A stretch of 64,000 nt of DNA from Thermococcus thermotolerans (GTDB lineage: Archaea > Methanobacteriota_B > Thermococci > Thermococcales > Thermococcaceae), in the NCBI RefSeq assembly GCF_024707485.1, contig NZ_CP102602.1:930001-994000 (forward strand), written 5' to 3'. This document shows, piece after piece, positions 1 to 64,000 of the stretch. Under the pieces are notes generated by a model that searched no databases, had not been told where the DNA came from, and saw only the letters and a program-made list of their open reading frames with translations. How positions within the stretch are numbered: the first letter of the stretch is position 1; each line of letters opens with the position of its first letter. A program made the position numbers and the translations under genes.

Positions 1-210
1 TATGTACAGCTCTATATCGGGAAGAAGCTCCTCCTCGTCAACAAAATGCATAACCTCGCGGTAGATGCCCGGAGGCATGTAGAACTCGACCTTTCCAAAG
101 AGCCTCTCGGCATAGCCCAGAAAAGTCCTCATAGCCTCGGTTGGGGAGCCACCGAACCTGTTCCGGATCTCCGGGTTGACGAAAATGCTCGTGTCAAGGA
201 CGAACCGCAT
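1..210 (-). CDS. RNA-free ribonuclease P (HARP, PIN domain), N-terminal part
   Basis: Only the first 70 codons lie inside the window; the gene runs off the left edge. The protein begins MRFVLDTSIFVNPEIRNRF, with the PIN-domain aspartate in LDTSIF, and continues with EFYMPPGIYREV. This matches my memory of the HARP family (homologues of Aquifex RNase P, also annotated RNA ligase partner protein), which removes 5' leaders from pre-tRNA without an RNA subunit. The ATG at 210 is divergent from the FucI-like gene, with about 60 bp for both promoters. HARP rather than a VapC toxin is inferred from the N-terminal sequence alone, because the catalytic half is outside the window. Confidence 0.8.
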   Translation of the reverse strand, partial: MRFVLDTSIFVNPEIRNRFGGSPTEAMRTFLGYAERLFGKVEFYMPPGIYREVMHFVDEEELLPDIELYI

Positions 211-270
211 TGCCACGCTACCACCACAAGCTTATTTAAGTGCGGAAGTTTAAAACGGTTAGGTGAAAGC

Positions 271-1479
271 ATGAAGGTCGGAGTTGTTTTTGGAGTCAGC
301 GAACTTGCAAACCCGAAGGCCTTTGAGAAAAAGGCCTCGGAGTTCATAACGACGCTTGCAAAGGAGTTTGAGGTCGTTGGGGGCTTTTTCATCTCGACAA
401 AGAGGGACTTCAAGGAGGCGAAGGAGGAGGTCAACTTCAACGAGGTTGATGCAGTGGTTCTTTACCCGCTCACCGGCGGTACCGAAGGCCCTCTGAAGGA
501 GTTTGCGGTTTACAGACGCCCGACGGTGATCTACGGTGACCCGTTCAACAATTCACTCGCAGCTGGGATAGAGTTGAGGGAGTACTTCAGGGAAAGGCTC
601 GTCCCTTCGACCCTTGTCAAAGACTTCAACGAGCTGAAGGCGGCTCTTTTGGGCTACGAGGACATGAAGGAGACCCTCGATAAGTTCTTAAAAATGAGAA
701 TCGGCATAATAGGTAGGGTCTCACCCTGGCTTATCAATGAGAAGTTTGAGCTTCCTTACACGAAGATAAGCCTCAAAAAGTTCTACGAGTACTACGAGGC
801 CACCACCGAGGCGGAAGGATGGAAGGTTGTGGAGGAAATAGTCGGAAAGGCTGTCGAGATAAAGGAGCCCGGCAGGGAAGACCTCGTGAGGGCAGGCAGG
901 ATATACCTTGCGATAAAGAAGATACTGGAGGACTACAGGCTGGATGGGTTTACAATTGGGTGCTTTGACATAGTCATGAAGTCCAAAATGACACCCTGCC
1001 TGGCGCTGGCCATGTTCAACGCGGAGGGAATTCCGGCCGCCTGCGAGGGGGAACTGAATGCCCTGCTGGGAATGATGATAGTGAGGCGCTTTTTCGACAA
1101 GCCAGCTTTCATGGGCAACATAGCCGACTACGGGGAAAGCCACATAATCCTCGCCCACTGCACAGCACCACTCATCGGAAAATACATCATCAGGTCGCAC
1201 TTCGAGAGCGGCACGGGGGTTGGAGTCGACGTCCAGCTGCCGAGGGGGAAGGCCAGCCTCCTGAAGATACGAGGAAGGAAGGCGGTCGTCGCAGGCGTTG
1301 AAGTTATCGGCCAGGAACACAGTGAATTCAGATGCAGAACCCAGATGAAGCTCCGCATAGAGGACGCGATGGACTTCATAGACGGAACCCTCGGGAACCA
1401 TCACCTCCTCGTCTATGTGGACAGTGAGGTCCTTGCCGATCTGCTCAGCGAGCTGGGCTTTGAAGTCATGCTTTACTAA
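271..1479 (+). CDS. Fucose/arabinose isomerase-like protein
   Basis: A 402-residue protein of the L-fucose/L-arabinose isomerase fold. Candidate metal ligands in the C-terminal half are Glu in ACEGELNALLGM, Asp in NIADYGESH and His in GNHHLLVYVD, the E-D-H set these isomerases use to bind Mn2+. It is shorter than bacterial FucI (about 590 residues), so it belongs to the compact archaeal group whose substrate is not settled; a ketose-aldose isomerase acting on a sugar or sugar acid is the best guess. I chose ATG 271, preceded by AGGTGAA, over an in-frame upstream ATG that would overlap the divergent HARP gene. No sugar pathway genes are adjacent, so context gives no substrate. Confidence 0.7.
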   Translation: MKVGVVFGVSELANPKAFEKKASEFITTLAKEFEVVGGFFISTKRDFKEAKEEVNFNEVDAVVLYPLTGGTEGPLKEFAVYRRPTVIYGDPFNNSLAAGIELREYFRERLVPSTLVKDFNELKAALLGYEDMKETLDKFLKMRIGIIGRVSPWLINEKFELPYTKISLKKFYEYYEATTEAEGWKVVEEIVGKAVEIKEPGREDLVRAGRIYLAIKKILEDYRLDGFTIGCFDIVMKSKMTPCLALAMFNAEGIPAACEGELNALLGMMIVRRFFDKPAFMGNIADYGESHIILAHCTAPLIGKYIIRSHFESGTGVGVDVQLPRGKASLLKIRGRKAVVAGVEVIGQEHSEFRCRTQMKLRIEDAMDFIDGTLGNHHLLVYVDSEVLADLLSELGFEVMLY

Positions 1480-1527
1480 CCTCTTTCAACCTTTGTTCTA
1501 TATACCGGCCTATTCGATATTGCTCGG

Positions 1528-1541
1528 CGAAAATTTTATTA
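1528..1541 (+). promoter_or_regulatory. BRE/TATA promoter of the pilin-like gene
   Basis: CGAAAA followed by TTTTATTA is a good archaeal BRE plus TATA pair. It predicts a start near 1562, about 15 nt ahead of the GTG start codon and just before a strong GGAGGTGAT ribosome site. Confidence 0.55.
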
Positions 1542-1576
1542 ACCTTTAGTTATTAATATATGTCGGAGGTGATAGT

Positions 1577-1747
1577 GTGAAAAAGGCTCAAGCTGCCGTC
1601 GAGTACCTGATGATGATCGCAGTTGCCTTGATAGTGGCACTGCTTACTATAAAAGCTGTATTAAGGACTGCAAACTACGCCTCAGCACGGATAAGGGATA
1701 CCTCTCAAAAAATTGCAGAAACAATGAATGAAATGATAAAAAGCTGA
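1577..1747 (+). CDS. Small class III signal peptide protein (pilin-like)
   Basis: A 56-residue protein starting at GTG 1577 behind the ribosome site GGAGGTGAT. It opens KKAQAAVEYLMMIAVALIVA: a short basic leader, then Q-x3-E-Y-L and a hydrophobic stretch. This is the class III signal peptide pattern (cut before Gln by the archaeal prepilin peptidase) found on archaellins and type IV pilins of Thermococcales. The remainder is a short amphipathic tail, so it would be a minimal pilin or pseudopilin forming or priming a surface filament. It has its own BRE/TATA promoter, and its stop lies 3 nt from the convergent transporter stop. No pilus assembly genes are nearby; its partners must be elsewhere. 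The motif is clear; the role is inferred. Confidence 0.72.
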   Translation: MKKAQAAVEYLMMIAVALIVALLTIKAVLRTANYASARIRDTSQKIAETMNEMIKS

Positions 1748-1750
1748 AAA

Positions 1751-4066
1751 TTAGGCGCTCGCTTTTCTTGCTGAAACCCTTGCACCATAGATCCTCATAC
1801 CAATAAAGAGTGCAAGTTCCAGTGCCACTGGGATCATGTGGAGTGAAGCTGCCACAAGGCTGAGGCCGACTATAATTGCCCTCCCGACCGTTGGAACCTG
1901 CAGGTCCTTGAAGTGTCCCGTTATAGCTATTGCCAGCATGTACATTATCAGGATCGTTGCAGCAAAGTAATACAGTACCCTCAGTGCCATCTCTGGGGTC
2001 CACTCTGAGACGGTTATGAGGAACATCTCCGGATGGGTGAAGTAGATATACGGTCCTATGTATCCTGCCAGCGCATACTTGACCGAGTTTATGGCGGTCT
2101 TCCAGAAGTCTCCTCCCGCCAGCGCTGAACCCGCATAGGCCGCCAGTGCAACCGGTGGTGTCAAATCCGCCAGTATTCCAAAGTAGAACACGAAGAAGTG
2201 TGCCGCGAGGAGGGCTATCGCCGTACTGTAACCGGGGACAGGTGCATCGTATATCGGGTTGCCTGCGACCGCAGTGTAAACCGCTGGGGCGGCAACGAGA
2301 GAGGTTATAACGTAGTTCGCCGTCGTTGGGACGCCCATGCCCAGGATGAGGCTGAATATCATTGCCATTATCAGGAGCAGGAGCAGGTTTCCGCCGGCGA
2401 GGTCAACGAGTTTGTAGCCGAGTGAGGTCACCAAACCTGTCATGGTGAGGACTCCCTGTATAAGGCCTGCACTGGCGGCGGCGAGCATCACGGTAGTGCT
2501 GGTCTTGCCCGCGTCTATCATGGACTCATACGTGGCTGAGTACATCTTCCTGCCGCCCTCTGTACGCGATCTGTATCCCACCAGTAGGGAGAAGATTATT
2601 CCAAAGGTGCCACTCATCAGGAGAATCTCTTCCTTCCTCATGTAGAGCAGCTTTCCGAGAACCGCCATCAGTATGAAGAGGATGCTTATGTAGAACTTCT
2701 CATTGAACTCGGCTTTATCAGTGAAGAGCGCTGCCGCTACCAGAAGAGCAGCGAGTATCAGGAGCACGGCCCCAACAGGGGTGGCATACTGCCTGCTGGT
2801 GAACATAAGAATGGTCGTTATAAGCGCTATCGCCACGTAGAAGTGTTCGTGTCCCGGTATCTCGTCCTTTGATATCCAGGCAACCCAGATGGCAATTCCA
2901 AGGGAAGACACAGCCGCTATGTGCGGTGCAATTCCCCAGACAAGCGCCACCGTAATGACAACTATCGGGAGCAGGATGTAAATTTTCTTCAGGAAGTAAC
3001 TCAGGGGTTTAAAGTGCTCCCTGGGCATTCCCTTCAGGCCGAGCCTCTTGGTCTCAAGGTCTATGAAGAGGTAGACGCCTATGTAGTATATCAGAGCCGG
3101 CAGGACTGCGGCTATGATGAGCTTGTTGTAGGGCACACCGAGGAACTGTGCCATGATAAAGGCGGCGGCACCCATAACGGGAGGCATCAGCTGGCCGCCG
3201 GTTGAAGCGACCGGTTCAACGGCACCAGCTATCTCCGGTGGGTAGCCGGCCTTCTTCATCAGGGGTATTGTGAAAGTGCCCGTTGTCAGGACGTTGGCGA
3301 CACTGGAGCCGCTGACGGTACCCATGAGTCCGCTTGAAATCACAGCGGCTTTGGCCGGCCCTCCCGGCCTAGTCCCAAAGAGACTTATCATGAACTCCGT
3401 TATGTAATCACTAACTCCTATCTTCAGGAGGAACGCCCCGAAGAAAACGAAGGCGAATACGTATATCGTCATGACATAGTAGGGAATCCCGAAAATTCCC
3501 TGGTCCAGGTACAGGTACTGGACTATCCTCGTCCAGTTGTAGCCGGCGTCTCTGATACCATAGAGCAGGAAGATAACCACGATCGTGGGAAGAATCCAGC
3601 CTATGGCCCTCCTTGTGGCCTCAAGGACGAGTATTATTGCCAGTATTCCAAAGATAACGTCCGTCTGATTCACATCGTAGTACACCATGTACGTGGGCCA
3701 GCGCCAGAACTTGTAAAACGCAGCTGCCAGACCCAACAGGATTATCAGATAGTCAAACCATTGAACCTTGGACAGGTACTTTTCCTTTTTCCGGATAGGG
3801 TACCTCAGGAAAGCTATGACAAATATCATTCCCAGCACGAAGGCCATTACCTGCTGATCCTGGAAGTCAAGCTTCAGGAACTCCACTTCAATTCCTAGTT
3901 TGCTGAATATGGAGTACAGAAGGAACATGAAATTGAAGATAAACAGTATCTCAAAAATCCCTATGAGTATCGAGGCAGAGTTGAGAACCCTATCCAAGGT
4001 TTTAGGGAGCGTCCTAGTCGTCTCAAGTTTTATCTTTTTCTCTATGGCCTCAAGGTTCTCTCCCAT
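1751..4066 (-). CDS. TRAP transporter fused permease (DctQM, 4TM/12TM)
   Basis: A 771-residue integral membrane protein. The N-terminal part resembles the small four-helix DctQ subunit; the rest is the 12-helix DctM subunit, with glycine-rich segments such as GLMGTVSGSSVANVLTTG and GMGVPTTANYVI. The fused form goes with TAXI-type binding proteins, one of which is encoded upstream, so this is the membrane channel of a sodium-driven uptake system for an organic acid or amino acid. The start is ATG 4066, which has GGAGGTG at a suitable distance; a GTG at 4075 falls inside that ribosome site. It lies 2 nt after the DUF1850 gene and is the last gene of the operon. Confidence 0.9.
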   Translation of the reverse strand: MGENLEAIEKKIKLETTRTLPKTLDRVLNSASILIGIFEILFIFNFMFLLYSIFSKLGIEVEFLKLDFQDQQVMAFVLGMIFVIAFLRYPIRKKEKYLSKVQWFDYLIILLGLAAAFYKFWRWPTYMVYYDVNQTDVIFGILAIILVLEATRRAIGWILPTIVVIFLLYGIRDAGYNWTRIVQYLYLDQGIFGIPYYVMTIYVFAFVFFGAFLLKIGVSDYITEFMISLFGTRPGGPAKAAVISSGLMGTVSGSSVANVLTTGTFTIPLMKKAGYPPEIAGAVEPVASTGGQLMPPVMGAAAFIMAQFLGVPYNKLIIAAVLPALIYYIGVYLFIDLETKRLGLKGMPREHFKPLSYFLKKIYILLPIVVITVALVWGIAPHIAAVSSLGIAIWVAWISKDEIPGHEHFYVAIALITTILMFTSRQYATPVGAVLLILAALLVAAALFTDKAEFNEKFYISILFILMAVLGKLLYMRKEEILLMSGTFGIIFSLLVGYRSRTEGGRKMYSATYESMIDAGKTSTTVMLAAASAGLIQGVLTMTGLVTSLGYKLVDLAGGNLLLLLIMAMIFSLILGMGVPTTANYVITSLVAAPAVYTAVAGNPIYDAPVPGYSTAIALLAAHFFVFYFGILADLTPPVALAAYAGSALAGGDFWKTAINSVKYALAGYIGPYIYFTHPEMFLITVSEWTPEMALRVLYYFAATILIMYMLAIAITGHFKDLQVPTVGRAIIVGLSLVAASLHMIPVALELALFIGMRIYGARVSARKASA

Positions 4067-4068
4067 CT

Positions 4069-4524
4069 TCAACACCTCCTAATGGTTAAAATGATCCCCG
4101 GCATGGCAGTGACCTCTATTCTAAGAACGCCCTCCTGCGGGGGCTGTACAAACATGGGAATTCCATCCATCACAACGGTGACGTTGTTCAGGGGTATAAA
4201 CCAGTATTCCCAGTGTTTTCCCAGGAACCTGTTCTCCCTTTTAACGTAAAAGTCCCCGTCCCTATAGTCGAAGTCTATAGGCTGTCCCGCCAGGAACTCC
4301 TGCCACATTTCCATCGTAAAGTATATTCCGTCACCTGAGACTCTGTACACGTCCACGACCTTTGTAAGGGAGACACTGTGAGTGTAGTGGATCTCCAGCA
4401 GGGCCTGATTCCAGATGGGCCTGTAGCATTCGTTCCCATTAAAAGCTACCCCAACCGCGGGGAAAGGGTAAAGGGCCGGCACTATCAGGAGAACGATTAA
4501 TAAAAAAATGAAAGATTTCCTCAA
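4069..4524 (-). CDS. DUF1850 domain protein linked to TAXI TRAP transporter
   Basis: A 151-residue protein with an N-terminal hydrophobic signal or anchor (about residues 4-25), so most of it should be extracytoplasmic. The YTHSVSLTKVVDVYRV segment near residue 50 is typical of DUF1850, a family whose genes accompany TAXI-type TRAP transporters. Its job is unknown; a periplasm-side accessory of the transporter is inferred from position. It sits between the binding-protein gene (15-nt gap) and the permease gene (2-nt gap), so the three are surely co-transcribed. Confidence 0.8.
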   Translation of the reverse strand: MRKSFIFLLIVLLIVPALYPFPAVGVAFNGNECYRPIWNQALLEIHYTHSVSLTKVVDVYRVSGDGIYFTMEMWQEFLAGQPIDFDYRDGDFYVKRENRFLGKHWEYWFIPLNNVTVVMDGIPMFVQPPQEGVLRIEVTAMPGIILTIRRC

Positions 4525-4539
4525 TATCCCACCCCTACA

Positions 4540-5574
4540 TCAGGGTTTGACGCTTTCAGGGACTGTTATTCCCTGCTCTTCGTAGTACTTAATAGCTCCC
4601 GGGTGGAGCGGGACCATAAGGCCTTCAAAAGCCTTGTTGATGTCAATCTGCTTCGCTACCGTGTGGGCAGTGGCAAGGTCATCGATGCTCGTGTAAAGTA
4701 TCTTGGTCATTTCGTAGACCAAGTCATCAGGCAGGTCTTTGTGGACGATAAGGGTGGCCTTAACGGCTATTGTCTGGGCGTCCTCGTCCATTCCGTTGTA
4801 GGTTCCCTTAGGTATGGTCACCTTGACGTAGAACGGATAGCCCTGGTCATGGAGTTTTTGAACGACCTCATCGGGGACTGAAAGTATCCTGACCGGAACC
4901 TTGACGGCTATCTGGTTGATCGCAGGAGCTGGGTAGGCTATAACTGTAAACTCCGCATCAACCTGGCCGAGAACAAGGCTCTGGGCGGCTTCTTCAAAGG
5001 TTTGATAAACGGGCTCGATCTGATCCCAGATTCCAGCAGCCTTGAGAACCCTCTCAGCGGTGGCAGCAACACCGCTTCCAGCGGCACCAACGACGACCTT
5101 CTTACCTTTGAGGTCGTAGATGGTCTTAATATCACTGTCGGCCCTCACAACGATCTGGACGGGCTCGGGGTAGAGGGTTCCTATTGCACGGAGATCCTTG
5201 ATGGGTCCGCTCTTCTCGAACTGATAAAGTCCGTTCCATGCATAATAGGTAACGTCGTTCTGGGCTATCGCCGCCTGGGCCTCACCCTTGCCAACGGCGA
5301 GACAGTTGGCAACGCTGGCACCGCTGGTAACTGCCTTGGCATAGATCATGTCACTCTTCTTGTTTATTACCTTTGCATACATCGAACCCAGTGCGAAATA
5401 GACGCTACCCGGTCCGGAACCTGTGTAAATGGTTATGATATACTTTCCATCGTCGGTCTTCTCCAGGTTCAGGCCCTGGGTCGTTGTTTCTCCACCGCCG
5501 GTCTGAGTACAGCCGGCCGCTATCACGGCCAAAAACAAAACAAAGGTCAAACCAACTGCTGTCCATTTCCTCAT
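4540..5574 (-). CDS. TAXI family TRAP transporter solute-binding lipoprotein
   Basis: A 344-residue extracellular binding protein. The signal peptide ends in the lipobox AAGC (Cys near residue 22), followed by a Thr/Gly-rich linker. The mature part has the TAXI pattern: YTGSGPGSVYFALGSMYAKV at the start, then DLKGKKVVVGAAGSGVAATA and AHTVAKQI. TAXI proteins studied elsewhere bind glutamate, glutamine or related acids, but the substrate cannot be read here. It is the first gene of a TRAP operon with the DUF1850 and fused permease genes, with its own TATA box in the 160-bp gap after kamA. A substrate link to the KamA enzyme is a hypothesis only. Confidence 0.9.
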   Translation of the reverse strand: MRKWTAVGLTFVLFLAVIAAGCTQTGGGETTTQGLNLEKTDDGKYIITIYTGSGPGSVYFALGSMYAKVINKKSDMIYAKAVTSGASVANCLAVGKGEAQAAIAQNDVTYYAWNGLYQFEKSGPIKDLRAIGTLYPEPVQIVVRADSDIKTIYDLKGKKVVVGAAGSGVAATAERVLKAAGIWDQIEPVYQTFEEAAQSLVLGQVDAEFTVIAYPAPAINQIAVKVPVRILSVPDEVVQKLHDQGYPFYVKVTIPKGTYNGMDEDAQTIAVKATLIVHKDLPDDLVYEMTKILYTSIDDLATAHTVAKQIDINKAFEGLMVPLHPGAIKYYEEQGITVPESVKP

Positions 5575-5660
5575 CCTTTACCACCCCTTAACGGCTGACG
5601 CCCACATATGCGCAGGCGTCTAAAGATGTACATGTATCGCAGTATATGCACACTACATAG

Positions 5661-5670
5661 TTATATATTT
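5661..5670 (-). promoter_or_regulatory. TATA box of the TRAP operon
   Basis: Read on the minus strand this is AAATATATAA, preceded by an A-rich stretch. It would start transcription near 5640, about 65 nt upstream of the binding-protein ATG at 5574, so the transporter can be expressed independently of kamA. Confidence 0.5.
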
Positions 5671-5734
5671 TTTGGCCGATTGAAAGTTTTACATGCTATT
5701 AAACAAAAATCAAATGGGAAACAATGAAAAATAT

Positions 5735-7648
5735 TCAGTAGTAGTACCAGATGGTCCAGTAGTCTTTCGGATCCTCACCGATGCTCTCCAGGTAGTCGAG
5801 ATACTCCTTAATTGGAACGTCTGGGTAGGTGTAGAGCTTGGTCTCGCTGATGCCCTTCTCCCACGGGTGCATGAGGTATATCCTGCTACCGTCGGGTCTT
5901 ATTCCGACCAGCTCCCTGTCCTGCCATGCACGGAGGTGGTTCTTGCCCATCCTGGGGACGTTGAAGACGGGCTCGTCCGGCCTGAACTGGCCCGGCAGAA
6001 GCCTTGCCTCCTCCTTCCTCTCCTGGACGACCCTGGCTATGGGCACGAGGTAGTCCTTCTGCTCTATCTTGCCCTTTGGATAGAAGGTGTAGTACGGGTC
6101 GATGCCCACCTTCTTGAGGGCAATCCTGAGGGCCACGTTCTCAAAACGCCTGCTGACGTTTCTTTGGTATACCAGCTGGTTGTAGATGTATATCCCCTGC
6201 TTCCTCAGCTTGTACGTGGCCTCGGCGACCTCAGGGGTTACCTCATAGGCGGTCTCGAAGTGGGTCGAGATGGCGACGTTCCTCTTCCCAGGCTCTATGT
6301 ATGACCCGAGAATCTCGGCGAGGCTGTCGGTTATTCTCATTGGAACCGTGACTAGTATCCTGGTTCCCCAGCGGATGTTCACGACGTGATCCATCTCCGC
6401 AAGGCGGGACATTATCTTGTCGATTATCTTGTCGCTGAGGGCTATGGGGTCTCCGCCGGTTATGAGGACATCCATCATGGAGTCGTGCTCGGCGAACCAC
6501 TCAAGGGCTTTCTCTATCTTGTCCCATCCCGGGAAGGAGCCGGCCATGAATGGCTCAAGAACCTCCCAGTTCCTCTGACAGTAGACACATATCTGCGGGC
6601 AGGTGTCATAGGCCTTGAGGATGGCAATGGTGACGTACCTCCTGGTGACAAGGTCTATCGGGGAGGTATCATGCTCACCCATGAAGTCGAAATAATACTC
6701 CCTGTCCTCACGGTGGATTATCATGTTGTCCATGTACCACTCCGGCGGCATTACCTGCCTCCTCACGTGCCTGTCGTATTTGTAAGGCTCCTGAAAGTCC
6801 CACAGGTGGAGGTAGTGGGGCGTTATTCCCCAAGGGATGCGGTATTTAACGGCCAACTCGACCTGCCTGAGGTCGTCCTCCGGAACCTTGACTATGCCGA
6901 GTTCGTTGAGCTCCCTCAGGGTTTCGAGACCCTTCTCCCTCTTGAGGACGTGGGAGAACTGCCAGCGGTAGTCGAACCACTCGTCCTCGGTTATACCAAA
7001 GTACTCCATGAGCTGTTCTCTCTGCTTCTTCCTCTTCTCGATAATCTCCCTGTCGAGGCCGCTCGGGTATTTCTTGAGGTAGCCCCTTATGTAGTCCCAT
7101 TCCTTGTCAAGGTAGTCCGAACGGGCGAGAGCGGCTTTTCTCCCCTTTATCTTGCTGAAGTCCACGAATTTAATACCTGCCGCTTCAAGCTTTGGTCCGA
7201 GCCAGCCTTTGGAGTAGCCGCTGACACCGGCCATAGCTTTGAAGAGGTGCCTGAACTCCTCGACGAAACCCTCCGTAATAATGCTCAGAACGTGCTTGTC
7301 TCCCCTAGCGGCTTTCCACAGGTATTCCAGCGTGCTGAAGCCCGCCGCTTTCTCCCCGTATTCGGAGATTATGTTCAGGAAGACGCTGGTGGCTTCGATC
7401 CCGAGCCATCTGTCTATGGGATCAACGTTAAATTCTCCGTTCTTGTATTTCCAAAGCAATTCCTCTCCAAATTTGGAAAGTCTTTCACGGGCATCCTCTA
7501 TAGTGTCGCTGGTGAGCAGTATCTCTTTGATTTCAGGCAGGGGTTCAAAAATCTCCATAAAAACCTCGTGATCAACTCCCTGCCTGAGACCCCAGGGGGA
7601 CTCCTCCACGTTAAATGTGGAGACGGCGCTTTCCATCTGTTTTTCCAT
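5735..7648 (-). CDS. KamA family radical SAM aminomutase (lysine/glutamate 2,3-aminomutase-like)
   Basis: A 637-residue protein. The radical SAM cluster site is C350-x3-C354-x2-C357 (CPQICVYC), followed by ITGGDP near residue 400, which is typical of the SAM site. Lys569 in VPRMGKNHLRAW is a candidate for the PLP-binding lysine, as in lysine 2,3-aminomutase. The family moves an alpha-amino group to the beta carbon using SAM, a 4Fe-4S cluster and PLP. At 637 residues it is far longer than bacterial KamA (about 415), with roughly 300 residues before the cluster. Substrate (lysine, glutamate or other) cannot be assigned; beta-amino acids can serve as osmolytes. ATG 7648 follows GGGGGTGA. It lies upstream of, and in the same direction as, a TAXI TRAP operon. 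Confidence 0.85.
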   Translation of the reverse strand: MEKQMESAVSTFNVEESPWGLRQGVDHEVFMEIFEPLPEIKEILLTSDTIEDARERLSKFGEELLWKYKNGEFNVDPIDRWLGIEATSVFLNIISEYGEKAAGFSTLEYLWKAARGDKHVLSIITEGFVEEFRHLFKAMAGVSGYSKGWLGPKLEAAGIKFVDFSKIKGRKAALARSDYLDKEWDYIRGYLKKYPSGLDREIIEKRKKQREQLMEYFGITEDEWFDYRWQFSHVLKREKGLETLRELNELGIVKVPEDDLRQVELAVKYRIPWGITPHYLHLWDFQEPYKYDRHVRRQVMPPEWYMDNMIIHREDREYYFDFMGEHDTSPIDLVTRRYVTIAILKAYDTCPQICVYCQRNWEVLEPFMAGSFPGWDKIEKALEWFAEHDSMMDVLITGGDPIALSDKIIDKIMSRLAEMDHVVNIRWGTRILVTVPMRITDSLAEILGSYIEPGKRNVAISTHFETAYEVTPEVAEATYKLRKQGIYIYNQLVYQRNVSRRFENVALRIALKKVGIDPYYTFYPKGKIEQKDYLVPIARVVQERKEEARLLPGQFRPDEPVFNVPRMGKNHLRAWQDRELVGIRPDGSRIYLMHPWEKGISETKLYTYPDVPIKEYLDYLESIGEDPKDYWTIWYYY

Positions 7649-7662
7649 ATTTTCACCCCCTT

Positions 7663-7719
7663 CGATACGGCCCTCCGGGACATCAGTGTTCCTGTCCCTT
7701 CACGGGTGTCCGGTTATCG
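7663..7719 (-). promoter_or_regulatory. Nested inverted-repeat 5' leader of kamA
   Basis: Three nested arms can be paired in the predicted kamA mRNA leader. The outer arm is 7715-7719 with 7663-7667 (CGATA/TATCG). The middle arm is 7707-7713 with 7675-7682 (CCGGACA/TGTCCCGG, seven pairs and one bulged base). The inner arm is 7704-7706 with 7696-7698 (three pairs, five-base loop). The predicted start from the TATA box at 7741-7752 falls at about 7719, the foot of the outer arm, and the ribosome site GGGGGTGA lies just after the structure. The pairing is seen; a regulatory role is inferred. Confidence 0.4.
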
Positions 7720-7740
7720 TTCCTAGTGAGCTCCCATGGC

Positions 7741-7752
7741 TATATATATTTT
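7741..7752 (-). promoter_or_regulatory. TATA box of kamA
   Basis: TATATATATTTT on the plus strand, read AAAATATATATA on the minus strand, is a strong archaeal TATA element. It places the start of the kamA transcript near 7719 and gives a leader of roughly 70 nt. Confidence 0.6.
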
Positions 7753-8066
7753 ACTTTTTCATGCCAGTAAAACCCGACATTATTAAAATTTTTTGCTAAT
7801 AATTACGAATATTTTACATATTTTCGGCCAAATTATTGAAAAATTGATAAAACATAATTTAACTTATGTCAAAGTCCCGCCAGCATCTTTACATTAATAA
7901 ATTCTAAATTTTATATAATTTCAACAATTCGGGGTATGTAATTCGACTTTATTCAAAAAAGGTAAACACCCCCACATCGTTCGTCTCGTCCCCACTGCAG
8001 GCATGGCAGGAGTGAAAAACAAAAGCATTATAACCCAAAGCCCCATACTGCGTGCGGGGAAGTAAA
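7753..8066. other. AT-rich intergenic region
   Basis: About 310 bp without a convincing gene between kamA (minus) and the D-aminoacyl-tRNA deacylase gene (plus). The part from about 7775 to 7940 is much richer in A and T than the surrounding genes and has many poly-A and poly-T runs. It probably holds upstream promoter elements for both directions. No tRNA, sRNA box pattern or long repeat was seen. Confidence 0.5.
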
Positions 8067-8885
8067 ATGAGGGTGATAATGACGACCAAAATCGACCTCG
8101 CATCGATGAACATCAGAGACAAGCTGATCGATAACTTCGGCTTCACCGAGACGGATAAATCATTCGATGGAAACCCAGTATACTCAAACGGGGACACGCT
8201 CATACTGACCACCAACGACGAGATGATATACTACGATGGCCTTGACAGAGCCATTGAGAAACAGCTCGGCTTTGTACCCGAAATCATAGCCTTTGCCTCC
8301 AGGCACTCAAGCAAGCAGAAACTGCCCGCACTCACCGTCCACGTGACCGGAAACTGGGGCAAGGGAATATACGGCGGAAAAGATGAGAGCCTCGCCATAG
8401 CTCAGCCAAGCGCCATGAAGCTTGCCCTCATGAAAATGAACGAGCTCAACGACCTCGGCTGGACGGTCTGCTACGAAGCAACCCATCACGGCCCGAGCGA
8501 GCTTGAAGTGCCGAGCTTTTTTATTGAGATTGGTTCCAGCGAGGAGGAATGGGTGATCGACAGGGCCGGTGAGATAATAGCCGAGACGATAATCCATGTG
8601 CTTGACAACTACAAGAAGGCCAAGTTCCCTGTCGCTATTGGAATAGGCGGCGGACACTACGCGCCGAAGCAGACCAAGAGGGCACTTGAAACGGACATAG
8701 CTTTCAGCCACATAGCGGCGAAGTACGCCCACCCACTCAGGAAAGAGCTCGTGCTCAAGGCAATTGAAAGGACTGCGGAAAAGGTGGAGGCAATATACGT
8801 TGATTGGAAGGGGAGTAAAGGCGAAACACGGCAGATGGCTAGGGCTCTCGCCGAAGAACTGGGCTTGGAGTTCATACGGGACTGA
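8067..8885 (+). CDS. dtdA: D-aminoacyl-tRNA deacylase (archaeal DtdA/GEK1 type)
   Basis: A 272-residue protein of the archaeal/plant DTD2 family, which hydrolyses D-aminoacyl-tRNA and so keeps D-amino acids out of translation. Family signatures visible are [30 protein letters not shown] and [10 protein letters not shown]; the histidines of the last two are candidate zinc or catalytic residues. The length fits the family. ATG 8067 is chosen over an upstream in-frame GTG (8052), which would add only five residues. It is a single gene between kamA and ftsZ. Confidence 0.9.
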
Positions 8886-8894
8886 ATAATCGAA

Positions 8895-8927
8895 ATCTTT
8901 AAAGATGTTGAGCGGGATTTTAAAATC
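8895..8927. promoter_or_regulatory. Two 12-bp AT palindromes upstream of ftsZ
   Basis: ATCTTTAAAGAT at 8895-8906 and GATTTTAAAATC at 8916-8927 are both perfect palindromes, with centres 21 bp apart (two helical turns). They lie just upstream of the ftsZ TATA box. They may be a paired operator for a dimeric regulator, or chance in AT-rich DNA. Confidence 0.35.
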
Positions 8928-8947
8928 AGCACTCGCCCTTAGCTAAA

Positions 8948-8955
8948 TTTATATA
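8948..8955 (+). promoter_or_regulatory. TATA box of ftsZ
   Basis: TTTATATA within AAATTTATATACTA. It predicts a start near 8977, about 30 nt before the ftsZ ATG, and probably drives the downstream secE-spt5-ribosomal genes as well. Confidence 0.6.
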
Positions 8956-9006
8956 CTACCTGCCTACAAAGTGAAACAGATGTTAAATTGCCCGGAGGGT
9001 GAAAAG

Positions 9007-10128
9007 ATGCTGAAGCTGATTGAAGACGCTATCGAAAGAACCTCTGCCGACCTTAACAAGGCCCCGGAGGCCCAAGTTCCTCAGACCGACATTGATGAGG
9101 AGCTCAAGAGGATTCTTGAGCAGATACAGGCTAAGATTTATGTCGTTGGTGTCGGCGGTGCCGGCTGTAACACCATTAACAGGATGATGCAGGTTGGTAT
9201 ACAGGGCGCTAAGGTTATCGCCATCAACACCGATGCCCAGGATCTTCTCAAGGTTCGCGCTCACAAGAAGATACTCATCGGTAAGGAGCTCACCCGCGGT
9301 CTCGGAGCCGGGAACAATCCCAAGATGGGTGAGGAGGCTGCCAAGGAAAACGAGAGGGACATACGCGATGCCCTCGAAGGTGCTGACATGGTCTTCATCA
9401 CCTGCGGTCTCGGTGGAGGAACCGGTACCGGTGCCGCTCCGGTGGTCGCTGAGATAGCCAAGAAGATGGGCGCCCTGACCGTCTCGGTGGTAACCCTACC
9501 GTTCACCGTCGAGGGCATAAGGCGCATAAAGAACGCCGAGTACGGCCTTGAAAAGCTCAGGAAGAACAGCGACACAGTCATAGTCATCCCGAACGACAAG
9601 CTCATGGAGGTCGCTCCCAACCTGCCCATACACATGGCCTTCAAGGTCGCGGACGAGATACTCGTCCAGGCCGTTAAGGGCATAACCGAGCTCATCACAA
9701 AGCCGGGTCTAGTCAACCTCGACTTCAACGACGTTCGCGCCGTCATGAAGGACGGCGGCGTCGCCATGATAGGTATCGGCGAGAGCGACAGCGAGAAGAG
9801 GGCTCTGGAGGCAGCGCAACAGGCCCTCAACAGCCCGCTCCTCGACGTCGACATAAGCGGTGCCAAGGGTGCTTTGATAAGCATCAGCGGAAGCGACGTC
9901 AAGCTTGAGGAGGCCCAGCAGATTATCGAGCTCGTCACGAGCAAGCTCGACCCGGAGGCGCAGGTCATCTGGGGAATCCAGCTCGATGAAGAGCTCGGCA
10001 AGATGATAAGGATCCTCATAGTCGTCACCGGTGTCAGCTCACCCTACGCGGTGGCAGAAGAGGAGACCCTCTACTATCCGGAGGAGTCGGAGAGAAAAGT
10101 TATTAAGCTCGACCTTGAGGAGCTTTGA
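9007..10128 (+). CDS. ftsZ: Cell division protein FtsZ
   Basis: A 373-residue tubulin-like GTPase that polymerises into the division ring. The nucleotide-binding core starts at about residue 44 ([15 protein letters not shown]), the tubulin signature GGGTGTG lies at residues 136-142, and the catalytic T7 loop is [11 protein letters not shown] near residue 238. The length is typical of archaeal FtsZ. ATG 9007 has GGAGGGTG six bases upstream; an in-frame GTG at 8971 would give an unneeded extension. The acidic C-terminal tail is short. It heads a gene string with secE, spt5 and ribosomal protein genes, an arrangement I recall in other Thermococcales. Confidence 0.97.
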
Positions 10129-10166
10129 CAACCCTTTCATTTTCAAAATTTAGTGAGGTGACGAGG

Positions 10167-10352
10167 GTGGCAACAACCACGGAAAAGCTTAAAAGCTTCT
10201 TCGCGGAGTCGCGGAGGGTTTTGATGGTTACGAGAAAGCCGGGTATGAAGGAGTTTAAGATGGCAGCGAAGATTACCGGCATCGGAATGATACTAATCGG
10301 CCTTATTGGCCTCGTGATTCGCCTGTTCGGCTACCTCATCACTGGCTCTTGA
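10167..10352 (+). CDS. secE: Preprotein translocase subunit SecE (Sec61 gamma)
   Basis: A 61-residue, single-span membrane protein that clamps the SecY channel. The cytoplasmic amphipathic part holds the conserved region [20 protein letters not shown], followed by one hydrophobic segment (about residues 38-57). I chose GTG 10167, which has GAGGTG six bases upstream; an earlier TTG would overlap ftsZ. The next gene, spt5, is 20 bp away, as in many archaea and bacteria (secE-nusG pairing). Confidence 0.92.
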
Positions 10353-10372
10353 GCCAGCAACGGGTGATAGAA

Positions 10373-10831
10373 ATGAGCGACAGCAGGATATTTACAGTAC
10401 GTGTCACTGTCGGCCAGGAAGAGACCACGGCCAAGCTGATATACAGCAAGATTAAAACGTACAACCTGCCCGTGTACGCGATACTCGCCCCGTCAAAGGT
10501 GAAGGGTTACATTTTCGTCGAGGCACCCAGTAAGAGCGCCGTTGACGAATCTATAAAGGGTATAAGGCACGCAAAGGGCACCCTTCCGGGCGAGGTCAAG
10601 TTTGAGGAAATAGAGCACTTCTTGGAGGAGAAGCCAGCGGTGAGCGGCTTCGAACCCGGCGACATAGTCGAGCTCATTGCCGGACCGTTCAAGGGAGAGA
10701 AGGCAAAGGTCGTAAGGGTTGACGAAGCCAAGGATGAGATAGTCGTTGAACTCATCGGTTCAATCGTCCCGATTCCGGTCACGGTAAGGGGCGAATACGT
10801 TAGACTTATAAGCAAACGCCAGAAGGAGTGA
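10373..10831 (+). CDS. spt5: Transcription elongation factor Spt5 (NusG)
   Basis: A 152-residue archaeal Spt5. The NGN domain occupies about residues 1-90 and binds the RNA polymerase clamp; the KOW domain ([20 protein letters not shown]) follows near residue 92. Together with Spt4 it closes the clamp and raises processivity. ATG 10373 follows GGGTGAT; an in-frame TTG that overlaps the secE stop would add eight residues. It lies between secE and the L11 gene, the classic secE-nusG-rplK order. Confidence 0.95.
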
Positions 10832-10857
10832 ACGGTCAAAGGACAGAGGTGAGAAAG

Positions 10858-11349
10858 ATGCCGCAGATTGTTGAGGTGCTCGTTGAGGGAGGAAAGGCTT
10901 CACCCGGACCCCCGCTCGGTCCCGCTATCGGTCCGCTTGGACTCAACGTCAAGCAGGTCGTTGACGAGATAAACAAGGCCACCAAGGACTTCGAGGGGAT
11001 GCAGGTTCCCGTCAAGATCATAGTCACCGATCCCAAGAAGAAGACCTTCGAGATCGAGGTCGGTGTTCCCCCGGTCAGCCAGCTCATCAAGAAGGAGATT
11101 GGCGCGCCAAAAGGCTCCAGCGAGCCCGGCCACAGCCCGGTCGGGAACCTGACCATGGAGCAGGTCATCAGGATAGCGAAGGCCAAGATGGAGCAGATGC
11201 TTGCAGCGGACCTCAAGGCCGCAGCGAAGGAGGTCATCGGTACCGCGCTCAGCATGGGCGTCACCGTTGAGGGCAAGGACCCCAGGGAAGTCCAGAAGGA
11301 GATTGACGAAGGCGTTTACGACGAGATTTTCGCCAACGCCGAGGAGTGA
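10858..11349 (+). CDS. rpl11p: 50S ribosomal protein L11
   Basis: A 163-residue L11. The N-terminal domain includes the proline-rich [14 protein letters not shown] segment (about residues 17-30) that contacts elongation factors. The C-terminal rRNA-binding domain carries [13 protein letters not shown] and [11 protein letters not shown]. It forms the base of the ribosomal stalk together with L10 and L12, whose genes follow. ATG 10858 has GAGGTGAG upstream. Confidence 0.97.
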
Positions 11350-11355
11350 GGGAAA

Positions 11356-11367
11356 AGTTTAAAAATC
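11356..11367 (+). promoter_or_regulatory. Possible internal promoter for the L1-L10 genes
   Basis: GGAAAAGTTTAAAAAT around 11351-11367 resembles BRE plus TATA. The 79-bp gap before L1 is longer than the other gaps in this gene string, so L1 and L10 could have their own start here. Confidence 0.4.
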
Positions 11368-11428
11368 CCTCTTTTTACGCATTTTTGACTTTTCGCTGCT
11401 TAAATCAAAAACGAAAGGAGGGCTGTAA

Positions 11429-12079
11429 ATGGCCTTTGACAGGCAGAAATTCGTGGAAGCGGTGAAGGAGGCGAAGGCCCGGGCTAAGCCGCGCAACTTC
11501 ACACAGACCGTCGAAATGGCAGTCAACCTCAAGGATATAGACCTCCGCAAGCCGGAGAACAGGTTCAAGCTTGAGGTTGTGCTGCCCCACGGTCGTGGGA
11601 AAGAACCAAAGATCGCGGTCATCGCTGATGGTGCCGTTGCCGAGGCGGCTAAAAAGCTCGGGCTTGATGTGATTAGTGGAGAGCAGCTTGAGGAACTTGC
11701 CAAGAGCCCAAGGCAGGCAAGGAAGCTGGCGAAGAACTACGACTTCTTTATCGCTGCGGCACCGCTGATGCCGAAGATCGGTAGGTACCTCGGTAGGTAC
11801 CTCGGTCCGAGGAACAAGATGCCGCAGGTAGTTCCGCCGACCATGACCAACCTCGAACCGATAGTGGCAAGGCTCAAGAGGACAGTCAGGATACAGCTCA
11901 AGAACAACCCTGTTGTGCACGCCAGGATAGGAACCGAGGACATGGACGACGAGAAGCTGGCTGAAAACGCCGAGGCGGTTCTCAACGCCATTATCAACAA
12001 GCTGGAGCGCGGTGAGAACCAAGTGAAGTCAGTATACGTCAAGACCACCATGGGACCGGCAGTTAAGGTGGAGAGGTGA
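11429..12079 (+). CDS. rpl1p: 50S ribosomal protein L1
   Basis: A 216-residue L1. The rRNA-binding core motif [20 protein letters not shown] lies near the middle, and the C-terminal [15 protein letters not shown] strand is typical. L1 forms the stalk that handles E-site tRNA. In Methanococcus, L1 also represses translation of its own L1-L10-L12 mRNA; whether this holds here is not tested, but the gene order is the same. The ribosome site AAAGGAGGG precedes ATG 11429. Confidence 0.97.
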
Positions 12080-12084
12080 GGGAG

Positions 12085-13104
12085 ATGGCCCACGTAGCCG
12101 AGTGGAAGAAGAAGGAAGTTGAAGAGCTCGCCAACATCATCAAGAGCTACCCAGTGATAGCACTCGTTGACGTCGCCAACGTTCCAGCCTACCCGCTCAG
12201 CAAGATGCGTGAGAAGCTCAGAGGCAAGGCCCTTCTCAGGGTCAGCAGGAACACCCTCATAGAGCTTGCTATAAAGAGGGCCGCCCAGGAGCTCAACAAC
12301 CCGGACCTCGAAAAGCTCATCGACTACATCCAGGGAGGAGCAGGGATCCTCGCCACCGAGATGAATCCATTCAAGCTCTACAAGCTCCTTGAGGAGAGCA
12401 AGACTCCGGCCCCGGCGAAGCCAGGCGTTGCGGTTCCCAAGGACGTCGTGATTCCAGCAGGCCCCACTTCAATCTCACCGGGTCCGCTCGTCGGTGAGAT
12501 GCAGGCTCTTGGCATACCCGCGAGAATCGAGAAGGGTAAGGTCAGCATCCAGAAGGACTACACCGTTCTCAAGGCAGGTGAAGTAATAACCGACCAGCTC
12601 GCGAGAATCCTCAACGCCCTTGGAATCGAGCCCCTTGAGGTCGGTCTCAACCTGCTCGCAGCTTACGAGGACGGAATCGTCTACACCCCTGAGGTCCTGG
12701 CTATCGATGAGAGCGAGTACATCAACCTGCTCCAGCAGGCCTACATGCACGCATTCAACCTGTCAGTCAACACCGCCTACCCGACGGGCCAGACCATCGA
12801 GGCCATCATCCAGAAGGCCTTCCTCGGGGCGAAGAACGTCGCTGTGGAAGCTGGCTACATCACCCCAGAGACCGTCGAGGACATCTTTGGCAGGGCTCTG
12901 CGTGCAGTCCTGCTCATAGCCCAGGAGTTGCCTGAGGACCTGCTCGACGAGAAGACCAAAGAGCTTTTAAACCAACAGGCACAAATAGCCGTTGCCGCTC
13001 AGCCTCAGGAGGAGAAGATCGAGGAGGCTGAGGAAGAAGAGGAGGAAGAAGAGGAAGCCTCCGAGGAGGACGCGCTCGCGGGACTGGGCGCGCTCTTCGG
13101 CTGA
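12085..13104 (+). CDS. rpl10p: 50S ribosomal protein L10 (P0)
   Basis: A 339-residue archaeal P0. The N-terminal domain binds 23S rRNA together with L11 ([16 protein letters not shown]). The middle helical region binds L12 dimers. The C-terminal tail is a run of glutamates ending [12 protein letters not shown], the same ending as L12, which recruits translation GTPases. ATG 12085 sits 5 bp after the L1 stop with GAGGTGAGGG upstream. Confidence 0.96.
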
Positions 13105-13182
13105 ACTTTCCATTTCCCTCGTATCCCTGAACAAATCCGTGTGAAATGAATGAAAAAATGAAGATGATTGGAGGTGCGAAAA

Positions 13183-13500
13183 ATGGAGTACGTGTATGCC
13201 GCTCTGCTGCTCCACGCCGCTGGTAAGGAGATAACCGAGGAGAACATCAAGGCCATCCTTGAGGCCGCTGGTGTCAGCCCGGACGAGGCTAGGATAAAGG
13301 CTCTCGTTGCCGCCCTTGAGGGCGTCAACATCGACGAGGTCATCGAGAAGGCCGCCATGCCGGTTGCCGCTCCGGTGGCAGTTGCCGCTGCCCCGGCTGC
13401 CGAGGCTTCGGCCGAGGCCGCTGAGGAAGAGGAGGAAGAAGAGGAAGAGGAGGCCAGCGAGGAGGAGGCCCTCGCCGGTCTCGGTGCCCTCTTCGGCTGA
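13183..13500 (+). CDS. rpl12p: 50S ribosomal protein L12 (P1)
   Basis: A 105-residue archaeal P1/L12. The N-terminal helical dimerisation domain (about residues 1-58) is followed by an Ala/Pro/Val hinge and a glutamate-rich tail ending [12 protein letters not shown], which matches the tail of L10. Several dimers bind L10 to build the stalk that activates elongation factors. ATG 13183 follows GGAGGTG. It closes the ribosomal gene string; a perfect inverted repeat lies 15 bp after the stop. Confidence 0.97.
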
Positions 13501-13514
13501 AATCCTTTCCCTTT

Positions 13515-13534
13515 TGTCCGCCCCCGGGCGGACA
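13515..13534 (+). terminator. Perfect inverted repeat after L12 (possible terminator)
   Basis: TGTCCGCCC and GGGCGGACA form nine perfect pairs around CC (a real hairpin would open the top one or two pairs). It starts 15 bp after the L12 stop. Archaeal termination depends mainly on T runs, and only short ones are near, so this could instead protect the mRNA 3' end. Confidence 0.45.
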
Positions 13535-13606
13535 CCCAACCACTTTTCTTTGCAACCATTCGCCACCGTTAAATAACATGAGCCCCATAATTCTCTGGTG
13601 GTTTCC

Positions 13607-13894
13607 ATGCCCATAGTCCTTGAAAAGACAGGGGATAAGCCCCTCGATGAAGCCCTTAAAGAAATGGGAATGGCATCGAAGATCATGGTTCTGGAAGAGC
13701 TCATGGCGATTTATACCGAATGGGTAAGCATGGTGAGCGAGGTTCTTGTCGGCCCGTACGGAGTCAGAAAGAACGTCAGCACATACCGCGTTGATGCCCA
13801 CTATAAGATTATGAAGACAATGGAAAAGGTATACTCCACCGGCGAGGCCTACAAAGCTCTTGACGACCTGATACGCGGTCTGACGCAAGAGTGA
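13607..13894 (+). CDS. Conserved small helical protein of unknown function
   Basis: A 95-residue protein that I do not recognise by function. It is predicted mostly helical, with no membrane segment and no cysteine. A conserved-looking centre reads MAIYTEWVSMVSEVLVGPYG, and the C terminus is acidic. ATG 13607 is chosen because GGTGG lies five bases upstream; an in-frame GTG at 13598 overlaps that site. It has its own gap on both sides, between the L12 gene and a repeat-rich region, so its context gives no clue. Confidence 0.65.
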   Translation: MPIVLEKTGDKPLDEALKEMGMASKIMVLEELMAIYTEWVSMVSEVLVGPYGVRKNVSTYRVDAHYKIMKTMEKVYSTGEAYKALDDLIRGLTQE

Positions 13895-14065
13895 GGTTTT
13901 CATGTTTTAATGGCCTTTTTCTGTCTTAACCTCATTGCCCATAAGGAATGATCACCCTGAAAGAAGGCACCTATTAAAAACATTCGATTTTCCGTTAACG
14001 CTGAACTCCACGCCAGTCACAGGGTTGTTCGAGAAGTATGGGCGTTAACAAACGTTGGAAGTTCG

Positions 14066-14110
14066 GGAGTACGGAGCAAGCTCTAACAAAGCTTAACCAA
14101 AGTTTGTGAT
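14066..14110 (+). repeat. Intergenic repeat unit, copy A
   Basis: Contains GGAGTACGGAGCAAGCT, CTAACAAAGCTTAACC and AAAGTTTGTGATT. It matches copy B at 14245 over most of its length, but lacks the extra hairpin segment of copy B. Confidence 0.6.
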
Positions 14111-14244
14111 TGCTATTTGAATCGGCCGTTTAAAATTTAAGCTTTCAAAGGAGCTAGAGCAAAGTCTCTGGGGGGTGTGGGGACGTTAGCCCCCCAGTAG
14201 TTTAAATAGAAACGGGGTCGGGCGTAGCCCCACTTCGGGGGTTT

Positions 14245-14331
14245 GAGAGTACAGAGCAAGCTTTAACAAAGCTTGACCAAAGAAACTTTGCCCGGCAAAG
14301 TTGCTCGACAGAGTTTATCAAAGTTTGTGAT
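14245..14331 (+). repeat. Intergenic repeat unit, copy B, with two hairpins
   Basis: Contains GAGAGTACAGAGCAAGC, then CAAGCTTT-AAC-AAAGCTTG (8-bp stem) and AACTTTGC-CCG-GCAAAGTT (8-bp stem), then TATCAAAGTTTGTGATT. Compared with copy A it has about 40 extra bases holding the second hairpin. Confidence 0.65.
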
Positions 14332-14576
14332 TCTTTCGTACCTCCTGTTTGAAGGTTTTTTCTTTGGATGTCACCATTTTAGTCAGTTGGATTCTGTTCT
14401 CGGTGGTTCGTTTGAGAAGAGGGTTCAAGCTTTTAGCGCTCCGGAGGAGCGTGGATTGAAGTTGAACCCTTCTGAAGGGAAGTCTGTGGGAACAATCCAA
14501 ATTCAAATGGCGAGTTTTAAACGTAAAATCGCTGTTAAAGAACTAACTTTGAGGATGAATCACGATCTTTTGATCA

Positions 14577-14601
14577 AACTTTTGCGGAGCAAAAGTTTGT
14601 A
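14577..14601. repeat. Perfect 11-bp inverted repeat downstream of tRNA-Arg
   Basis: CAAACTTTTGC-GGA-GCAAAAGTTTG. It lies 5 bp beyond the 3' end of tRNA-Arg (minus strand) and could act as a terminator or processing signal. It shares the CAAAGTTTG core with the intergenic repeat family. Confidence 0.6.
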
Positions 14602-14605
14602 TTAC

Positions 14606-14681
<76 letters not shown>

Positions 14682-14729
14682 TCGGAAGTGTTTTAAGGGG
14701 CGGCAAAATAAAGCTTGCGGTGGTCACTA

Positions 14730-15200
14730 ATGATGCTCCCGGACTGGAAAATCAGAAAGGAAATTCTAATCGAACCCTTCAGCGAGAAGTCCCTTCAGCC
14801 GGCAGGTTACGACCTGCGCGTTGGGAGGGAAGCGTACATAAATGGAAAACTGATAGACGTCGAAGAGGCCGGAAAAGTAGCAATTCCCCCCAAGACGTAT
14901 GCGCTCATCCTGACCCTTGAGAGAGTTAGGCTCCCCGACGATGTAATGGGCGACATGAAGCTCAGGAGCAGCCTCGCCAGGGAGGGCCTCCTTGGGTCGT
15001 TCGCGTGGGTTGACCCTGGCTGGGACGGCAACCTCACCCTTGGAATCTACAACGCATCAAGCGAACCGATTGAGCTCGCCTACGGAGAGCGCTTCGTGCA
15101 GATAGCCTTCATAAGGCTGGAAGGCCCGGCCAGAAACCCCTACCGGGGAAACTATCAGGGAAGCCAACACCTGGCACTCTCAAAGAGGCGGAAAAAATAA
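14730..15200 (+). CDS. dcd: dCTP deaminase
   Basis: A 156-residue homotrimeric enzyme that converts dCTP to dUTP and ammonia, feeding dTMP synthesis. Motifs seen are SLQPAGYDLRVG, MKLRSSLAREGLLGSFAWVD (catalytic Glu in a downstream strand) and PYRGNYQGS at the C terminus. The length matches Pyrococcus Dcd. The start could be ATG 14730 or the next ATG at 14733; both follow GGTGGT. It is transcribed away from tRNA-Arg. Some archaeal members also hydrolyse dUTP; that cannot be told here. Confidence 0.95.
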   Translation: MMLPDWKIRKEILIEPFSEKSLQPAGYDLRVGREAYINGKLIDVEEAGKVAIPPKTYALILTLERVRLPDDVMGDMKLRSSLAREGLLGSFAWVDPGWDGNLTLGIYNASSEPIELAYGERFVQIAFIRLEGPARNPYRGNYQGSQHLALSKRRKK

Positions 15201-15276
15201 CCGCTTTCCGTTAACCCCATTCTATTTCTTAAGCTATATCATGGCAAAGTGCGGTGAATTAGGATTTTTCAAAGAT

Positions 15277-15352
15277 TGCCGGCTACGTTGCCCCCGGTAT
15301 CACCGGGTTATAGTCGGCAGGAGGCACCATCTGGGTGGGGCCTTCCCTGACA
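15277..15352 (+). ncRNA. Candidate structured ncRNA upstream of the histone gene
   Basis: A GC-rich island inside a 336-bp gap. Hairpin 1 (15277-15319) has a 9-pair lower stem (one G-U), an internal loop, a 6-pair upper stem CCCGGT/ACCGGG and a 3-nt loop. Hairpin 2 (15318-15349) has a CAGG/CCTG foot followed directly by ACA at 15350-15352, like an H/ACA guide RNA tail. The internal loop of hairpin 1 is too uneven for a standard pseudouridylation pocket, and I cannot name a known family. A TATA-like CTTAAGCTATATCA near 15228-15241 lies upstream. Confidence 0.35.
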
Positions 15353-15439
15353 TGCTGGACTCTTGATCGGTTGTCTATCTCCCTGAATGCCAATGAAAAT
15401 ATCCCTCTTGACAAGCCGATTGTATTCAACGGCGCACCG

Positions 15440-15462
15440 GCCGTCTAATCGACGTAGACGGC
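15440..15462. promoter_or_regulatory. Perfect 8-bp inverted repeat before the histone promoter
   Basis: GCCGTCTA and TAGACGGC around a 7-base centre. It ends about 10 bp before the BRE/TATA of the histone gene, a position that suits an activator site; it could also be the 3' hairpin of the upstream structured RNA. Confidence 0.4.
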
Positions 15463-15471
15463 TCCGTTTAC

Positions 15472-15486
15472 CGAAAGGTTTATATA
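15472..15486 (+). promoter_or_regulatory. BRE/TATA promoter of the histone gene
   Basis: CGAAAG followed by TTTATATA is a near-ideal archaeal promoter. It predicts a start near 15510, about 27 nt ahead of the ATG, which is preceded by a strong GGAGGTG ribosome site. This fits high expression of histone. Confidence 0.7.
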
Positions 15487-15536
15487 TCTCCAATTCCTTA
15501 AAAAATACCGAAAAACCCTTCCTGGAGGTGTTGCGA

Positions 15537-15740
15537 ATGGCTGAGTTGCCGATTGCCCCGATTGACAGGCTGATTAGGAAGGCTGGCGCCGAGAGGGTCA
15601 GCGAGGAGGCCGCCAAGGTTCTCGCCGAGTACCTTGAGGAGTACGCCATCGAGCTTGCCAAGAGGTCCGCTGAGTACGCCAGGCACGCTGGCAGGAAGAC
15701 CGTCAAGGCCGAGGACATCAAGCTCGCCATCAAGGCCTGA
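15537..15740 (+). CDS. Archaeal histone
   Basis: A 67-residue single histone fold, the usual size for HMf/HTk-type archaeal histones, which wrap DNA as dimers and longer stacks. The sequence runs from [16 protein letters not shown], with the RLIRKAG loop-helix motif, to the C-terminal [16 protein letters not shown], with the DNA-contact Arg-Lys-Thr. There is no N-terminal tail. It has a strong promoter and ribosome site and is a single gene. By memory it most resembles the histone of T. kodakarensis encoded near dnaG and pck. Confidence 0.97.
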
Positions 15741-15805
15741 AGGCCTTTTCCTTCTTGATTTTTGCAGTCATCAGATTTTTAAAAGGCTCTTCTTATGGTT
15801 TCATC

Positions 15806-17080
15806 ATGCCAGAGATAGCCATCAGAATGACCAAGCGCAATCACAACGCCTTCGTTCACCTCCTCGGCGCCCTGGAGAGCCAGGGCTTTGACCTGGACGA
15901 GATCCTGATAACCAAGGATTTCCAAGAGATACTCAATGCCAAGCCAAAGGTGGTCCTGTACTCATTCTTCACCGAGGAAATCTGGGGAGGCCTCCCGAGA
16001 AAAGTCCGACTTTTGAAGGAACGTGGAACGCTTCTCGTTGCCGGGGGCTACCATGCCATAGCGATGCCCAAACATACGCTCAACCAGCTTGGCTTTGACA
16101 TAGCCGCCATAGGAGAGGGAGAGGAGGTTCTCTATCAGTTACTCACGGTGCTGAAAAGGACAGGATATAGGATTACAAGGGAGTTCCTTGATATCAGGGG
16201 ACTGGCCTTCTACCTCAACGGTGAGTTCATCTTTACAGGTTTTGCGAGAGTCGAGGACTTCTGGCGATTTCCACCGTACCCGGAAAGCGTCCGTCTGATA
16301 TCCCCCATAGAGATAACCCGCGGCTGCCCTTTCGGCTGTTACTACTGCCAGACACCTTACATAAAGGGGCTCCGGATGAGGCACAGGCCGATAGACCAGA
16401 TTGTAAAATACTCCCGCAGGATGAAGGACATACGCTACATAACGCCAAATGCATTTGCTTATGGAAGCCCTGGGGTGATACTCAAAATCAACAAGCTTGA
16501 GGCCCTTCTCAAGGCCCTCCAACCCCTAAGGAAGGAAGGCCGGAGGCTTTTCTACGGCACGTTTCCCAGTGAGGTCAGGCCGGAGTTCGTCCTCCCAGAA
16601 ACTTTAGAGCTCCTTATTGATTATGCCGACAACAAACGTTTGGCGATAGGTGCCCAGAGCGGTGACGACGCGATGCTGAGAGCAATGCACAGGATTCACA
16701 GGGTCGAACATGTCCAGCGGGCGGTGGAACACATGCTTGAGTACGGTTTTGAACCTGTCGTTGACTTCATCGTCGGCCTGCCGAACGAGAGCGAGGAGAG
16801 CCAGCGCAAAAGCATCGAACTGATGAGGTGGATTATGAGAAAAGGAGGCAAGGTCAGGGCACACTACTTCATGCCGCTCCCGGGAACGCCCTGGGCAAAA
16901 TGTAGGCCTTCCCCGCTGAGCGAGGAAATGAAACGCTTTTTGGGAAGAATGGCCGCGAAGGGCAAGATAGAAGGCTCGTGGGGCAAGCAGATTGAACTTT
17001 CTAGAAAGCTCCAGAAACTCATTGAGGAGTTCTATGAGGAGCCCATGAGCCACACGGTTCCCGTGCGCAACGTGTGCTGA
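15806..17080 (+). CDS. B12-binding domain/radical SAM protein (TIGR04013-like)
   Basis: A 424-residue protein. The N-terminal 130 residues form a cobalamin-binding-like Rossmann domain (LLVAGGYHAIAMP, AAIGEGEEVL), followed by a radical SAM domain with CPFGCYYC (CX3CX2C) in EITRGCPFGCYYCQTPY. The middle GAQSGDDAMLRAMHR and GLPNESEES are typical of radical SAM enzymes related to methylthiotransferases. I recall close relatives annotated as TIGR04013; the reaction is unknown, perhaps a methylation or methylthiolation. There is no clear ribosome site: the TATA-like TTTTTAAAAGG lies about 25 bp before the ATG, so the mRNA may be leaderless. Confidence 0.8.
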   Translation: MPEIAIRMTKRNHNAFVHLLGALESQGFDLDEILITKDFQEILNAKPKVVLYSFFTEEIWGGLPRKVRLLKERGTLLVAGGYHAIAMPKHTLNQLGFDIAAIGEGEEVLYQLLTVLKRTGYRITREFLDIRGLAFYLNGEFIFTGFARVEDFWRFPPYPESVRLISPIEITRGCPFGCYYCQTPYIKGLRMRHRPIDQIVKYSRRMKDIRYITPNAFAYGSPGVILKINKLEALLKALQPLRKEGRRLFYGTFPSEVRPEFVLPETLELLIDYADNKRLAIGAQSGDDAMLRAMHRIHRVEHVQRAVEHMLEYGFEPVVDFIVGLPNESEESQRKSIELMRWIMRKGGKVRAHYFMPLPGTPWAKCRPSPLSEEMKRFLGRMAAKGKIEGSWGKQIELSRKLQKLIEEFYEEPMSHTVPVRNVC

Positions 17081-17154
17081 TGTAGACAAAAAGGCGTCAA
17101 AAATCATCCAATAAGCTTATAACCTCATTCTTTCGTTACCTAACCGACGGCAAC

Positions 17155-17556
17155 ATGTACGCCGAAAACTATAAAAGATTCCTGGAGCTTATAGATAAAC
17201 TGCGAGAGTTTGAAGGAGCCCTCATCGTGGAGGGCCCGCGAGACGAGGTGGCTCTGAGGAATCTGGGGGTCAGGGCGGAGATAATAAGGCTCTCACGCCT
17301 CCCGCTAACGGAAGTCGCGCTCATCGCGTCATCGTATAAAGAGGTCATGATACTTACTGACTTCGACAGAAAGGGCGAAGAGCTCGCAAGGAAGCTCCTC
17401 CGGTACTTGGAGGGGTATCCCTGCAGGGTCGATTCAGAAACGCGCAGAGAGCTCAAGAAAATAGCAAAGAAGGACATCAAAGGGATTGAGGACCTCTACG
17501 GCCTGTACCTTAAGGTCGTCTCCGTTTCTGACCCCCTGATGGAGGGGATTCGATGA
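17155..17556 (+). CDS. Small TOPRIM domain protein (UPF0292-like)
   Basis: A 133-residue protein that is little more than a TOPRIM domain. The catalytic glutamate lies in LIVEGPRDEVAL (near residue 25) and the DxD motif in LTDFDRKGEELA (near residue 68). TOPRIM domains bind Mg2+ and act in primases, topoisomerases, OLD nucleases and RNase M5. A separate one-domain protein of this kind is known in archaea as UPF0292, without an assigned function. Its stop overlaps the dnaG start (ATGA), so it is co-translated with the DnaG gene and may work with it on RNA or DNA. Confidence 0.82.
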   Translation: MYAENYKRFLELIDKLREFEGALIVEGPRDEVALRNLGVRAEIIRLSRLPLTEVALIASSYKEVMILTDFDRKGEELARKLLRYLEGYPCRVDSETRRELKKIAKKDIKGIEDLYGLYLKVVSVSDPLMEGIR

Positions 17557-18938
17557 AGAGGAAGAAGACAGTGCTTCACCACATTTTGGCTGAAAAGCAG
17601 AAGTTTGAAAAACGGAAAGAGGGTGGTGGTATGTCAGCCAAAGACGAATTTGGAACCACGAAGTACGTAATCTATGCCGAGTTTGAGGCGAACGGAATTG
17701 TTGAAAGGCCCGACGTCGTTGGTGCTATTTTTGGTCAAACTGAGGGCCTTCTGGGTGACGATCTCGATTTAAGGGAACTCCAGAAAACTGGAAGGATTGG
17801 AAGGATAAGGGTTGAAGTTCACACGAAGGCCGGAAAGACCTACGGAACGATAACAGTCCCATCAAGCCTTGACAGAGTCGAAACGGCGATTTTGGCTGCT
17901 GCTCTGGAGACTATCGACCGCGTTGGTCCTGCTGAGGCCAAGATAAAGGTTCTCCGCATTGAGGACGTCCGCGCGACCAAGAGGAAGTACATAATCGAGA
18001 GGGCCAAGGAGATACTCGAAAGCCTCATGGAGCAGGAGATTCCCGAGACGCAGGAGCTGACGGAGGAGGTTAAGAAGGCGGTTAGGGCTAAGGAGCTCAT
18101 CGAGTACGGTCCAGAGAAGCTTCCCGCTGGACCCCACGTGCCGTTCTCAGACTCAATCATCGTCGTTGAGGGCAGGGCAGATGTTCTCAACCTGCTCAAG
18201 CACGGCATAAAGAACGCGATAGCCGTGGAGGGCACCTCCGTTCCCGAGACAATCATAAAGCTCAGCAAGGAGAGAATCGTTACCGCCTTCACGGATGGCG
18301 ACCGCGGCGGTGAGCTCATCCTCAAGGAGCTCCTGCAGGTGGCGGATGTTGACTACGTGGCAAGGGCACCGGAGGGCAAGGAAGTCGAGGAGCTGACCAA
18401 GAAGGAGATAGTCAAGTCCCTCAGGAGCAAGGTTCCGGCCGAGCAGGTCATAACGGAGATATTCTACAAGGGCAGGAACTTCTACGACGTCATAAAGGAA
18501 AAGGAGAAGGCCAAGTCAAGGGAAGAAAAGAGGGAGGCCAAGCCCCCGGCCCCTGCCCCACAGGTCGTAAGGGCCGAGGAGAGGAAGCCACAGCCGGAGC
18601 CCAGAAAGGAGGAGCGCATAATAAAGCCCATTCAGCAACCAAAGCCGAGCGAGCTCGATGAGTTCGGGGAGTTCATAGAGAAGGTCAAAGCCTCCAAGGA
18701 GTCCATGGCACTTCTCCTCGACAAGGACAAGAACACCGTCGCAGAGATACCGGTTAGGGAACTCACCAACCAGCTCAAGGAGCGCAAGGATGTTTACGCT
18801 GTGGTCTTCAACGGCGTCATCACCCAGCGCCTCATTGACACGGTGAGCGAGAGCGGTGTCAAGTACCTCGTCGGCGCTAGGAAGTACAACGTCGTTAGAA
18901 GGCCGATAAACCTCAAGATAGTTACCTTCGCGGAGTGA
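17553..18938 (+). CDS. dnaG: DnaG-type primase / exosome-associated protein
   Basis: A 461-residue archaeal DnaG. The N-terminal domain includes IFGQTEGLLGDDLDLRELQK, and the TOPRIM core has VEGRAD (205-210) and TDGDRGGE (247-254). A Pro/Lys/Glu-rich linker follows (about 325-370), then a C-terminal domain. In archaea it binds the RNA exosome as a poly(A)-favouring subunit and has modest primase activity. I took ATG 17553, which overlaps the upstream TOPRIM gene by four bases and has GGAGGGG upstream; ATG 17631, behind GGGTGG, is a serious alternative that would remove a 26-residue basic extension. Confidence 0.93.
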   Translation: MKRKKTVLHHILAEKQKFEKRKEGGGMSAKDEFGTTKYVIYAEFEANGIVERPDVVGAIFGQTEGLLGDDLDLRELQKTGRIGRIRVEVHTKAGKTYGTITVPSSLDRVETAILAAALETIDRVGPAEAKIKVLRIEDVRATKRKYIIERAKEILESLMEQEIPETQELTEEVKKAVRAKELIEYGPEKLPAGPHVPFSDSIIVVEGRADVLNLLKHGIKNAIAVEGTSVPETIIKLSKERIVTAFTDGDRGGELILKELLQVADVDYVARAPEGKEVEELTKKEIVKSLRSKVPAEQVITEIFYKGRNFYDVIKEKEKAKSREEKREAKPPAPAPQVVRAEERKPQPEPRKEERIIKPIQQPKPSELDEFGEFIEKVKASKESMALLLDKDKNTVAEIPVRELTNQLKERKDVYAVVFNGVITQRLIDTVSESGVKYLVGARKYNVVRRPINLKIVTFAE

Positions 18939-19014
18939 GCTCCGCCATCTTTTCTCCCCATTCTTAAGGACTAACTTTATAACCACTCCCGCCTTTCTCC
19001 CCCCGGTGAGGAGA

Positions 19015-20730
19015 ATGAACGTGGAGGAGCTTATACTGAAGTACGCGCTCATAAACGCTTACACCCACAAGGGGAAGGCAAACGCCAAGGCCGTTATCGG
19101 AAAGGTTCTGGGTGAGAACCCTGAATTGAGACCCAAGGCGAAGGAGATAATCCCTCTCGTGAACGAAATCGTTGAGAGAGTCAACGGTATGGGACTCGAA
19201 GAGCAGGAGACCAAGCTGAGGGAGATTTATCCCGAGTTTTTCGAGGCAAAGAAGACCAAAAAGGAGGAAAAGAAGGGCCTTCCACCCCTACCGAAGGCCG
19301 AGAAGGGCAAGGTGGTTACCCGCTTCGCCCCGAACCCGGACGGTGCGTTCCATCTTGGAAACGCGAGGGCCGCTATTCTCAGCCACGAGTACGCGAGGCT
19401 CTACGGCGGGAAGTTCATCCTCCGCTTCGACGACACCGACCCGAAGGTCAAGAGGCCCGAGCCTATCTTCTACGACTGGATAATCGAGGACCTCAAATGG
19501 CTCGGATTCAAGATAGACGAAATACACATCGCCAGCGACAGACTGGAAATCTACTACGACTACGCTGAAAAGCTCATAAAGGGTGGAAAAGCCTACGTCT
19601 GCACCTGCCCGCCGGAGAAGTTCAGGGAGCTGAGAGATAAGGGCATCGCCTGCCCGCACAGAGAGGAGCCGGTGGAGGTTCAGCTCGAACGCTGGAGGAA
19701 GATGCTGAACGGCGAGTACAAAGAAGGCGAAGCCGTCGTCAGGATTAAGACCGACCTCAAGCACCCCAATCCCGCTGTCAGAGACTGGCCGGCGCTGAGG
19801 ATAATCGACAACCCCGACCACCCGCGCGTTGGGGACAAATACCATGTCTGGCCCCTCTACAACTTCGCCTCGGCCATAGACGACTACGAGCTCGGCGTCA
19901 CTCACATCTTCCGCGGCCAGGAACATGCCGAAAACGAGACTAGACAGCGCTATATCTACGACTATTTCGGCTGGGAGTATCCGGTCACCGTCCACCACGG
20001 AAGACTCAGCATAGAGGGAGTAATCCTCAGCAAGTCCAAGACCCGGAAGGGAATCCAAGAGGGCAAGTACCTCGGCTGGGACGACCCGAGGCTCGGAACC
20101 ATAAGGGCACTCAAGAGGCGCGGTATAAGACCGGAGGCCATAAGACAGCTCATCATCGAGGTTGGCCTCAAGAGGAGCGACACCACAATAAGCTGGGACA
20201 ATCTCGCGGCGATAAACAGGCACATCATCGAGCCGATAGCCAACAGGTACTTCTTCGTGGCCGATCCGATACCCATGTACATCGAAGGAGCAAAGGAGTT
20301 CACCGCCGAGATACCGCTTCACCCCGACTATCCCGAGCGGGGGACTAGAAAGCTCAAGTTCAAGCCGGGAGAGCCCGTTTATGTCTCAAGGGACGACATG
20401 GAGCTCTTCAAGCCTGGTAACTTCGTCCGCCTGAAGGACCTCTTCAACGTCGAGATAGTCGATGTTGGCGAAGATGGAATTAGGGCGAAGTTCCATAGCG
20501 TCGAGTACGAGGTGGCAAGGGAAAACCGCTGGAGGATGGTTCACTGGGTCACGGAAGGTAAGCCCTGTGAGGTTCTGGTGCCGGATGGAGACGAGCTGAT
20601 TGTCAGGAAGGGCCTTCTGGAGAGCGATGCGGACGTTAAAGTTGATGATATCGTTCAGTTCGAGCGCTTCGGCTTCGTCAGGATCGATAAGGTTGGGGAG
20701 AAAGTTGTGGCAATATTTGCCCACAAATGA
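19015..20730 (+). CDS. gltX: Glutamate--tRNA ligase (archaeal GluRS)
   Basis: A 571-residue class I aminoacyl-tRNA synthetase that charges tRNA-Glu. The N-terminal 95 residues form the archaeal-type extension. The HIGH-like motif is FHLGN (112-116), the KMSKS-like motif is LSKSK (338-342), and CxC-x12-C (TCPP...CPH, near 197-213) is a possible zinc site. The C-terminal beta-barrel domains resemble the archaeal/eukaryotic GlnRS type rather than the bacterial helical type. Many archaea use a non-discriminating GluRS with GatDE; this cannot be decided from sequence here. ATG 19015 follows GGTGAGGAG. Confidence 0.95.
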   Translation: MNVEELILKYALINAYTHKGKANAKAVIGKVLGENPELRPKAKEIIPLVNEIVERVNGMGLEEQETKLREIYPEFFEAKKTKKEEKKGLPPLPKAEKGKVVTRFAPNPDGAFHLGNARAAILSHEYARLYGGKFILRFDDTDPKVKRPEPIFYDWIIEDLKWLGFKIDEIHIASDRLEIYYDYAEKLIKGGKAYVCTCPPEKFRELRDKGIACPHREEPVEVQLERWRKMLNGEYKEGEAVVRIKTDLKHPNPAVRDWPALRIIDNPDHPRVGDKYHVWPLYNFASAIDDYELGVTHIFRGQEHAENETRQRYIYDYFGWEYPVTVHHGRLSIEGVILSKSKTRKGIQEGKYLGWDDPRLGTIRALKRRGIRPEAIRQLIIEVGLKRSDTTISWDNLAAINRHIIEPIANRYFFVADPIPMYIEGAKEFTAEIPLHPDYPERGTRKLKFKPGEPVYVSRDDMELFKPGNFVRLKDLFNVEIVDVGEDGIRAKFHSVEYEVARENRWRMVHWVTEGKPCEVLVPDGDELIVRKGLLESDADVKVDDIVQFERFGFVRIDKVGEKVVAIFAHK

Positions 20731-20803
20731 CCCTTTTCCATTGCCTACGGTCCAAAATCAGATCTTCTTAATTTTTCTCAAAGGGATAAAAAAAGGAAAC
20801 GCC

Positions 20804-22096
20804 TCAGAGCGCCTCCTCAGAAGGCGGGAATACTCTATCCCCGAAGGCACCCAAAAGTATCAGCAGGGCTGCCAAAAGACCTGAGGCGATGTAAAGTCCC
20901 CCTGCACGGAACTCAGTTATGAGGGCATGGAAGCCCGCCACTAGGAACATCACCAGGGCAATTCCAGCAAGTACCGTTGCCGCCCCGATTTCCTTTCTGG
21001 AAACCATCACTGGATAGAGTTCGTATATCGCCGTAAAGAACGTCACGATGGTGACGGTTTTGAGAACCATATCCGCAACTGCCGGCGGCGAGTCCACGAG
21101 TCCTATCAGAGCGGAGGCCCCTATAAGGTACATTGCCGCCCTGTTACGCCCGGCTTTCTGTAGGGATTCAATGATCTGGAGACCAACCTCAGCCGTCGGG
21201 AGGAGGCTGGTTATGCCCGCAAAGAACAGCGAGAGTGCTATGAGCCCAAGGAGTGTTGGGTATCCCGAGAGTATGTTCGGGAGGTCCCCCATGAGCGCTA
21301 TTGCACCCTCATCTCCCCCGTAGACATAGCTTAGAAGTCTCTCCGGGGTCGTGGGCGCTATTGCATAGACGACTATGAGGGTGGAGAGCAGACTGACCAC
21401 GAGCTGTATAAGGATTCCCGCACCTATAATCAGCTTTGCGTTGAAGCGCTCGTTGAGGAAGCTCCCAAGCATCAGGTAAAAGGCAAAACCCAGACCGACA
21501 CCGTAGATGGCCCTGAGGGCGGCATCCCTTACCATGTCGAGGCTCAGGGGCACACTGGCCACAAGCATGTGCTTTGCCAGTCCGAGAAATGTTGCATTTT
21601 CGGGTATTTGGGTTTTAAACGCAATTGCAGTTATGAAAATCGAGATTACGAAGACCAGTGAACCAATAGCCATGATGGCAAACGTCTTTTCCTTTGCGCG
21701 GGTTAGTATGACGAACACTATCCCCAGCATCAGCAGTTTGGCCACAAGCCTCCCCACTGTCCCCGTACCAAGCAGAGGCGCCAGAAGGCCGAGCATTACA
21801 TTTGCCGAATAATAGGAGAGGAACATCACAACGGCGGCCAGAACCACCACTATCATAGCAGGTTTTCTGACGACCTTCTGGTAGAGTTCCACGAAGTAGT
21901 ACCTCGACCTCATTACAGTCTCCGCCTCCAGTATGGCCACGTACGCAAACAGTGCCAGGAACGCCACGTGCACCGCAAGCCCCGTAATTCCATACTGGAG
22001 CCAGAACTGCGGGAAGAGCCCAAGGGTTCCTATACCCGTGGCGAAACCGGCTACCAGAAACATCATATAGAGCGTCCACTTTTTGACATCGTCCAT
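20804..22096 (-). CDS. Divergent neurotransmitter:sodium symporter (NSS/SNF) family protein
   Basis: A 430-residue membrane protein with about 11-12 hydrophobic segments. Segment 1 (FATGIGTLGLFPQFWLQYG) resembles the unwound TM1 of LeuT-type transporters (GLGNxWRFPY), and SLFFAGITSLLPTAEVGLQI resembles TM8, the site of Na+ binding. So it is probably a sodium-coupled amino acid or amine carrier with the LeuT fold. It is shorter than bacterial members and lacks a clean GNxWRFP signature, hence the word divergent. ATG 22096 follows GGGGGTGA. It is a single gene between gltX (convergent) and malP. Confidence 0.65.
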   Translation of the reverse strand: MDDVKKWTLYMMFLVAGFATGIGTLGLFPQFWLQYGITGLAVHVAFLALFAYVAILEAETVMRSRYYFVELYQKVVRKPAMIVVVLAAVVMFLSYYSANVMLGLLAPLLGTGTVGRLVAKLLMLGIVFVILTRAKEKTFAIMAIGSLVFVISIFITAIAFKTQIPENATFLGLAKHMLVASVPLSLDMVRDAALRAIYGVGLGFAFYLMLGSFLNERFNAKLIIGAGILIQLVVSLLSTLIVVYAIAPTTPERLLSYVYGGDEGAIALMGDLPNILSGYPTLLGLIALSLFFAGITSLLPTAEVGLQIIESLQKAGRNRAAMYLIGASALIGLVDSPPAVADMVLKTVTIVTFFTAIYELYPVMVSRKEIGAATVLAGIALVMFLVAGFHALITEFRAGGLYIASGLLAALLILLGAFGDRVFPPSEEAL

Positions 22097-22255
22097 AACT
22101 TCACCCCCGAAGATTTTATCAAATCTCCATTCGAGATATTTAAGGTTAAAAACATAACTTTGCAGAATTTGTCAATGAGTAGGCCATCGGTATCCTTTCA
22201 GGACATCAAAGACATCTTGGATAACACAGGGTTAAAAAATAAGGGGGGCAAAATT

Positions 22256-24754
22256 TTACTCGAAGCCCTTCCATTTAACCAACCCAAGCAGGAACCTGTG
22301 AGGCAGCTTCTCGTGGTGAGGATAAACACGGAGTGCGTAGTGCCAGCAGGGGTCACCGAGGTGCCTCAGTGCCGTCCCCTCATAGGTGTAGAGCCACATG
22401 TCTCGGCCGAGCTTCTTCGGGCGCCTCAGCTCTACGATGTAGGGCCGCTCCACATGGTAGCCCTCCACCCTGACGCCATAGTAGAGTTCGACCCTGACGT
22501 CCTCAGGTTTAAGACCGTCCAGGTACACAGCAACCTCAAAGCCGCTCCGGTCGTCCCTGACCTTGATGTGCTCCACGACCACCTTGTCCCAGGATGCCAT
22601 GACGCGCTCCTTCCATGCGGCTATCTCCTTGGTGCCCCTGTAGTTCTCGCGGGTCAGCCAGATGTGGTTGCTCATGGCCTTCGCATAGAATCTGCCGACG
22701 TACTCCTTGACCATCCTATGGGTACTGAAGCGCGGCGCTATGCTCTTTATGCTCTCCTTCATCATGTATATCCACTTCTCGCGGTTGGTGTAGTATGTCG
22801 GGATTATTTCCCTCTCAAGGAGGTCGTAGAGGGCCTGCGCATCCTTCACATCGTCCGCCTCTGTTTCAGGCTCCGTTGTCTCCTCCCCAACAACCCAGCC
22901 GTTCTTGCCGTTGTAGCCCTCGACCCACCAGCCGTCGTAGATGCTCGCGTTGAGGACGCCGTTCAGTCCGGCTTTCATGCCGCTCGTCCCGCTCGCCTCC
23001 ATCGGCCTGCGGGGTGTGTTGAGCCAGACGTCGACGCCAGCGACCATGAGTCTGGCACTGCCCATGTCATAGTTCTCCAGCACGAATATCTTACCCCTGA
23101 ACTCGGGCATCTGACTGACTTCATAAACGCGTTTGAGGAACGCCTTACCGGCCTCGTCCATTGGGTGGGCCTTGCCACCGAAGACTATGTAGACCGGTCT
23201 TTCGGGGTTGTTGAGAATTCTCTTTAGCCTCTCAAGGTCAGTGAACAGGAGGGTCGCGCGCTTGTATGTTGCGAAGCGTCTGGCAAAGCCGATTATGAGT
23301 GCGTTCTCGTCCATGTCCGGCAGGGGATCGTCCGTTCCAAGGCGCTCGTTCCGCCTCATGACCTTTCTCCGGAGGAACTCTATGAACTGCCGCTTGGCTT
23401 CGAGGTGCGCCTCCCAGAGCTCCTCATCGGGAATCATCTCAACGGCGTACCAGAGGCCTTCGAGATTTGTGTGCTCGCGCCAGATTTTGCCCAGATAGCG
23501 GTCAAAGAGCTTCCTCATCTCGTTGTGAACCCACGTCATGGTGTGGATTCCGTTCGTGATGCCCTCGATGGGTATCTCGTCTATGGGAACGTCTGGCCAG
23601 AGATCCTTCCACATGCGCTTGCTGACCTCCGCGTGGAGCTGGCTTACGCCGTTGACGTAGCTCGACGTTCTTATCGCGAGCAGGGTCATGTTCAGCTGGT
23701 CGCCCTCCCTCCCGAGCTCCAGCAGTTCTTCCCTGCCCTCAAGGAACTTTGCAAGCCTCTTCCTGACCTCCTCTATCGGAAACCTGTCGTGGCCCGCCGG
23801 TACTGGGGTGTGTGTTGTGAATATGGTAGTCCCGCGCACTATGCTGAGGGCCTCGGTAAAGGTAAGGCCCTCCTCCATGTACCAGGCCATTCTCTGGAGG
23901 TTAGCAAAGGCGGGGTGTCCCTCGTTGAGGTGAACCACGCCGGGCTCTATTCCGAGGGCTTTAAGCAATCTCATCCCACCAATTCCGAGGAGTATCTCCT
24001 GCTTTATCCTCTTGTCTATCTCCGCGTTGTAGAGATAGTCGCATATCGTCCTGTCGTCGGCGCTGTTCTCGGGCACGTCCGTGTCGAGGAGGTATATCTT
24101 CACCCTGCCGACCGTGACCTCAAAGGCCCTCGCGTAGACGATTCCCTCCCCTATGGGAACCTCTATCAGCAGGGGCTTTCCGTCCCTGCCGAGAACCGGC
24201 TTGATGGGCATCTCCTCTGGCCTATATTCCGGGAAGACCTCCCTCTGCCTGCCGTCCTTGCCTATCTCCTGCCTGAAATAACCGTGCTTGTAGAGGAGGC
24301 CTATAGCTATGAACGGAAGTCCGAGGTCGCTCGCGGTCTTCACATGGTCGCCGGCTAGAATTCCCAGGCCGCCAGAGTAGATGGGCAGGCTCCTGCTTAT
24401 TCCGTATTCCATGCAGAGGTACACTATCGGTTTGTCCCACTTGGGGTAGTTGGTCGAGAACCAGGTCGAGGAGGGGTTCATGTAGTCCTCGAACTGCTCG
24501 GTTACGAGGTCGTAGAGGTTCATAAAATCGTCATCTTTGAGAAGCTCGCGGAGGCGGCTCTGGGGAACGTCAAGAAGGAGTTTGACAGGGTTCTTGTGCT
24601 CCTGCCACAGCTCTGGATCGATGTACTCCCAGAGCTTTGTTGCCCTTCTGTTCCAGCTCCACCAGTAGTTGTAGGCAAGCTCCGCCAGGTCCTTCAAAGG
24701 ATGGGGAAGCTTCTCTCTGATTACATCCTGGGTAGGGGTGTCAAGTTCCATCAT
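22256..24754 (-). CDS. malP: Alpha-glucan (maltodextrin) phosphorylase, GT35
   Basis: An 832-residue phosphorylase that releases glucose 1-phosphate from maltodextrin or glycogen using PLP. The PLP lysine is expected in EASGTSGMKAGLNG. RFATYKRATL and the YSGGLGILAGDH glycine-rich loop also fit. Lengths near 830 residues, with an N-terminal DUF3417-like domain, are typical of Thermococcales MalP. The start is ATG 24754 (or 24751), behind GGGTGG. The promoter carries a Thermococcales glycolytic motif between the TATA-like element and the gene, the arrangement expected for sugar-induced genes repressed by TrmBL1/Tgr. Confidence 0.95.
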   Translation of the reverse strand: MMELDTPTQDVIREKLPHPLKDLAELAYNYWWSWNRRATKLWEYIDPELWQEHKNPVKLLLDVPQSRLRELLKDDDFMNLYDLVTEQFEDYMNPSSTWFSTNYPKWDKPIVYLCMEYGISRSLPIYSGGLGILAGDHVKTASDLGLPFIAIGLLYKHGYFRQEIGKDGRQREVFPEYRPEEMPIKPVLGRDGKPLLIEVPIGEGIVYARAFEVTVGRVKIYLLDTDVPENSADDRTICDYLYNAEIDKRIKQEILLGIGGMRLLKALGIEPGVVHLNEGHPAFANLQRMAWYMEEGLTFTEALSIVRGTTIFTTHTPVPAGHDRFPIEEVRKRLAKFLEGREELLELGREGDQLNMTLLAIRTSSYVNGVSQLHAEVSKRMWKDLWPDVPIDEIPIEGITNGIHTMTWVHNEMRKLFDRYLGKIWREHTNLEGLWYAVEMIPDEELWEAHLEAKRQFIEFLRRKVMRRNERLGTDDPLPDMDENALIIGFARRFATYKRATLLFTDLERLKRILNNPERPVYIVFGGKAHPMDEAGKAFLKRVYEVSQMPEFRGKIFVLENYDMGSARLMVAGVDVWLNTPRRPMEASGTSGMKAGLNGVLNASIYDGWWVEGYNGKNGWVVGEETTEPETEADDVKDAQALYDLLEREIIPTYYTNREKWIYMMKESIKSIAPRFSTHRMVKEYVGRFYAKAMSNHIWLTRENYRGTKEIAAWKERVMASWDKVVVEHIKVRDDRSGFEVAVYLDGLKPEDVRVELYYGVRVEGYHVERPYIVELRRPKKLGRDMWLYTYEGTALRHLGDPCWHYALRVYPHHEKLPHRFLLGLVKWKGFE

Positions 24755-24768
24755 GGCAACCACCCGTG

Positions 24769-24785
24769 TATCATCATGGGTGATA
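24769..24785. promoter_or_regulatory. Thermococcales glycolytic motif (TGM) in the malP promoter
   Basis: TATCAT-CATGG-GTGATA. The published consensus is TATCAC-N5-GTGATA, so there is one mismatch. It lies downstream of the TATA-like AAATATTTAT of malP. In Thermococcus kodakarensis, Tgr (TrmBL1) binding at this position represses glycolytic genes when maltodextrin is absent. Confidence 0.75.
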
Positions 24786-24856
24786 AATATTTGGGGACAA
24801 CCTTAAAAAGTCTTGCCACTCGGCAGATGCCGAAGATGGGCAGAAAAAAGGAAGGC

Positions 24857-26734
24857 TCAGGGGCCCTCAAGCTGGAACGGGCTGATGTAGTCCCCATACT
24901 TCTCTCTGGCCTGGAGAAGCCTGCTCCGCTCCTCTTCGAGGATCCTGAACAGTTCCTCGGGGACGTCCCCAGCCTGCTCGCGGTATATCCTCTCAATGCG
25001 CTCTATCTTCTCTAAAAGCTCCGGAACCCTTACCGTGAACTGCCTCTCGTAGTCCTCCCTGCTGTATTCCTTGTTCAGGACCTCCCTGAAAAGCCTCGCC
25101 AAGTCCTCGTACCTTGGAATGTAGCCTATCGGCGTCTCTATGGCATCGACGTCGCCGTGGACGCGAAGCTCCATCCACTTGAGCCAGACGGCCTTGTCGA
25201 GCTTGTGGTTGAGCCAGTTGCCGTTCTCGTCGCGGAGGAAGTAGTTCACCGCAAATATCTTGGGGGCCTTCCTAAGCTTCTCCCCGAACCTCAGGTAGTT
25301 TTCGATGTATTCCCCCAGGGGAACGCTCATGAAGTCGAGTATCGCCATCGGGTTGAAGGCCCTAACACCTTCTTTGCCGAGCGTTGCCGCGGTGGTCTCG
25401 CTCTCAAGCGAAGCTCCCATCGTAACGACGCCGTGCTTCCAGTCGAAGGCCTCTCTCACCGGGGGCCACGTGTCCTTGTCCCTGCCGCCGAAGATCATTC
25501 CACCTATCTCGACGCCGCACGGTGCTTCGAGTGCATCCATGTCGACGTTCGGGAAGTGCTCAAGTGAAACTGTGAAGCGGGCGTTCTTGTGGCTCGGCGG
25601 TATCTCGTTGCCCTCTTTATCCTTCTTGCCCTTCCACCACTTTCCGCTGTGGTTCTCGCCTTCCTCCGGAATCTCTATGCCCATCTCGTTCCAGTAGGGC
25701 TTTCCGTCCTTGACAAGGACGTTGGAGAATATTATCTCGACAGGGGAGTAGAGAACCTGCCATATTATCGGGTCGTCCTCGGGGTTGACACCCTGGATTA
25801 TGCCGAAGACCCCCTTCTCGACGTTAGCTCCCCTTGCGACGCCGTTGAAAGGCATTATAAAGGTCAGATCGTCGCCAACTATATTCTCCCAGCTTATCAT
25901 GGCGGTGGATGTTTTTCCACACATGCTCGGATAGGCGCCGGTGAAGTAGGTCTTCCTCCCGTTGGGGCCATTGACGCGCATCAGGAACATATGCTCGCTG
26001 AGCCAGCCCTCCCTGACGGCACGCTGGATGGTGAGCCTGAAGGCGAGCTTCTTGAGGCCTATCGTGTTTCCTCCGTACTGGGTGTTGACGGAGTAAACAG
26101 TCTCCCCAACGAGGTCTATGTAGATGCGCCTCTTATCGAGGTTCTTGCTGGTCTTTCTCTCATCGAGCTCACCGGCGGAATGGACGAAGCGGAAGAATCT
26201 GGCCTGCCTTCCGAGGCGTTTGAACTCTTCGTAGCCCTTCCGGTAAAGAATGAACTCGGAGTGGGCTACGTAGGCCGAATCGGTGAGCTGGACTGCCGGG
26301 ATCGTGAAAACCGAGTTCTTCGGCCCGAGGACGAAGAAGCACACGAAGAGCTCCTTACCCTTCATGATGCCCCTCATGAGTTCCCGTATCTCCCTCAGGC
26401 CCTCGTCCCTGTCCTTGGTGTTCAGGAAGGGAATCTCCTTACCTTCAGGAACGAGGAGCTTGGTGTTGGCCTTGTCCCTGGCCTGGTCGTAGTAGTTGTC
26501 GTAGTGGACGGTGTGGTTCGGCGTTTCGAGGAGCTTTTCCTCCCCGTAATAGAGTGCCTTCCAGCGGACGTAGTTCTCGTCCTCCTCGCTGTCAGTGCAC
26601 ACAAAAACCTTATCCGGCTCAAGCCATTCAATCCAGTCCGCCAGAAACTCGTGGAGTTCGGGATTGTCTATCGCCCTGATTTTTTCAAACTGCTCTTTAT
26701 CAAGGAGCTTTTCAAGCCTCTCCAAGGCGTTCAT
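24857..26734 (-). CDS. pck: Phosphoenolpyruvate carboxykinase (GTP)
   Basis: A 625-residue GTP-dependent PEPCK that interconverts oxaloacetate and PEP with CO2, linking C4 acids to gluconeogenesis. The P-loop (kinase-1) motif is PSMCGKTSTAM with its hyper-reactive cysteine; the metal site includes GDDLTF, and PCGVEIGGMIFGGRD is a family segment. ATG 26734 is chosen because GGAGGCG lies upstream; a longer frame upstream has no ribosome site. The length matches GTP-type enzymes. It sits next to malP but has its own promoter (TTTTTAAGC near 26767-26775), which fits opposite control of glucan use and gluconeogenesis. Confidence 0.96.
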   Translation of the reverse strand: MNALERLEKLLDKEQFEKIRAIDNPELHEFLADWIEWLEPDKVFVCTDSEEDENYVRWKALYYGEEKLLETPNHTVHYDNYYDQARDKANTKLLVPEGKEIPFLNTKDRDEGLREIRELMRGIMKGKELFVCFFVLGPKNSVFTIPAVQLTDSAYVAHSEFILYRKGYEEFKRLGRQARFFRFVHSAGELDERKTSKNLDKRRIYIDLVGETVYSVNTQYGGNTIGLKKLAFRLTIQRAVREGWLSEHMFLMRVNGPNGRKTYFTGAYPSMCGKTSTAMISWENIVGDDLTFIMPFNGVARGANVEKGVFGIIQGVNPEDDPIIWQVLYSPVEIIFSNVLVKDGKPYWNEMGIEIPEEGENHSGKWWKGKKDKEGNEIPPSHKNARFTVSLEHFPNVDMDALEAPCGVEIGGMIFGGRDKDTWPPVREAFDWKHGVVTMGASLESETTAATLGKEGVRAFNPMAILDFMSVPLGEYIENYLRFGEKLRKAPKIFAVNYFLRDENGNWLNHKLDKAVWLKWMELRVHGDVDAIETPIGYIPRYEDLARLFREVLNKEYSREDYERQFTVRVPELLEKIERIERIYREQAGDVPEELFRILEEERSRLLQAREKYGDYISPFQLEGP

Positions 26735-26917
26735 AATATCGCCTCCGATTGGAGTTGGATTCATGCTTAAAAATTCTTCGTCGTTGTGACTGGCGTGAAA
26801 CGAAATCTGAAGCCTTTGTCGTCCCAATCTTTTAGAATAAGGTCGCTGATCGTCACAAAGACAGCATGTAATGTTCATAGTTAGTGATTGATGTCCATAT
26901 CCCTACCTTCAGCGCAA

Positions 26918-26926
26918 AGTATATTA
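26918..26926 (+). promoter_or_regulatory. TATA box of the nucleotidyltransferase operon
   Basis: AGTATATTA; the predicted start is near 26948, so the mRNA would have almost no leader. A half-conserved glycolytic motif (GTGATA at 26934-26939) lies just downstream. Confidence 0.5.
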
Positions 26927-26958
26927 ACCGACGGTGATATACTCCATTGGTGCGCGTA

Positions 26959-28044
26959 ATGAAGGCAGTGATCCTGGCCGGAGGCAAGGGCACAAGGTTA
27001 TTACCGCTGACAGTCTACAGACCAAAGCCCATGATACCCTTCTTCAACAGACCGCTGATGGAATATGCCGTTCAAAGTCTTGTAAACGCCGGCGTTGACG
27101 AGATATATGTCCTCGTCGGATACCTCAAGGAGCGCATAATGGACTACTTCGGAGACGGAAGCCAGTGGGGGGTACAAATACACTACTCCAACAGGGACAA
27201 CGTGAAGCTTGGAACAGCGGGAGCCACAAAGAAGGTCGTTAAGGAAATCGATGAAACGTTCTTCGTCGTCTCAAGCGATGTGCTGACCAACCTCAACCTT
27301 AAGGCCCTGTACGAGTACCACCGCAAAAAGAAGGCCCTCGCAACCATAGCCCTCTCCAGGGTGGATGACCCCAGCCAGTACGGCATTGCAATAATCAACG
27401 AGGACGGGAGGATAATCCGATTCAAGGAAAAGCCGAGGCCAGAGGAGGCGTTCAGCAACCTCGTTAACGCAGGAATCTACGTCTTCGAACCGGAGGCCTT
27501 TGACCTCGTTCCCAAGGGGAAGAACTTCGACTTCTCCAAGGACCTCTTTCCGAGGATGCTTGAAAACGACCTGGCCCTCTATGGGTTCCCGTTCAATGAG
27601 TACTGGAACGACGTTGGAAGGCCATCGAGCTACCTTCAGGCCACTGAAGATGTTTTTCTCGGCAGACTGCTCCTTCCCGGCCTCAGAACCGAGAGCCTCA
27701 AGGGCAACCTTGAGCACGGCGGTGCCCTCATAACGGGCAGGAGATGCATACTGAGGCGGCCGGAGGTGAGGGGCTTTGCCGTGCTGGGAGACGACGTGGA
27801 AATCGGCAGAAACGTTAAAATAGAGCGTTCGGTGATATTTTCAGGGGCCGTCATAGAGGAGGGCGCCGAGATTAAGGAGGCTATAATAGGAGAGAACGTC
27901 CGCGTGGGCAAGGGTGTCCTTATACAGCCCGGCAGCGTTATAGGCGACAACACGCTCATCGAGGACTTCAGCAAGATAGGCTCCAACGTCAAGATTTGGG
28001 TGGAGTCGAGGATTGGTAAGGAAAGTATAATACTCCCGGACTGA
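26959..28044 (+). CDS. Sugar-phosphate nucleotidyltransferase with left-handed beta-helix domain
   Basis: A 361-residue enzyme related to mannose-1-phosphate guanylyl- and glucose-1-phosphate thymidylyl/uridylyltransferases. The N-terminal domain has the signature GGKGTRLLPLTVYRPKPM and the metal-site SSDVLTNL; FKEKPRPEE and YWNDVGRPSSY follow. The C-terminal 110 residues show hexapeptide repeats (IGRNVKIERSVIF, IGENVRVGKGVLI) of a beta-helix. It activates a sugar 1-phosphate with NTP for glycan or compatible-solute synthesis; which base and sugar are open. ATG 26959 is typical (MKAVILAGG), but GTG 26950 or TTG 26947 are possible because the mRNA seems almost leaderless. It is followed 10 bp later by a phosphohexomutase-like gene. 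Confidence 0.85.
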   Translation: MKAVILAGGKGTRLLPLTVYRPKPMIPFFNRPLMEYAVQSLVNAGVDEIYVLVGYLKERIMDYFGDGSQWGVQIHYSNRDNVKLGTAGATKKVVKEIDETFFVVSSDVLTNLNLKALYEYHRKKKALATIALSRVDDPSQYGIAIINEDGRIIRFKEKPRPEEAFSNLVNAGIYVFEPEAFDLVPKGKNFDFSKDLFPRMLENDLALYGFPFNEYWNDVGRPSSYLQATEDVFLGRLLLPGLRTESLKGNLEHGGALITGRRCILRRPEVRGFAVLGDDVEIGRNVKIERSVIFSGAVIEEGAEIKEAIIGENVRVGKGVLIQPGSVIGDNTLIEDFSKIGSNVKIWVESRIGKESIILPD

Positions 28045-28054
28045 GGTGGTGGAA

Positions 28055-28762
28055 GTGGAAGTGTACTACTCCCAGAGGTTCAACCCCGAGGAACTCGCCC
28101 TTCTCGGAAGGGCCATAGGGACGATATCCCACGGCACGATAATAGTCGGAAGGGACGGCAGGGCAATATCCAGGTACGGAAAGCGGGCCATGGTGGTTGG
28201 AATCGTCAGCACAGGCTCGACCATAATGGACGTCCGCCTTATTCCGCTGATAGCCCTGAAGGACTTTGCCCACAGAAAGGGGCTTCCGCTGGCTTACGTC
28301 TACTATTACGGCGGTGTCCGCGTTTATGTCAGCGGCATTGACAGCGACGAGATAGGGGCCATAATGGAGAGCAAAAGCTTCATCGAGGCCCAGCCGAACG
28401 ACATCGGGGCTACCGTGTACTATCCAAATGCCCTGGATGACTTCCTCCACGAGGTCTTCAAGTACTACAACTTCAGGGTGGAGGGCAAAGCCCTGGTTGA
28501 TGCCATGAACACTCCCGCCGTGCTGTTCTTCCCACGCATGAGCGACCACTTCGGCTTTGAGGTCGAGCTGATAAACGACATGATGACGAGCTACCTTCCG
28601 CCGAAGCCCAAGGAGGTCTTCATGCACAAGCTCCAAAAGGGCGAATACGACTTTGGATTGCGCTTTAGGCCGGAGGGCATCGTGGAGTTCTACAAAGACG
28701 GTGAGGAGCTCGAATTCGGCAGCATGTGGAAGCTCCTCGACCACATGAGGAAAAACCTTTGA
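28055..28762 (+). CDS. Truncated, catalytically degenerate phosphohexomutase-like protein
   Basis: A 235-residue protein that aligns with domain I and part of domain II of archaeal phosphomannomutase/phosphoglucosamine mutase: NPEELALLGRAIGTI, TIIVGRDGRAISRYGKRAM, VGIVSTGSTIMDVRLIP. Where mutases carry the phospho-serine loop TASHNPPEYNGIK, this protein reads YVYYYGGVRVYV, so the catalytic Ser is gone. Where they carry the Mg2+ loop DGDADR, it reads LRFRPEG. Domains III and IV are missing. It is therefore unlikely to be a mutase; a regulator or partner of the upstream nucleotidyltransferase is more plausible. GTG 28055 follows GAGGTGG; nearby in-frame GTGs are alternatives. Confidence 0.72.
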   Translation: MEVYYSQRFNPEELALLGRAIGTISHGTIIVGRDGRAISRYGKRAMVVGIVSTGSTIMDVRLIPLIALKDFAHRKGLPLAYVYYYGGVRVYVSGIDSDEIGAIMESKSFIEAQPNDIGATVYYPNALDDFLHEVFKYYNFRVEGKALVDAMNTPAVLFFPRMSDHFGFEVELINDMMTSYLPPKPKEVFMHKLQKGEYDFGLRFRPEGIVEFYKDGEELEFGSMWKLLDHMRKNL

Positions 28763-28863
28763 ATTTTTGCCCTTCCTTTTAAATCTCCTAAAAATCTTTA
28801 AGAGAAAAGCGTTAAAAGGGACGGGTTCATTATAATCTCCCGTTCATTTTGGGGGTGACATCT

Positions 28864-29487
28864 GTGGGAGCATTTATAGTCATGGAAGGCATCGATGGCG
28901 CAGGTAAATCAACCCAGGCAAAACTTCTGGCAAAGTGGTTTGAGGAAAAAGGCTATGATGTAATTCTAACCAAAGAGCCAACGGATACTGCATTTGGAAA
29001 ACTGATAAGGAAGCTGGTTCTCACCGGAGGACGTGAGGGTATAATCGACGGCGCCAGGATAAGTCACGAGGCCGAGGCGCTTCTCTTCGCCGCCGACAGG
29101 GCGGAGCACGTAAGCAAACTGATAAAACCCGCCGTTGAGGCGGGAAAGGTGGTAATATCAGACCGCTACTTCTACTCGTCCCTCGCCTACCAGTGGGCAA
29201 GGGGACTCGACCTTGAGTGGTTAATCGACCTGAACCGCTTCGCGATACGGCCAGACCTTGTAATCCTCCTCGATCTGCCCGTCAAGGAGAGCATGAAACG
29301 CATCAACGGGCGGAGCATAAAGACCGAGTTCGACAAGATAGCGGAGCTTCAGAAAAAGGTGCGCGAGAACTACCTCAAGTTAGCCGAGCGCTTCCCAGAG
29401 ATCAGGATAGTGAACGCCCTCGCGAGCGTTGAGGACATCCACAACGACATAGTGGCGCTGGTTGAGCACGAGCTCTTCAAGAGGTAA
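28864..29487 (+). CDS. tmk: Thymidylate kinase
   Basis: A 207-residue P-loop kinase that phosphorylates dTMP to dTDP. The Walker A motif is GIDGAGKST, the DR(Y/H) motif is [12 protein letters not shown], and [13 protein letters not shown] holds the dTMP-contacting segment. I chose GTG 28864, which has GGGGGTGA five bases upstream, over a TTG inside that site. It is a single gene with its own promoter region; the gene before it ends 100 bp upstream. Dcd at 14730 supplies the same dTTP pathway. Confidence 0.95.
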
Positions 29488-29602
29488 GGGGTCGGCCAGT
29501 GCCAGTCTCTTCATCCGTAGCGAATCAGACCGGTAAACGCTCTTCATCCCCCTTCTTTCCTCGACGGATTCTTTTTAAAACCTTGGCATCAACTCCCTCA
29601 GG

Positions 29603-29665
29603 CCGATGACGAGCGTTAGCCACGCTGAGCGGTGAGGAGAAGAGGGTTAGCCGAGGCCGTTCTGA
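29603..29665 (+). ncRNA. Possible C/D box-like sRNA
   Basis: In the 238-bp gap between tmk and the ABC genes: CCGATGA (weak C box, 29603-29609), CTGA (D', 29625-29628), GTGAGGA (C', one mismatch, 29632-29638) and CTGA (D, 29662-29665). The D'-C' spacing of 3 nt is typical, but the guide segments (15 and 23 nt) are longer than the usual 10-12 and the terminal stem is poor. Treat it as a weak candidate. Confidence 0.25.
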
Positions 29666-29725
29666 ATCCCAGAGTTTCTCCAAGTTTTATATCTAATGAC
29701 GTTCAAATGGATAACAGGTGAGCCA

Positions 29726-30616
29726 ATGAAGGCCCTTGAGATTAGAAAACTGAAAAAGAGCTACGGGGATTTTCTGGCACTGAAGGGGATAGACCTTGAG
29801 GTTGAAGAGGGCGAGGTTTTCGCACTCCTCGGGCCCAACGGTGCCGGAAAGACGACGCTCATAAGGATTCTGGCCGAGGGATTGGGCTACGACTCCGGTG
29901 AGATACTGGTCTTCGGAAAACCTCTATCAAAGAGAACCGCGAGACTGATCGGCTACGCCCCCCAGGAGAGCGTCGCCTACGACCTCCTAACTGTGGAGGA
30001 GAACCTGCGATTCTACGCCGACCTCTACGACGCACCGAGAGAACGGGTGAGGAAGCTCATTTCGGAGTTTTCTCTGCCCGCAAAGAAGAAAGCCAGGGAA
30101 CTGAGCGGCGGCTTTAAGAGACGCCTGAATCTGGCGATAGCGCTCCTCTACGAACCGAAGCTCTTAATTCTCGACGAGCCTTCAGCCGGGCTAGACGTGC
30201 CGTCGAGGAGGGAGCTCTGGAACCTTATAAGAAGGCTCCGAGAGGAAGGGCGAACGATACTCCTGGCGACCCACTACATGGAGGAGGCAGAGGCACTGGC
30301 AGACAGAGTGGCGATAATGAACGAAGGGAACGTGATAGCCGTCGGAACCCCGGACGAGCTGAAATCGCTCGCTGGAGAGGGGAGCGTGATACACGTTGAA
30401 GGCATTCTGAAGGGCACCGAACTCGTGAAAAAGGAGTTTCCAAGGACAATAGAGCGTGAGGGCACGCTCAGGATTGGCGTGGAAGAATCAAAGACCGCCC
30501 TGCCCAAGATCGTCGAACTGCTAGTCGAAGCGGGAAGCGAAATAAGGACGATAAGGGTTGAAGAGCCGACCCTTGAGGACGTTTTCCTGAAGCTCACGGG
30601 GAGGGGACTGGAATGA
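29726..30616 (+). CDS. ABC-2 type transporter ATP-binding protein
   Basis: A 296-residue ATPase. Walker A is GPNGAGKTT (near residue 38), the Q-loop region is GYAPQESVAYD, the signature is LSGGFKRR, Walker B is LLILDEPSAGLD, and the switch histidine lies in LATHYMEEAE. The C-terminal 80 residues are the extra domain common in DrrA/NodI/CcmA-like exporters. ATG 29726 follows AGGTGAG. Its stop overlaps the start of the permease gene (ATGA), so the two form one exporter; the cargo (lipid, drug, or sodium as in NatAB) is unknown. Confidence 0.92.
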   Translation: MKALEIRKLKKSYGDFLALKGIDLEVEEGEVFALLGPNGAGKTTLIRILAEGLGYDSGEILVFGKPLSKRTARLIGYAPQESVAYDLLTVEENLRFYADLYDAPRERVRKLISEFSLPAKKKARELSGGFKRRLNLAIALLYEPKLLILDEPSAGLDVPSRRELWNLIRRLREEGRTILLATHYMEEAEALADRVAIMNEGNVIAVGTPDELKSLAGEGSVIHVEGILKGTELVKKEFPRTIEREGTLRIGVEESKTALPKIVELLVEAGSEIRTIRVEEPTLEDVFLKLTGRGLE

Positions 30617-31842
30617 AGGCGAGAGCAATCAAGGCCATAATCGGCAAGGACTTGAGAGAAACCAGAAGGGAAAAAATGGCCCTCTTCTGGATATTCGTCT
30701 TTCCGCTCATGTGGATCACCCTGCTCGGAGGCATCTGGGGTGGTCACAACCCGCCGATAACCGTTGACGTCGGCGTCGTCTACTTCAACGAGAGCACCCC
30801 CTTCACAGCGGCGGACGTCGTTAACGTCATGGAAAACGTGACAATGGATGGTGTCCACGTTTTTAACATCGAAAAGTATCCCAACGAGAGCGCTGGGGTT
30901 GACGCGGTTAGAAACGGAAGAATCGATGTTCTCCTGGTCTTTCCAAAGGGCTTCGGAGAGAACGTTTCGAGCGGCCTTCAGGCAAAAGTCTACGCATACT
31001 TCGACAGGAGCGACCCCCAGAACTACCAGATAGTGAGCGGCGTCATCAAGGGCTTCTTCTCGGAGTTCGAGAAGGAGATGGCCAAAAGAAGGTTGAACAT
31101 CACCCTGAGCTACATGGAAAAGTACGTTCCGGCAAACATCGCAGGAAACTTCACCATCGAGGATTTCAGGGGATACCTCATTGGTCTTACGAACCCACTT
31201 GAGCTTGAGGAGAGGGAAGTGAGGGGAGAAGCGCCCTCCGCCATTCAGTTCTACGTCACGAGCTTCATCGGGATTCAGTTCCTCTTCGCCACGATGCTTA
31301 TGATAGGCTCCGGAACGCTTGAAGAGATAGAACACGGGACTTTGAGGCGTATATCTGCCTCACCAGCGACGGCGTGGGATTTCCTGGCCGGAAAGATGCT
31401 CTCGACCTTCATCGTCATAACCGTGAGCATACTCATCGGGATAGTTTACGCAAAGATTGTCTTCGGGGAGACGGTCTTTCCAAGCGCCCTGGGCTGGCTC
31501 ATAATATTCCTCGCGGCGGTCTTCTCAATGAGCCTCGGACTGGCGATAGCCATGGGCACGAGGAGCATAAAGGCCACCAACGCAATAGTCAACCTCATCT
31601 CGATGCCCCTGCTTTTCTTGGCAGGAATCGTCATCCCGGCGAGCATACTCCCCGGGTGGGCCAAGCCCATAGCGAACTACTTCCCCCTCGGAACTGCACT
31701 GAAGAGCCTCCGCCTGCTGGAGCTCTACCACAGACCTGCAAGTGAAATACTGCCGGGCCTTGTATGGCTGGCCGCGAGTGCCTTTGGAATGCTCCTGATG
31801 GCGGTGGTTCTCTACAACTGGGCGATAAAGAGGCTGAAATAA
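30613..31842 (+). CDS. ABC-2 type transporter permease
   Basis: A 409-residue membrane protein of the ABC-2 (YhgE/NatB-like) type. One hydrophobic segment near residues 23-42 is followed by a large extracytoplasmic domain of about 170 residues with several N-x-S/T sites, then five to six transmembrane segments. The GTLEEIEHGTLRRISASPAT loop is the typical coupling helix region. It works with the ATPase encoded just upstream with a four-base overlap. The substrate is not known. Confidence 0.88.
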   Translation: MKARAIKAIIGKDLRETRREKMALFWIFVFPLMWITLLGGIWGGHNPPITVDVGVVYFNESTPFTAADVVNVMENVTMDGVHVFNIEKYPNESAGVDAVRNGRIDVLLVFPKGFGENVSSGLQAKVYAYFDRSDPQNYQIVSGVIKGFFSEFEKEMAKRRLNITLSYMEKYVPANIAGNFTIEDFRGYLIGLTNPLELEEREVRGEAPSAIQFYVTSFIGIQFLFATMLMIGSGTLEEIEHGTLRRISASPATAWDFLAGKMLSTFIVITVSILIGIVYAKIVFGETVFPSALGWLIIFLAAVFSMSLGLAIAMGTRSIKATNAIVNLISMPLLFLAGIVIPASILPGWAKPIANYFPLGTALKSLRLLELYHRPASEILPGLVWLAASAFGMLLMAVVLYNWAIKRLK

Positions 31843-31855
31843 AACAAAAAAGAGA

Positions 31856-32725
31856 CTACGCCAGAAACTTCCCCAGGAACTCCCCAACTTTTCTCTTCCA
31901 CTCCTCCGGATGGAGCTTAAGTGTTCTTACATGGGGTGCGTCGGTTATCCACAGCTCGGAGTGGGGATTCAACTCCCTGTTTTTTTCGTAGAACTCTCTT
32001 ACCTCCTCGACATTCACTAGAGGGTCGCCCTCACCGGCTATTAGAAGGAGGGGTTTTTTAATCCTTTCAGCATATTCCAGCATGTTGAGCTCCTTCGCCC
32101 CACTAAAGAGCTTTGTAAACGGTTTGACAAAAGTGTAGAGCCATTCGGGGAGCTTTGCAAAGTATTTGAGACCTCTGGCACCGGTTCTGTCAAGATATAT
32201 TGGTGGGCTGTCTGCCACGCCGCAGCAGACCTCCTCAAGCTCGGAGAGTGCACGTATCGTAACGATTCCACCCATCGAGAACCCAACCAGTGCGATCCTC
32301 TGCGCCCGTTCGGGGTGGTTCTCCCTCAGCCACGCTACTGCCGCCCTAACATCGAGCAGTTCCCTGTCGCCAACCGTTGTGTACTTCCCCTCGCTCTTTC
32401 CGTGGGCCCTGAAGTCAAAGGCCAGAACGTTGTAACCCTCTTTGAGCAGAAACTCAATTGTGTCCTTCATGTAAACCTCGTCCCACCTGCTTCGGGTGTA
32501 TCCGTGGAGCGGAAGAACGGTCTTATCGCTCCCCCTGTCTATCCACCAGCCGCTGAGTTTCAGGCCGTCCTCGGTTGTGAACTCAACGTCCTCGTAATCA
32601 AAGCCGAAGTCTTCAGGCGTCCAGTTCCCGACAAAGCGCGGTGGTTTGGCCATTTTGTAGGCAACAAAAGCTGAAAAGGCCAGGAAAGCCAGAAGAATAA
32701 AGATTAAAACACCAAGCCATACCAT
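31856..32725 (-). CDS. Membrane-anchored alpha/beta hydrolase
   Basis: A 289-residue protein with one N-terminal membrane segment (about residues 2-26) followed by an alpha/beta hydrolase domain. The nucleophile elbow is GFSMGG, the oxyanion strand is LPLHGYTRSRWDE, the acid is likely in GEGDPLV, and the histidine is in DAPHVRTL. It is probably a serine esterase, lipase or peptidase on the outer face of the membrane. ATG 32725 follows AAGGAGGG. It lies 2 bp after an MFS gene and shares its direction, so transport and hydrolysis of one compound may be linked; the substrate is unknown. Confidence 0.85.
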   Translation of the reverse strand: MVWLGVLIFILLAFLAFSAFVAYKMAKPPRFVGNWTPEDFGFDYEDVEFTTEDGLKLSGWWIDRGSDKTVLPLHGYTRSRWDEVYMKDTIEFLLKEGYNVLAFDFRAHGKSEGKYTTVGDRELLDVRAAVAWLRENHPERAQRIALVGFSMGGIVTIRALSELEEVCCGVADSPPIYLDRTGARGLKYFAKLPEWLYTFVKPFTKLFSGAKELNMLEYAERIKKPLLLIAGEGDPLVNVEEVREFYEKNRELNPHSELWITDAPHVRTLKLHPEEWKRKVGEFLGKFLA

Positions 32726-32727
32726 GC

Positions 32728-34032
32728 TCAACCCTCCTTCGCGACATCGAGGTTCCTCATGTACCATATCATCGGCATTGCCAGGAGGACGAGCAGGGCC
32801 CCGATCGGGAAGAGCACCCTGTAGTTCTCCCCTGCGAGGTCAACTATCGCACCGCCAATGATCCCAGCGAGCAGAACCGGAAGGGAGCGTGTGGCCTCAA
32901 AGAAGCCGTAATACCTGCCGGTAAAGGCTTCCCTCTCGAATTTTGTGAGCAGGTCACCGATTACCGGGTATGAGGCGGCCATGAGCACTCCCCAGCCAAG
33001 TCCCGCCACTCCCAGGGCAATCACTATCTCGGTCTGAGTCTTTATGAACCATCCCCAGAGCTGGGGGAGGGCGAATATAAGTCCCCCGAGGATTATGCTT
33101 AACCTCCTCCCGAGTTTATCGTAGATTATACCTCCCGGAAGGGCACCGAGGAGGACCGTTATGTTGAAGAGCGCCATAAGGTAGAGGCCGAGCGAGGTTA
33201 CCGCTTTGATGTTTTCCTCGGTCGCGGAGCCGTAGAGGATGTAGGCCAGGATTCCATAGAGGAATATGGCTATGAACTCGAAGCTCATCCACCAGAGTGT
33301 CTGCGCCGCGTAGAACTTGAGAAAATCGCGGTTCTCAACGATGCTCCTGAGGTACTCCCAGAGGCTTTCGTCCTCCTCGATCTCAGGGGCTTCTGGCTCC
33401 TTGACGATGAAGTACACGAAGAGGGCCGCGCCTATGAGAAAGGCCGCGGTCACAAGGAAGGGGATCTTCAGATAGGGTGTCTGTGCCAGCGCCTTTATTC
33501 CTTCGTTCTCTCCGGTTTCAGCCACGGCCTTCGCTATCAGGAATCCGGCGAGGCCAAACAGGAAGAGGTTGCCCGCCCATTCGAGGAGTGTGATAACTCC
33601 ACTCGCCTTTCCTCTCTGACCGCTTTCGATTGTATCCGGCATCAGGGCACGGTACTGTGCGGTGTAGAGGTGCATCGAGAGGTAGAAGAAGCCAAGGGTG
33701 AGCGCAAAGCCCCACAGCGGAACGCCCATCGCGTAGCCGGTGTATACCATCAGTGCCGCGATTCCTGCCAGAAGGCCACCCGCCATTATAAATGGCCTTC
33801 TTCTCCCGTGCTTTGATTTGAGTGTATCGCTGTAATAGCCGAGGAGAACCGGTATGAAAAGGCCAATAAAGCCCTCAGCGGCAAGGATGGTTCCCTTTAC
33901 AAATGCCGAACCGGTGTAGCTTGAGAGCAGTGGAAACGAGAGTCCCTTGTTGAGAGCCCATCCCGTGCTCCTGCTGAAGCCCAGCAGGGCAAGACCCAGA
34001 ACAACCCCCCAGCTGAAACCCTTTCGTTCCAT
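32728..34032 (-). CDS. MFS transporter (sugar-cation symporter-like)
   Basis: A 434-residue protein with about 12 transmembrane segments. The cytoplasmic loop YYSDTLKSKHGRRRPFIMAG is the MFS motif between TM2 and TM3, and IIYDKLGRRLSIILGG is its repeat in the second half. The form resembles SLC45/sucrose-type and glycoside-pentoside-hexuronide carriers. ATG 34032 follows GGGGGTGAAA. It is the first of two genes with the downstream hydrolase (2-bp gap). A second MFS gene lies just upstream in the same direction. Confidence 0.85.
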   Translation of the reverse strand: MERKGFSWGVVLGLALLGFSRSTGWALNKGLSFPLLSSYTGSAFVKGTILAAEGFIGLFIPVLLGYYSDTLKSKHGRRRPFIMAGGLLAGIAALMVYTGYAMGVPLWGFALTLGFFYLSMHLYTAQYRALMPDTIESGQRGKASGVITLLEWAGNLFLFGLAGFLIAKAVAETGENEGIKALAQTPYLKIPFLVTAAFLIGAALFVYFIVKEPEAPEIEEDESLWEYLRSIVENRDFLKFYAAQTLWWMSFEFIAIFLYGILAYILYGSATEENIKAVTSLGLYLMALFNITVLLGALPGGIIYDKLGRRLSIILGGLIFALPQLWGWFIKTQTEIVIALGVAGLGWGVLMAASYPVIGDLLTKFEREAFTGRYYGFFEATRSLPVLLAGIIGGAIVDLAGENYRVLFPIGALLVLLAMPMIWYMRNLDVAKEG

Positions 34033-34124
34033 GGTTTCACCCCCTTATTTTACACACCTATGTCAAAAGGAAGTTTTTACGTTTTCGGTTCAACGGGCTA
34101 AATAGGACAAAAAATGAAAGGATT

Positions 34125-35447
34125 TTAGTCCATATCCGGAACGTAGTCCAGTATGTCGCCCCTGCGCCGGACGATGTCCCCACGCCTGACGAACTGCATC
34201 GCTATCGCCGAGAGTACGAAGAAGGTTATTGAGAACGGTATCAGCGTCCTGTAGCCGATGAGGTCGAGGAAAGCTCCCGCCAGCGGAGGTGCAACGAGGT
34301 TCGCCGCCTGGCTGAAGAAATAGTAGAGCCCTGTGTAGCCGCCAAGCTTCTCCTCGGTGGTCATGTCAACTACCATGGGCAGGGAGTTGACGTTCACCAT
34401 GGCCCAGCCCATGCCTCCGACGAAGAAGAGCCCCATGAAGGTCATCACAACCGGATCCGTTAAGGAGCTGGATTCTGGCTTCTGGCCCTCGCCAACGAGA
34501 TAGGCCGCTATGAGTATGGCAACTATCACTATCAGCCCGAGCGTTATGGTCTGTCTCCTGCCAAGCCTTGCCCCGATAAAGCCTGCTGGAATTGCAAATA
34601 TCATGAAGCTGAGGGAGAACAGGCCGAGCATGAACGCGCCGGTGCTCTCCTCGATACCGAGGTAGTACTTGGCGTAGCTCGTGAAGAAGGTTTCCAGGGA
34701 GTTGAAGGCTATGAACCAGAGGAATATGGCCAAAAGTATGGCGAGCAGGCTCCTCTCGTGGCTGGCGAATACATCCTTGAGGTTCTCCTTGAGCTCACCG
34801 AAGCTCTTGTGTGATGTCTCCGACAGGAGCTTCCTGATGCTGACCTTCTTCCCGGGAACGCGGTACTCCTCCGGCTCGGGGACGAAGAGGACAACTAGGA
34901 GGTTGGCGAGGAGCATTATCGCGGCACCGAAGTAGAACGGGTAGGCGTAGTTCATGTCGTAGAGGGCCTTGCCGCCGAAGTACGCCAGCAGTGCCCCAAG
35001 GCCGCCCATAAAGTTGATTATCCCGTTGGCCTGGCTTCTCTTTTCACTGGGGGTTATGTCAGGCATGAAGGCAACAACCGGGGAGCGGAACAGTGCCATG
35101 AAGAAGTTCATAAAGACTATCGTCCCCATGAAGAGGGCAAGGTTCTCATACATCCTTGAAACCGGTATGAGCGCAAACATTATTGCGGCGGAGGGGGCAC
35201 CAAGGAGTATGTAGGGCTTTCTGCGCCCCAGTCTTGTTCGCGTCATGTCGCTTAATGCCCCAAGGAACGGGAGGAGGAGAACCGCGAACAGGTTGTCGAT
35301 GGTCATTATGAAGCCAGTCACTGTTTTGCTGAGATGGAATGTGTCCTGCAGGAATATCGGCACGTAGGCGTTGTAGAGCGCCCATATTATACTTATTCCG
35401 AAGAAGCCAAACCCAAGGAGGAATATTCTCGAATATTTGAACTCCAA
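34125..35447 (-). CDS. MFS transporter (SLC45-like)
   Basis: A 440-residue protein with 12 predicted transmembrane segments. The motif LGALSDMTRTRLGRRKPYIL lies between TM2 and TM3, with IGARLGRRQTITLG as the second copy. It is a paralogue of the neighbouring MFS protein rather than a copy. I chose the unusual start TTG 35447 because GGGGGTGA lies five bases upstream and the resulting N terminus leads straight into TM1; a longer reading frame upstream crosses into the divergent promoter. A sugar or glycoside substrate is inferred from family resemblance only. It is divergent from the GDPD genes. Confidence 0.82.
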   Translation of the reverse strand: MEFKYSRIFLLGFGFFGISIIWALYNAYVPIFLQDTFHLSKTVTGFIMTIDNLFAVLLLPFLGALSDMTRTRLGRRKPYILLGAPSAAIMFALIPVSRMYENLALFMGTIVFMNFFMALFRSPVVAFMPDITPSEKRSQANGIINFMGGLGALLAYFGGKALYDMNYAYPFYFGAAIMLLANLLVVLFVPEPEEYRVPGKKVSIRKLLSETSHKSFGELKENLKDVFASHERSLLAILLAIFLWFIAFNSLETFFTSYAKYYLGIEESTGAFMLGLFSLSFMIFAIPAGFIGARLGRRQTITLGLIVIVAILIAAYLVGEGQKPESSSLTDPVVMTFMGLFFVGGMGWAMVNVNSLPMVVDMTTEEKLGGYTGLYYFFSQAANLVAPPLAGAFLDLIGYRTLIPFSITFFVLSAIAMQFVRRGDIVRRRGDILDYVPDMD

Positions 35448-35539
35448 GATACTCACCCCCGCTGTGGGTCGTGACAACAGGGAAAATACACCGATGAAGC
35501 TTTTAAGGGTTGTGAGTCCATCTTTGAACGGTAGCAGAG

Positions 35540-36292
35540 ATGACACTTATGGACAGTGGGGAACCTCCAATACTGGGCCACAGAGGCTTCAGGGGAAGGC
35601 TCGAAAACACTCTGCCAGCGTTCAGGAGGGCGCTCAGGTATGCGGATGGAATCGAGTTCGACGTCAGACTAACGGGTGATGGAAAGCTCGTGGTCCACCA
35701 CGACGATTCATTTTACGCGAACGGCTCGCGGTACAGACTGAAGGCGCTGACCCTGAGGGAGCTGAGGAGACTGCACCCGCTGGGGAAACTTGTTCCCACA
35801 GTGGAAGAAGTTCTCCGCTCCTTCCCGGAGGCTCTTCTGAACGTGGACGTAAAAGAAATGGACGCCGTTAATGGCATAACGAAGCTCCTCGAACGATATA
35901 GGGCCACCGAAAACACAGTGTTCTCATCGGAGAACCCCGCGGTAGTCCGGGCCATACTCATGGAGTGTCCGGAATGCAGGGTGGGACTCTCGATAGTCGG
36001 ATACTCCTCGGTTCCATGGATATCCCGCCTCAGGGGAATTACCTCAGTCCATGTGCCGATAGATGCAGTCTCATACATCGGCTATCGGCCGCTGGTGGTT
36101 CTTTTGAGGAGCCTCAGGCGGCGCGGGCTGAAGGTTTACCTCTGGAACTACCGGATGGACGAGAGGGTCTGGGTTCCAAGGCTACTGTCCCTGGTTGATG
36201 TCATTATATCAGATAACCCGGCAAGGCTTAGGAAAAGTTTTTACGCTGAAGGTGTAGTCTTTCGGGGCGATTCATATGTGGGAACGCGATAG
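35540..36292 (+). CDS. Glycerophosphodiester phosphodiesterase family protein 1
   Basis: A 250-residue TIM-barrel GDPD, which cleaves glycerophosphodiesters to glycerol phosphate and an alcohol. Active-site parts seen are [25 protein letters not shown] and VVHHDDS. The later metal-site strand, usually with Glu (as NIELK in the next gene), reads NVDVK here, a conservative Glu-to-Asp change. The insertion loop is short, so it is a compact member. The 3' end overlaps the second GDPD gene by 17 bp. ATG 35540 or 35549 could be the start; no clear ribosome site is seen. Confidence 0.85.
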
Positions 36293-37022
36293 GGTTGTCG
36301 TCCTCGGACACAGGGGATACATGAGCGCATACCCGGAGAACAGCCTCCTGGCCTTCAGGAAGGCTATCGAAGCCGGTGCGGATGGAATCGAGCTGGACGT
36401 GTGGCTGACCAAGGATGGAGAGGTCATCGTCATGCACGACGAGACCATAGACAGGACGAGCAACATGAACGGAAGGCAGAAGGAGATGACCCTCGAAGAG
36501 CTCAAAAGGGCCGATATCGGCATGGGGGAGAGAATACCGACGCTTGAGGAGGTTTTTGAAGTTCTTCCCCGGGATGCCCTCCTCAACATCGAACTCAAAG
36601 ACCCCGATACCGCGGGAGAGGTCGCAAAAATCGTGGCCGAAAACAACCCGGATAGGGTCATGGTATCCTCGTTCATCATAGATGCTCTCAGGGAGTACAG
36701 GAAGCACGATAGAGACACCGTGATGGGCCTTCTTATAGACCGTGAAGAGGTCGTCCCGCTGATTCCAAAGCTGAAGGGGGAACTCAACCTGTGGTCGATA
36801 AACGTGCCCATGGAGGCGATACCTATAATCGGCTTTGAGAAGACCGTGCAGGCCCTTCACTGGGCGCGCTCCCTCGGCCTCAGGGTGGCGCTCTGGACCG
36901 AGAACGACGTCCTGTTCTACAAAGACGACAACCTGGCCAGGCTAAAGGGGCTGTTTGACGTTGTCATAGCGAACGATGTGGAAAGAATGATTGAGTATCT
37001 TAAAACCCTTGGACTCAGGTAA
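36276..37022 (+). CDS. Glycerophosphodiester phosphodiesterase family protein 2
   Basis: A 248-residue GDPD with the complete motif set: [41 protein letters not shown] and [10 protein letters not shown]. It should hydrolyse glycerophosphodiesters using a divalent metal and two histidines. It has no signal peptide, so it is cytoplasmic. It overlaps the first GDPD gene by 17 bp and has GGGGCGA upstream of ATG 36276, so both are made from one mRNA. The natural substrate in archaea could be head groups freed from ether lipids; this is inference. Confidence 0.92.
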
Positions 37023-37063
37023 ACCCTTTTAAGGTTCTTTCCTTTACTCCATATGGTGGGGAT

Positions 37064-37735
37064 ATGCGGTGGGGTCCGCTTCTCATTCTCATAGCCATTG
37101 CCCTAATGCTGGCATCTGCAATGGTACCACCGGCCAGGTACGTTCCCCCTCCACGGCTGACCATAGATTCCAACCTTGGGGAGTTCACGGAGGAGCTTGA
37201 GAGGCACAACGTGGCAAAGCCATACCTCTGCGAGCCGGCCGAAAGGGTTATCGTCACGTGCCACATTCGCTCCGATTGGGAGCTGAACAGAACCATAACG
37301 GCTCTCGATAGGTTTCCACACTTCTCGATAGAGCTCACCAACGGCTACGACGAAACCGATGTCGTGGTTTTCAACAAGAGCGAGTTTTACTCGGCCCTTC
37401 CGAACACATGCCGTCCCTGGGGAAAGGTTGAACCGAAACCTGTCAAACTGGATCAGGACCGACTGGAGAAGGAGCTGGAAGCCTACAGGGAGCTGGAAGG
37501 CCTGATTGACGATCCCACGGAGAGGGAGTTCATCCACAACCGCACCATCGAGTTGGAGGAACTCCTCGGGTTGAGGCAGAAGGAGCCGATCTACAACGCA
37601 ACGTTCGCCCATGTCATCCTAATGTACCCGGTAAAGACTGAGAGCAATGCACCCCTGATGGCGGCCCTGTGGACGGGCGTCATCCTCACAGGAGTGGCCG
37701 GGCTGGTGATGGTATGGAGGGAAAGAAGGACCTGA
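37064..37735 (+). CDS. Membrane protein of unknown function, two membrane segments
   Basis: A 223-residue protein I do not recognise. It has an N-terminal hydrophobic segment (about residues 5-23), an extracytoplasmic domain of about 170 residues with two cysteines (CEPAERVIVTCHIRSDW) and several N-x-T sites, then a C-terminal membrane segment (about 196-215) and a basic end. The next gene, which overlaps it, encodes a protein of the same plan, so the two probably form a heteromeric membrane complex. ATG 37064 lies soon after GGGGAT. Confidence 0.6.
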   Translation: MRWGPLLILIAIALMLASAMVPPARYVPPPRLTIDSNLGEFTEELERHNVAKPYLCEPAERVIVTCHIRSDWELNRTITALDRFPHFSIELTNGYDETDVVVFNKSEFYSALPNTCRPWGKVEPKPVKLDQDRLEKELEAYRELEGLIDDPTEREFIHNRTIELEELLGLRQKEPIYNATFAHVILMYPVKTESNAPLMAALWTGVILTGVAGLVMVWRERRT

Positions 37736-38415
37736 TGCTCGCGATGGCTCCATTCGTGATTTTCATACTCTTGGGCTCAATATTCCTCGGCACCTACTAC
37801 CGGGAGACGTCCCTAGCAAGGGAACAGGTCGCCGGTATAGACGAACTTGAGGGGATCGGGGAAGAAAATGCCCCCTGGAGCGGGCTCTGCAACATTGTGA
37901 ACATATATGTCACGGTGAGGGACCGTGAGGACGCCGCAAGGCTGGAGGAGTTCCTCAGGGAGGAGAGAATAAGGGTCACCGTTTCAAGACACGGGGAGAG
38001 GTTCATATCCATGATGGGCAGGGTTGCACTGAAGGATGTTGACAGGATTGTGGAAAAGGGTAAAAAGAACGGATGGGCGACTGTGTACCACAATAACTCC
38101 GATTTCTGCGCCAAGTGGATTTCCAGGTTCGAAATGGAGAACTGGATAATATCCTCCCATCTGGATGAACTCTCCCCCGATAGTAGGGAAACCCTCACAG
38201 GAATCATGGAGAGCAACAGGAAGAGAATTAAGGAAATTGAAAACGAGACGAGGCTGTGGGCGGAGCTGAACATCATGGTGCAGGCGGGGCCTTCCTACAC
38301 GTCCGAAAGTTTCCACGACCTCTCGGGCTCTCTGGCAACGTGGGGTGTTGTTCTGGGAGTCCCGTTCCTTATGTGGTGGGTTTTCAAGGACAAACATAAA
38401 AAAGGAGAGAACTAG
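37714..38415 (+). CDS. Membrane protein of unknown function, partner of the preceding gene
   Basis: A 233-residue protein with an N-terminal membrane segment (about 8-26), an extracytoplasmic region with two cysteines (CNIVNIYVTVRD and NNSDFCAKW) and a coiled-coil-like stretch near 165-195, then a C-terminal membrane segment (about 205-224). The layout mirrors the preceding protein. It overlaps that gene by 22 bp when started at ATG 37714; ATG 37735, which overlaps its TGA, is an equally good start with AAGGA upstream. Function unknown. Confidence 0.58.
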   Translation: MEGKKDLMLAMAPFVIFILLGSIFLGTYYRETSLAREQVAGIDELEGIGEENAPWSGLCNIVNIYVTVRDREDAARLEEFLREERIRVTVSRHGERFISMMGRVALKDVDRIVEKGKKNGWATVYHNNSDFCAKWISRFEMENWIISSHLDELSPDSRETLTGIMESNRKRIKEIENETRLWAELNIMVQAGPSYTSESFHDLSGSLATWGVVLGVPFLMWWVFKDKHKKGEN

Positions 38416-38427
38416 CGGTGGAATTCC

Positions 38428-39231
38428 TCACCAGAACATTTCATCAAAGTCGCTGGCGTTCTCTATTCCATTGGGAGCCACTATGTGTACCGGCTTGTTT
38501 ACGTCCGAGAGCTTGACCTCATCATGAACCGTCATGTGGACTTCCACAGGTTTCTCAGAGATCCCCGTCATCCTCATCACGACGTCCATGTACGTCTCTA
38601 TGAATACGGGAGTCCCATCGTCCCTGAGGTGAACCTCGACCCAACCGGATTTCGTGTCCACGGTGACGTTGCCGGGGAGGTTGCCCCAGGCCTCATTGAG
38701 GTAGTCGGTCTGATTGGTGGCGTTAACGAATTCCCAGAAGGTGACGTTGACGCGGAAGGCGTAGCCATCGGTCAGCTTCTTGATGGTCACGTTCTTCCTC
38801 TTCAGGAGGTTCTCGATGTAGTCGACGTTAAGCGAGCCCCTCGCCTGGGTGGAGATGTCATTATTGCTGGGGACGTTGTACCATTTTCCATCAACTTTGA
38901 GGTACACAAGGGTTCCGTTGACAAAGTACGGCCAGTTGAAGGTTATGTTCATCCCCATCGTGTGCATGTTCATGGTCATGTTTCCTGTTTCGAGGCCACT
39001 GGTTTTGTTGAACATCCCGATAACACGGCCGGACATCGTTATGTTGACCGTCCTGTTGGTTATCGGCTCCGTAAAGTGCATGGTCATAGAGAAGTTCTGG
39101 TCGTACCTGGCAGTCTCAATGTCGTTCAGGGCATTCAGAACCTTATCCTTGGTCAGACCAGCGTTTTCCCCTATACATCCGCTTGCCAGTACTATTAGAC
39201 CAACCAGCAAAAGCGCCATGACCCGCCTCAT
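38428..39231 (-). CDS. Lipoprotein with LppX/LolA-like domain
   Basis: A 267-residue surface lipoprotein. The signal peptide ends LIVLASGC, so Cys near residue 19 is the lipid site. The mature part contains many N-x-S/T sites and alternating beta strands (MTMHFTEPITNRTVNITMSG, WYNVPSNND) like the beta-sheet half-barrel proteins of the LppX/LolA or DUF6612 kind; these carry lipids in bacteria. ATG 39231 follows GGGAGGT. A similar lipoprotein is encoded at 40289-41041, with a PrsW-type protease gene between them. Confidence 0.7.
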   Translation of the reverse strand: MRRVMALLLVGLIVLASGCIGENAGLTKDKVLNALNDIETARYDQNFSMTMHFTEPITNRTVNITMSGRVIGMFNKTSGLETGNMTMNMHTMGMNITFNWPYFVNGTLVYLKVDGKWYNVPSNNDISTQARGSLNVDYIENLLKRKNVTIKKLTDGYAFRVNVTFWEFVNATNQTDYLNEAWGNLPGNVTVDTKSGWVEVHLRDDGTPVFIETYMDVVMRMTGISEKPVEVHMTVHDEVKLSDVNKPVHIVAPNGIENASDFDEMFW

Positions 39232-39337
39232 GGTACTACCTCCCATAGTCTCGCCAGAATATCCACGAATAGGTTTAAATACTTTTTCTATTCAGATTTT
39301 GCAAACTACTGAGAAAAGTTAGCAAAAAGTGGAAAGC

Positions 39338-39538
39338 TCAAAGTGCCTCGAACTTCTGGAGGAATATCCTGAGGTCTGTCCTAAACGGCTCTTCCGCGCG
39401 CTCTATCTCCTCGTTAAGGAGCCGAAGAAAATTTGTCTCATCCGTGGATTCCTCCCATAGGCGTTTTACGAGATTTTCCAGCCTCTCATAGTACTCCACG
39501 TAGGGCCTTGCCTCAAACAGAGCCTCTTTCAGTTTCAC
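39338..39538 (-). CDS. Small acidic helical protein coupled to PrsW
   Basis: A 66-residue, charged, probably fully helical protein (EARPYVEYYERLENLVKRLW near the start) with no cysteine or membrane segment. GTG 39538 overlaps the stop of the PrsW-like gene (GTGA) and has GGAGGG upstream, which supports it as a real gene despite its size. I do not know its function; a soluble partner of the protease is suggested by the coupling. Confidence 0.6.
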   Translation of the reverse strand: MKLKEALFEARPYVEYYERLENLVKRLWEESTDETNFLRLLNEEIERAEEPFRTDLRIFLQKFEAL

Positions 39539-40242
39539 ATCCCATCCCTCCTCTTGAACCAGTAGTACCACAGCCTGCCAACGTCCTCTGCCTGCCCCAT
39601 TATCATGAAGTATCGGAGTATCGCGAGGTTCACGAGTATCAGCAATATCAGGATTATGTTGTACGCAGGCACTTCTCGGCTCAGGAAGGCGTAGTAGTCC
39701 CAGATGAAGTGAAGGAGCATCGCGAGGAGGAAATAGGGCCTGACGGAGGTTACTTTGCCCTCAGCCTTCATCCCGTAGCCGACGCCTATGACCGCACTCC
39801 ATGCACCGTGGGCGAATGGGGTCAGGAAAGCCCTAACAATGGTTACCGAAATACCGTATCCCAGGCCGTAGAGAAAGTTCTCAGTTGCTGCAAATCCCAG
39901 ACCAGCCGCGACACCGTAAACAAGGCCGTCCATTATGCCGTCCATCTGGCCCGCTTTAAAGGGCCACCTTATTGCCAGCGCCTTGGCGGGCTCCTCAACG
40001 ATTCCCGCCACAAGGGCAACGTAAAACGCGGTCAGCGGAAGAACCGGCTTCACGATGCCTCCGATGGTAAGAACACTCTCCAAGATGTAGGCGATTCCAA
40101 CGGAGAGTGTCCCCCCGAGTATGAACGTCCCTACCACGTACTTTCTCGGTTCCGGCTCGTACTTATCGGCGTGATAGAAGTACCAGAGTATCACCAGAGC
40201 GGGAGCGTATGCAAAGAACACTATTGCGCTTAGGAAGTCCAT
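39535..40242 (-). CDS. PrsW family intramembrane metalloprotease
   Basis: A 235-residue membrane protein with about seven segments. It shows PrsW motifs: VEEPAKA (EExxK), GLGFAATENFLYG (FxxxEN), and histidines in TPFAHGAWSA and LLHFIWDYYA. Bacillus PrsW cuts an anti-sigma factor within the membrane; archaea have no sigma factors, so the target here is unknown. ATG 40242 follows GGTGAAGTGA. It is coupled by GTGA overlap to a small acidic gene and flanked by genes for two lipoproteins, which are possible substrates. Confidence 0.85.
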   Translation of the reverse strand: MDFLSAIVFFAYAPALVILWYFYHADKYEPEPRKYVVGTFILGGTLSVGIAYILESVLTIGGIVKPVLPLTAFYVALVAGIVEEPAKALAIRWPFKAGQMDGIMDGLVYGVAAGLGFAATENFLYGLGYGISVTIVRAFLTPFAHGAWSAVIGVGYGMKAEGKVTSVRPYFLLAMLLHFIWDYYAFLSREVPAYNIILILLILVNLAILRYFMIMGQAEDVGRLWYYWFKRRDGM

Positions 40243-40288
40243 ATGTCACTTCACCAAAAGAAAATTGGGGGCTTGAAAATTTAAAGGT

Positions 40289-41041
40289 TTAGCATTTGCC
40301 AAGAAGCTCCCCTATGTCGAGTCCCTGAGCTTGCAGGTAATCCACGAGAGGCTGGGGAGGCTTTACAGAGGCCGAATTAACGCTGGTTATCTCTATTTTA
40401 ATCTCATCAACCCAGCGTTCGTTGTCTTTCCTGTAGTATGCCTTCTGGAGTATCTCAACGGGGATGAGGTTTTTGGCCAGCTTTATTGTCACGGTACCGC
40501 TGTAGTCCTTTTCATTCCCCGCTTCGCTCCAGATGGTGTGATTAACTGTGAGGATATAATAGTCCCCCTCAGTTGTGAGCGTTGCATTTTCAAGGGGAAA
40601 GTCCTTCCAGAGGTTATCAAGAAGGGTTGAGTTCACTTTGGGTCCATTTCCATTCTCATAGCACGAAAACTGCCAGTCTACCAGACCACTTCTGTTGGTC
40701 AGTGTTACAAAGCCAGCTTTAGTTGTGTAGTAGTAGAGGGCATAGGCCAGCTTTCCAGTCTTGTTTGCTATGGTAATCGAGGATTTCATACCAGTCTCTT
40801 TGTCCAAGGAGACCCTGGAATAGAGCGTTGCTACAAGTTTAGTTCCGTTGTACGTTTTAACGTACATAACGTATTCATAGCTTTTTATTCCAGCAACTGC
40901 GCTTTCAAGCTGCTCCTTTGTAAAAGGTAGGTTTTGGGTTGTGGTTGTTGTCGGAGTGTTACCCCCCGAGGAGATGCACCCAGACACAAGAACCGTGAGA
41001 ACGAGCAGCACACCGATGATTCCTAGGTATTCCTTTCTCAT
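40289..41041 (-). CDS. Lipoprotein, related in plan to the one at 38428
   Basis: A 250-residue lipoprotein with signal peptide ending VLVSGC (Cys near residue 22) and a Gly/Thr-rich linker. The mature domain begins FTKEQLESAVAGIKSYEYVM and continues as alternating strands with N-x-T sites, parallel to TKDKVLNALNDIETARYDQN in the lipoprotein at 38428-39231. The two are probably distant paralogues of an LppX/LolA-like lipid or ligand carrier. ATG 41041 follows GGGTGATAG. Confidence 0.68.
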   Translation of the reverse strand: MRKEYLGIIGVLLVLTVLVSGCISSGGNTPTTTTTQNLPFTKEQLESAVAGIKSYEYVMYVKTYNGTKLVATLYSRVSLDKETGMKSSITIANKTGKLAYALYYYTTKAGFVTLTNRSGLVDWQFSCYENGNGPKVNSTLLDNLWKDFPLENATLTTEGDYYILTVNHTIWSEAGNEKDYSGTVTIKLAKNLIPVEILQKAYYRKDNERWVDEIKIEITSVNSASVKPPQPLVDYLQAQGLDIGELLGKC

Positions 41042-41087
41042 TCTATCACCCGAGAATAGTTCAGCTCCCGGTATTAAAAGGTTGGCA

Positions 41088-41768
41088 TCAAAGTGAACTC
41101 AAAACCCTGCTCAGATCACCCAGCCGGCCGAAGTCCAGGAGTTCGTCCTCCACAGGAACAAGAACCTTGGCATCAAACAGGTCATACTCGCGGAGGAAAG
41201 GGGAGACTATCTCCCTGAGCACATCGTTTCCGTACGCCCAGGGACTGAATGCGGGAAGTACTATAAGCTCCTCACCCATCAGAAAGGCGGGAACCTTAAC
41301 CAGCGCCCCCACCTCATCCCGAAGCCGTATTGAGGGGTGTTCATGACCTATGATGAAGCGCTCCCCCTCGACGAGTTTATGGCCATGAACTAGCTTCCAC
41401 TTTCCCAATTCAAGTTCATCAACCACCTCAACACCCAGCTCCCTGAGCCAGAGCGTTCCGACGTCGTGGTTTCCCCTCACCAGGACTAGTTCACTTACCA
41501 GAGGCAATGCCTCACCAACGAATGCCTTCAGCTCTTCCCTCTCCCTCCATTCGGGCACAAAGGAGTGCTTCAGATCGCCGTCCACAACAAGAACCTTCGG
41601 TTTTTCCCGCTCTATGAGGGATTTCAGCTTCCCAACAACCTCTCTGAACACCCGGGGGAGATAAAAGCCCTCCCTTGCCATGCTGACCTCGTAACCCAGA
41701 TGAAGGTCGGCTATGACCAGGGTATTTCCGAGTTTCAGTGCCTTTCCCGGAAGCGGTGTGGGCCTCAT
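41088..41768 (-). CDS. Metallophosphoesterase (MJ0037-like)
   Basis: A 226-residue calcineurin-like phosphoesterase. Metal-binding motifs run in order: IADLHLGYE (D-x-H), VDGDLKHSF (GD), LVRGNHDVG (GNHD), VHGHK and GHEHPS. This set binds two metal ions and hydrolyses phosphomonoesters or diesters. The family resembles the archaeal MJ0037/YmdB-independent group often near helicase genes; the substrate is unknown. The ATG lies about 25 nt from AAAGTTTAAAAG on the minus strand and has no ribosome site, so the mRNA may be leaderless. It is divergent from the 94-residue gene at 41860. Confidence 0.85.
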   Translation of the reverse strand: MRPTPLPGKALKLGNTLVIADLHLGYEVSMAREGFYLPRVFREVVGKLKSLIEREKPKVLVVDGDLKHSFVPEWREREELKAFVGEALPLVSELVLVRGNHDVGTLWLRELGVEVVDELELGKWKLVHGHKLVEGERFIIGHEHPSIRLRDEVGALVKVPAFLMGEELIVLPAFSPWAYGNDVLREIVSPFLREYDLFDAKVLVPVEDELLDFGRLGDLSRVLSSL

Positions 41769-41828
41769 GTGCTGGAGTTTGACCTCTGGCTTTTAAACTT
41801 TGTTAGGGCAACCGAAAAGGTTTTAAAT

Positions 41829-41847
41829 CTGTCCATTAAGTGGACAG
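41829..41847. promoter_or_regulatory. Perfect palindrome at the promoter of the 94-residue gene
   Basis: CTGTCCA-TTAAG-TGGACAG, 7-bp arms with a 5-bp centre. It follows the TATA-like GGTTTTAAAT (41818-41827, after CGAAAA) and covers the expected transcription start. This is the position of a repressor operator. Confidence 0.5.
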
Positions 41848-41859
41848 TGGTGAGTAAGA

Positions 41860-42144
41860 ATGCCCTATATTGGTTTCGCAAGGAGTCCTCACGGGCCGGC
41901 TAAAACTTATCAGCTCGTGCTCGGCGAGCTTGAAAAGCGGGGATTTTCCATCGGGTTTTCAAAACATCACTGGGCCGGCGACCTGCCATTCGGTCTGATA
42001 GTGGCCGAAACGGACAGGGGAGAAGTCGCCATAAGATGGGCGCTGGGTAGGGAGTTTACGGTAGAGCTTGAAGAGGTGGATGGAGAGACATACGACGAGT
42101 TCATTGAGGACACGCTTGAGTACACCAACGCGGATTCAGGGTGA
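41860..42144 (+). CDS. Small protein of unknown function
   Basis: A 94-residue mixed alpha/beta protein with no membrane segment or cysteine. It begins MPYIGFARSPHGPAKTYQLV and includes AETDRGEVAIRWALGREFTV. I do not recognise the family. ATG 41860 follows GGTGAG and a strong BRE/TATA pair, with a perfect palindrome at the start site, so it appears to be individually regulated. Its last 9 bp overlap the convergent HAD gene. Confidence 0.6.
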   Translation: MPYIGFARSPHGPAKTYQLVLGELEKRGFSIGFSKHHWAGDLPFGLIVAETDRGEVAIRWALGREFTVELEEVDGETYDEFIEDTLEYTNADSG

Positions 42145-42813
42145 GCGCTCCTGTCTTATTCTCTCTATCACGTCGAATATGCTCCACAGGTCGCGTATCA
42201 CATGGAGGTGCGGTATTAAGGCTAGCCTCTCGCGGTTCTTCTCAACGAACTTGGCGCTGAAGGGGAAGTAGTACCAGACGTATTCGGTGTTCTCGTCGCC
42301 GTGCCCTATAAAGCGCCAGGGCTTATCGTCAACCCACACGAATACCTCGTCCCCGTACTTCTCGCGGACGAGCCTGAAGGCCTCGTCTATCGTCATCTCG
42401 CGCCCGAAAACTATAACGTCGTCAAAGAGGTCGTAGATCCCCATCTCCTTGAGCCTTCTAACCTTCATACCATCTATGAAGTCCTCCGCCGAGAAAGAAA
42501 TTACTATGTGGCCCCCCTCTTTGAGCCGTTTGAGAAGTTCGGGGGCATCGTCGAGTGGTTTGGTTAGCTTTGCCCTCTCCTCAAACCATGTTTCAAAAAA
42601 CTTTGTCCTCAGAAAGAAGGGGGGCTTTGACTTCTTCCTATGGCTTCCAAAGGTCGGCCTCTCAAAGTAGTTCTCAATTTTGGTGAGCACCTTGGCCCAG
42701 ATGCCCTTGAACGGCAACCATGGATAGCGTCTCTCCAAAGCTTTCACGAATGCCTCCTCTATGCACGAGTACGTGTCGGCCAGCGTCCCATCGAAGTCGA
42801 AGGCTATTATCAT
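42136..42813 (-). CDS. HAD superfamily hydrolase
   Basis: A 225-residue HAD-type phosphatase. Motif I is FDFDGTLADT (nucleophile Asp near residue 6), motif II is VISFSAED, and motif IV is WVDDKPW. A helical cap of about 70 residues lies between motifs I and II. The family removes phosphate from small molecules such as sugar phosphates or phosphoglycolate; the substrate cannot be told. ATG 42813 follows GGGGGACAT. It is convergent with the small gene at 41860 and divergent from the phospholipase C homologue. Confidence 0.82.
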   Translation of the reverse strand: MIIAFDFDGTLADTYSCIEEAFVKALERRYPWLPFKGIWAKVLTKIENYFERPTFGSHRKKSKPPFFLRTKFFETWFEERAKLTKPLDDAPELLKRLKEGGHIVISFSAEDFIDGMKVRRLKEMGIYDLFDDVIVFGREMTIDEAFRLVREKYGDEVFVWVDDKPWRFIGHGDENTEYVWYYFPFSAKFVEKNRERLALIPHLHVIRDLWSIFDVIERIRQERSP

Positions 42814-43032
42814 GATGTCCCCCTCCAGCGTGGTGGATGGTGTGGCCTTTAAGCTTTGCCTTTATGACTCTCTCTTTTCTTGAACCACAAACACCACATC
42901 GGGCCAAATACCACAGCTTCAGACGACACCTTCCGACTCAAATGGAGTATACTTTGTAACTTCGGTAACTCGAAAGAGTTTTAACTTCTTTTAACCTCAG
43001 AGAAATCTGCCATCTGTTTGGAGGGGGATAAA

Positions 43033-44322
43033 ATGAAGAAGGTTCTGTCCCTGATAATAGCGCTTTTGGCCGTGTCTGGACTGGTCTCAGCATGGCCGAC
43101 AAATGGTCCAACGATGGACGATCCGATGAACGTCCACCAGAGGCTGACATACAAAGCGATCGAGGCTGTCTATCAGGACAACCCGGCCCTCGGAAGCATA
43201 CTGATGCAGTACAAGGATCAGCTCCTTTACGGTGCGTACGACGAGGACTGGACCGGTGGGAGCATAGACATCGGGGGCAAGACGTACACCATACAGAGCC
43301 AGTACCACTTCCTTGACCCCATGGACCACGCCGAGCTGTTTACCGTGGCCCTCCTTGGAGATCCGGACACATCTGCGGCTGACATGGCCCAGAGGCTCTA
43401 TGAAAAGGCGGTACAGCTCTGGAAGCAGGGCGACAGGGCAGGAGCGATGTATTACCTCGGCAGGGCGCTCCACATAATCGAAGACCAGGGCATGCTCATA
43501 GGGCACCAGACGCCGCACCTCTTTGAAGACCTTGAGCAGGAGAAGTACGTTGAGAACGCCCACGACTTCGTTGAAAACCAAATCTCACCGACAGTTGCGG
43601 ATGACATTCTGAACAACCGCGTCCCGCTCGACCTAACCCCCATAAAGTGGTGGCAGATACCTCAGGAGAAGTCCAGATTTATCCAGGGCTACGACATATA
43701 CCTCACGGACAACGAGAACGGGCACATGAGCCTCTCCAACGGCGTCGCCTGGGCGTACGCCGATCTCGCTGCACACAACTCCTGGAGGTACATGCTATAT
43801 TCGACCGGGAAGGACATCAACCTCTGGAGCGAATGGGGGCACCTCGGAAGCTACTTCTGGACGAGAACCCTCAGGAAGGGAGACTGGAGTGTCCTCAAGC
43901 TTGAGTTCAAGGGTGCCAGCTCGATAACCATAGTCTTCAAGGATATAGACATGCAGAACGCCTACTTCAAGACCCTCGGCTACGTCGAGATATACGATAA
44001 GAACTGGAACCTCATCGCTCGCTATGACCAGGACCCGAACCCGCTCGTTGATACAAGGGTCACCGTTCCAGGGGATACGGTTTACATCTACACTCACGTT
44101 GACAGCACTGCCTGGCTTGACAGCGACGTGGACGGATGGGCGATAAGGAACATCGAGCTCCATGCGAACTTCGACGTTAACTCACCGAGCGGTTTCAGAA
44201 CCCTCGACGGCAGGGAGTACAGCAAGGTTCAGTGGGCGGTTTATGAGACCATGCAGTATGACATCAGACTGCTCGCCGGCCTTATGGAGAAGTTCTTCGA
44301 GGACGTTGGCGTCTCAGGCTGA
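43033..44322 (+). CDS. Secreted zinc-dependent phospholipase C-like enzyme
   Basis: A 429-residue secreted protein. The signal peptide ends near Ala20, leaving Trp21 as the mature N terminus, as in Bacillus cereus phospholipase C, where Trp1 binds zinc. The other ligands can be matched: His35, Asp70, His92, His147 and Asp151 ([10 protein letters not shown]), His158, His177 and Glu181 (AHDFVEN). The B. cereus enzyme cleaves phosphodiester bonds of phospholipid head groups. Residues of about 275-390 form a beta-rich insert ([16 protein letters not shown]) absent from the B. cereus enzyme. The target could be foreign ester lipids or archaeal ether-lipid head groups. ATG 43033 follows GAGGGGGAT; single gene. 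Confidence 0.82.
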
Positions 44323-44456
44323 TCCTTTTCCATTTCCTTATTTATGATTCAGCTATTGTCATGAGAACGTCTTTTTTGAGTATTCCCGGGCACAAAGCAT
44401 ATATTACCGGGGGCCTAAATTTCAACGAGCATTTTAAAGTTCAGAGGGTGATAAGT

Positions 44457-45797
44457 ATGGGTAAGCACTACATCCCTAACTCCGCAAGTAGGGAGGAGAT
44501 GCTGAAGGAAATTGGACTGTCCTCCATCGAAAGCCTGTTCTCGGATGTTCCCCAAGGGATGGTCAAAGAGTTCAATCTCCCCGAGGGAAAGAGCGAGTAC
44601 GAAGTCTTTCTTGAGCTCAGCGAAGCCCTCTCCAAGAATAAAACCATCCTTGAGATGCCCAGCTTCCTCGGTGCCGGAACCTATTTCCACTACATTCCGG
44701 CGCACGTCAAGTACCTAATAGAGAGGAGTGAGTTCCTTACGTCCTACACACCCTACCAGCCGGAGATAAGCCAGGGAATGCTCCAGGCGCTCTTTGAGTA
44801 CCAGAGCCTAATCGCGGAACTCGTCGGGCTACCAATAGTAAACGCCTCAATGTACGACTGGGGGACGGCTATGGCAGAGGCGGCTTTGATGAGCGCAAGG
44901 GTAACCCGGAAAAACAAGTTCGTGGTGCCGAAGCACCTCAGCCCGGAGAGGAAGAGAGTCCTCGAAACCTACGCCGCCGGCCCGGGCCTTGAGATAGTGG
45001 AGATACCCTGGGACGAAAACGGCCAGCTCGACCTTGAGAAGCTCAGGGAAGCAGTAGACGGAGCCGCCGGAGTGTACATCGAGGTTCCAAACTTCTTCGG
45101 CATACTTGAGGAAAACATCGAGGAAGTCGGGGAGATTGCCCACGAGGCAGGGGCGCTCTTCGTGGTGGGGGTTGACCCAACGATACTCGGGATTGTGGAG
45201 GCTCCCGGAGAGCTCGGTGCTGACATAGTCGTCGGAGAGGCCGCTTACTTCGGCAGCCCGATGAACTTTGGCGGACCGAGGGCCGGCATCTTTGCGACAA
45301 GGAACGACAGAAAGCTTATCCGTCAGATGCCCGGAAGGATAATCGGAATGACCAAGGACGCCGAGGGAAGGAGGGCCTTCGTCATGACGCTCCAGACGAG
45401 GGAGCAGCACATAAGGCGCGCAAAGGCCACCTCAAACATCTGTTCTAACGAAGCGTTGGTGGCGGTTGCAGCGGCGATACACCTCGCGACCCTTGGGCCG
45501 AAGGGCTTAACCGAACTCGGAGAGGTCATTCTCAAGAACACCGCATACCTCAAGAAGAGGCTTTCAGAGGTCGCTGAGATTCCCTTCGAGGGAATTAACT
45601 TCAAGGACGTTCTTGTGAGGTTCGAAAAGCCCTACAGGGAGATACACGAAGCCCTTCTTGAGAAGAACATCCACGGCGGCTACTACATAGGGGAGCGCTT
45701 CCCGGAGCTGGGAGAGAGCGCCCTCTTTGCCGCAACAGAAACGACGAGAAAAGAATGGGTCGATGCACTAATAGAGGCCCTCAAGGAGGTGGCCTGA
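44457..45797 (+). CDS. gcvPA: Glycine dehydrogenase (decarboxylating) subunit 1
   Basis: A 446-residue alpha subunit of the split P-protein of the glycine cleavage system, found in archaea and many Gram-positives. It pairs with GcvPB, encoded 1 bp later, to decarboxylate glycine and load aminomethyl on lipoyl-H-protein. Family segments seen are [36 protein letters not shown] and [13 protein letters not shown]. The PLP-binding lysine is in the other subunit. ATG 44457 follows GAGGGTGAT. The T- and H-protein genes are not in this window, so the system is split across the genome. Confidence 0.95.
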
Positions 45798-47306
45798 ATG
45801 TTCCGCCAGGCTAAGTGGAGCGAACCGCTCATCTTCGAACTCTCCCGTGAGGGGAGAATAGGTTACACCATGCCAAAGCCGATTGAAGATGTGAGCGTCG
45901 AGATTCCCCAGAAGCTGAGAAGGAAGAGCCCCCTCAACCTTCCCCAGCTGAGCGAGCCAGAGGTCGTGAAGCACTACACGCGCCTGAGCGAGATGAACTA
46001 CGGCGTCGACAACGGCATCTACCCCCTCGGCTCGTGCACCATGAAGTACAACCCCAAGATAAACGAGGAGATAGCCGGCCACCCCGGAGTTGCCTACGTG
46101 CACCCCTACCAAGACGAGAGAACCGTCCAAGGAGCGCTAAGGATAATGTGGGAGCTTGAACAGTGGCTCAAGGAGATAACCGGAATGGACCGCTTCACCC
46201 TTCAGCCGGCCGCGGGAGCCAACGGCGAGTTCACCGGAGTCATGATAATCCGCGCCTACCACCTCGACAGGGGAGACACCCAGAGAACGGAGATGCTCGT
46301 GCCGGATTCCGCTCACGGAACGAATCCGGCCAGTGCAGCGATGGCGGGCTTCAAGGTCATTGAGATACCCTCCAACGAGAACGGAACCGTTGATCTTGAG
46401 GCTCTGGAGAACGCCGTGAGCGAAAGGACAGCGGGACTGATGCTGACCAACCCCAACACCCTCGGCATCTTCGAGGACGAGATACTTGAGATAGCGAAGA
46501 TAGTTCACAAGGCTGGTGGTCTGCTCTACTACGACGGTGCCAACCTCAACGCGGTTCTCGGAAAGGTCAGGCCGGGCGACATGGGCTTTGACGTGGTTCA
46601 CCTCAACCTCCACAAGACCTTCTCGACACCGCACGGCGGAGGCGGTCCTGGAAGCGGTCCCGTTGGAGTCAAGGACTTCCTGAAGGAATACCTGCCGGTT
46701 CCACTGGTGGGATACGACGAGGAGAACGACCGTTACTACCTTGACTACAACGTGCCCAAGAGCATAGGCAAGGTGAAGGAACTCTACGGCAACTTCGCGG
46801 TCATGGTTAGGGCCCTCACATACCTCAAGATAATGGGAAGGGACGGCCTTAAAGAGGTCAGCGAGATAGCCGTTCTCAATGCCAACTACCTCACCCAGAA
46901 GCTGAAGGGCACGCGCGGCTATGAGCTGCCCCACAAGGAGCTCAGGAAGCATGAGGTGGTGTTCAGCGCTGAGCCCATGAAGAAGGAAACGGGAGTTAAG
47001 GCCCTTGACGTGGCGAAGAGGCTCCTCGACTTCGGACTGCACGCTCCGACCATCTACTTCCCGCTGATAGTCCACGAGGCACTCATGATAGAGCCCACCG
47101 AGACTGTCAGCAAGGAGGAACTCGACGCGTACGTCGAGGCTCTGAAGAGGATAAGTGAGGAAGCCTACAGCAACCCGGAGGTCGTCAAGAACGCGCCCCA
47201 CAACACAGCGGTGAAGAGGGTGGACGACGTTCTGGCGGCAAAGAAGCCGATAATAACCTGGCGCATGTACAGAGAGCTGAAGGAGAAGGGAGAGGTCGAT
47301 ATCTAA
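45798..47306 (+). CDS. gcvPB: Glycine dehydrogenase (decarboxylating) subunit 2
   Basis: A 502-residue beta subunit of the split P-protein, carrying the PLP lysine in [20 protein letters not shown]. Other family segments are [33 protein letters not shown] and [14 protein letters not shown]. Its ATG directly follows the gcvPA TGA, so the two subunits are made together in fixed ratio. It takes part in glycine breakdown to CO2, ammonia and a C1 unit, or in the reverse synthesis. Confidence 0.96.
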
Positions 47307-47410
47307 GGGACGCGGCCCGTATATCCCTTCTTAACAATTCTTTTCTGCCACTTTTTGATCACTATTATCCATATATGCACCAAAAAGTTAATAAAGACTC
47401 GCCCGGATCA

Positions 47411-47434
47411 ATATGTAATAGAAAAATTACATAT
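47411..47434. promoter_or_regulatory. Perfect 9-bp inverted repeat before the 102-residue gene
   Basis: ATATGTAAT-AGAAAA-ATTACATAT, immediately before the ribosome site GGGTGATG. A TATA-like TTAATAAAG near 47388 puts the transcription start inside the repeat, so it could be a repressor operator. Confidence 0.55.
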
Positions 47435-47445
47435 GGGTGATGAAG

Positions 47446-47754
47446 ATGGACAAAATCCTTGGGAAGTATGGGGCCGTCCATTATGAGGAGGTCATTGAGG
47501 AATATGAGGTGCCCGTGAGGGGGTTTCTCTTCAAAGACGGCCGGCTTGAGGGGGTGTACGTAAAAGGGGGAATCCTCCCGGTCACGGAGGAGCTTCCAAG
47601 GGACGTTCACGAGGATATCCTCAGGGGAAGGAGCGGCAAGAAGTTAATCGTGAGGGAAGTGAGGTACGCCGGAGCGGAAGTCCTTGAGGTCTACATCCAG
47701 GACGGTTACAGAACATGGCCGGTCTATGTAAGCCAGCTCCCAGACGATAGCTGA
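47446..47754 (+). CDS. Small protein of unknown function behind a palindromic operator
   Basis: A 102-residue soluble protein, mostly beta strands by appearance (VPVRGFLFKDGRLEGVYVKG, EVLEVYIQDGYRTWPVYVSQ), acidic at both ends, with no cysteine. I do not recognise it. ATG 47446 follows GGGTGATG. It is a single gene after gcvPB, with a perfect inverted repeat at its predicted transcription start, so it is likely under tight single-gene control. Confidence 0.62.
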   Translation: MDKILGKYGAVHYEEVIEEYEVPVRGFLFKDGRLEGVYVKGGILPVTEELPRDVHEDILRGRSGKKLIVREVRYAGAEVLEVYIQDGYRTWPVYVSQLPDDS

Positions 47755-47766
47755 AGAAGTGCAATG

Positions 47767-47843
47767 TGGAGCCCCGGGCGGGATTTGAACCCGCGACCGG
47801 CGGATTACAAGTCCGCCGCCCCGCCAGGCTAGGCTACCGGGGC
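47767..47843 (-). tRNA. tRNA-Thr (anticodon TGT)
   Basis: 77 nt with encoded CCA. The acceptor pairs GCCCCGG with CCGGGGC, the discriminator is U, the anticodon stem is GGCGGA/TCCGCC with loop CTTGTAA, and the T arm is GCGGGTTCAAATCCCGC. No intron. Confidence 0.95.
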
Positions 47844-47943
47844 ACGGTTTTATGAGGGCTGGCGTAGAATATAAAGTTTTCTCTCCAGCCCGGCATCACC
47901 GTAAGTTTTATAAATCCCCCCTGTATTCCCTACATTGGGTCGT

Positions 47944-48019
47944 GCCGCCGTAGCTTAGTCGGTAGAGCGCCGGACTGTTAATCCGGCGGTCCCCGGTTCG
48001 AGTCCGGGCGGCGGCGCCA
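47944..48019 (+). tRNA. tRNA-Asn (anticodon GTT)
   Basis: 76 nt with encoded CCA. The acceptor pairs GCCGCCG with CGGCGGC, the anticodon stem is CCGGA/TCCGG with loop CTGTTAA, and the T arm is CCCGGTTCGAGTCCGGG. A TATA-like TTTTATAAAT lies about 25-30 bp upstream. Confidence 0.95.
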
Positions 48020-48024
48020 TCCGT

Positions 48025-48102
48025 GGGCCCGTAGCTCAGCCTGGTCAGAGCGCGCGGCTCATAACCGCGTGGTCGGGGGTTCAAAGCCCCCCGGGCCCAC
48101 CA
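48025..48102 (+). tRNA. tRNA with CAT anticodon (elongator Met or Ile2)
   Basis: 78 nt with encoded CCA, 5 bp after tRNA-Asn and probably in the same transcript. The acceptor pairs GGGCCCG with CGGGCCC, the anticodon stem is CGCGG/CCGCG with loop CTCATAA, and the discriminator is A. It is not the initiator (which starts AGCGGG in archaea). Whether C34 is modified to read AUA (Ile2) or left for AUG (Met) cannot be seen. Confidence 0.85.
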
Positions 48103-48703
48103 TAAGAAACTCTTCTGGCAAAGTTTGTATTCATTCCTAGTCGAGCAAGTTTTTACGCGGGTTCATTTTGGGTTGCCCCTACATTGGATTCAATGCCGGT
48201 TTCCAGACCGCAATACCGGGCCAATTCTTGGAGTGTTAGAATGTTCCACAATTGGAGAGTTAGGTCTGACTAATGGCCCAGATAAGCCATAACAACTCCG
48301 TATTTTAGGTTTAAAGCCCCTATTTCCCTTCATTTTTTACAAAAAATCGACCAAATTTTGTCCATATTCTGGCTGAATACGACAGTAGATTTCACAAAAG
48401 AGAGCATTATGACAAAATTACCACGTAAATAATGTCAAAACTTCAACGGATTTTGGGCATTTGGCCATTTCCTGATGGGTTTGAACATCGAACCCGTGCC
48501 GAGCCTTTATAAGGCTTTCCCAGTAAAGGTGAACATAAAAGTGCATCAGCGTAGCTTTTCGGCATGGAAAACGGTTCTTAAACTTTTCGTAACCGATATA
48601 AACCCCTACGGGCGAGTTATCACTCGAAAAGCTTATATACCGAAACCCGCAGGTTGGAGGTAGTGATAATCGTTCTTAAAAAATGTTAAGGGGGCAATTC
48701 TCG
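48103..48703. other. Gene-free region between tRNAs and rpoH
   Basis: About 600 bp without a credible gene. The first 50 bp (GGCAAAGTTTGTATTC near 48117) resemble the tRNA-linked repeat family. The rest is AT-rich with scattered T runs. The end holds the rpoH promoter. A second TATA-like element (CGATATAAACC near 48595) lies about 40 bp upstream of it. Confidence 0.5.
48624..48639 (+). promoter_or_regulatory. BRE/TATA promoter of the RNA polymerase operon
   Basis: CGAAAAG followed by CTTATATA is a strong archaeal promoter. It predicts a start near 48663, about 40 nt before the rpoH GTG. Confidence 0.65.
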
Positions 48704-48952
48704 GTGGCGGCGAAAAAAGAATTTGATATATTCACTCACGAGCTGGTTCCTGAACACAGGATACTCAGCGAGGAGGAGAAAGAGGAACTCCTCAAGAAGT
48801 ACAGAATCCGCATTTCCCAGCTTCCGCAGATCAAGGCTTCAGACCCTGCTGTTGTTGCTCTCGGCGCAAAGCCCGGGGACGTTCTTGAGATCAAAAGGAA
48901 GAGCCCGACAGCGGGCTACTATTACTACTACCGTCTGGTGGTTGAGGACTGA
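48704..48952 (+). CDS. rpoH: DNA-directed RNA polymerase subunit H
   Basis: An 82-residue subunit matching the C-terminal domain of eukaryotic Rpb5. It sits at the DNA entry side of the polymerase. Typical segments are [34 protein letters not shown] and the C-terminal [13 protein letters not shown] 48704 has AGGGGG upstream and gives the usual length; a longer frame begins before the ribosome site. First gene of the RNA polymerase-ribosomal operon. Confidence 0.96.
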
Positions 48953-48969
48953 TTCTGCGAGGTGAGATT

Positions 48970-51900
48970 ATGGCATCGAGAGGACCGACCGTTGTGGATG
49001 TTACTCCTGACGACCTCTGGCTCGTTATGGAAGCGTACTGGAAGGAGAAAGGACTCGTCAGACAGCACCTTGACTCTTACAACGCCTTCATCGACTACGG
49101 GATGCAGAAGGTCATAGACGAGTTCGGTGGCATCAAGCCAGACATCCCCGATTTTGAGGTCAGGTTTGGAAAGGTTCGCCTCGGCGAGCCCGAATTCCAG
49201 GAAGCCCAGGGGCAGAGAAAGCCCCTCTACCCGATGGACGCGAGGATCAGAAATCTGACCTATTCTGCTCCGCTGTATCTTGAGCTCATCCCCGTCGTTA
49301 ACGGCATAGCCCAGGAAGCCGTTGAGGTGCGCATAGGTGAGCTCCCGATAATGCTCAAGTCCAAGGCGTGCAGGCTTTACGGCCTCAGCGACGAGGAGCT
49401 TATAAAACTCGGCGAGGACCCGAAAGATCCTGGAGGATACTTTATCATCAACGGTTCCGAGAGGGTCATCGTCTCTATCGAAGACCTCGCCCCGAACAAG
49501 ACCCTTGTTGAGAGGGACCAGAGACAGAACAGGGTGATAGCCAAGTGCTTCTCCTACAGGCACGGGTACAGGGCTCTAATCACCGTCGAGAGGAGAAAGG
49601 ACGGGATTCTCTACGTCAACATTCCAAACGTTCCCAGGCCGGTTAAATTCGTCTACGTCATGCGCGCTCTTGGTATTCTCAGCGATAAGGAGATAGTCGA
49701 GGCTGTGAGCGACGACCCGCGCATACAGCAGGTTCTCTTCGACAACCTTGAGGACGCGAGCGACATAACCAGCCAGGAGGACGCTCTCGACTACATAGGC
49801 AAGCTCGCCCTCCCAGGCCAGCCGAAGGAATACAGGCTCAGGAGGGCCCAGCACATCATAGACAACAACCTCCTGCCCCACATGGGCGTTGAAGAGAAGG
49901 ACAGGCGCGCCAAGGCATACTACCTCGGCATGATGGCCCTCAAGGTTCTGGAGCTCTCCCTCGGCCTCCGCGGTGAGGACGACAAGGACCACTACGCAAA
50001 CAAAAGGCTCAAGCTCGCTGGAGACCTCCTCAGGGATCTCTTTAGGGTGGCCTTCGGCCAGCTCGTTAAGGACATGCAGTATCAGATGACCAAGACCTAC
50101 CAGAGGAAGGGCGAGCGGTACACCTTCGAGAACATCCAGAGGTTTGTGAGAAACTCGATAAGACCCGACGTCCTCAGCGAGAGGATTGAGCACGCTTTAG
50201 CGACCGGCGCCTGGCCCGGTGGAAGAACAGGTGTGAGCCAGCTTCTCGACAGAACCAACTACATGTCAACCCTCTCTCACCTTAGGCGTGTTACCTCACC
50301 GCTTAGCAGGGACCAGCCCCACTTCGAGGCGCGTGACCTTCACGGTACCCACTGGGGCAGGATATGTCCCACCGAGACTCCAGAGGGTCCGAACTGTGGT
50401 CTCGTTAAGAACCTCGCCCTGATGGCCCAAATAACCACCGGAATCCCTGAGGAAGAGGCCAGGGAGTATCTCAACAGGCTCGGGGTTATTCCGATAGAGG
50501 AACAGAGGCCGAATCCAAACCTCTGGCGTGTCTACCTAAACGGTGTTCTCATCGGAACCGTTGAGGACGGAGAAAGCCTCGTGAACAGAATAAGAACCGA
50601 CAGGAGAAGCGGAAGGATAAGCGACGCAATCAACGTTGCCCTCTACCAGGACGAGGAGGTCAAGGAAATATACATAAACAGTGACGATGGCCGCGTTAGA
50701 AGGCCCCTCATCATAGTCGAAAACGGCCAGCCCAAGCTCACTAAGGAGCACATCGAGGGAATAAAGAACGGCACCCTAACCTGGAGCGACCTCGTCAAGA
50801 TGGGCGTCATCGAGTACCTCGACGCCGAAGAGGAGGAGAACGCCTACGTTGCAACCTGGCCGTGGGAAGTTACCGAGGAGCACACTCACCTTGAGCTCAT
50901 GCCCGCCGCGATACTCGGTATCCCCGCTTCACTCGTTCCGTATCCTGAGCACAACGCTGCTCCGCGTAACACCTACGGTGCCGGTATGGCCAAGCAGAGC
51001 CTCGGTCTCGGCTGGGCAAACTTCAGGATCCGCGTTGACACCCGCGGTCACCTCATGCACTACCCGCAGGTTCCGCTCGTCAACTCACGCATAATGAAGG
51101 CCGTCGGTTTTGAGGAGAGGCCGGCCGGTCAGAACTTCGTGGTGGCTGTGCTCAGCTACTCGGGATACAACATGGAAGATGCGGTTATCATGAACAAGGC
51201 CTCGATAGAGCGCGGTCTCGCTCGCTCAACCTTCTTCAGAACCTACGAGGCGGAGGAGAAGAGGTACCTCGGAGGTCAGACTGACCGCTTCGAGGTTCCC
51301 GACCCGACGATACAGGGCTATCTCGGCGAGAAGTACTACAGGCACCTCGATGAGGACGGCATAATCTTCCCGGAGTCAAAGGTCGAGGGGAAGGACGTCC
51401 TCGTTGGAAGGACCTCACCGCCGAGGTTCCTTGAGGAGCAGAGCGGTCTCGGTGGAATAATCCTCCAGGAGAGGCGTGAAACCAGCGTTGCCGTCAGGCC
51501 GAGCGAGAGGGGCATAGTGGACAAGGTCATCATCACCGAAACAGGTGACGGAACCAAGCTCGTCAAGATAACCGTGAGAGACCTGCGCATCCCCGAGTTC
51601 GGAGACAAGTTCGCATCAAGGCATGGACAGAAGGGCGTCATAGGCCTCATAGTCCCGCAGGAGGACATGCCCTGGACCGAGAGCGGTATCGTTCCCGACC
51701 TCATAGTCAACCCGCACGGTATCCCGAGCCGTATGACCGTCGGACAGCTCATTGAGGCCATAGGCGGAAAGGTTGCCTCGCTCAAGGGAAGGAGGGTTGA
51801 CGGCACAGCATTCATCGGCGAGCCCGAGGAGAGACTCAGGAAGGAGCTTGAGGAGCTTGGGTTCAAGCACAGCGGAAGGGAAGTCATGTACGACGGCATA

Positions 51901-52338
51901 ACCGGAAGAAGATTAGAGGCGGATATATTCGTTGGCGTCATCTACTACCAGAGGCTCCACCACATGGTCGCCGACAAGATGCACGCGCGCTCGAGAGGTC
52001 CGGTGCAGGTTCTCACCAAGCAGCCGACCGAGGGTAGGGCCAGGGAAGGTGGTCTCAGGTTCGGTGAGATGGAGCGTGACGTCCTCATCGGCCACGGTGC
52101 TGCGATGCTGCTCATTGAGCGTCTCCTTGAAGAGAGCGACAAGACCGAGGTATGGGTCTGCGAGAGCTGTGGACATCTGGCACTCGAAGACAAGCGCAGA
52201 GGAAAGGTCTACTGCCCGGTCTGCGGAGAGGAAGAGAAGATAAGCAAGGTTGAGATGAGCTACGCCTTCAAGTTGCTGCTGGACGAGCTGAAGGCGATGG
52301 GAATAAGGCCGTCTCTCAACATAGTTGATAGGGTGTGA
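48970..52338 (+). CDS. rpoB: DNA-directed RNA polymerase subunit B
   Basis: An 1122-residue, unsplit B subunit (bacterial beta/Rpb2), as in other Thermococcales. It forms one side of the active-site cleft. Visible segments are [28 protein letters not shown] and the C-terminal zinc site CESCGHL...CPVCGEEE, which holds the clamp. No intein interrupts the frame. ATG 48970 follows GAGGTGAG and lies 17 bp after rpoH. Confidence 0.98.
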
Positions 52339-52343
52339 TCGCC

Positions 52344-55061
52344 ATGCAGTCGATGAAAAAGGTCATCGGGAGTATTGAGTTCGGAATCCTCTCACCCCAG
52401 GAAATCAGAAAGATGAGCGCGGCCGAGATAAGCGTCCCCGACACGTACGACGATGACGGTTACCCCATCGAGGGCGGCCTCATGGACAAGAGGCTTGGTG
52501 TCATCGACCCCGGACTGCGCTGTGAGACCTGTGGAGCCCGTGCCGGGGACTGTCCCGGCCACTTCGGTCACGTTGAACTCGCCAGACCGATAATCCACGT
52601 CGGATTTGCGAAAACAATCCACCGCGTTCTGGAGAGCACCTGCAGGGAGTGCGGGAGGATAAAGCTCACCGACGAGGAGATAGAGGAGTACACCCACAAG
52701 TTCGAGGTCATGGGCGACAGGAAGAAAGCCAAGGACAGGCTCATCAAGGAGATACACAAGAAGGCCAAGGAAAGAATGGTCTGCCCGCACTGTGGAGCTC
52801 CTCAGTTCCCGATTAAGTTCGAGAGGCCGACCATCTACTGGGAACTCAGGAAGGACGAGGAGGGCAACGAGTACAAGCACAGGATGATGCCGAGTGAAGT
52901 TAGAGACAGGCTTGAGAAGATACCCGACAAAGACCTCCATCTCCTCGGTCTGCACCCGGAGAAGGCCCGTCCGGAGTGGATGGTTCTCACAGTTCTGCCT
53001 GTCCCGCCGGTCACCATGAGACCGTCCATCACCCTTGAGAGCGGTATCAGAGCGGAGGACGACCTCACTCACAAGCTCGTCGACATAATCCGTATCAACA
53101 ACCGCCTCAAGTCCAACATCGAGGCAGGCGCGCCACAGCTTATTATCGAGGACCTCTGGGACCTCCTCCAGTACCACGTTACCACCTACATCAACAACGA
53201 GACCTCCGGAATCCCGCCGGCCAAGCACAAGAGCGGAAGGCCGCTGAAGACCCTCGCTCAGAGGCTCAAGGGCAAGGAGGGAAGATTCAGAGGAAACCTC
53301 AGCGGTAAGCGTGTCAACTTCTCTGCCCGTACCGTTATCAGTCCCGACCCGATGATAAGCATCAACGAGGTCGGCGTTCCGATAGCAGTGGCCATGGAGC
53401 TCACCGTTCCCGAGAAGGTCACCGAGTTCAACTTTGAGAAGCTCAAGAAGATGGTCCTCAACGGTCCCGAGAAGTATCCGGGTGCCAACTACGTTATCGA
53501 CCCAGAGGGAAGGAGAATCCGCCTCATGGAGAACAACCTTGAGATAATAGCAGAAAAGCTCGACCTCGGCTGGACCGTCGAGAGGCACCTCCTCGACGGC
53601 GACATAGTTCTCTTCAACAGACAGCCCTCGCTTCACAGGATGTCCATCATGGCCCACCGCGTCAGAGTCATGCCCTACAAGACCTTCAGGCTCAACCTCG
53701 CCGTCTGCCCGCCGTATAACGCTGACTTCGACGGTGACGAGATGAACCTCCACGTGCCTCAGACGGAGGAGGCGCAGGCAGAGGCCAAGATACTCATGGA
53801 GGTTCAGAACCACATCATCTCGCCGCGTTACGGTGGCCCGCTCATCGCGGGAATCCAGGATCACATCTCGGGTGGATACCTCCTCACCCGCGAGGGGGCT
53901 TACTTCACCCGCTCAGAGGTCGAGCAGATGCTCATGTTCGCCGGCGTTGACGTGGAGGAGCTTCCCAAGCCGGACAAGGTCGAGAACGGCGTTGAGCTCT
54001 GGAGCGGAAAGACAATATTCTCGCTCCTCCTGCCTGAAGACCTCACCATATGGTACCGCAACAAGCTCTGCGACGACCCCGAGAGGTGCGAGGCTATTGA
54101 GAAGCTCATAGAGGAGAAGCTCATTCCCGATGAGGAAGAGGTCAGAAAGCTCGCCTACGACGGCTTCACCTACATACTCAACGGCAAACTCCTCAGCGGT
54201 GCCATAGACAAGAAGGCCTACGGAAGGGAGGACGGAAAGCTCCTCGACCTAATAGTGAGGGAGTACGGCGTCGAGAGGGCGAGGCAGTTCCTTGACCAGG
54301 TCACCAAGCTTGCCATATGGGTCATAACCCACAAGGGCTTTACCACTGCAATAGACGACGAAGACCTCCCGAGCGAGGCCCTCGACAGAATTAAGGAGAT
54401 AATCCGCGAGGCTGAGGAAAGGGTCAACAGGCTCATCGAGGCGTACAAGAACGGAGAGCTTGAACCGTTGCCCGGTAAGACCCTTGAAGAGACTCTGGAG
54501 AGCAACATAATGGCCGTTCTGGCAGAGGCGCGTGACAACGCAGGTAAGGTCGCCGAGCGCTACCTCGGTATGAACAACCACGCGGTCATCATGGCCAAGA
54601 CCGGAGCGAGGGGCAAGATGCTCAACATCACCCAGATGGCTGCCATGCTCGGCCAGCAGTCCATCCGTGGTAAGAGGCTCTACCGCGGCTACCGCGGAAG
54701 GGTTCTTACCCACTTCAAGCCTGACGACTTGGGGGCTAGAGCCAGGGGATTCGTCACCAACTCCTACAAGAGCGGCCTAACCCCGCAGGAATACTTCTTC
54801 CACGCCATGGGTGGTAGAGAGGGACTGGTTGATACCGCGGTCAGGACGGCGCAGAGCGGTTACATGCAACGCAGACTCATCAACGCGCTCCAGGACCTCA
54901 AGGTTGACTACGACGGAACGGTCAGGGATCCCACCGGAATCATCGTCCAGTTCAAGTATGGTGAGGACGGAATAGACCCCATGAAAAGCTGGGGAGGCAA
55001 GACCGTGGACGTTGATAGGGTCATTGTGAAAACCCTGCTCAAAGTGAGGGGGAAGGGGTGA
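52344..55061 (+). CDS. rpoA1: DNA-directed RNA polymerase subunit A' (N-terminal part of the largest subunit)
   Basis: A 905-residue A' subunit (bacterial beta prime/Rpb1 N-terminal part). The catalytic magnesium loop is NADFDGDEMNLHVP. The N-terminal zinc site is CETCGARAGDCPGHFGH, and a second cysteine pair set occurs at CRECGR and CPHCGAP. The bridge-helix region YFFHAMGGREGLVDTAV is near the C terminus. The start is ATG 52344, 5 bp after the rpoB stop. No intein is present. The rest of the largest subunit is the next gene. Confidence 0.97.
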   Translation: MQSMKKVIGSIEFGILSPQEIRKMSAAEISVPDTYDDDGYPIEGGLMDKRLGVIDPGLRCETCGARAGDCPGHFGHVELARPIIHVGFAKTIHRVLESTCRECGRIKLTDEEIEEYTHKFEVMGDRKKAKDRLIKEIHKKAKERMVCPHCGAPQFPIKFERPTIYWELRKDEEGNEYKHRMMPSEVRDRLEKIPDKDLHLLGLHPEKARPEWMVLTVLPVPPVTMRPSITLESGIRAEDDLTHKLVDIIRINNRLKSNIEAGAPQLIIEDLWDLLQYHVTTYINNETSGIPPAKHKSGRPLKTLAQRLKGKEGRFRGNLSGKRVNFSARTVISPDPMISINEVGVPIAVAMELTVPEKVTEFNFEKLKKMVLNGPEKYPGANYVIDPEGRRIRLMENNLEIIAEKLDLGWTVERHLLDGDIVLFNRQPSLHRMSIMAHRVRVMPYKTFRLNLAVCPPYNADFDGDEMNLHVPQTEEAQAEAKILMEVQNHIISPRYGGPLIAGIQDHISGGYLLTREGAYFTRSEVEQMLMFAGVDVEELPKPDKVENGVELWSGKTIFSLLLPEDLTIWYRNKLCDDPERCEAIEKLIEEKLIPDEEEVRKLAYDGFTYILNGKLLSGAIDKKAYGREDGKLLDLIVREYGVERARQFLDQVTKLAIWVITHKGFTTAIDDEDLPSEALDRIKEIIREAEERVNRLIEAYKNGELEPLPGKTLEETLESNIMAVLAEARDNAGKVAERYLGMNNHAVIMAKTGARGKMLNITQMAAMLGQQSIRGKRLYRGYRGRVLTHFKPDDLGARARGFVTNSYKSGLTPQEYFFHAMGGREGLVDTAVRTAQSGYMQRRLINALQDLKVDYDGTVRDPTGIIVQFKYGEDGIDPMKSWGGKTVDVDRVIVKTLLKVRGKG

Positions 55062-55066
55062 GGTAA

Positions 55067-56242
55067 ATGGTCGCCGCAAAAACCATCAAGAGCATGGTTG
55101 ACAAGGCCGAGCTTCCCGACAACATCAAGGAAGAGCTTTACCTCAAGCTCATCGAATACAACAAGAAGTACAAGCTTAAGAAGGCCGAGGTTCAGGCCAT
55201 CATAGACGAGACCGTCAAGGAGTACCAGAGGGCCCTCATCGAGCCGGGCGAGGCGATAGGAACGGTTGCGGCCCAGTCCATCGGTGAGCCGTCAACGCAG
55301 ATGACCCTTAACACCTTCCACTATGCGGGTGTCGCTGAGATTAACGTCACCCTCGGTCTGCCGAGAATCATCGAGATCGTCGATGCCAGAAAGAACCCGT
55401 CAACGCCAATTATGACAGTCTACCTTGACGAGAAGCACCGCTACGACAGGGAGAAGGCCTTAGAAGTTGCGAGGCGCATTGAGGGAACCACCCTTGAGAA
55501 CCTCGCGAGGGAGACCAGCATAGACATTCTCAACTTCGAATTCATAGTCGACATCGACCCGGAGAGGCTCGAAAAGGCCGGTCTGGACATGGAGAGAATC
55601 CAGAGGAAGCTGGAAAGCTCCTTCAAGAGTGCCGAATTTGAAGTCGACGGTTACACGGTCATAATGCGCCCCAAGAAGGTTGGCAAGCTCTCCGACCTGA
55701 GAAGACTTGCCGAAAAGGTTAAAAAGCACCGCCTTAAGGGTCTCTCGGGCGTCGGGAAGACCATCATAAGGAAGGAAGGCGACGAGTACGTCATCTACAC
55801 CGAAGGTTCCAACTTCAAGCAAATCCTCAAGGTTCCGGGCGTTGATCCGACGAGAACCAGGACGAACAACATCCACGAAATAGCAGAGGTGCTCGGTATC
55901 GAGGCGGCAAGAAACGCCATCATCGAGGAAATCGTCAACACCATGCGTGAGCAGGGTCTTGAAGTTGATGTCAGGCACATCATGCTCGTCGCCGATATGA
56001 TGACGCTCGACGGTGTTATACTGCCCATAGGCAGGCACGGTATAGTTGGGGAGAAGGCCAGCGTGCTTGCCAGGGCCGCTTTCGAGATCACCACCCAGCA
56101 CCTCTTTGAGGCTGCTGAGAGGGGCGAGGTCGACCCCCTCAACGGTGTCGTCGAGAACGTCCTTATCGGACAGCCCGTGCCCGTCGGTACGGGAATCGTT
56201 AAGCTGGCAATGAATCTCCCCCTGAGACCGAAAAGGGAGTAG
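55067..56242 (+). CDS. rpoA2: DNA-directed RNA polymerase subunit A'' (C-terminal part of the largest subunit)
   Basis: A 391-residue A'' subunit. It contains the trigger-loop region [16 protein letters not shown], essential for catalysis and translocation, and the jaw and clamp segments. The split from A' is the archaeal norm and lies 5 bp downstream of that gene. ATG 55067 follows GGGGTGAGG. Confidence 0.97.
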
Positions 56243-56255
56243 GGAGGTGTAGTTA

Positions 56256-56998
<743 letters not shown>

Positions 56999-57008
56999 GG
57001 TGATGCTC

Positions 57009-57452
57009 ATGCCTGGAAAGAAGGCCCCGTATGGAGAGTTTGCCGGTAGGAAGCTCAAGCTCAAGAGAAAGAAGTTCCGCTGGAGCGACATAAGGTACAA
57101 GAGGAGAGTCCTCCGCCTCAAGGAGAAGAGCGACCCGCTCGAGGGTGCTCCGCAGGCCAAGGGGATAGTCCTTGAGAAGATCGCGGTTGAGGCAAAGCAG
57201 CCGAACTCGGCTATGCGTAAGGCTGTCCGTGTCCAGCTCATCAAGAACGGTAAGGTCGTTACCGCCTTCACACCCGGTGACGGTGCCATCAACCACATCG
57301 ACGAGCACGACGAGGTCATCATCGAGGGAATCGGCGGTCCCAAGGGCGGTTCCATGGGTGATATCCCGGGAATCAGGTACAAGGTCGTCAAGGTGAACAG
57401 GGTTTCCCTCAAGGAGCTCGTCAAGGGAAGGAAGGAGAAGCCGAGGAGGTGA
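57009..57452 (+). CDS. rps12p: 30S ribosomal protein S12
   Basis: A 147-residue archaeal S12 at the decoding centre. The conserved loop [15 protein letters not shown] and the C-terminal [11 protein letters not shown] segment are clear. ATG 57009 follows GAGGTGATG; an in-frame ATG at 57000 overlaps this site. The rps12-rps7 order after nusA is standard. Confidence 0.96.
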
Positions 57453-57457
57453 AGTGA

Positions 57458-58105
57458 ATGGCCAAGCCACTTACCGAGCGCTTTTACCAGCCCAAGGAGC
57501 TCAAGGTCATGGGTAGATGGAGCGTTGAGGACGTTACCGTTGAAGACCCTTCACTCAGGCCGTACATCAACCTCGATGCGAGAATCCTTCCCCACAGCCA
57601 TGGCAGACACGCCAAGAAGCCCTTCGGTAAGGCCCAGGTTCACATCGTTGAGCGCCTAATAAACAAGGTCATGCGCAGCGGTGCCAGCAGTCACAAGGTC
57701 GGCGGCCACTTCATGAGAAGGGAGCACCGCTCCCTCATGAGCAAGAAGATGAAGGCCTACGAGGTCGTCAAGGAAGCCTTTATGATCATCGAGAGGAGAA
57801 CCAAGCAGAACCCGATACAGGTTCTCGTAAAAGCTATAGAGAACTCCGCCCCGAGGGAGGACACCACCACTATAGCCTTCGGTGGAATCCGCTACCACAT
57901 GGCGGTTGATGTCTCCCCTCTCAGGAGGCTCGACATAGCCCTCAAGAACCTCGCCCTCGGTGCGAGCGCCAAGTGCTACAGGAACAAGACCAGCTACGCG
58001 CAGGCTTTGGCTGAGGAGATAATCGCTGCAGCAAACAAAGACCCGAAGAGCTTCGCCTACAGCAAGAAGGAAGAGATCGAGAGGATCGCCCAGTCCTCAC
58101 GCTGA
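57458..58105 (+). CDS. rps7p: 30S ribosomal protein S7
   Basis: A 215-residue archaeal S7, which organises the 30S head. Family segments are [18 protein letters not shown] and VGG-type [19 protein letters not shown] 57458 has GGAGGTGAAG upstream. It ends the operon; T-rich stretches follow at about 58112-58180. Confidence 0.96.
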
Positions 58106-58151
58106 GGGCTGGAAGCTTTCTTCTACCCTTCTGCTTTTCTGGTCTCGTTTA

Positions 58152-58175
58152 TCGGAAGGTTTTTCGGAAGGTTTT
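58152..58175. promoter_or_regulatory. Tandem 12-bp repeat upstream of a VapBC pair
   Basis: TCGGAAGGTTTT occurs twice head to tail. It ends 37 bp before the antitoxin ATG, around the expected BRE/TATA site, a place where AbrB-type antitoxins usually bind to repress their own operon. Confidence 0.4.
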
Positions 58176-58212
58176 TAGGATTCTTGAGTAAGACTATTTC
58201 GGTGAGTGTAAG

Positions 58213-58464
58213 ATGACTACTGTAAAAGTTTCCTCAAAGGGTCAGATAGTCTTACCCAAGGCCATTCGCGAGAAGTTCGGCATCAAAGAAGGCGACGAGC
58301 TTGAGGTTCTCGACTTTGGGGACGAAATAGTAATAGTTCCGGTGAAAAAGGACATTGAACTCATGGGAATACTGAAGTTTGACAAGCCACTTAAGGAGGT
58401 CATGAAGGAAGTAAGGGCAGAGGAAGAAGAGCTGGAGGCCAGAAAATGGAAGTGGACAGAGTAG
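58213..58464 (+). CDS. AbrB family antitoxin (VapB-like), module 1
   Basis: An 83-residue SpoVT/AbrB-fold protein: MTTVKVSSKGQIVLPKAIRE, then KEGDELEVLDFGDEIVIVPV. The N-terminal swapped hairpin binds DNA as a dimer; the C-terminal tail, rich in Glu, should wrap the toxin. It overlaps the downstream PIN gene by 19 bp, the usual VapBC layout. The tandem repeat upstream is a candidate operator. Confidence 0.88.
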   Translation: MTTVKVSSKGQIVLPKAIREKFGIKEGDELEVLDFGDEIVIVPVKKDIELMGILKFDKPLKEVMKEVRAEEEELEARKWKWTE

Positions 58465-58850
58465 TGCTCGACAGCTATGCTCTCCTTGCTTATCTTCTTC
58501 GCGAAGAGGGTGCAGAACGCGTCAGGGACCTACTAAGAAAAGCCAAAATGGGGGAGGTAGAGGTCTATATGAACGTTGTAAACCTCGGCGAGGTCTATTA
58601 CACCATAGCACGCAGAAAAGGGGTCGATATCGCTGATTTTGTTGTAGCCAATTTGCTGAAAAGTCCGATTCTATTTGTTCATGTTGATGAGCGTCTTTCC
58701 CTCATTGCAGCTAGGATAAAGGCCTTTCATAAATTGAGCTATGCGGATGCTTTTGCCGCTGCCACCGCAATAGACCTCAACGCGATTCTTTTAACAGGCG
58801 ATGACGAATTCAGAAGCGTCGAGGACAGGATTAGGGTTGAGTGGCTCTGA
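58446..58850 (+). CDS. PIN domain toxin (VapC-like), module 1
   Basis: A 134-residue PIN-domain endoribonuclease. Acidic active-site residues seen are Asp in VVLDSYALLAYL, Glu in VVNLGEVYYTI, Asp in LSYADAFAAATA, and Asp in LTGDDEF. These bind Mg2+/Mn2+ to cut RNA, commonly tRNA or rRNA in this family. The gene overlaps the AbrB-type antitoxin gene by 19 bp. Confidence 0.88.
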   Translation: MEVDRVVLDSYALLAYLLREEGAERVRDLLRKAKMGEVEVYMNVVNLGEVYYTIARRKGVDIADFVVANLLKSPILFVHVDERLSLIAARIKAFHKLSYADAFAAATAIDLNAILLTGDDEFRSVEDRIRVEWL

Positions 58851-58954
58851 GCTTTTCTCCCCAATATTATACCCTCCGGGAGGAGGGAAATGGAGCTCCG
58901 GGACTATTCATACATACCAAAAACTATTTATTTTCCAAATTTAAACAATTTAAC

Positions 58955-59197
58955 ATGACAGCCGAAATCGTCAAAGTGGATAAGAACGGCAGGATATACC
59001 TTCCCGCCTCACTCAGGAAGAAATTCGGAGTGACTTCATTCTACGTTGAGGAAAGGGGAGACGAGATAGTCCTTATTCCCGTTCGCAAAAGGATTGGGAA
59101 GTACTATGGAATATTCAGGGGTGAGAATCTTAGCCCGGAAGAGATTGACCGGCTGATTGAAGAGGAAACGGAAAAGCTTCTGAGGGATGAGCTGTGA
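58955..59197 (+). CDS. AbrB family antitoxin (VapB-like), module 2
   Basis: An 80-residue AbrB-fold protein: AEIVKVDKNGRIYLPASLRK, then ERGDEIVLIPVRKR, and an acidic C-terminal tail (LSPEEIDRLIEEETEKL). ATG 58955 is chosen; it has no ribosome site but follows TATTTATTTTCCAAATTTAAA, so it may be leaderless. It overlaps the next PIN gene by four bases. It is clearly related to module 1 but not a recent copy. Confidence 0.85.
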   Translation: MTAEIVKVDKNGRIYLPASLRKKFGVTSFYVEERGDEIVLIPVRKRIGKYYGIFRGENLSPEEIDRLIEEETEKLLRDEL

Positions 59198-59559
59198 AGG
59201 CCTACGTTGACGTGAACGTCCTTTATTATTTCCTCACCGCCAACGGAGAATTTGGAGAACGAGCGAAGGAACTGCTTGAGAGATACAGCGGAAGATTAAT
59301 AACTTCGGCACTGACGGTCTGGCAACTTCACATATTGTTTCGAAGACAGAAAGCAAAGGTCGATATAGCAGATATACTCCCAAACCTTGGAATCGAGGTA
59401 GTTCCTCTAACCTTCGACATATTGAGAGAGGCTGAAAGATGCGAGAAGCTTGATTTTGACGATGCTATTCATTACACCACCATGAAAGTCCATGGGGTAA
59501 GGACAATTCTCTCAAGCGATAGGGACTTTGATAGGATGGATGTGAAAAGGATTTTCTAA
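59194..59559 (+). CDS. PIN domain protein (VapC-like), module 2, atypical active site
   Basis: A 121-residue PIN protein starting at GTG 59194, overlapping the antitoxin stop. Asp in AYVDVNVLYYFL, Asp in LDFDDAIHY and Asp in SSDRDFDRM are present. Where the family usually has Glu in the second helix, this protein reads TVWQLHILF, with Gln, so the conserved Glu seems absent and the toxin may be weak. Its last 4 bp overlap the convergent phosphodiesterase gene. Confidence 0.8.
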   Translation: MKAYVDVNVLYYFLTANGEFGERAKELLERYSGRLITSALTVWQLHILFRRQKAKVDIADILPNLGIEVVPLTFDILREAERCEKLDFDDAIHYTTMKVHGVRTILSSDRDFDRMDVKRIF

Positions 59560-60677
59560 ACCAAACTCCTCCCCACCATGTTCCCCGGTTTTTCTATCCC
59601 GAAGAACCTAAGCACAGTCGGCGCGATGTCCATGAGACTCGGCTCGTCAAAATCGTCTGCCTTTTCGAATCCCCAGAGGATCAGCGGAACCTTGAGGACG
59701 GGCTCGTTCATCGAGCCGTGCATGCCTTTAACCCAGTGGCTTACTCCCTTTACTCCCTTGCACATTCTATGCGAGCAGAACCAGTAGCCTGGCCTGGCCG
59801 AGACTATCAGCTCACCGCTGTTCGGGCTGTTGAGGTGCTCCAAATCCTCCCGGAAGAAAACCGCACCAACGCCGGGTGCCTTTCTGAGGATTTCAAAGGC
59901 CTCCTCTGCCTCGTTCGGGTTTCTCAGGTAGACGTGAACTCCACCGCCTGAAGAAACCCTCAGCGTCTCGATGCCGTGCTTTCTCAGGTAAACCTTCAGG
60001 TTCACCCAGGTGTGCACGCTTTCCTGCCCGTGGTCGGAGAAGATTATGAAGGCGTACTCGTTCTTCAGTCTCTCCCAGAGGGTTCTCACGGCAGTATCAA
60101 CGGTTTCGACAGCTTTAAGTGCACCTTCGCTCAAAGGCCCGTGGTCATGACTCATCCCGTCAATCGAGGCGAAGTGGACGAGGAGCAAATCCGGCTTACA
60201 TTCCTCGTAGAGGTAGAGGGCCGAGTTGAGAACCCAGACGTCCTTCCTCCAGTCCCGGCCGTGCTGCCTGTACATCTTGTCGCTCGCGAAGAACGGGGGA
60301 AAAATCCTCACGTCGGTTCCGCTGAAGGGGGGCATAGTATAACCTGAAACGCTGGCGGTTCTGATACCTTTCTGCCGGAGGATATCAACGATTGTTGGAG
60401 CCTTGATGACTTTGTGCGGATTGAACGCTATTTCGTAGTCGTAGAAGTTGACCTTCCTGTCAGTGAGGCGGTCATAGTAGCCGTTCTCGACGACGCCGTG
60501 GTCTTTGGGCCAGACGCCAGTTATCACGCTGGTGTGAACTAAGTCTGTGAGCGTCGGGAAGATGGAATCGACCACGGTAAAGCTCCCGCTCTCAGCTAAC
60601 TCGCTCAGGAATGGCATGTGCTTCAGATTGTAAACCCCGTTCCCGTCGAGACTTATGAGGGCGAGCTTCTTTCTCAT
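59556..60677 (-). CDS. Alkaline phosphatase superfamily phosphodiesterase/nucleotide pyrophosphatase
   Basis: A 373-residue protein of the type I phosphodiesterase/nucleotide pyrophosphatase family. The catalytic threonine is in FPTLTDLVHTSVITG. Metal ligands are expected at Asp9 (LISLDGNG), HFASIDGMSHDHG (Asp, His), FSDHGQ (Asp, His) and KGMHGS (His). It has no signal peptide, so it acts in the cytoplasm. Family members cleave nucleotides, phosphodiesters or phosphonates; the substrate is unknown. Its ATG overlaps the TGA of the MazF-like gene by four bases, so it is co-translated with a toxin-antitoxin pair, and its 3' end overlaps the convergent VapC-like gene. Confidence 0.88.
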   Translation of the reverse strand: MRKKLALISLDGNGVYNLKHMPFLSELAESGSFTVVDSIFPTLTDLVHTSVITGVWPKDHGVVENGYYDRLTDRKVNFYDYEIAFNPHKVIKAPTIVDILRQKGIRTASVSGYTMPPFSGTDVRIFPPFFASDKMYRQHGRDWRKDVWVLNSALYLYEECKPDLLLVHFASIDGMSHDHGPLSEGALKAVETVDTAVRTLWERLKNEYAFIIFSDHGQESVHTWVNLKVYLRKHGIETLRVSSGGGVHVYLRNPNEAEEAFEILRKAPGVGAVFFREDLEHLNSPNSGELIVSARPGYWFCSHRMCKGVKGVSHWVKGMHGSMNEPVLKVPLILWGFEKADDFDEPSLMDIAPTVLRFFGIEKPGNMVGRSLV

Positions 60678-61009
60678 GGTTTAAACCCCAAAAGCGAACA
60701 TATCTTTTGGCTTATCTCTTTTCTGAGGAGCGGCCCAAGTTCTCCGAGCTCTCCGATAAGGATATCCTTCTGAACTGTCGTTATCTTTGTGAGCCGAACA
60801 AAAGATGAGACCTTAAGACCAGTTAGGTGGAACTCAGGATGAACCTGTTCAATCAGAACATCAGTTTTGGGATTATAGTGCTCAACCCTTGAGGAGATAA
60901 AGGCAAGTGTAACATCGTTTCTGTCTTCAAACAGCACAAGGGCAGGGCGAAGTTTAGTGCCCTTTAGGCTTGTAAATGGGAACGGTACGAGAACTATATT
61001 TCCTTTCAT
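60674..61009 (-). CDS. MazF/PemK family toxin, module 3
   Basis: A 111-residue MazF-like endoribonuclease. The family pattern is clear: GNIVLVPFPFTSLKGTKLRP, the conserved Arg-Pro in RPALVLF, and LAFISSRVE for the second catalytic strand. MazF toxins cut single-stranded RNA at short motifs. It overlaps the upstream antitoxin gene by four bases and the downstream phosphodiesterase gene by four bases. Confidence 0.88.
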   Translation of the reverse strand: MKGNIVLVPFPFTSLKGTKLRPALVLFEDRNDVTLAFISSRVEHYNPKTDVLIEQVHPEFHLTGLKVSSFVRLTKITTVQKDILIGELGELGPLLRKEISQKICSLLGFKP

Positions 61010-61203
61010 CTGTATCTCACCTTTAGGTCTCTCTCAGAATAAAGGTCAGGTTCGTCCTCAAGGAACTCCTTTAGCGATTCCTCCGAGAGTTTCATTAGAG
61101 CGTAGCTCTCCCCCCGCTCAAGCAACTCGTTCAGGAGTTGCTCTATATGCTCAAGCTTTTTCTCAATCCTCATGAGTTCCCTAACAACGTCAACCCCTTC
61201 CAC
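61006..61203 (-). CDS. Probable antitoxin of the MazF-like module
   Basis: A 65-residue, strongly charged helical protein: a coiled-coil-like N-terminal half (RIEKKLEHIEQLLNELLERG) and an acidic tail (LKEFLEDEPDLYSERDL). No AbrB or ribbon-helix-helix motif is obvious, so its DNA-binding ability is unclear. GTG 61203 follows GGAGGTGATAAC. It is judged an antitoxin from size, charge and position before MazF with four-base overlap. Confidence 0.7.
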   Translation of the reverse strand: MEGVDVVRELMRIEKKLEHIEQLLNELLERGESYALMKLSEESLKEFLEDEPDLYSERDLKVRYR

Positions 61204-61269
61204 GTTATCACCTCCAACCGGTGTCGGCCTGACGTGCAGTCATCATCTCTCAGTGGGATGGAGTGCTCG

Positions 61270-62538
61270 TCATCCACCTGGATTCTCTCCGCCGAGGCGG
61301 TATATATTCTTTCCGAGCCACTCGTCCAGGGTTTTCTGCCTCGCGAGGCTTCCGAGGATGTAGCTCCTCTCCAGCCATCTCTCGAAGGGGTGTTCAAGAC
61401 GCCTCCTAACGACTTCTAAAGCCTCGTTAAGCGTCTCAAAGCGGCCTGTCAGGTTGTTCATAGCCTTTTTAACGCCCAGTCTTATCTGCCAGACCCCAAC
61501 AGGGGCGTAGTACTCCGGCGTGACCTCGCGGAAAACCACTATCCTCGCCTGTCTCCTTCTCACGCGGAGTGCCTCAAGGACGCTCAGCCTTGCGGCGTGA
61601 TAAGCTCCGGCTGTTTCTTTCACGTACTCCTTTCTTCCCCGGAAGTCCTCGTAGTCATGAATAACGCTGGGCTCGCCAGCCCCAAAGAGGGAGCCCTTCA
61701 GCCATACCTCCAGAAGCTCGAAGGCATAGCTCTCCGGCATCAGGAGAACAGCGTAACGGTTTCCAAGGAATCGGTAGAAGTAGACCTCGTAGTCGTTAAT
61801 CTCTGGATAGCGGAGAATCTCGCGCCTCAGGTTTTTACCTATGGTGTCCTGAACGGCAGTGATGCTCCACCTCGTTGGGACGAGCTTTTTGTCTACCCCG
61901 AGAAGTCCAGCCGAGAGAAGTCTTATGATGTAGTACTCGTCGAAGCCCCAGTTGTAGAGGCTCATTATCGCCGCTTCCGCCTTCAGCTCATCGCTCACCA
62001 CGTAGTCGGTTCTTCTCGGTATTCTGGGGTTCTCGGTGAGCTCAAAATCGAGGAGTTCGGCCTTCGGTCCGATGGGAGGCGCAAATTCACTGGGAAGGAC
62101 TTTGAGGACGGGCTTCCTCTTGAGGAGAATCTCACTATCAACTGGCCTTATCGACATCGCCAGCTCCTGAACCTCGCCGAGGATTCTCCCGCTCCTCCTC
62201 ACGTGGACATCGGCCTTAGTCTCACCCATGACGAGAAGCGAGCGGTAGTAGAGGATGTCCTTTATCGTTTTATCCTCCCACTTCATGGGGCTGTCGAGGT
62301 GGCTGGTGTTGCCCTCAATCGGAGGCACGAGCGGCCCTATGCGAACCTTAGGATAGCCGTACTCGCCGACAAAGATGCTTGGAGGAGAAGAGCCAAAGAG
62401 GTGGCGTTTGTTCAGCCTCTGTTCGACGGTGCGGGCTACCCTGAAACGCTCAAGAATGGGACAGGTCGGCCTGCCGCAGAGGAGCTTCCTCCCCTTGCAT
62501 ACCGCACATAGTTTTGAGTTAAAGGGTGGGGCACTCAT
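61270..62538 (-). CDS. nreA: DNA repair protein NreA
   Basis: A 422-residue protein of the archaeal Nre family (DUF650/DUF651). The N-terminal zinc ribbon is CAVCKGRKLLCGRPTC. The C terminus has a PCNA-interacting motif QKTLDEWL. Nre proteins act with PCNA in repair of alkylation or cross-link damage in haloarchaea; the enzyme chemistry is unknown. ATG 62538 is chosen because it leads straight into the zinc ribbon; a longer frame runs back through two tRNA genes and is not real. It is divergent from tRNA-Ser. Confidence 0.9.
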   Translation of the reverse strand: MSAPPFNSKLCAVCKGRKLLCGRPTCPILERFRVARTVEQRLNKRHLFGSSPPSIFVGEYGYPKVRIGPLVPPIEGNTSHLDSPMKWEDKTIKDILYYRSLLVMGETKADVHVRRSGRILGEVQELAMSIRPVDSEILLKRKPVLKVLPSEFAPPIGPKAELLDFELTENPRIPRRTDYVVSDELKAEAAIMSLYNWGFDEYYIIRLLSAGLLGVDKKLVPTRWSITAVQDTIGKNLRREILRYPEINDYEVYFYRFLGNRYAVLLMPESYAFELLEVWLKGSLFGAGEPSVIHDYEDFRGRKEYVKETAGAYHAARLSVLEALRVRRRQARIVVFREVTPEYYAPVGVWQIRLGVKKAMNNLTGRFETLNEALEVVRRRLEHPFERWLERSYILGSLARQKTLDEWLGKNIYRLGGENPGG

Positions 62539-62640
62539 TGGGAATAGGTACGCGGGAAGGTATTTATGGTTTGCCGATGGCGGGGAAGTTCCAAAAAACT
62601 TAAAAACCCTCTCCGGCTCATATAACTCGGACATTGAAGT

Positions 62641-62726
62641 GCCGCGGTAGCCTAGCCTGGTAGGGCGCCGGCCTGCTAAGCCGGTGGGCGTTGCCCACAG
62701 GGGTTCAAATCCCCTCCGCGGCGCCA
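62641..62726 (+). tRNA. tRNA-Ser (anticodon GCT)
   Basis: 86 nt with encoded CCA and a long variable arm (TGGGCGTTGCCCACA), as expected for class II tRNA-Ser. The acceptor pairs GCCGCGG with CCGCGGC; the anticodon stem is CCGGC/GCCGG with loop CTGCTAA. A TATA-like CTTAAAAACC lies about 40 bp upstream. Confidence 0.95.
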
Positions 62727-62747
62727 GCATCTTTCTTCGGGTCAAAT

Positions 62748-62822
62748 GCCGGGATAGCCTAGAGGCGAGGCGAGGGACTGCAGATCCCTTCCACCCGGGT
62801 TCAAATCCCGGTCCCGGCTCCA
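62748..62822 (+). tRNA. tRNA-Cys (anticodon GCA)
   Basis: 75 nt with encoded CCA. The acceptor pairs GCCGGGA with TCCCGGC, the discriminator is U (an identity base for Cys), the anticodon stem is AGGGA/TCCCT with loop CTGCAGA, and the T arm is CCGGGTTCAAATCCCGG. It lies 21 bp after tRNA-Ser. Confidence 0.95.
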
Positions 62823-63066
62823 CATCAACCCTTTCTAACGAAAGCGTTGACGGAAAGATGGCGTGCTTTTCTAAAAGTACTTGTTTTTCAAGTGGTTTAC
62901 TCTCTAATTAGCCGTTCTACCGCGTTTCACCCTCTCAAGGCGTCCGAAGGACGCCAGAATAAGCGTGGGACCTAATTGGTGACCTGTTTTAAAGTTAAAC
63001 CCCCATAGGCAAGTTTTAGAGTGCACGCTTTATCCTACAACCGTTCAATAGAAAAGGAACTTTTTT

Positions 63067-63105
63067 AGTCAAGCTTTGTTAAAGCTTGCTCCGTACTCTC
63101 AAACC
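63067..63105 (-). repeat. Intergenic repeat unit, copy C (inverted)
   Basis: Read on the minus strand it is close to the first half of copy B at 14245: GAGAGTACGGAGCAAGC followed by the CAAGCTTT-AAC-AAAGCTTG palindrome. Confidence 0.65.
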
Positions 63106-63135
63106 CTCCGATGCGGGGTTTTCACCCTGCGTTGG

Positions 63136-63183
63136 GAAACTTTGCTGGGCAAAGTTGATCGATAGAGATGCATCAAAGTTTGG
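63136..63183 (+). repeat. Intergenic repeat unit, copy D
   Basis: AACTTTGC-TGG-GCAAAGTT, then TGATCGATAGAG and CATCAAAGTTTGG. This matches the second half of copy B (14283-14325), so the two halves occur here in opposite orientation. Confidence 0.65.
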
Positions 63184-63390
63184 CATGCTTTTTGTGCTGG
63201 GCTCTTTGGAGGGGTTTGACTTCCAACTGGCAATTTCAAGCGTGTTTTCTATGCTTGAGCGCCCTTCGGGCGCTGTTTTAAAGCAAACACTCCGTAAATC
63301 GCCCGGCGTGAGTGCAAACCCCTTTCAAAGGCAACTCCTGAAGAAGCATGCCGACTTTTGACTACTCCTTTTTAAACAGTTAAGTCGTTT

Positions 63391-63423
63391 TGGTCAAGCT
63401 TTGCACAAGCAAAGCTTGCTGGC
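63391..63423. repeat. Intergenic palindromic unit, copy E
   Basis: CAAGCTTTGC-ACAA-GCAAAGCTTG, a 10-bp perfect stem that combines the AAGCTTT and CTTTGC cores of the other copies. Confidence 0.6.
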
Positions 63424-63547
63424 CTCAGGAGTGGTGGCCCTCCACACCGCTCAGTGCCGGGCCAACCGCTCAGCCCGAAGGGAGCATAAGCGCATTGGCC
63501 GGGAGATTTTATAAAGACCTGAAAGTATCACCTTTCGGTGGTGAGAG

Positions 63548-63751
63548 ATGATCAGGGTAAAGGTCCTTGGAAGGGGAATAGAGAAGGAAATCGAGTGGCA
63601 GAAGGGCATGAGGGTCGCAGACGTTCTCCGTGAGGTCGGATTCAACACCGAAAGCGCTATAGCAAAGCTCAACGGAAGGGTAGCACTTGAAGACGAGAAC
63701 GTGAATGACGGCGACTACGTTGAGGTTATTCCGGTCGTTTCCGGCGGCTGA
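63548..63751 (+). CDS. MoaD/ThiS-like ubiquitin-fold sulfur carrier
   Basis: A 67-residue beta-grasp protein ending VVSGG. The C-terminal Gly-Gly is the site for adenylation and thiocarboxylate formation by an E1-like enzyme, or for isopeptide linkage as in archaeal SAMPs. The remaining sequence (VADVLREVGFNTESAIAKLNG) fits ThiS/MoaD. It may serve molybdopterin or thiamine synthesis, tRNA thiolation, or protein tagging; no partner gene is next to it. ATG 63548 follows GGTGGTGAG. Confidence 0.85.
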   Translation: MIRVKVLGRGIEKEIEWQKGMRVADVLREVGFNTESAIAKLNGRVALEDENVNDGDYVEVIPVVSGG

Positions 63752-63837
63752 TCTCTCTTTTTAATGGTTCTGATCTCCCCCAGCCCTGAAGGGCGAGGCT
63801 TGGAGAAGAAAAAAGCCAGGAGAGAAAAGACAAGAGT

Positions 63838-64000
63838 TCACTCAGAAAGCCTCCTCCTCATAAATGCCTCGAAATTGTTCATAGCCTCCTCAAGTATCTC
63901 AACCGGCGGCAGGAAGACTGCCCTGAAGTGCCACTCGCCGGCGTAGCCAAAGCCGGAGCCGTGGACGAAGAGCACGTGGGCCTCATGGAGGGCATCCAGA
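63838..64000 (-). CDS. Class I aminotransferase (alanine aminotransferase-like), C-terminal part
   Basis: The last 53 codons of a gene that runs off the right edge. The segment reads LFVHGSGFGYAGEWHFRAVF followed by LPPVEILEEAMNNFEAFM and RRRLSE, the usual end of PLP-dependent class I aminotransferases, including the substrate-binding arginine in HFRAVF. I recall Pyrococcus alanine aminotransferase ending in nearly the same way. The PLP lysine lies outside the window. Confidence 0.8.
   Translation of the reverse strand, partial: LDALHEAHVLFVHGSGFGYAGEWHFRAVFLPPVEILEEAMNNFEAFMRRRLSE

Follow-up and report, generated by a model that had tools for sequence, protein, structure and literature searches.

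The closest described systems to the protein reported here are two zinc phospholipases C (PLCs), namely the phosphatidylcholine-preferring enzyme of Bacillus cereus (1AH7) and PlcB of Listeria (8CQM), both of which begin, in their mature form, with a tryptophan and possess an H-x3-D and an H-x3-E pair in a chain of 245 and 238 residues, respectively. In the B. cereus enzyme, His14 is a further ligand of the third metal. The metal ligands of B. cereus PLC are given in the available text of PMC10420013, and the available text of PMC10576769 presents Asp55 as the proposed general base and Trp1 as the residue that caps a metal. In the same text, this 2023 structural paper states that homologues of the Listeria enzyme have so far been found in Bacillus and Clostridium only. 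The clostridial alpha-toxin type of PLC combines the PLC fold with a beta-sandwich domain, and its C2-like beta domain aids membrane binding (PMC8634861, available text).

Here, we describe a zinc-PLC-like gene of the archaeon Thermococcus thermotolerans (genome of 2.07 Mb) located in a window of 64,000 nucleotides (positions 930,001 to 994,000 of contig NZ_CP102602.1), in which all coordinates below are counted. The proposal that this gene encodes a zinc-PLC-like protein that is real, conserved and secreted and carries a CUB-like domain as an insertion largely holds, the PLC kind itself being known. We further propose that it is probably a secreted three-metal (zinc-type) phosphodiesterase with a PLC fold, which would act on lipid head groups as an accessory exoenzyme; its metal content, its catalysis, its lipid substrate and the role of its inserted domain are what we infer. 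No paper on this Thermococcus protein was recognised in the open-licence literature, and the word stems of phospholipase and lipase are absent from the available main text of the papers on the T. barophilus secretome and the T. gammatolerans genome.

Gene, signal peptide and metal-ligand positions

The gene (43033..44322, + strand) is complete. Its open frame, which starts with ATG and is assigned on PF00882 family evidence, comprises 429 residues plus the stop, and a ribosome-binding site, GGAGGGGG (43020..43027, +), lies 5 bases 5' of the ATG; the promoter scan was of bacterial type and of little meaning for an archaeon. Residues 1-20 (43033..43092, +) form a predicted signal peptide that ends with LVSA. 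The corresponding positions -3 and -1 were scored by a script as A-x-A or V-S-A in 21 orthologues, and the remaining two read VSA. The mature protein begins with WPTNGP, such that its expected N-terminus is W21 (43093..43095, +), the counterpart of Trp1 of B. cereus PLC, in agreement with the sequence-only reading, which had the mature protein start with Trp.

That reading had also named nine metal ligands, of which eight (W21, H35, H92, H147, D151, H158, H177 and E181) stand, being identical in 23/23 full-length orthologues. The ninth, D70 (43240-43242, +), was wrongly picked and is replaced by D72 (43246..43248, +), which matches the proposed general base Asp55 of B. cereus PLC. Indeed, D72 is invariant in the 23 orthologues, and D70 is Asp in 22 of them and Tyr in the other one. 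In the profile alignment, G67-A-Y-D-E-D72 coincides with the G-x4-D of 14 archaeal PF00882 relatives, and the B. cereus chain reads G-I-Y-A-A-D55 at this place; on these two grounds we regard Asp72, and not Asp70, as the counterpart of Asp55. With D72 counted in place of D70, all nine ligand positions are occupied and invariant in 23/23 orthologues.

The other assignments are as follows, each with its B. cereus counterpart. H92 (His69; 43306..43308, +), within an H-F-x-D-P motif, H147 (His118; 43471..43473, +), D151 (Asp122; 43483..43485, +) and H158 (His128; 43504..43506, +) lie in the local profile alignment, which spans D72 to H158 only. H177 and E181 (His142 and Glu146; 43561..43575, +) were paired with the relatives in the global profile alignment. 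This global alignment did not place H35 (His14; 43135..43137, +) on the His of the relatives, and the H35 assignment is based on a direct reading of the B. cereus chain, with which an H-x5-[KR]-A-I-[ED] motif is common (H35-x5-K-A-I-E here, H14-x5-R-A-I-D there). Direct reading likewise sets H92-F-L-D-P beside H69-F-Y-D-P, Y-L-G-x3-H147-x3-D151 beside Y-L-G-x3-H118-x3-D122, and H177-x3-E181 beside H142-x3-E146. The H-x3-D and H-x3-E spacings noticed in the sequence-only reading are thus present, as H147-x3-D151 and H177-x3-E181.

One spacing differs from those of the described enzymes. The distance from D151 to H158 is 7 residues (D-x6-H) in 23/23 orthologues, versus 6 (D-x5-H) in the B. cereus and Listeria chains. 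Among 24 archaeal relatives, the 19 that start with Trp-His all allow a distance of 6 (one of them, L059, reads 4 or 6), and the five others comprise three that read 4, one that reads 7 (L063) and one without such a motif. The 7-residue spacing is uncommon and, because L063 has it too, not unique. We interpret the difference as one residue inserted into the loop predicted to carry metal 2.

Family membership, PLC fold and inserted domain

All 18 scanned orthologues match the Pfam family PF00882 with an E value no higher than 1 (best 1.5e-6). The family cut-off of 26.8 bits is passed by 11 of the 23 full-length orthologues, and the 12 below it include the window protein (17.4 and 19.2 bits in two scans). 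NCBIfam gave no family match, and the sequence searches of the PDB with the queries P0001 and A1 returned nothing credible. The profile-profile probability against the archaeal PF00882 set was moderate, being 72% in local mode (E 3.3e-5), 14% in global mode and 36% in a second run. A profile built from 13 archaeal relatives found the zinc PLCs in the PDB at E values of 2.7e-11 to 1.3e-6, and designed TPR proteins from 4.9e-5. These archaeal PF00882 proteins of other phyla (L045-L067) are secreted proteins with a Trp start, and the nine ligand columns are among the 12 columns invariant in the 13 that were aligned, an invariance that is partly due to selection since the 13 were chosen for their Trp-His start.

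With only four sequences as input, the structure prediction gave a poor full-length model (mean pLDDT 47.1, pTM 0.40). In a fold comparison of this low-confidence model, the first 13 rows were all zinc PLCs (Z 10.8-11.9), including those of Listeria (8cqm; Z 11.9, rmsd 7.3 over 153), B. cereus (1ah7; Z 11.6, rmsd 8.9 over 158) and Clostridium (2wxt; Z 11.6, rmsd 3.8 over 143), with matches that span model residues 24-428. The row after these 13 PLCs was a CUB domain (Z 7.3), and the CUB rows cover about residues 262-387. According to a warning of the aligner, Z values below about 13 can be of little significance for helical folds; a true PLC fold match is favoured by the fact that only one family stands above the CUB row, separated from it by 3.5 Z units. 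Plain Foldseek was weaker, listing CUB-containing chains first and one clostridial PLC fifth (E 2.4e-3). In the fold alignment, the identity to 1AH7 and 8CQM is about 18%, and the helical fold of the low-confidence model appears to be common with theirs up to the last helix. Together, the fold search, the profile alignment and the conservation support the view, already taken from the sequence alone, that the protein is a secreted PLC homologue.

In contrast to the Thermococcus protein, 1AH7 and 8CQM have no inserted beta domain. In the low-confidence model, the last helix (residues 398-424; 44224..44304, +) matches the end of the PLC chains. From this we regard the CUB/jelly-roll-like domain that precedes it (about residues 262-387; 43816..44193, +), delimited by fold comparisons and by a separate domain model, as an insertion into the PLC fold and not a tail; the beta-rich domain had been noticed before the last helix in the sequence-only reading, and is borne out at that place in this model. 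A beta domain next to a PLC fold also occurs in the clostridial alpha-toxin type, in which it is C-terminal and C2-like, whereas here it lies before the last helix and matches CUB and jelly-roll domains.

Predicted alone, the inserted domain reached a pLDDT of 71.6, and its best fold rows comprised Kremen (CUB, Z 9.5), GOLD domains (Z 9.2), CUB domains and the jelly roll of Tk-SP (3AFG), a Thermococcus protease (Z 8.5, rmsd 2.9 over 101, 12-14% identity; Foldseek E 5.8e-4). This Tk-SP domain, called C-terminal in a cited title, binds two Ca2+ (PMC3599501, available text). Seven of 18 orthologues matched the CUB family PF00431 with an E value no higher than 1 (best 0.019), the window protein having no listing at E up to 10 in the Pfam scan, and the inserted domain alone gave a best E of 0.41 against PDB sequences. 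Among the 94 Thermococcales genomes, the inserted domain was found in 23 full genes and four gene remnants, with one further weak match in G093 (E 4.9e-4, internal stop).

Distribution, decay and exchange of the gene

The complete gene occurs in 23 of the 94 Thermococcales genomes (22/61 in the window's genus and 1/3 in a second genus), and five of the 94 hold only its last 39-79 codons. Two further genome sets that also include the order, one from the phylum (115 genomes) and one of wider choice (201 genomes), gave no convincing match of the whole protein beyond these two Thermococcales genera. No relative of the zinc-PLC-like protein was detected in viral contigs, searched twice, nor did plasmids and phages give a match at E up to 1 with an orthologue (L014) as the query.

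The gene has constant neighbours, given here for context only. A divergent gene for a HAD-like hydrolase (42136..42813, -; PF00702, 48 bits) lies beside it at 22 of 23 loci, the remaining locus being on a 3.8 kb contig, and gcvPA, for a subunit of the glycine cleavage P-protein (44457..45797, +; PF02347), lies downstream at 23/23. In other genera of the family, these two genes adjoin each other without the zinc-PLC-like gene (57 bases apart in G012), suggesting that the empty arrangement is probably older than the gene-bearing one. A functional link to either neighbour is ruled out, as both adjoin each other in gene-less genomes too. The base composition of the gene (GC 0.553, GC3 0.751) matches that of gcvPA (GC 0.560, GC3 0.711) and gives no support to a foreign origin.

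For genomes that lack the full gene, we searched (tblastn, E 0.01) 40 stretches between or beside the neighbours: 32 came from the window's genus, which has 39 such genomes, and eight from other genera. This yielded five C-terminal remnants, one N-terminal-like piece and 34 stretches with no trace. The short piece, in G027, is probably an N-terminal remnant of the gene, which it resembles in that part at 33-52% identity (best E 4e-6). The decayed copies lie at the same locus in G072, G016, G023, G029, G041 and G027 (L028-L032, L087, L099-L103), and five of these six remnants have kept the 3' end. The C-terminal remnants, whose frames are open, adjoin gcvPA in 5/5 cases and the HAD-like gene in 4/5, the latter lying about 43 kb off in G023. 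In G070 (C2:271040-275680; L094), the HAD-like gene and gcvPA are separated by about 4.4 kb with no trace of the gene, and this gap may thus take up other DNA too. Other Thermococcales possess short proteins (frames of about 156-250 residues, e.g., L034 and L042-L044) that match PF00882; they cover only about positions 23-97 of the family and are not orthologues.

The window also encodes two probable lipoproteins, of 272 residues (38428-39246, -) and 250 residues (40289-41041, -), in which G-C follows the signal peptide. They have no Pfam match at E 0.001 and flank a gene for a PrsW-family protease (39535-40242). A small protein of 94 residues (41860-42144, +), with no Pfam match, is also found near the HAD-like gene in some only of the orthologous loci, which extend about 1.5 kb.

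The phylogeny of the zinc-PLC-like protein conflicts with those of its neighbours (joined; 22 taxa, 5/19 splits shared, AU p 3e-54) and of rpoB (23 taxa, 5/20 splits shared, AU p 5e-47). G063 and G044, sisters by rpoB (94.4% identical), are only 77.9% identical in the zinc-PLC-like gene, whereas G063 and G019 are 95.5% identical in this gene versus 85.0% in rpoB, and G040 and G017 97.6% versus 88.0%. Over 253 pairs, the identities of the gene and of rpoB correlate at 0.51, and the zinc-PLC-like gene, the faster of the two, is nevertheless the more alike in 57 pairs. Along gcvPA, the sliding identity between G063 and G044 ranges from 0.89 to 0.94, and it falls to 0.69-0.83 within the zinc-PLC-like gene. 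Several loci are mosaics (L012, L024 and L011 of G063, G044 and G019; L014 and L015 of G040 and G017), with the gene apparently swapped and gcvPA following rpoB kinship more closely. The tree conflicts, the pairwise identities and the sliding identity point to transfer between species, alleles appearing to move by recombination through the flanks. Since several of the genomes are drafts, individual cases could be due to mis-binning, but G017 and G019 each consist of one contig. The comparison covers rpoB and the joined neighbours, and we do not claim that the locus is special in the genus.

Where it is present, the gene is under purifying selection. The dN/dS ratio is 0.024-0.086 in eight pairs and 0.021 in a ninth, the dS of which is saturated, and from these low values we regard the protein as kept functional in the genomes that carry it. 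Loss at a fixed locus combined with the exchange of alleles makes a natural experiment on the ecological role of the gene.

Proposed function and alternatives

We propose that signal peptidase cuts off residues 1-20, thereby liberating the amino end of Trp21, which could cap one metal in the manner of Trp1 in the PLCs of B. cereus and Listeria. Metal 1 would be held by D72, H92, H147 and D151; metal 2 by H158, H177 and E181; and metal 3 by W21, D151 and probably H35. By homology, Asp72 would activate a water molecule, and the metal-activated water would cut, outside the cell, the phosphodiester between the lipid and its phosphorylated head group. The inserted CUB/jelly-roll domain would most likely dock the enzyme on its target or provide heat stability; by analogy, binding to membranes (as for the clostridial C2-like domain) or to calcium (as for Tk-SP) is possible. 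Most likely, the organism would employ the protein as an accessory exoenzyme that acts on lipids from other organisms or dead cells. The patchy presence of the gene, its remnants and its exchange lead us to favour an accessory role directed at the surroundings over a housekeeping one or one that the cell's own membrane depends on. If this is true, the characterised PLC family would be widened by a member with a built-in CUB-like domain from a hyperthermophilic archaeon, a heat-stable PLC would be on offer, and the cleavage of archaeal ether lipids would become testable.

The natural substrate of the same enzyme chemistry could be an archaeal ether lipid, from the cell's own membrane, shed vesicles or neighbouring archaea, which we regard as rather unlikely. 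The bond to be cut would be on the head-group side, where the ether links to the chains need not block the reaction, and the searched sets contained the gene in Thermococcales only, with its alleles exchanged within the genus. Against this, the available text of a review (PMC9319432) reports several lipases, including a phosphoinositol-specific PLC, to be less active on ether than on ester lipids, with diether lipids acted on before tetraether ones. As regards the upkeep of the own membrane, 39 of the 61 genomes of the window's genus lack the full gene, which is thus not needed. More speculatively, and with a low probability in our view, the protein could be an exoenzyme with which archaea attack the membranes of other archaea. 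It would then be a three-metal PLC that removes the head groups of ether lipids from competing Thermococcus or from vesicle- or virus-derived membranes, its alleles being swapped at one locus and the gene lost again as targets and resistance change.

We hold it improbable that the protein is a nuclease of the P1/S1 type, that is, a three-metal fold of the same kind acting on DNA or RNA for nutrient scavenging. The trinuclear zinc site of P1/S1 nucleases is indeed related and includes an N-terminal Trp, but their last pair is H-x3-D, whereas the H177-x3-E181 pair found in 23/23 orthologues is PLC-like. In addition, the best Pfam match is the PLC family, with no nuclease family at E up to 10, and no such nuclease is among the best 50 fold rows listed, which hold PLCs. 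As compared with the phosphodiesterase that we propose, it seems very doubtful that the protein has kept the PLC fold without catalysis and acts as a binding protein, of which the CUB-like domain would be the main part. The one-residue insertion between D151 and H158 in 23/23 orthologues could speak for such a loss; however, even orthologues with only about 72% protein identity retain all nine ligand positions unchanged, a constancy that an inactive site would not require.
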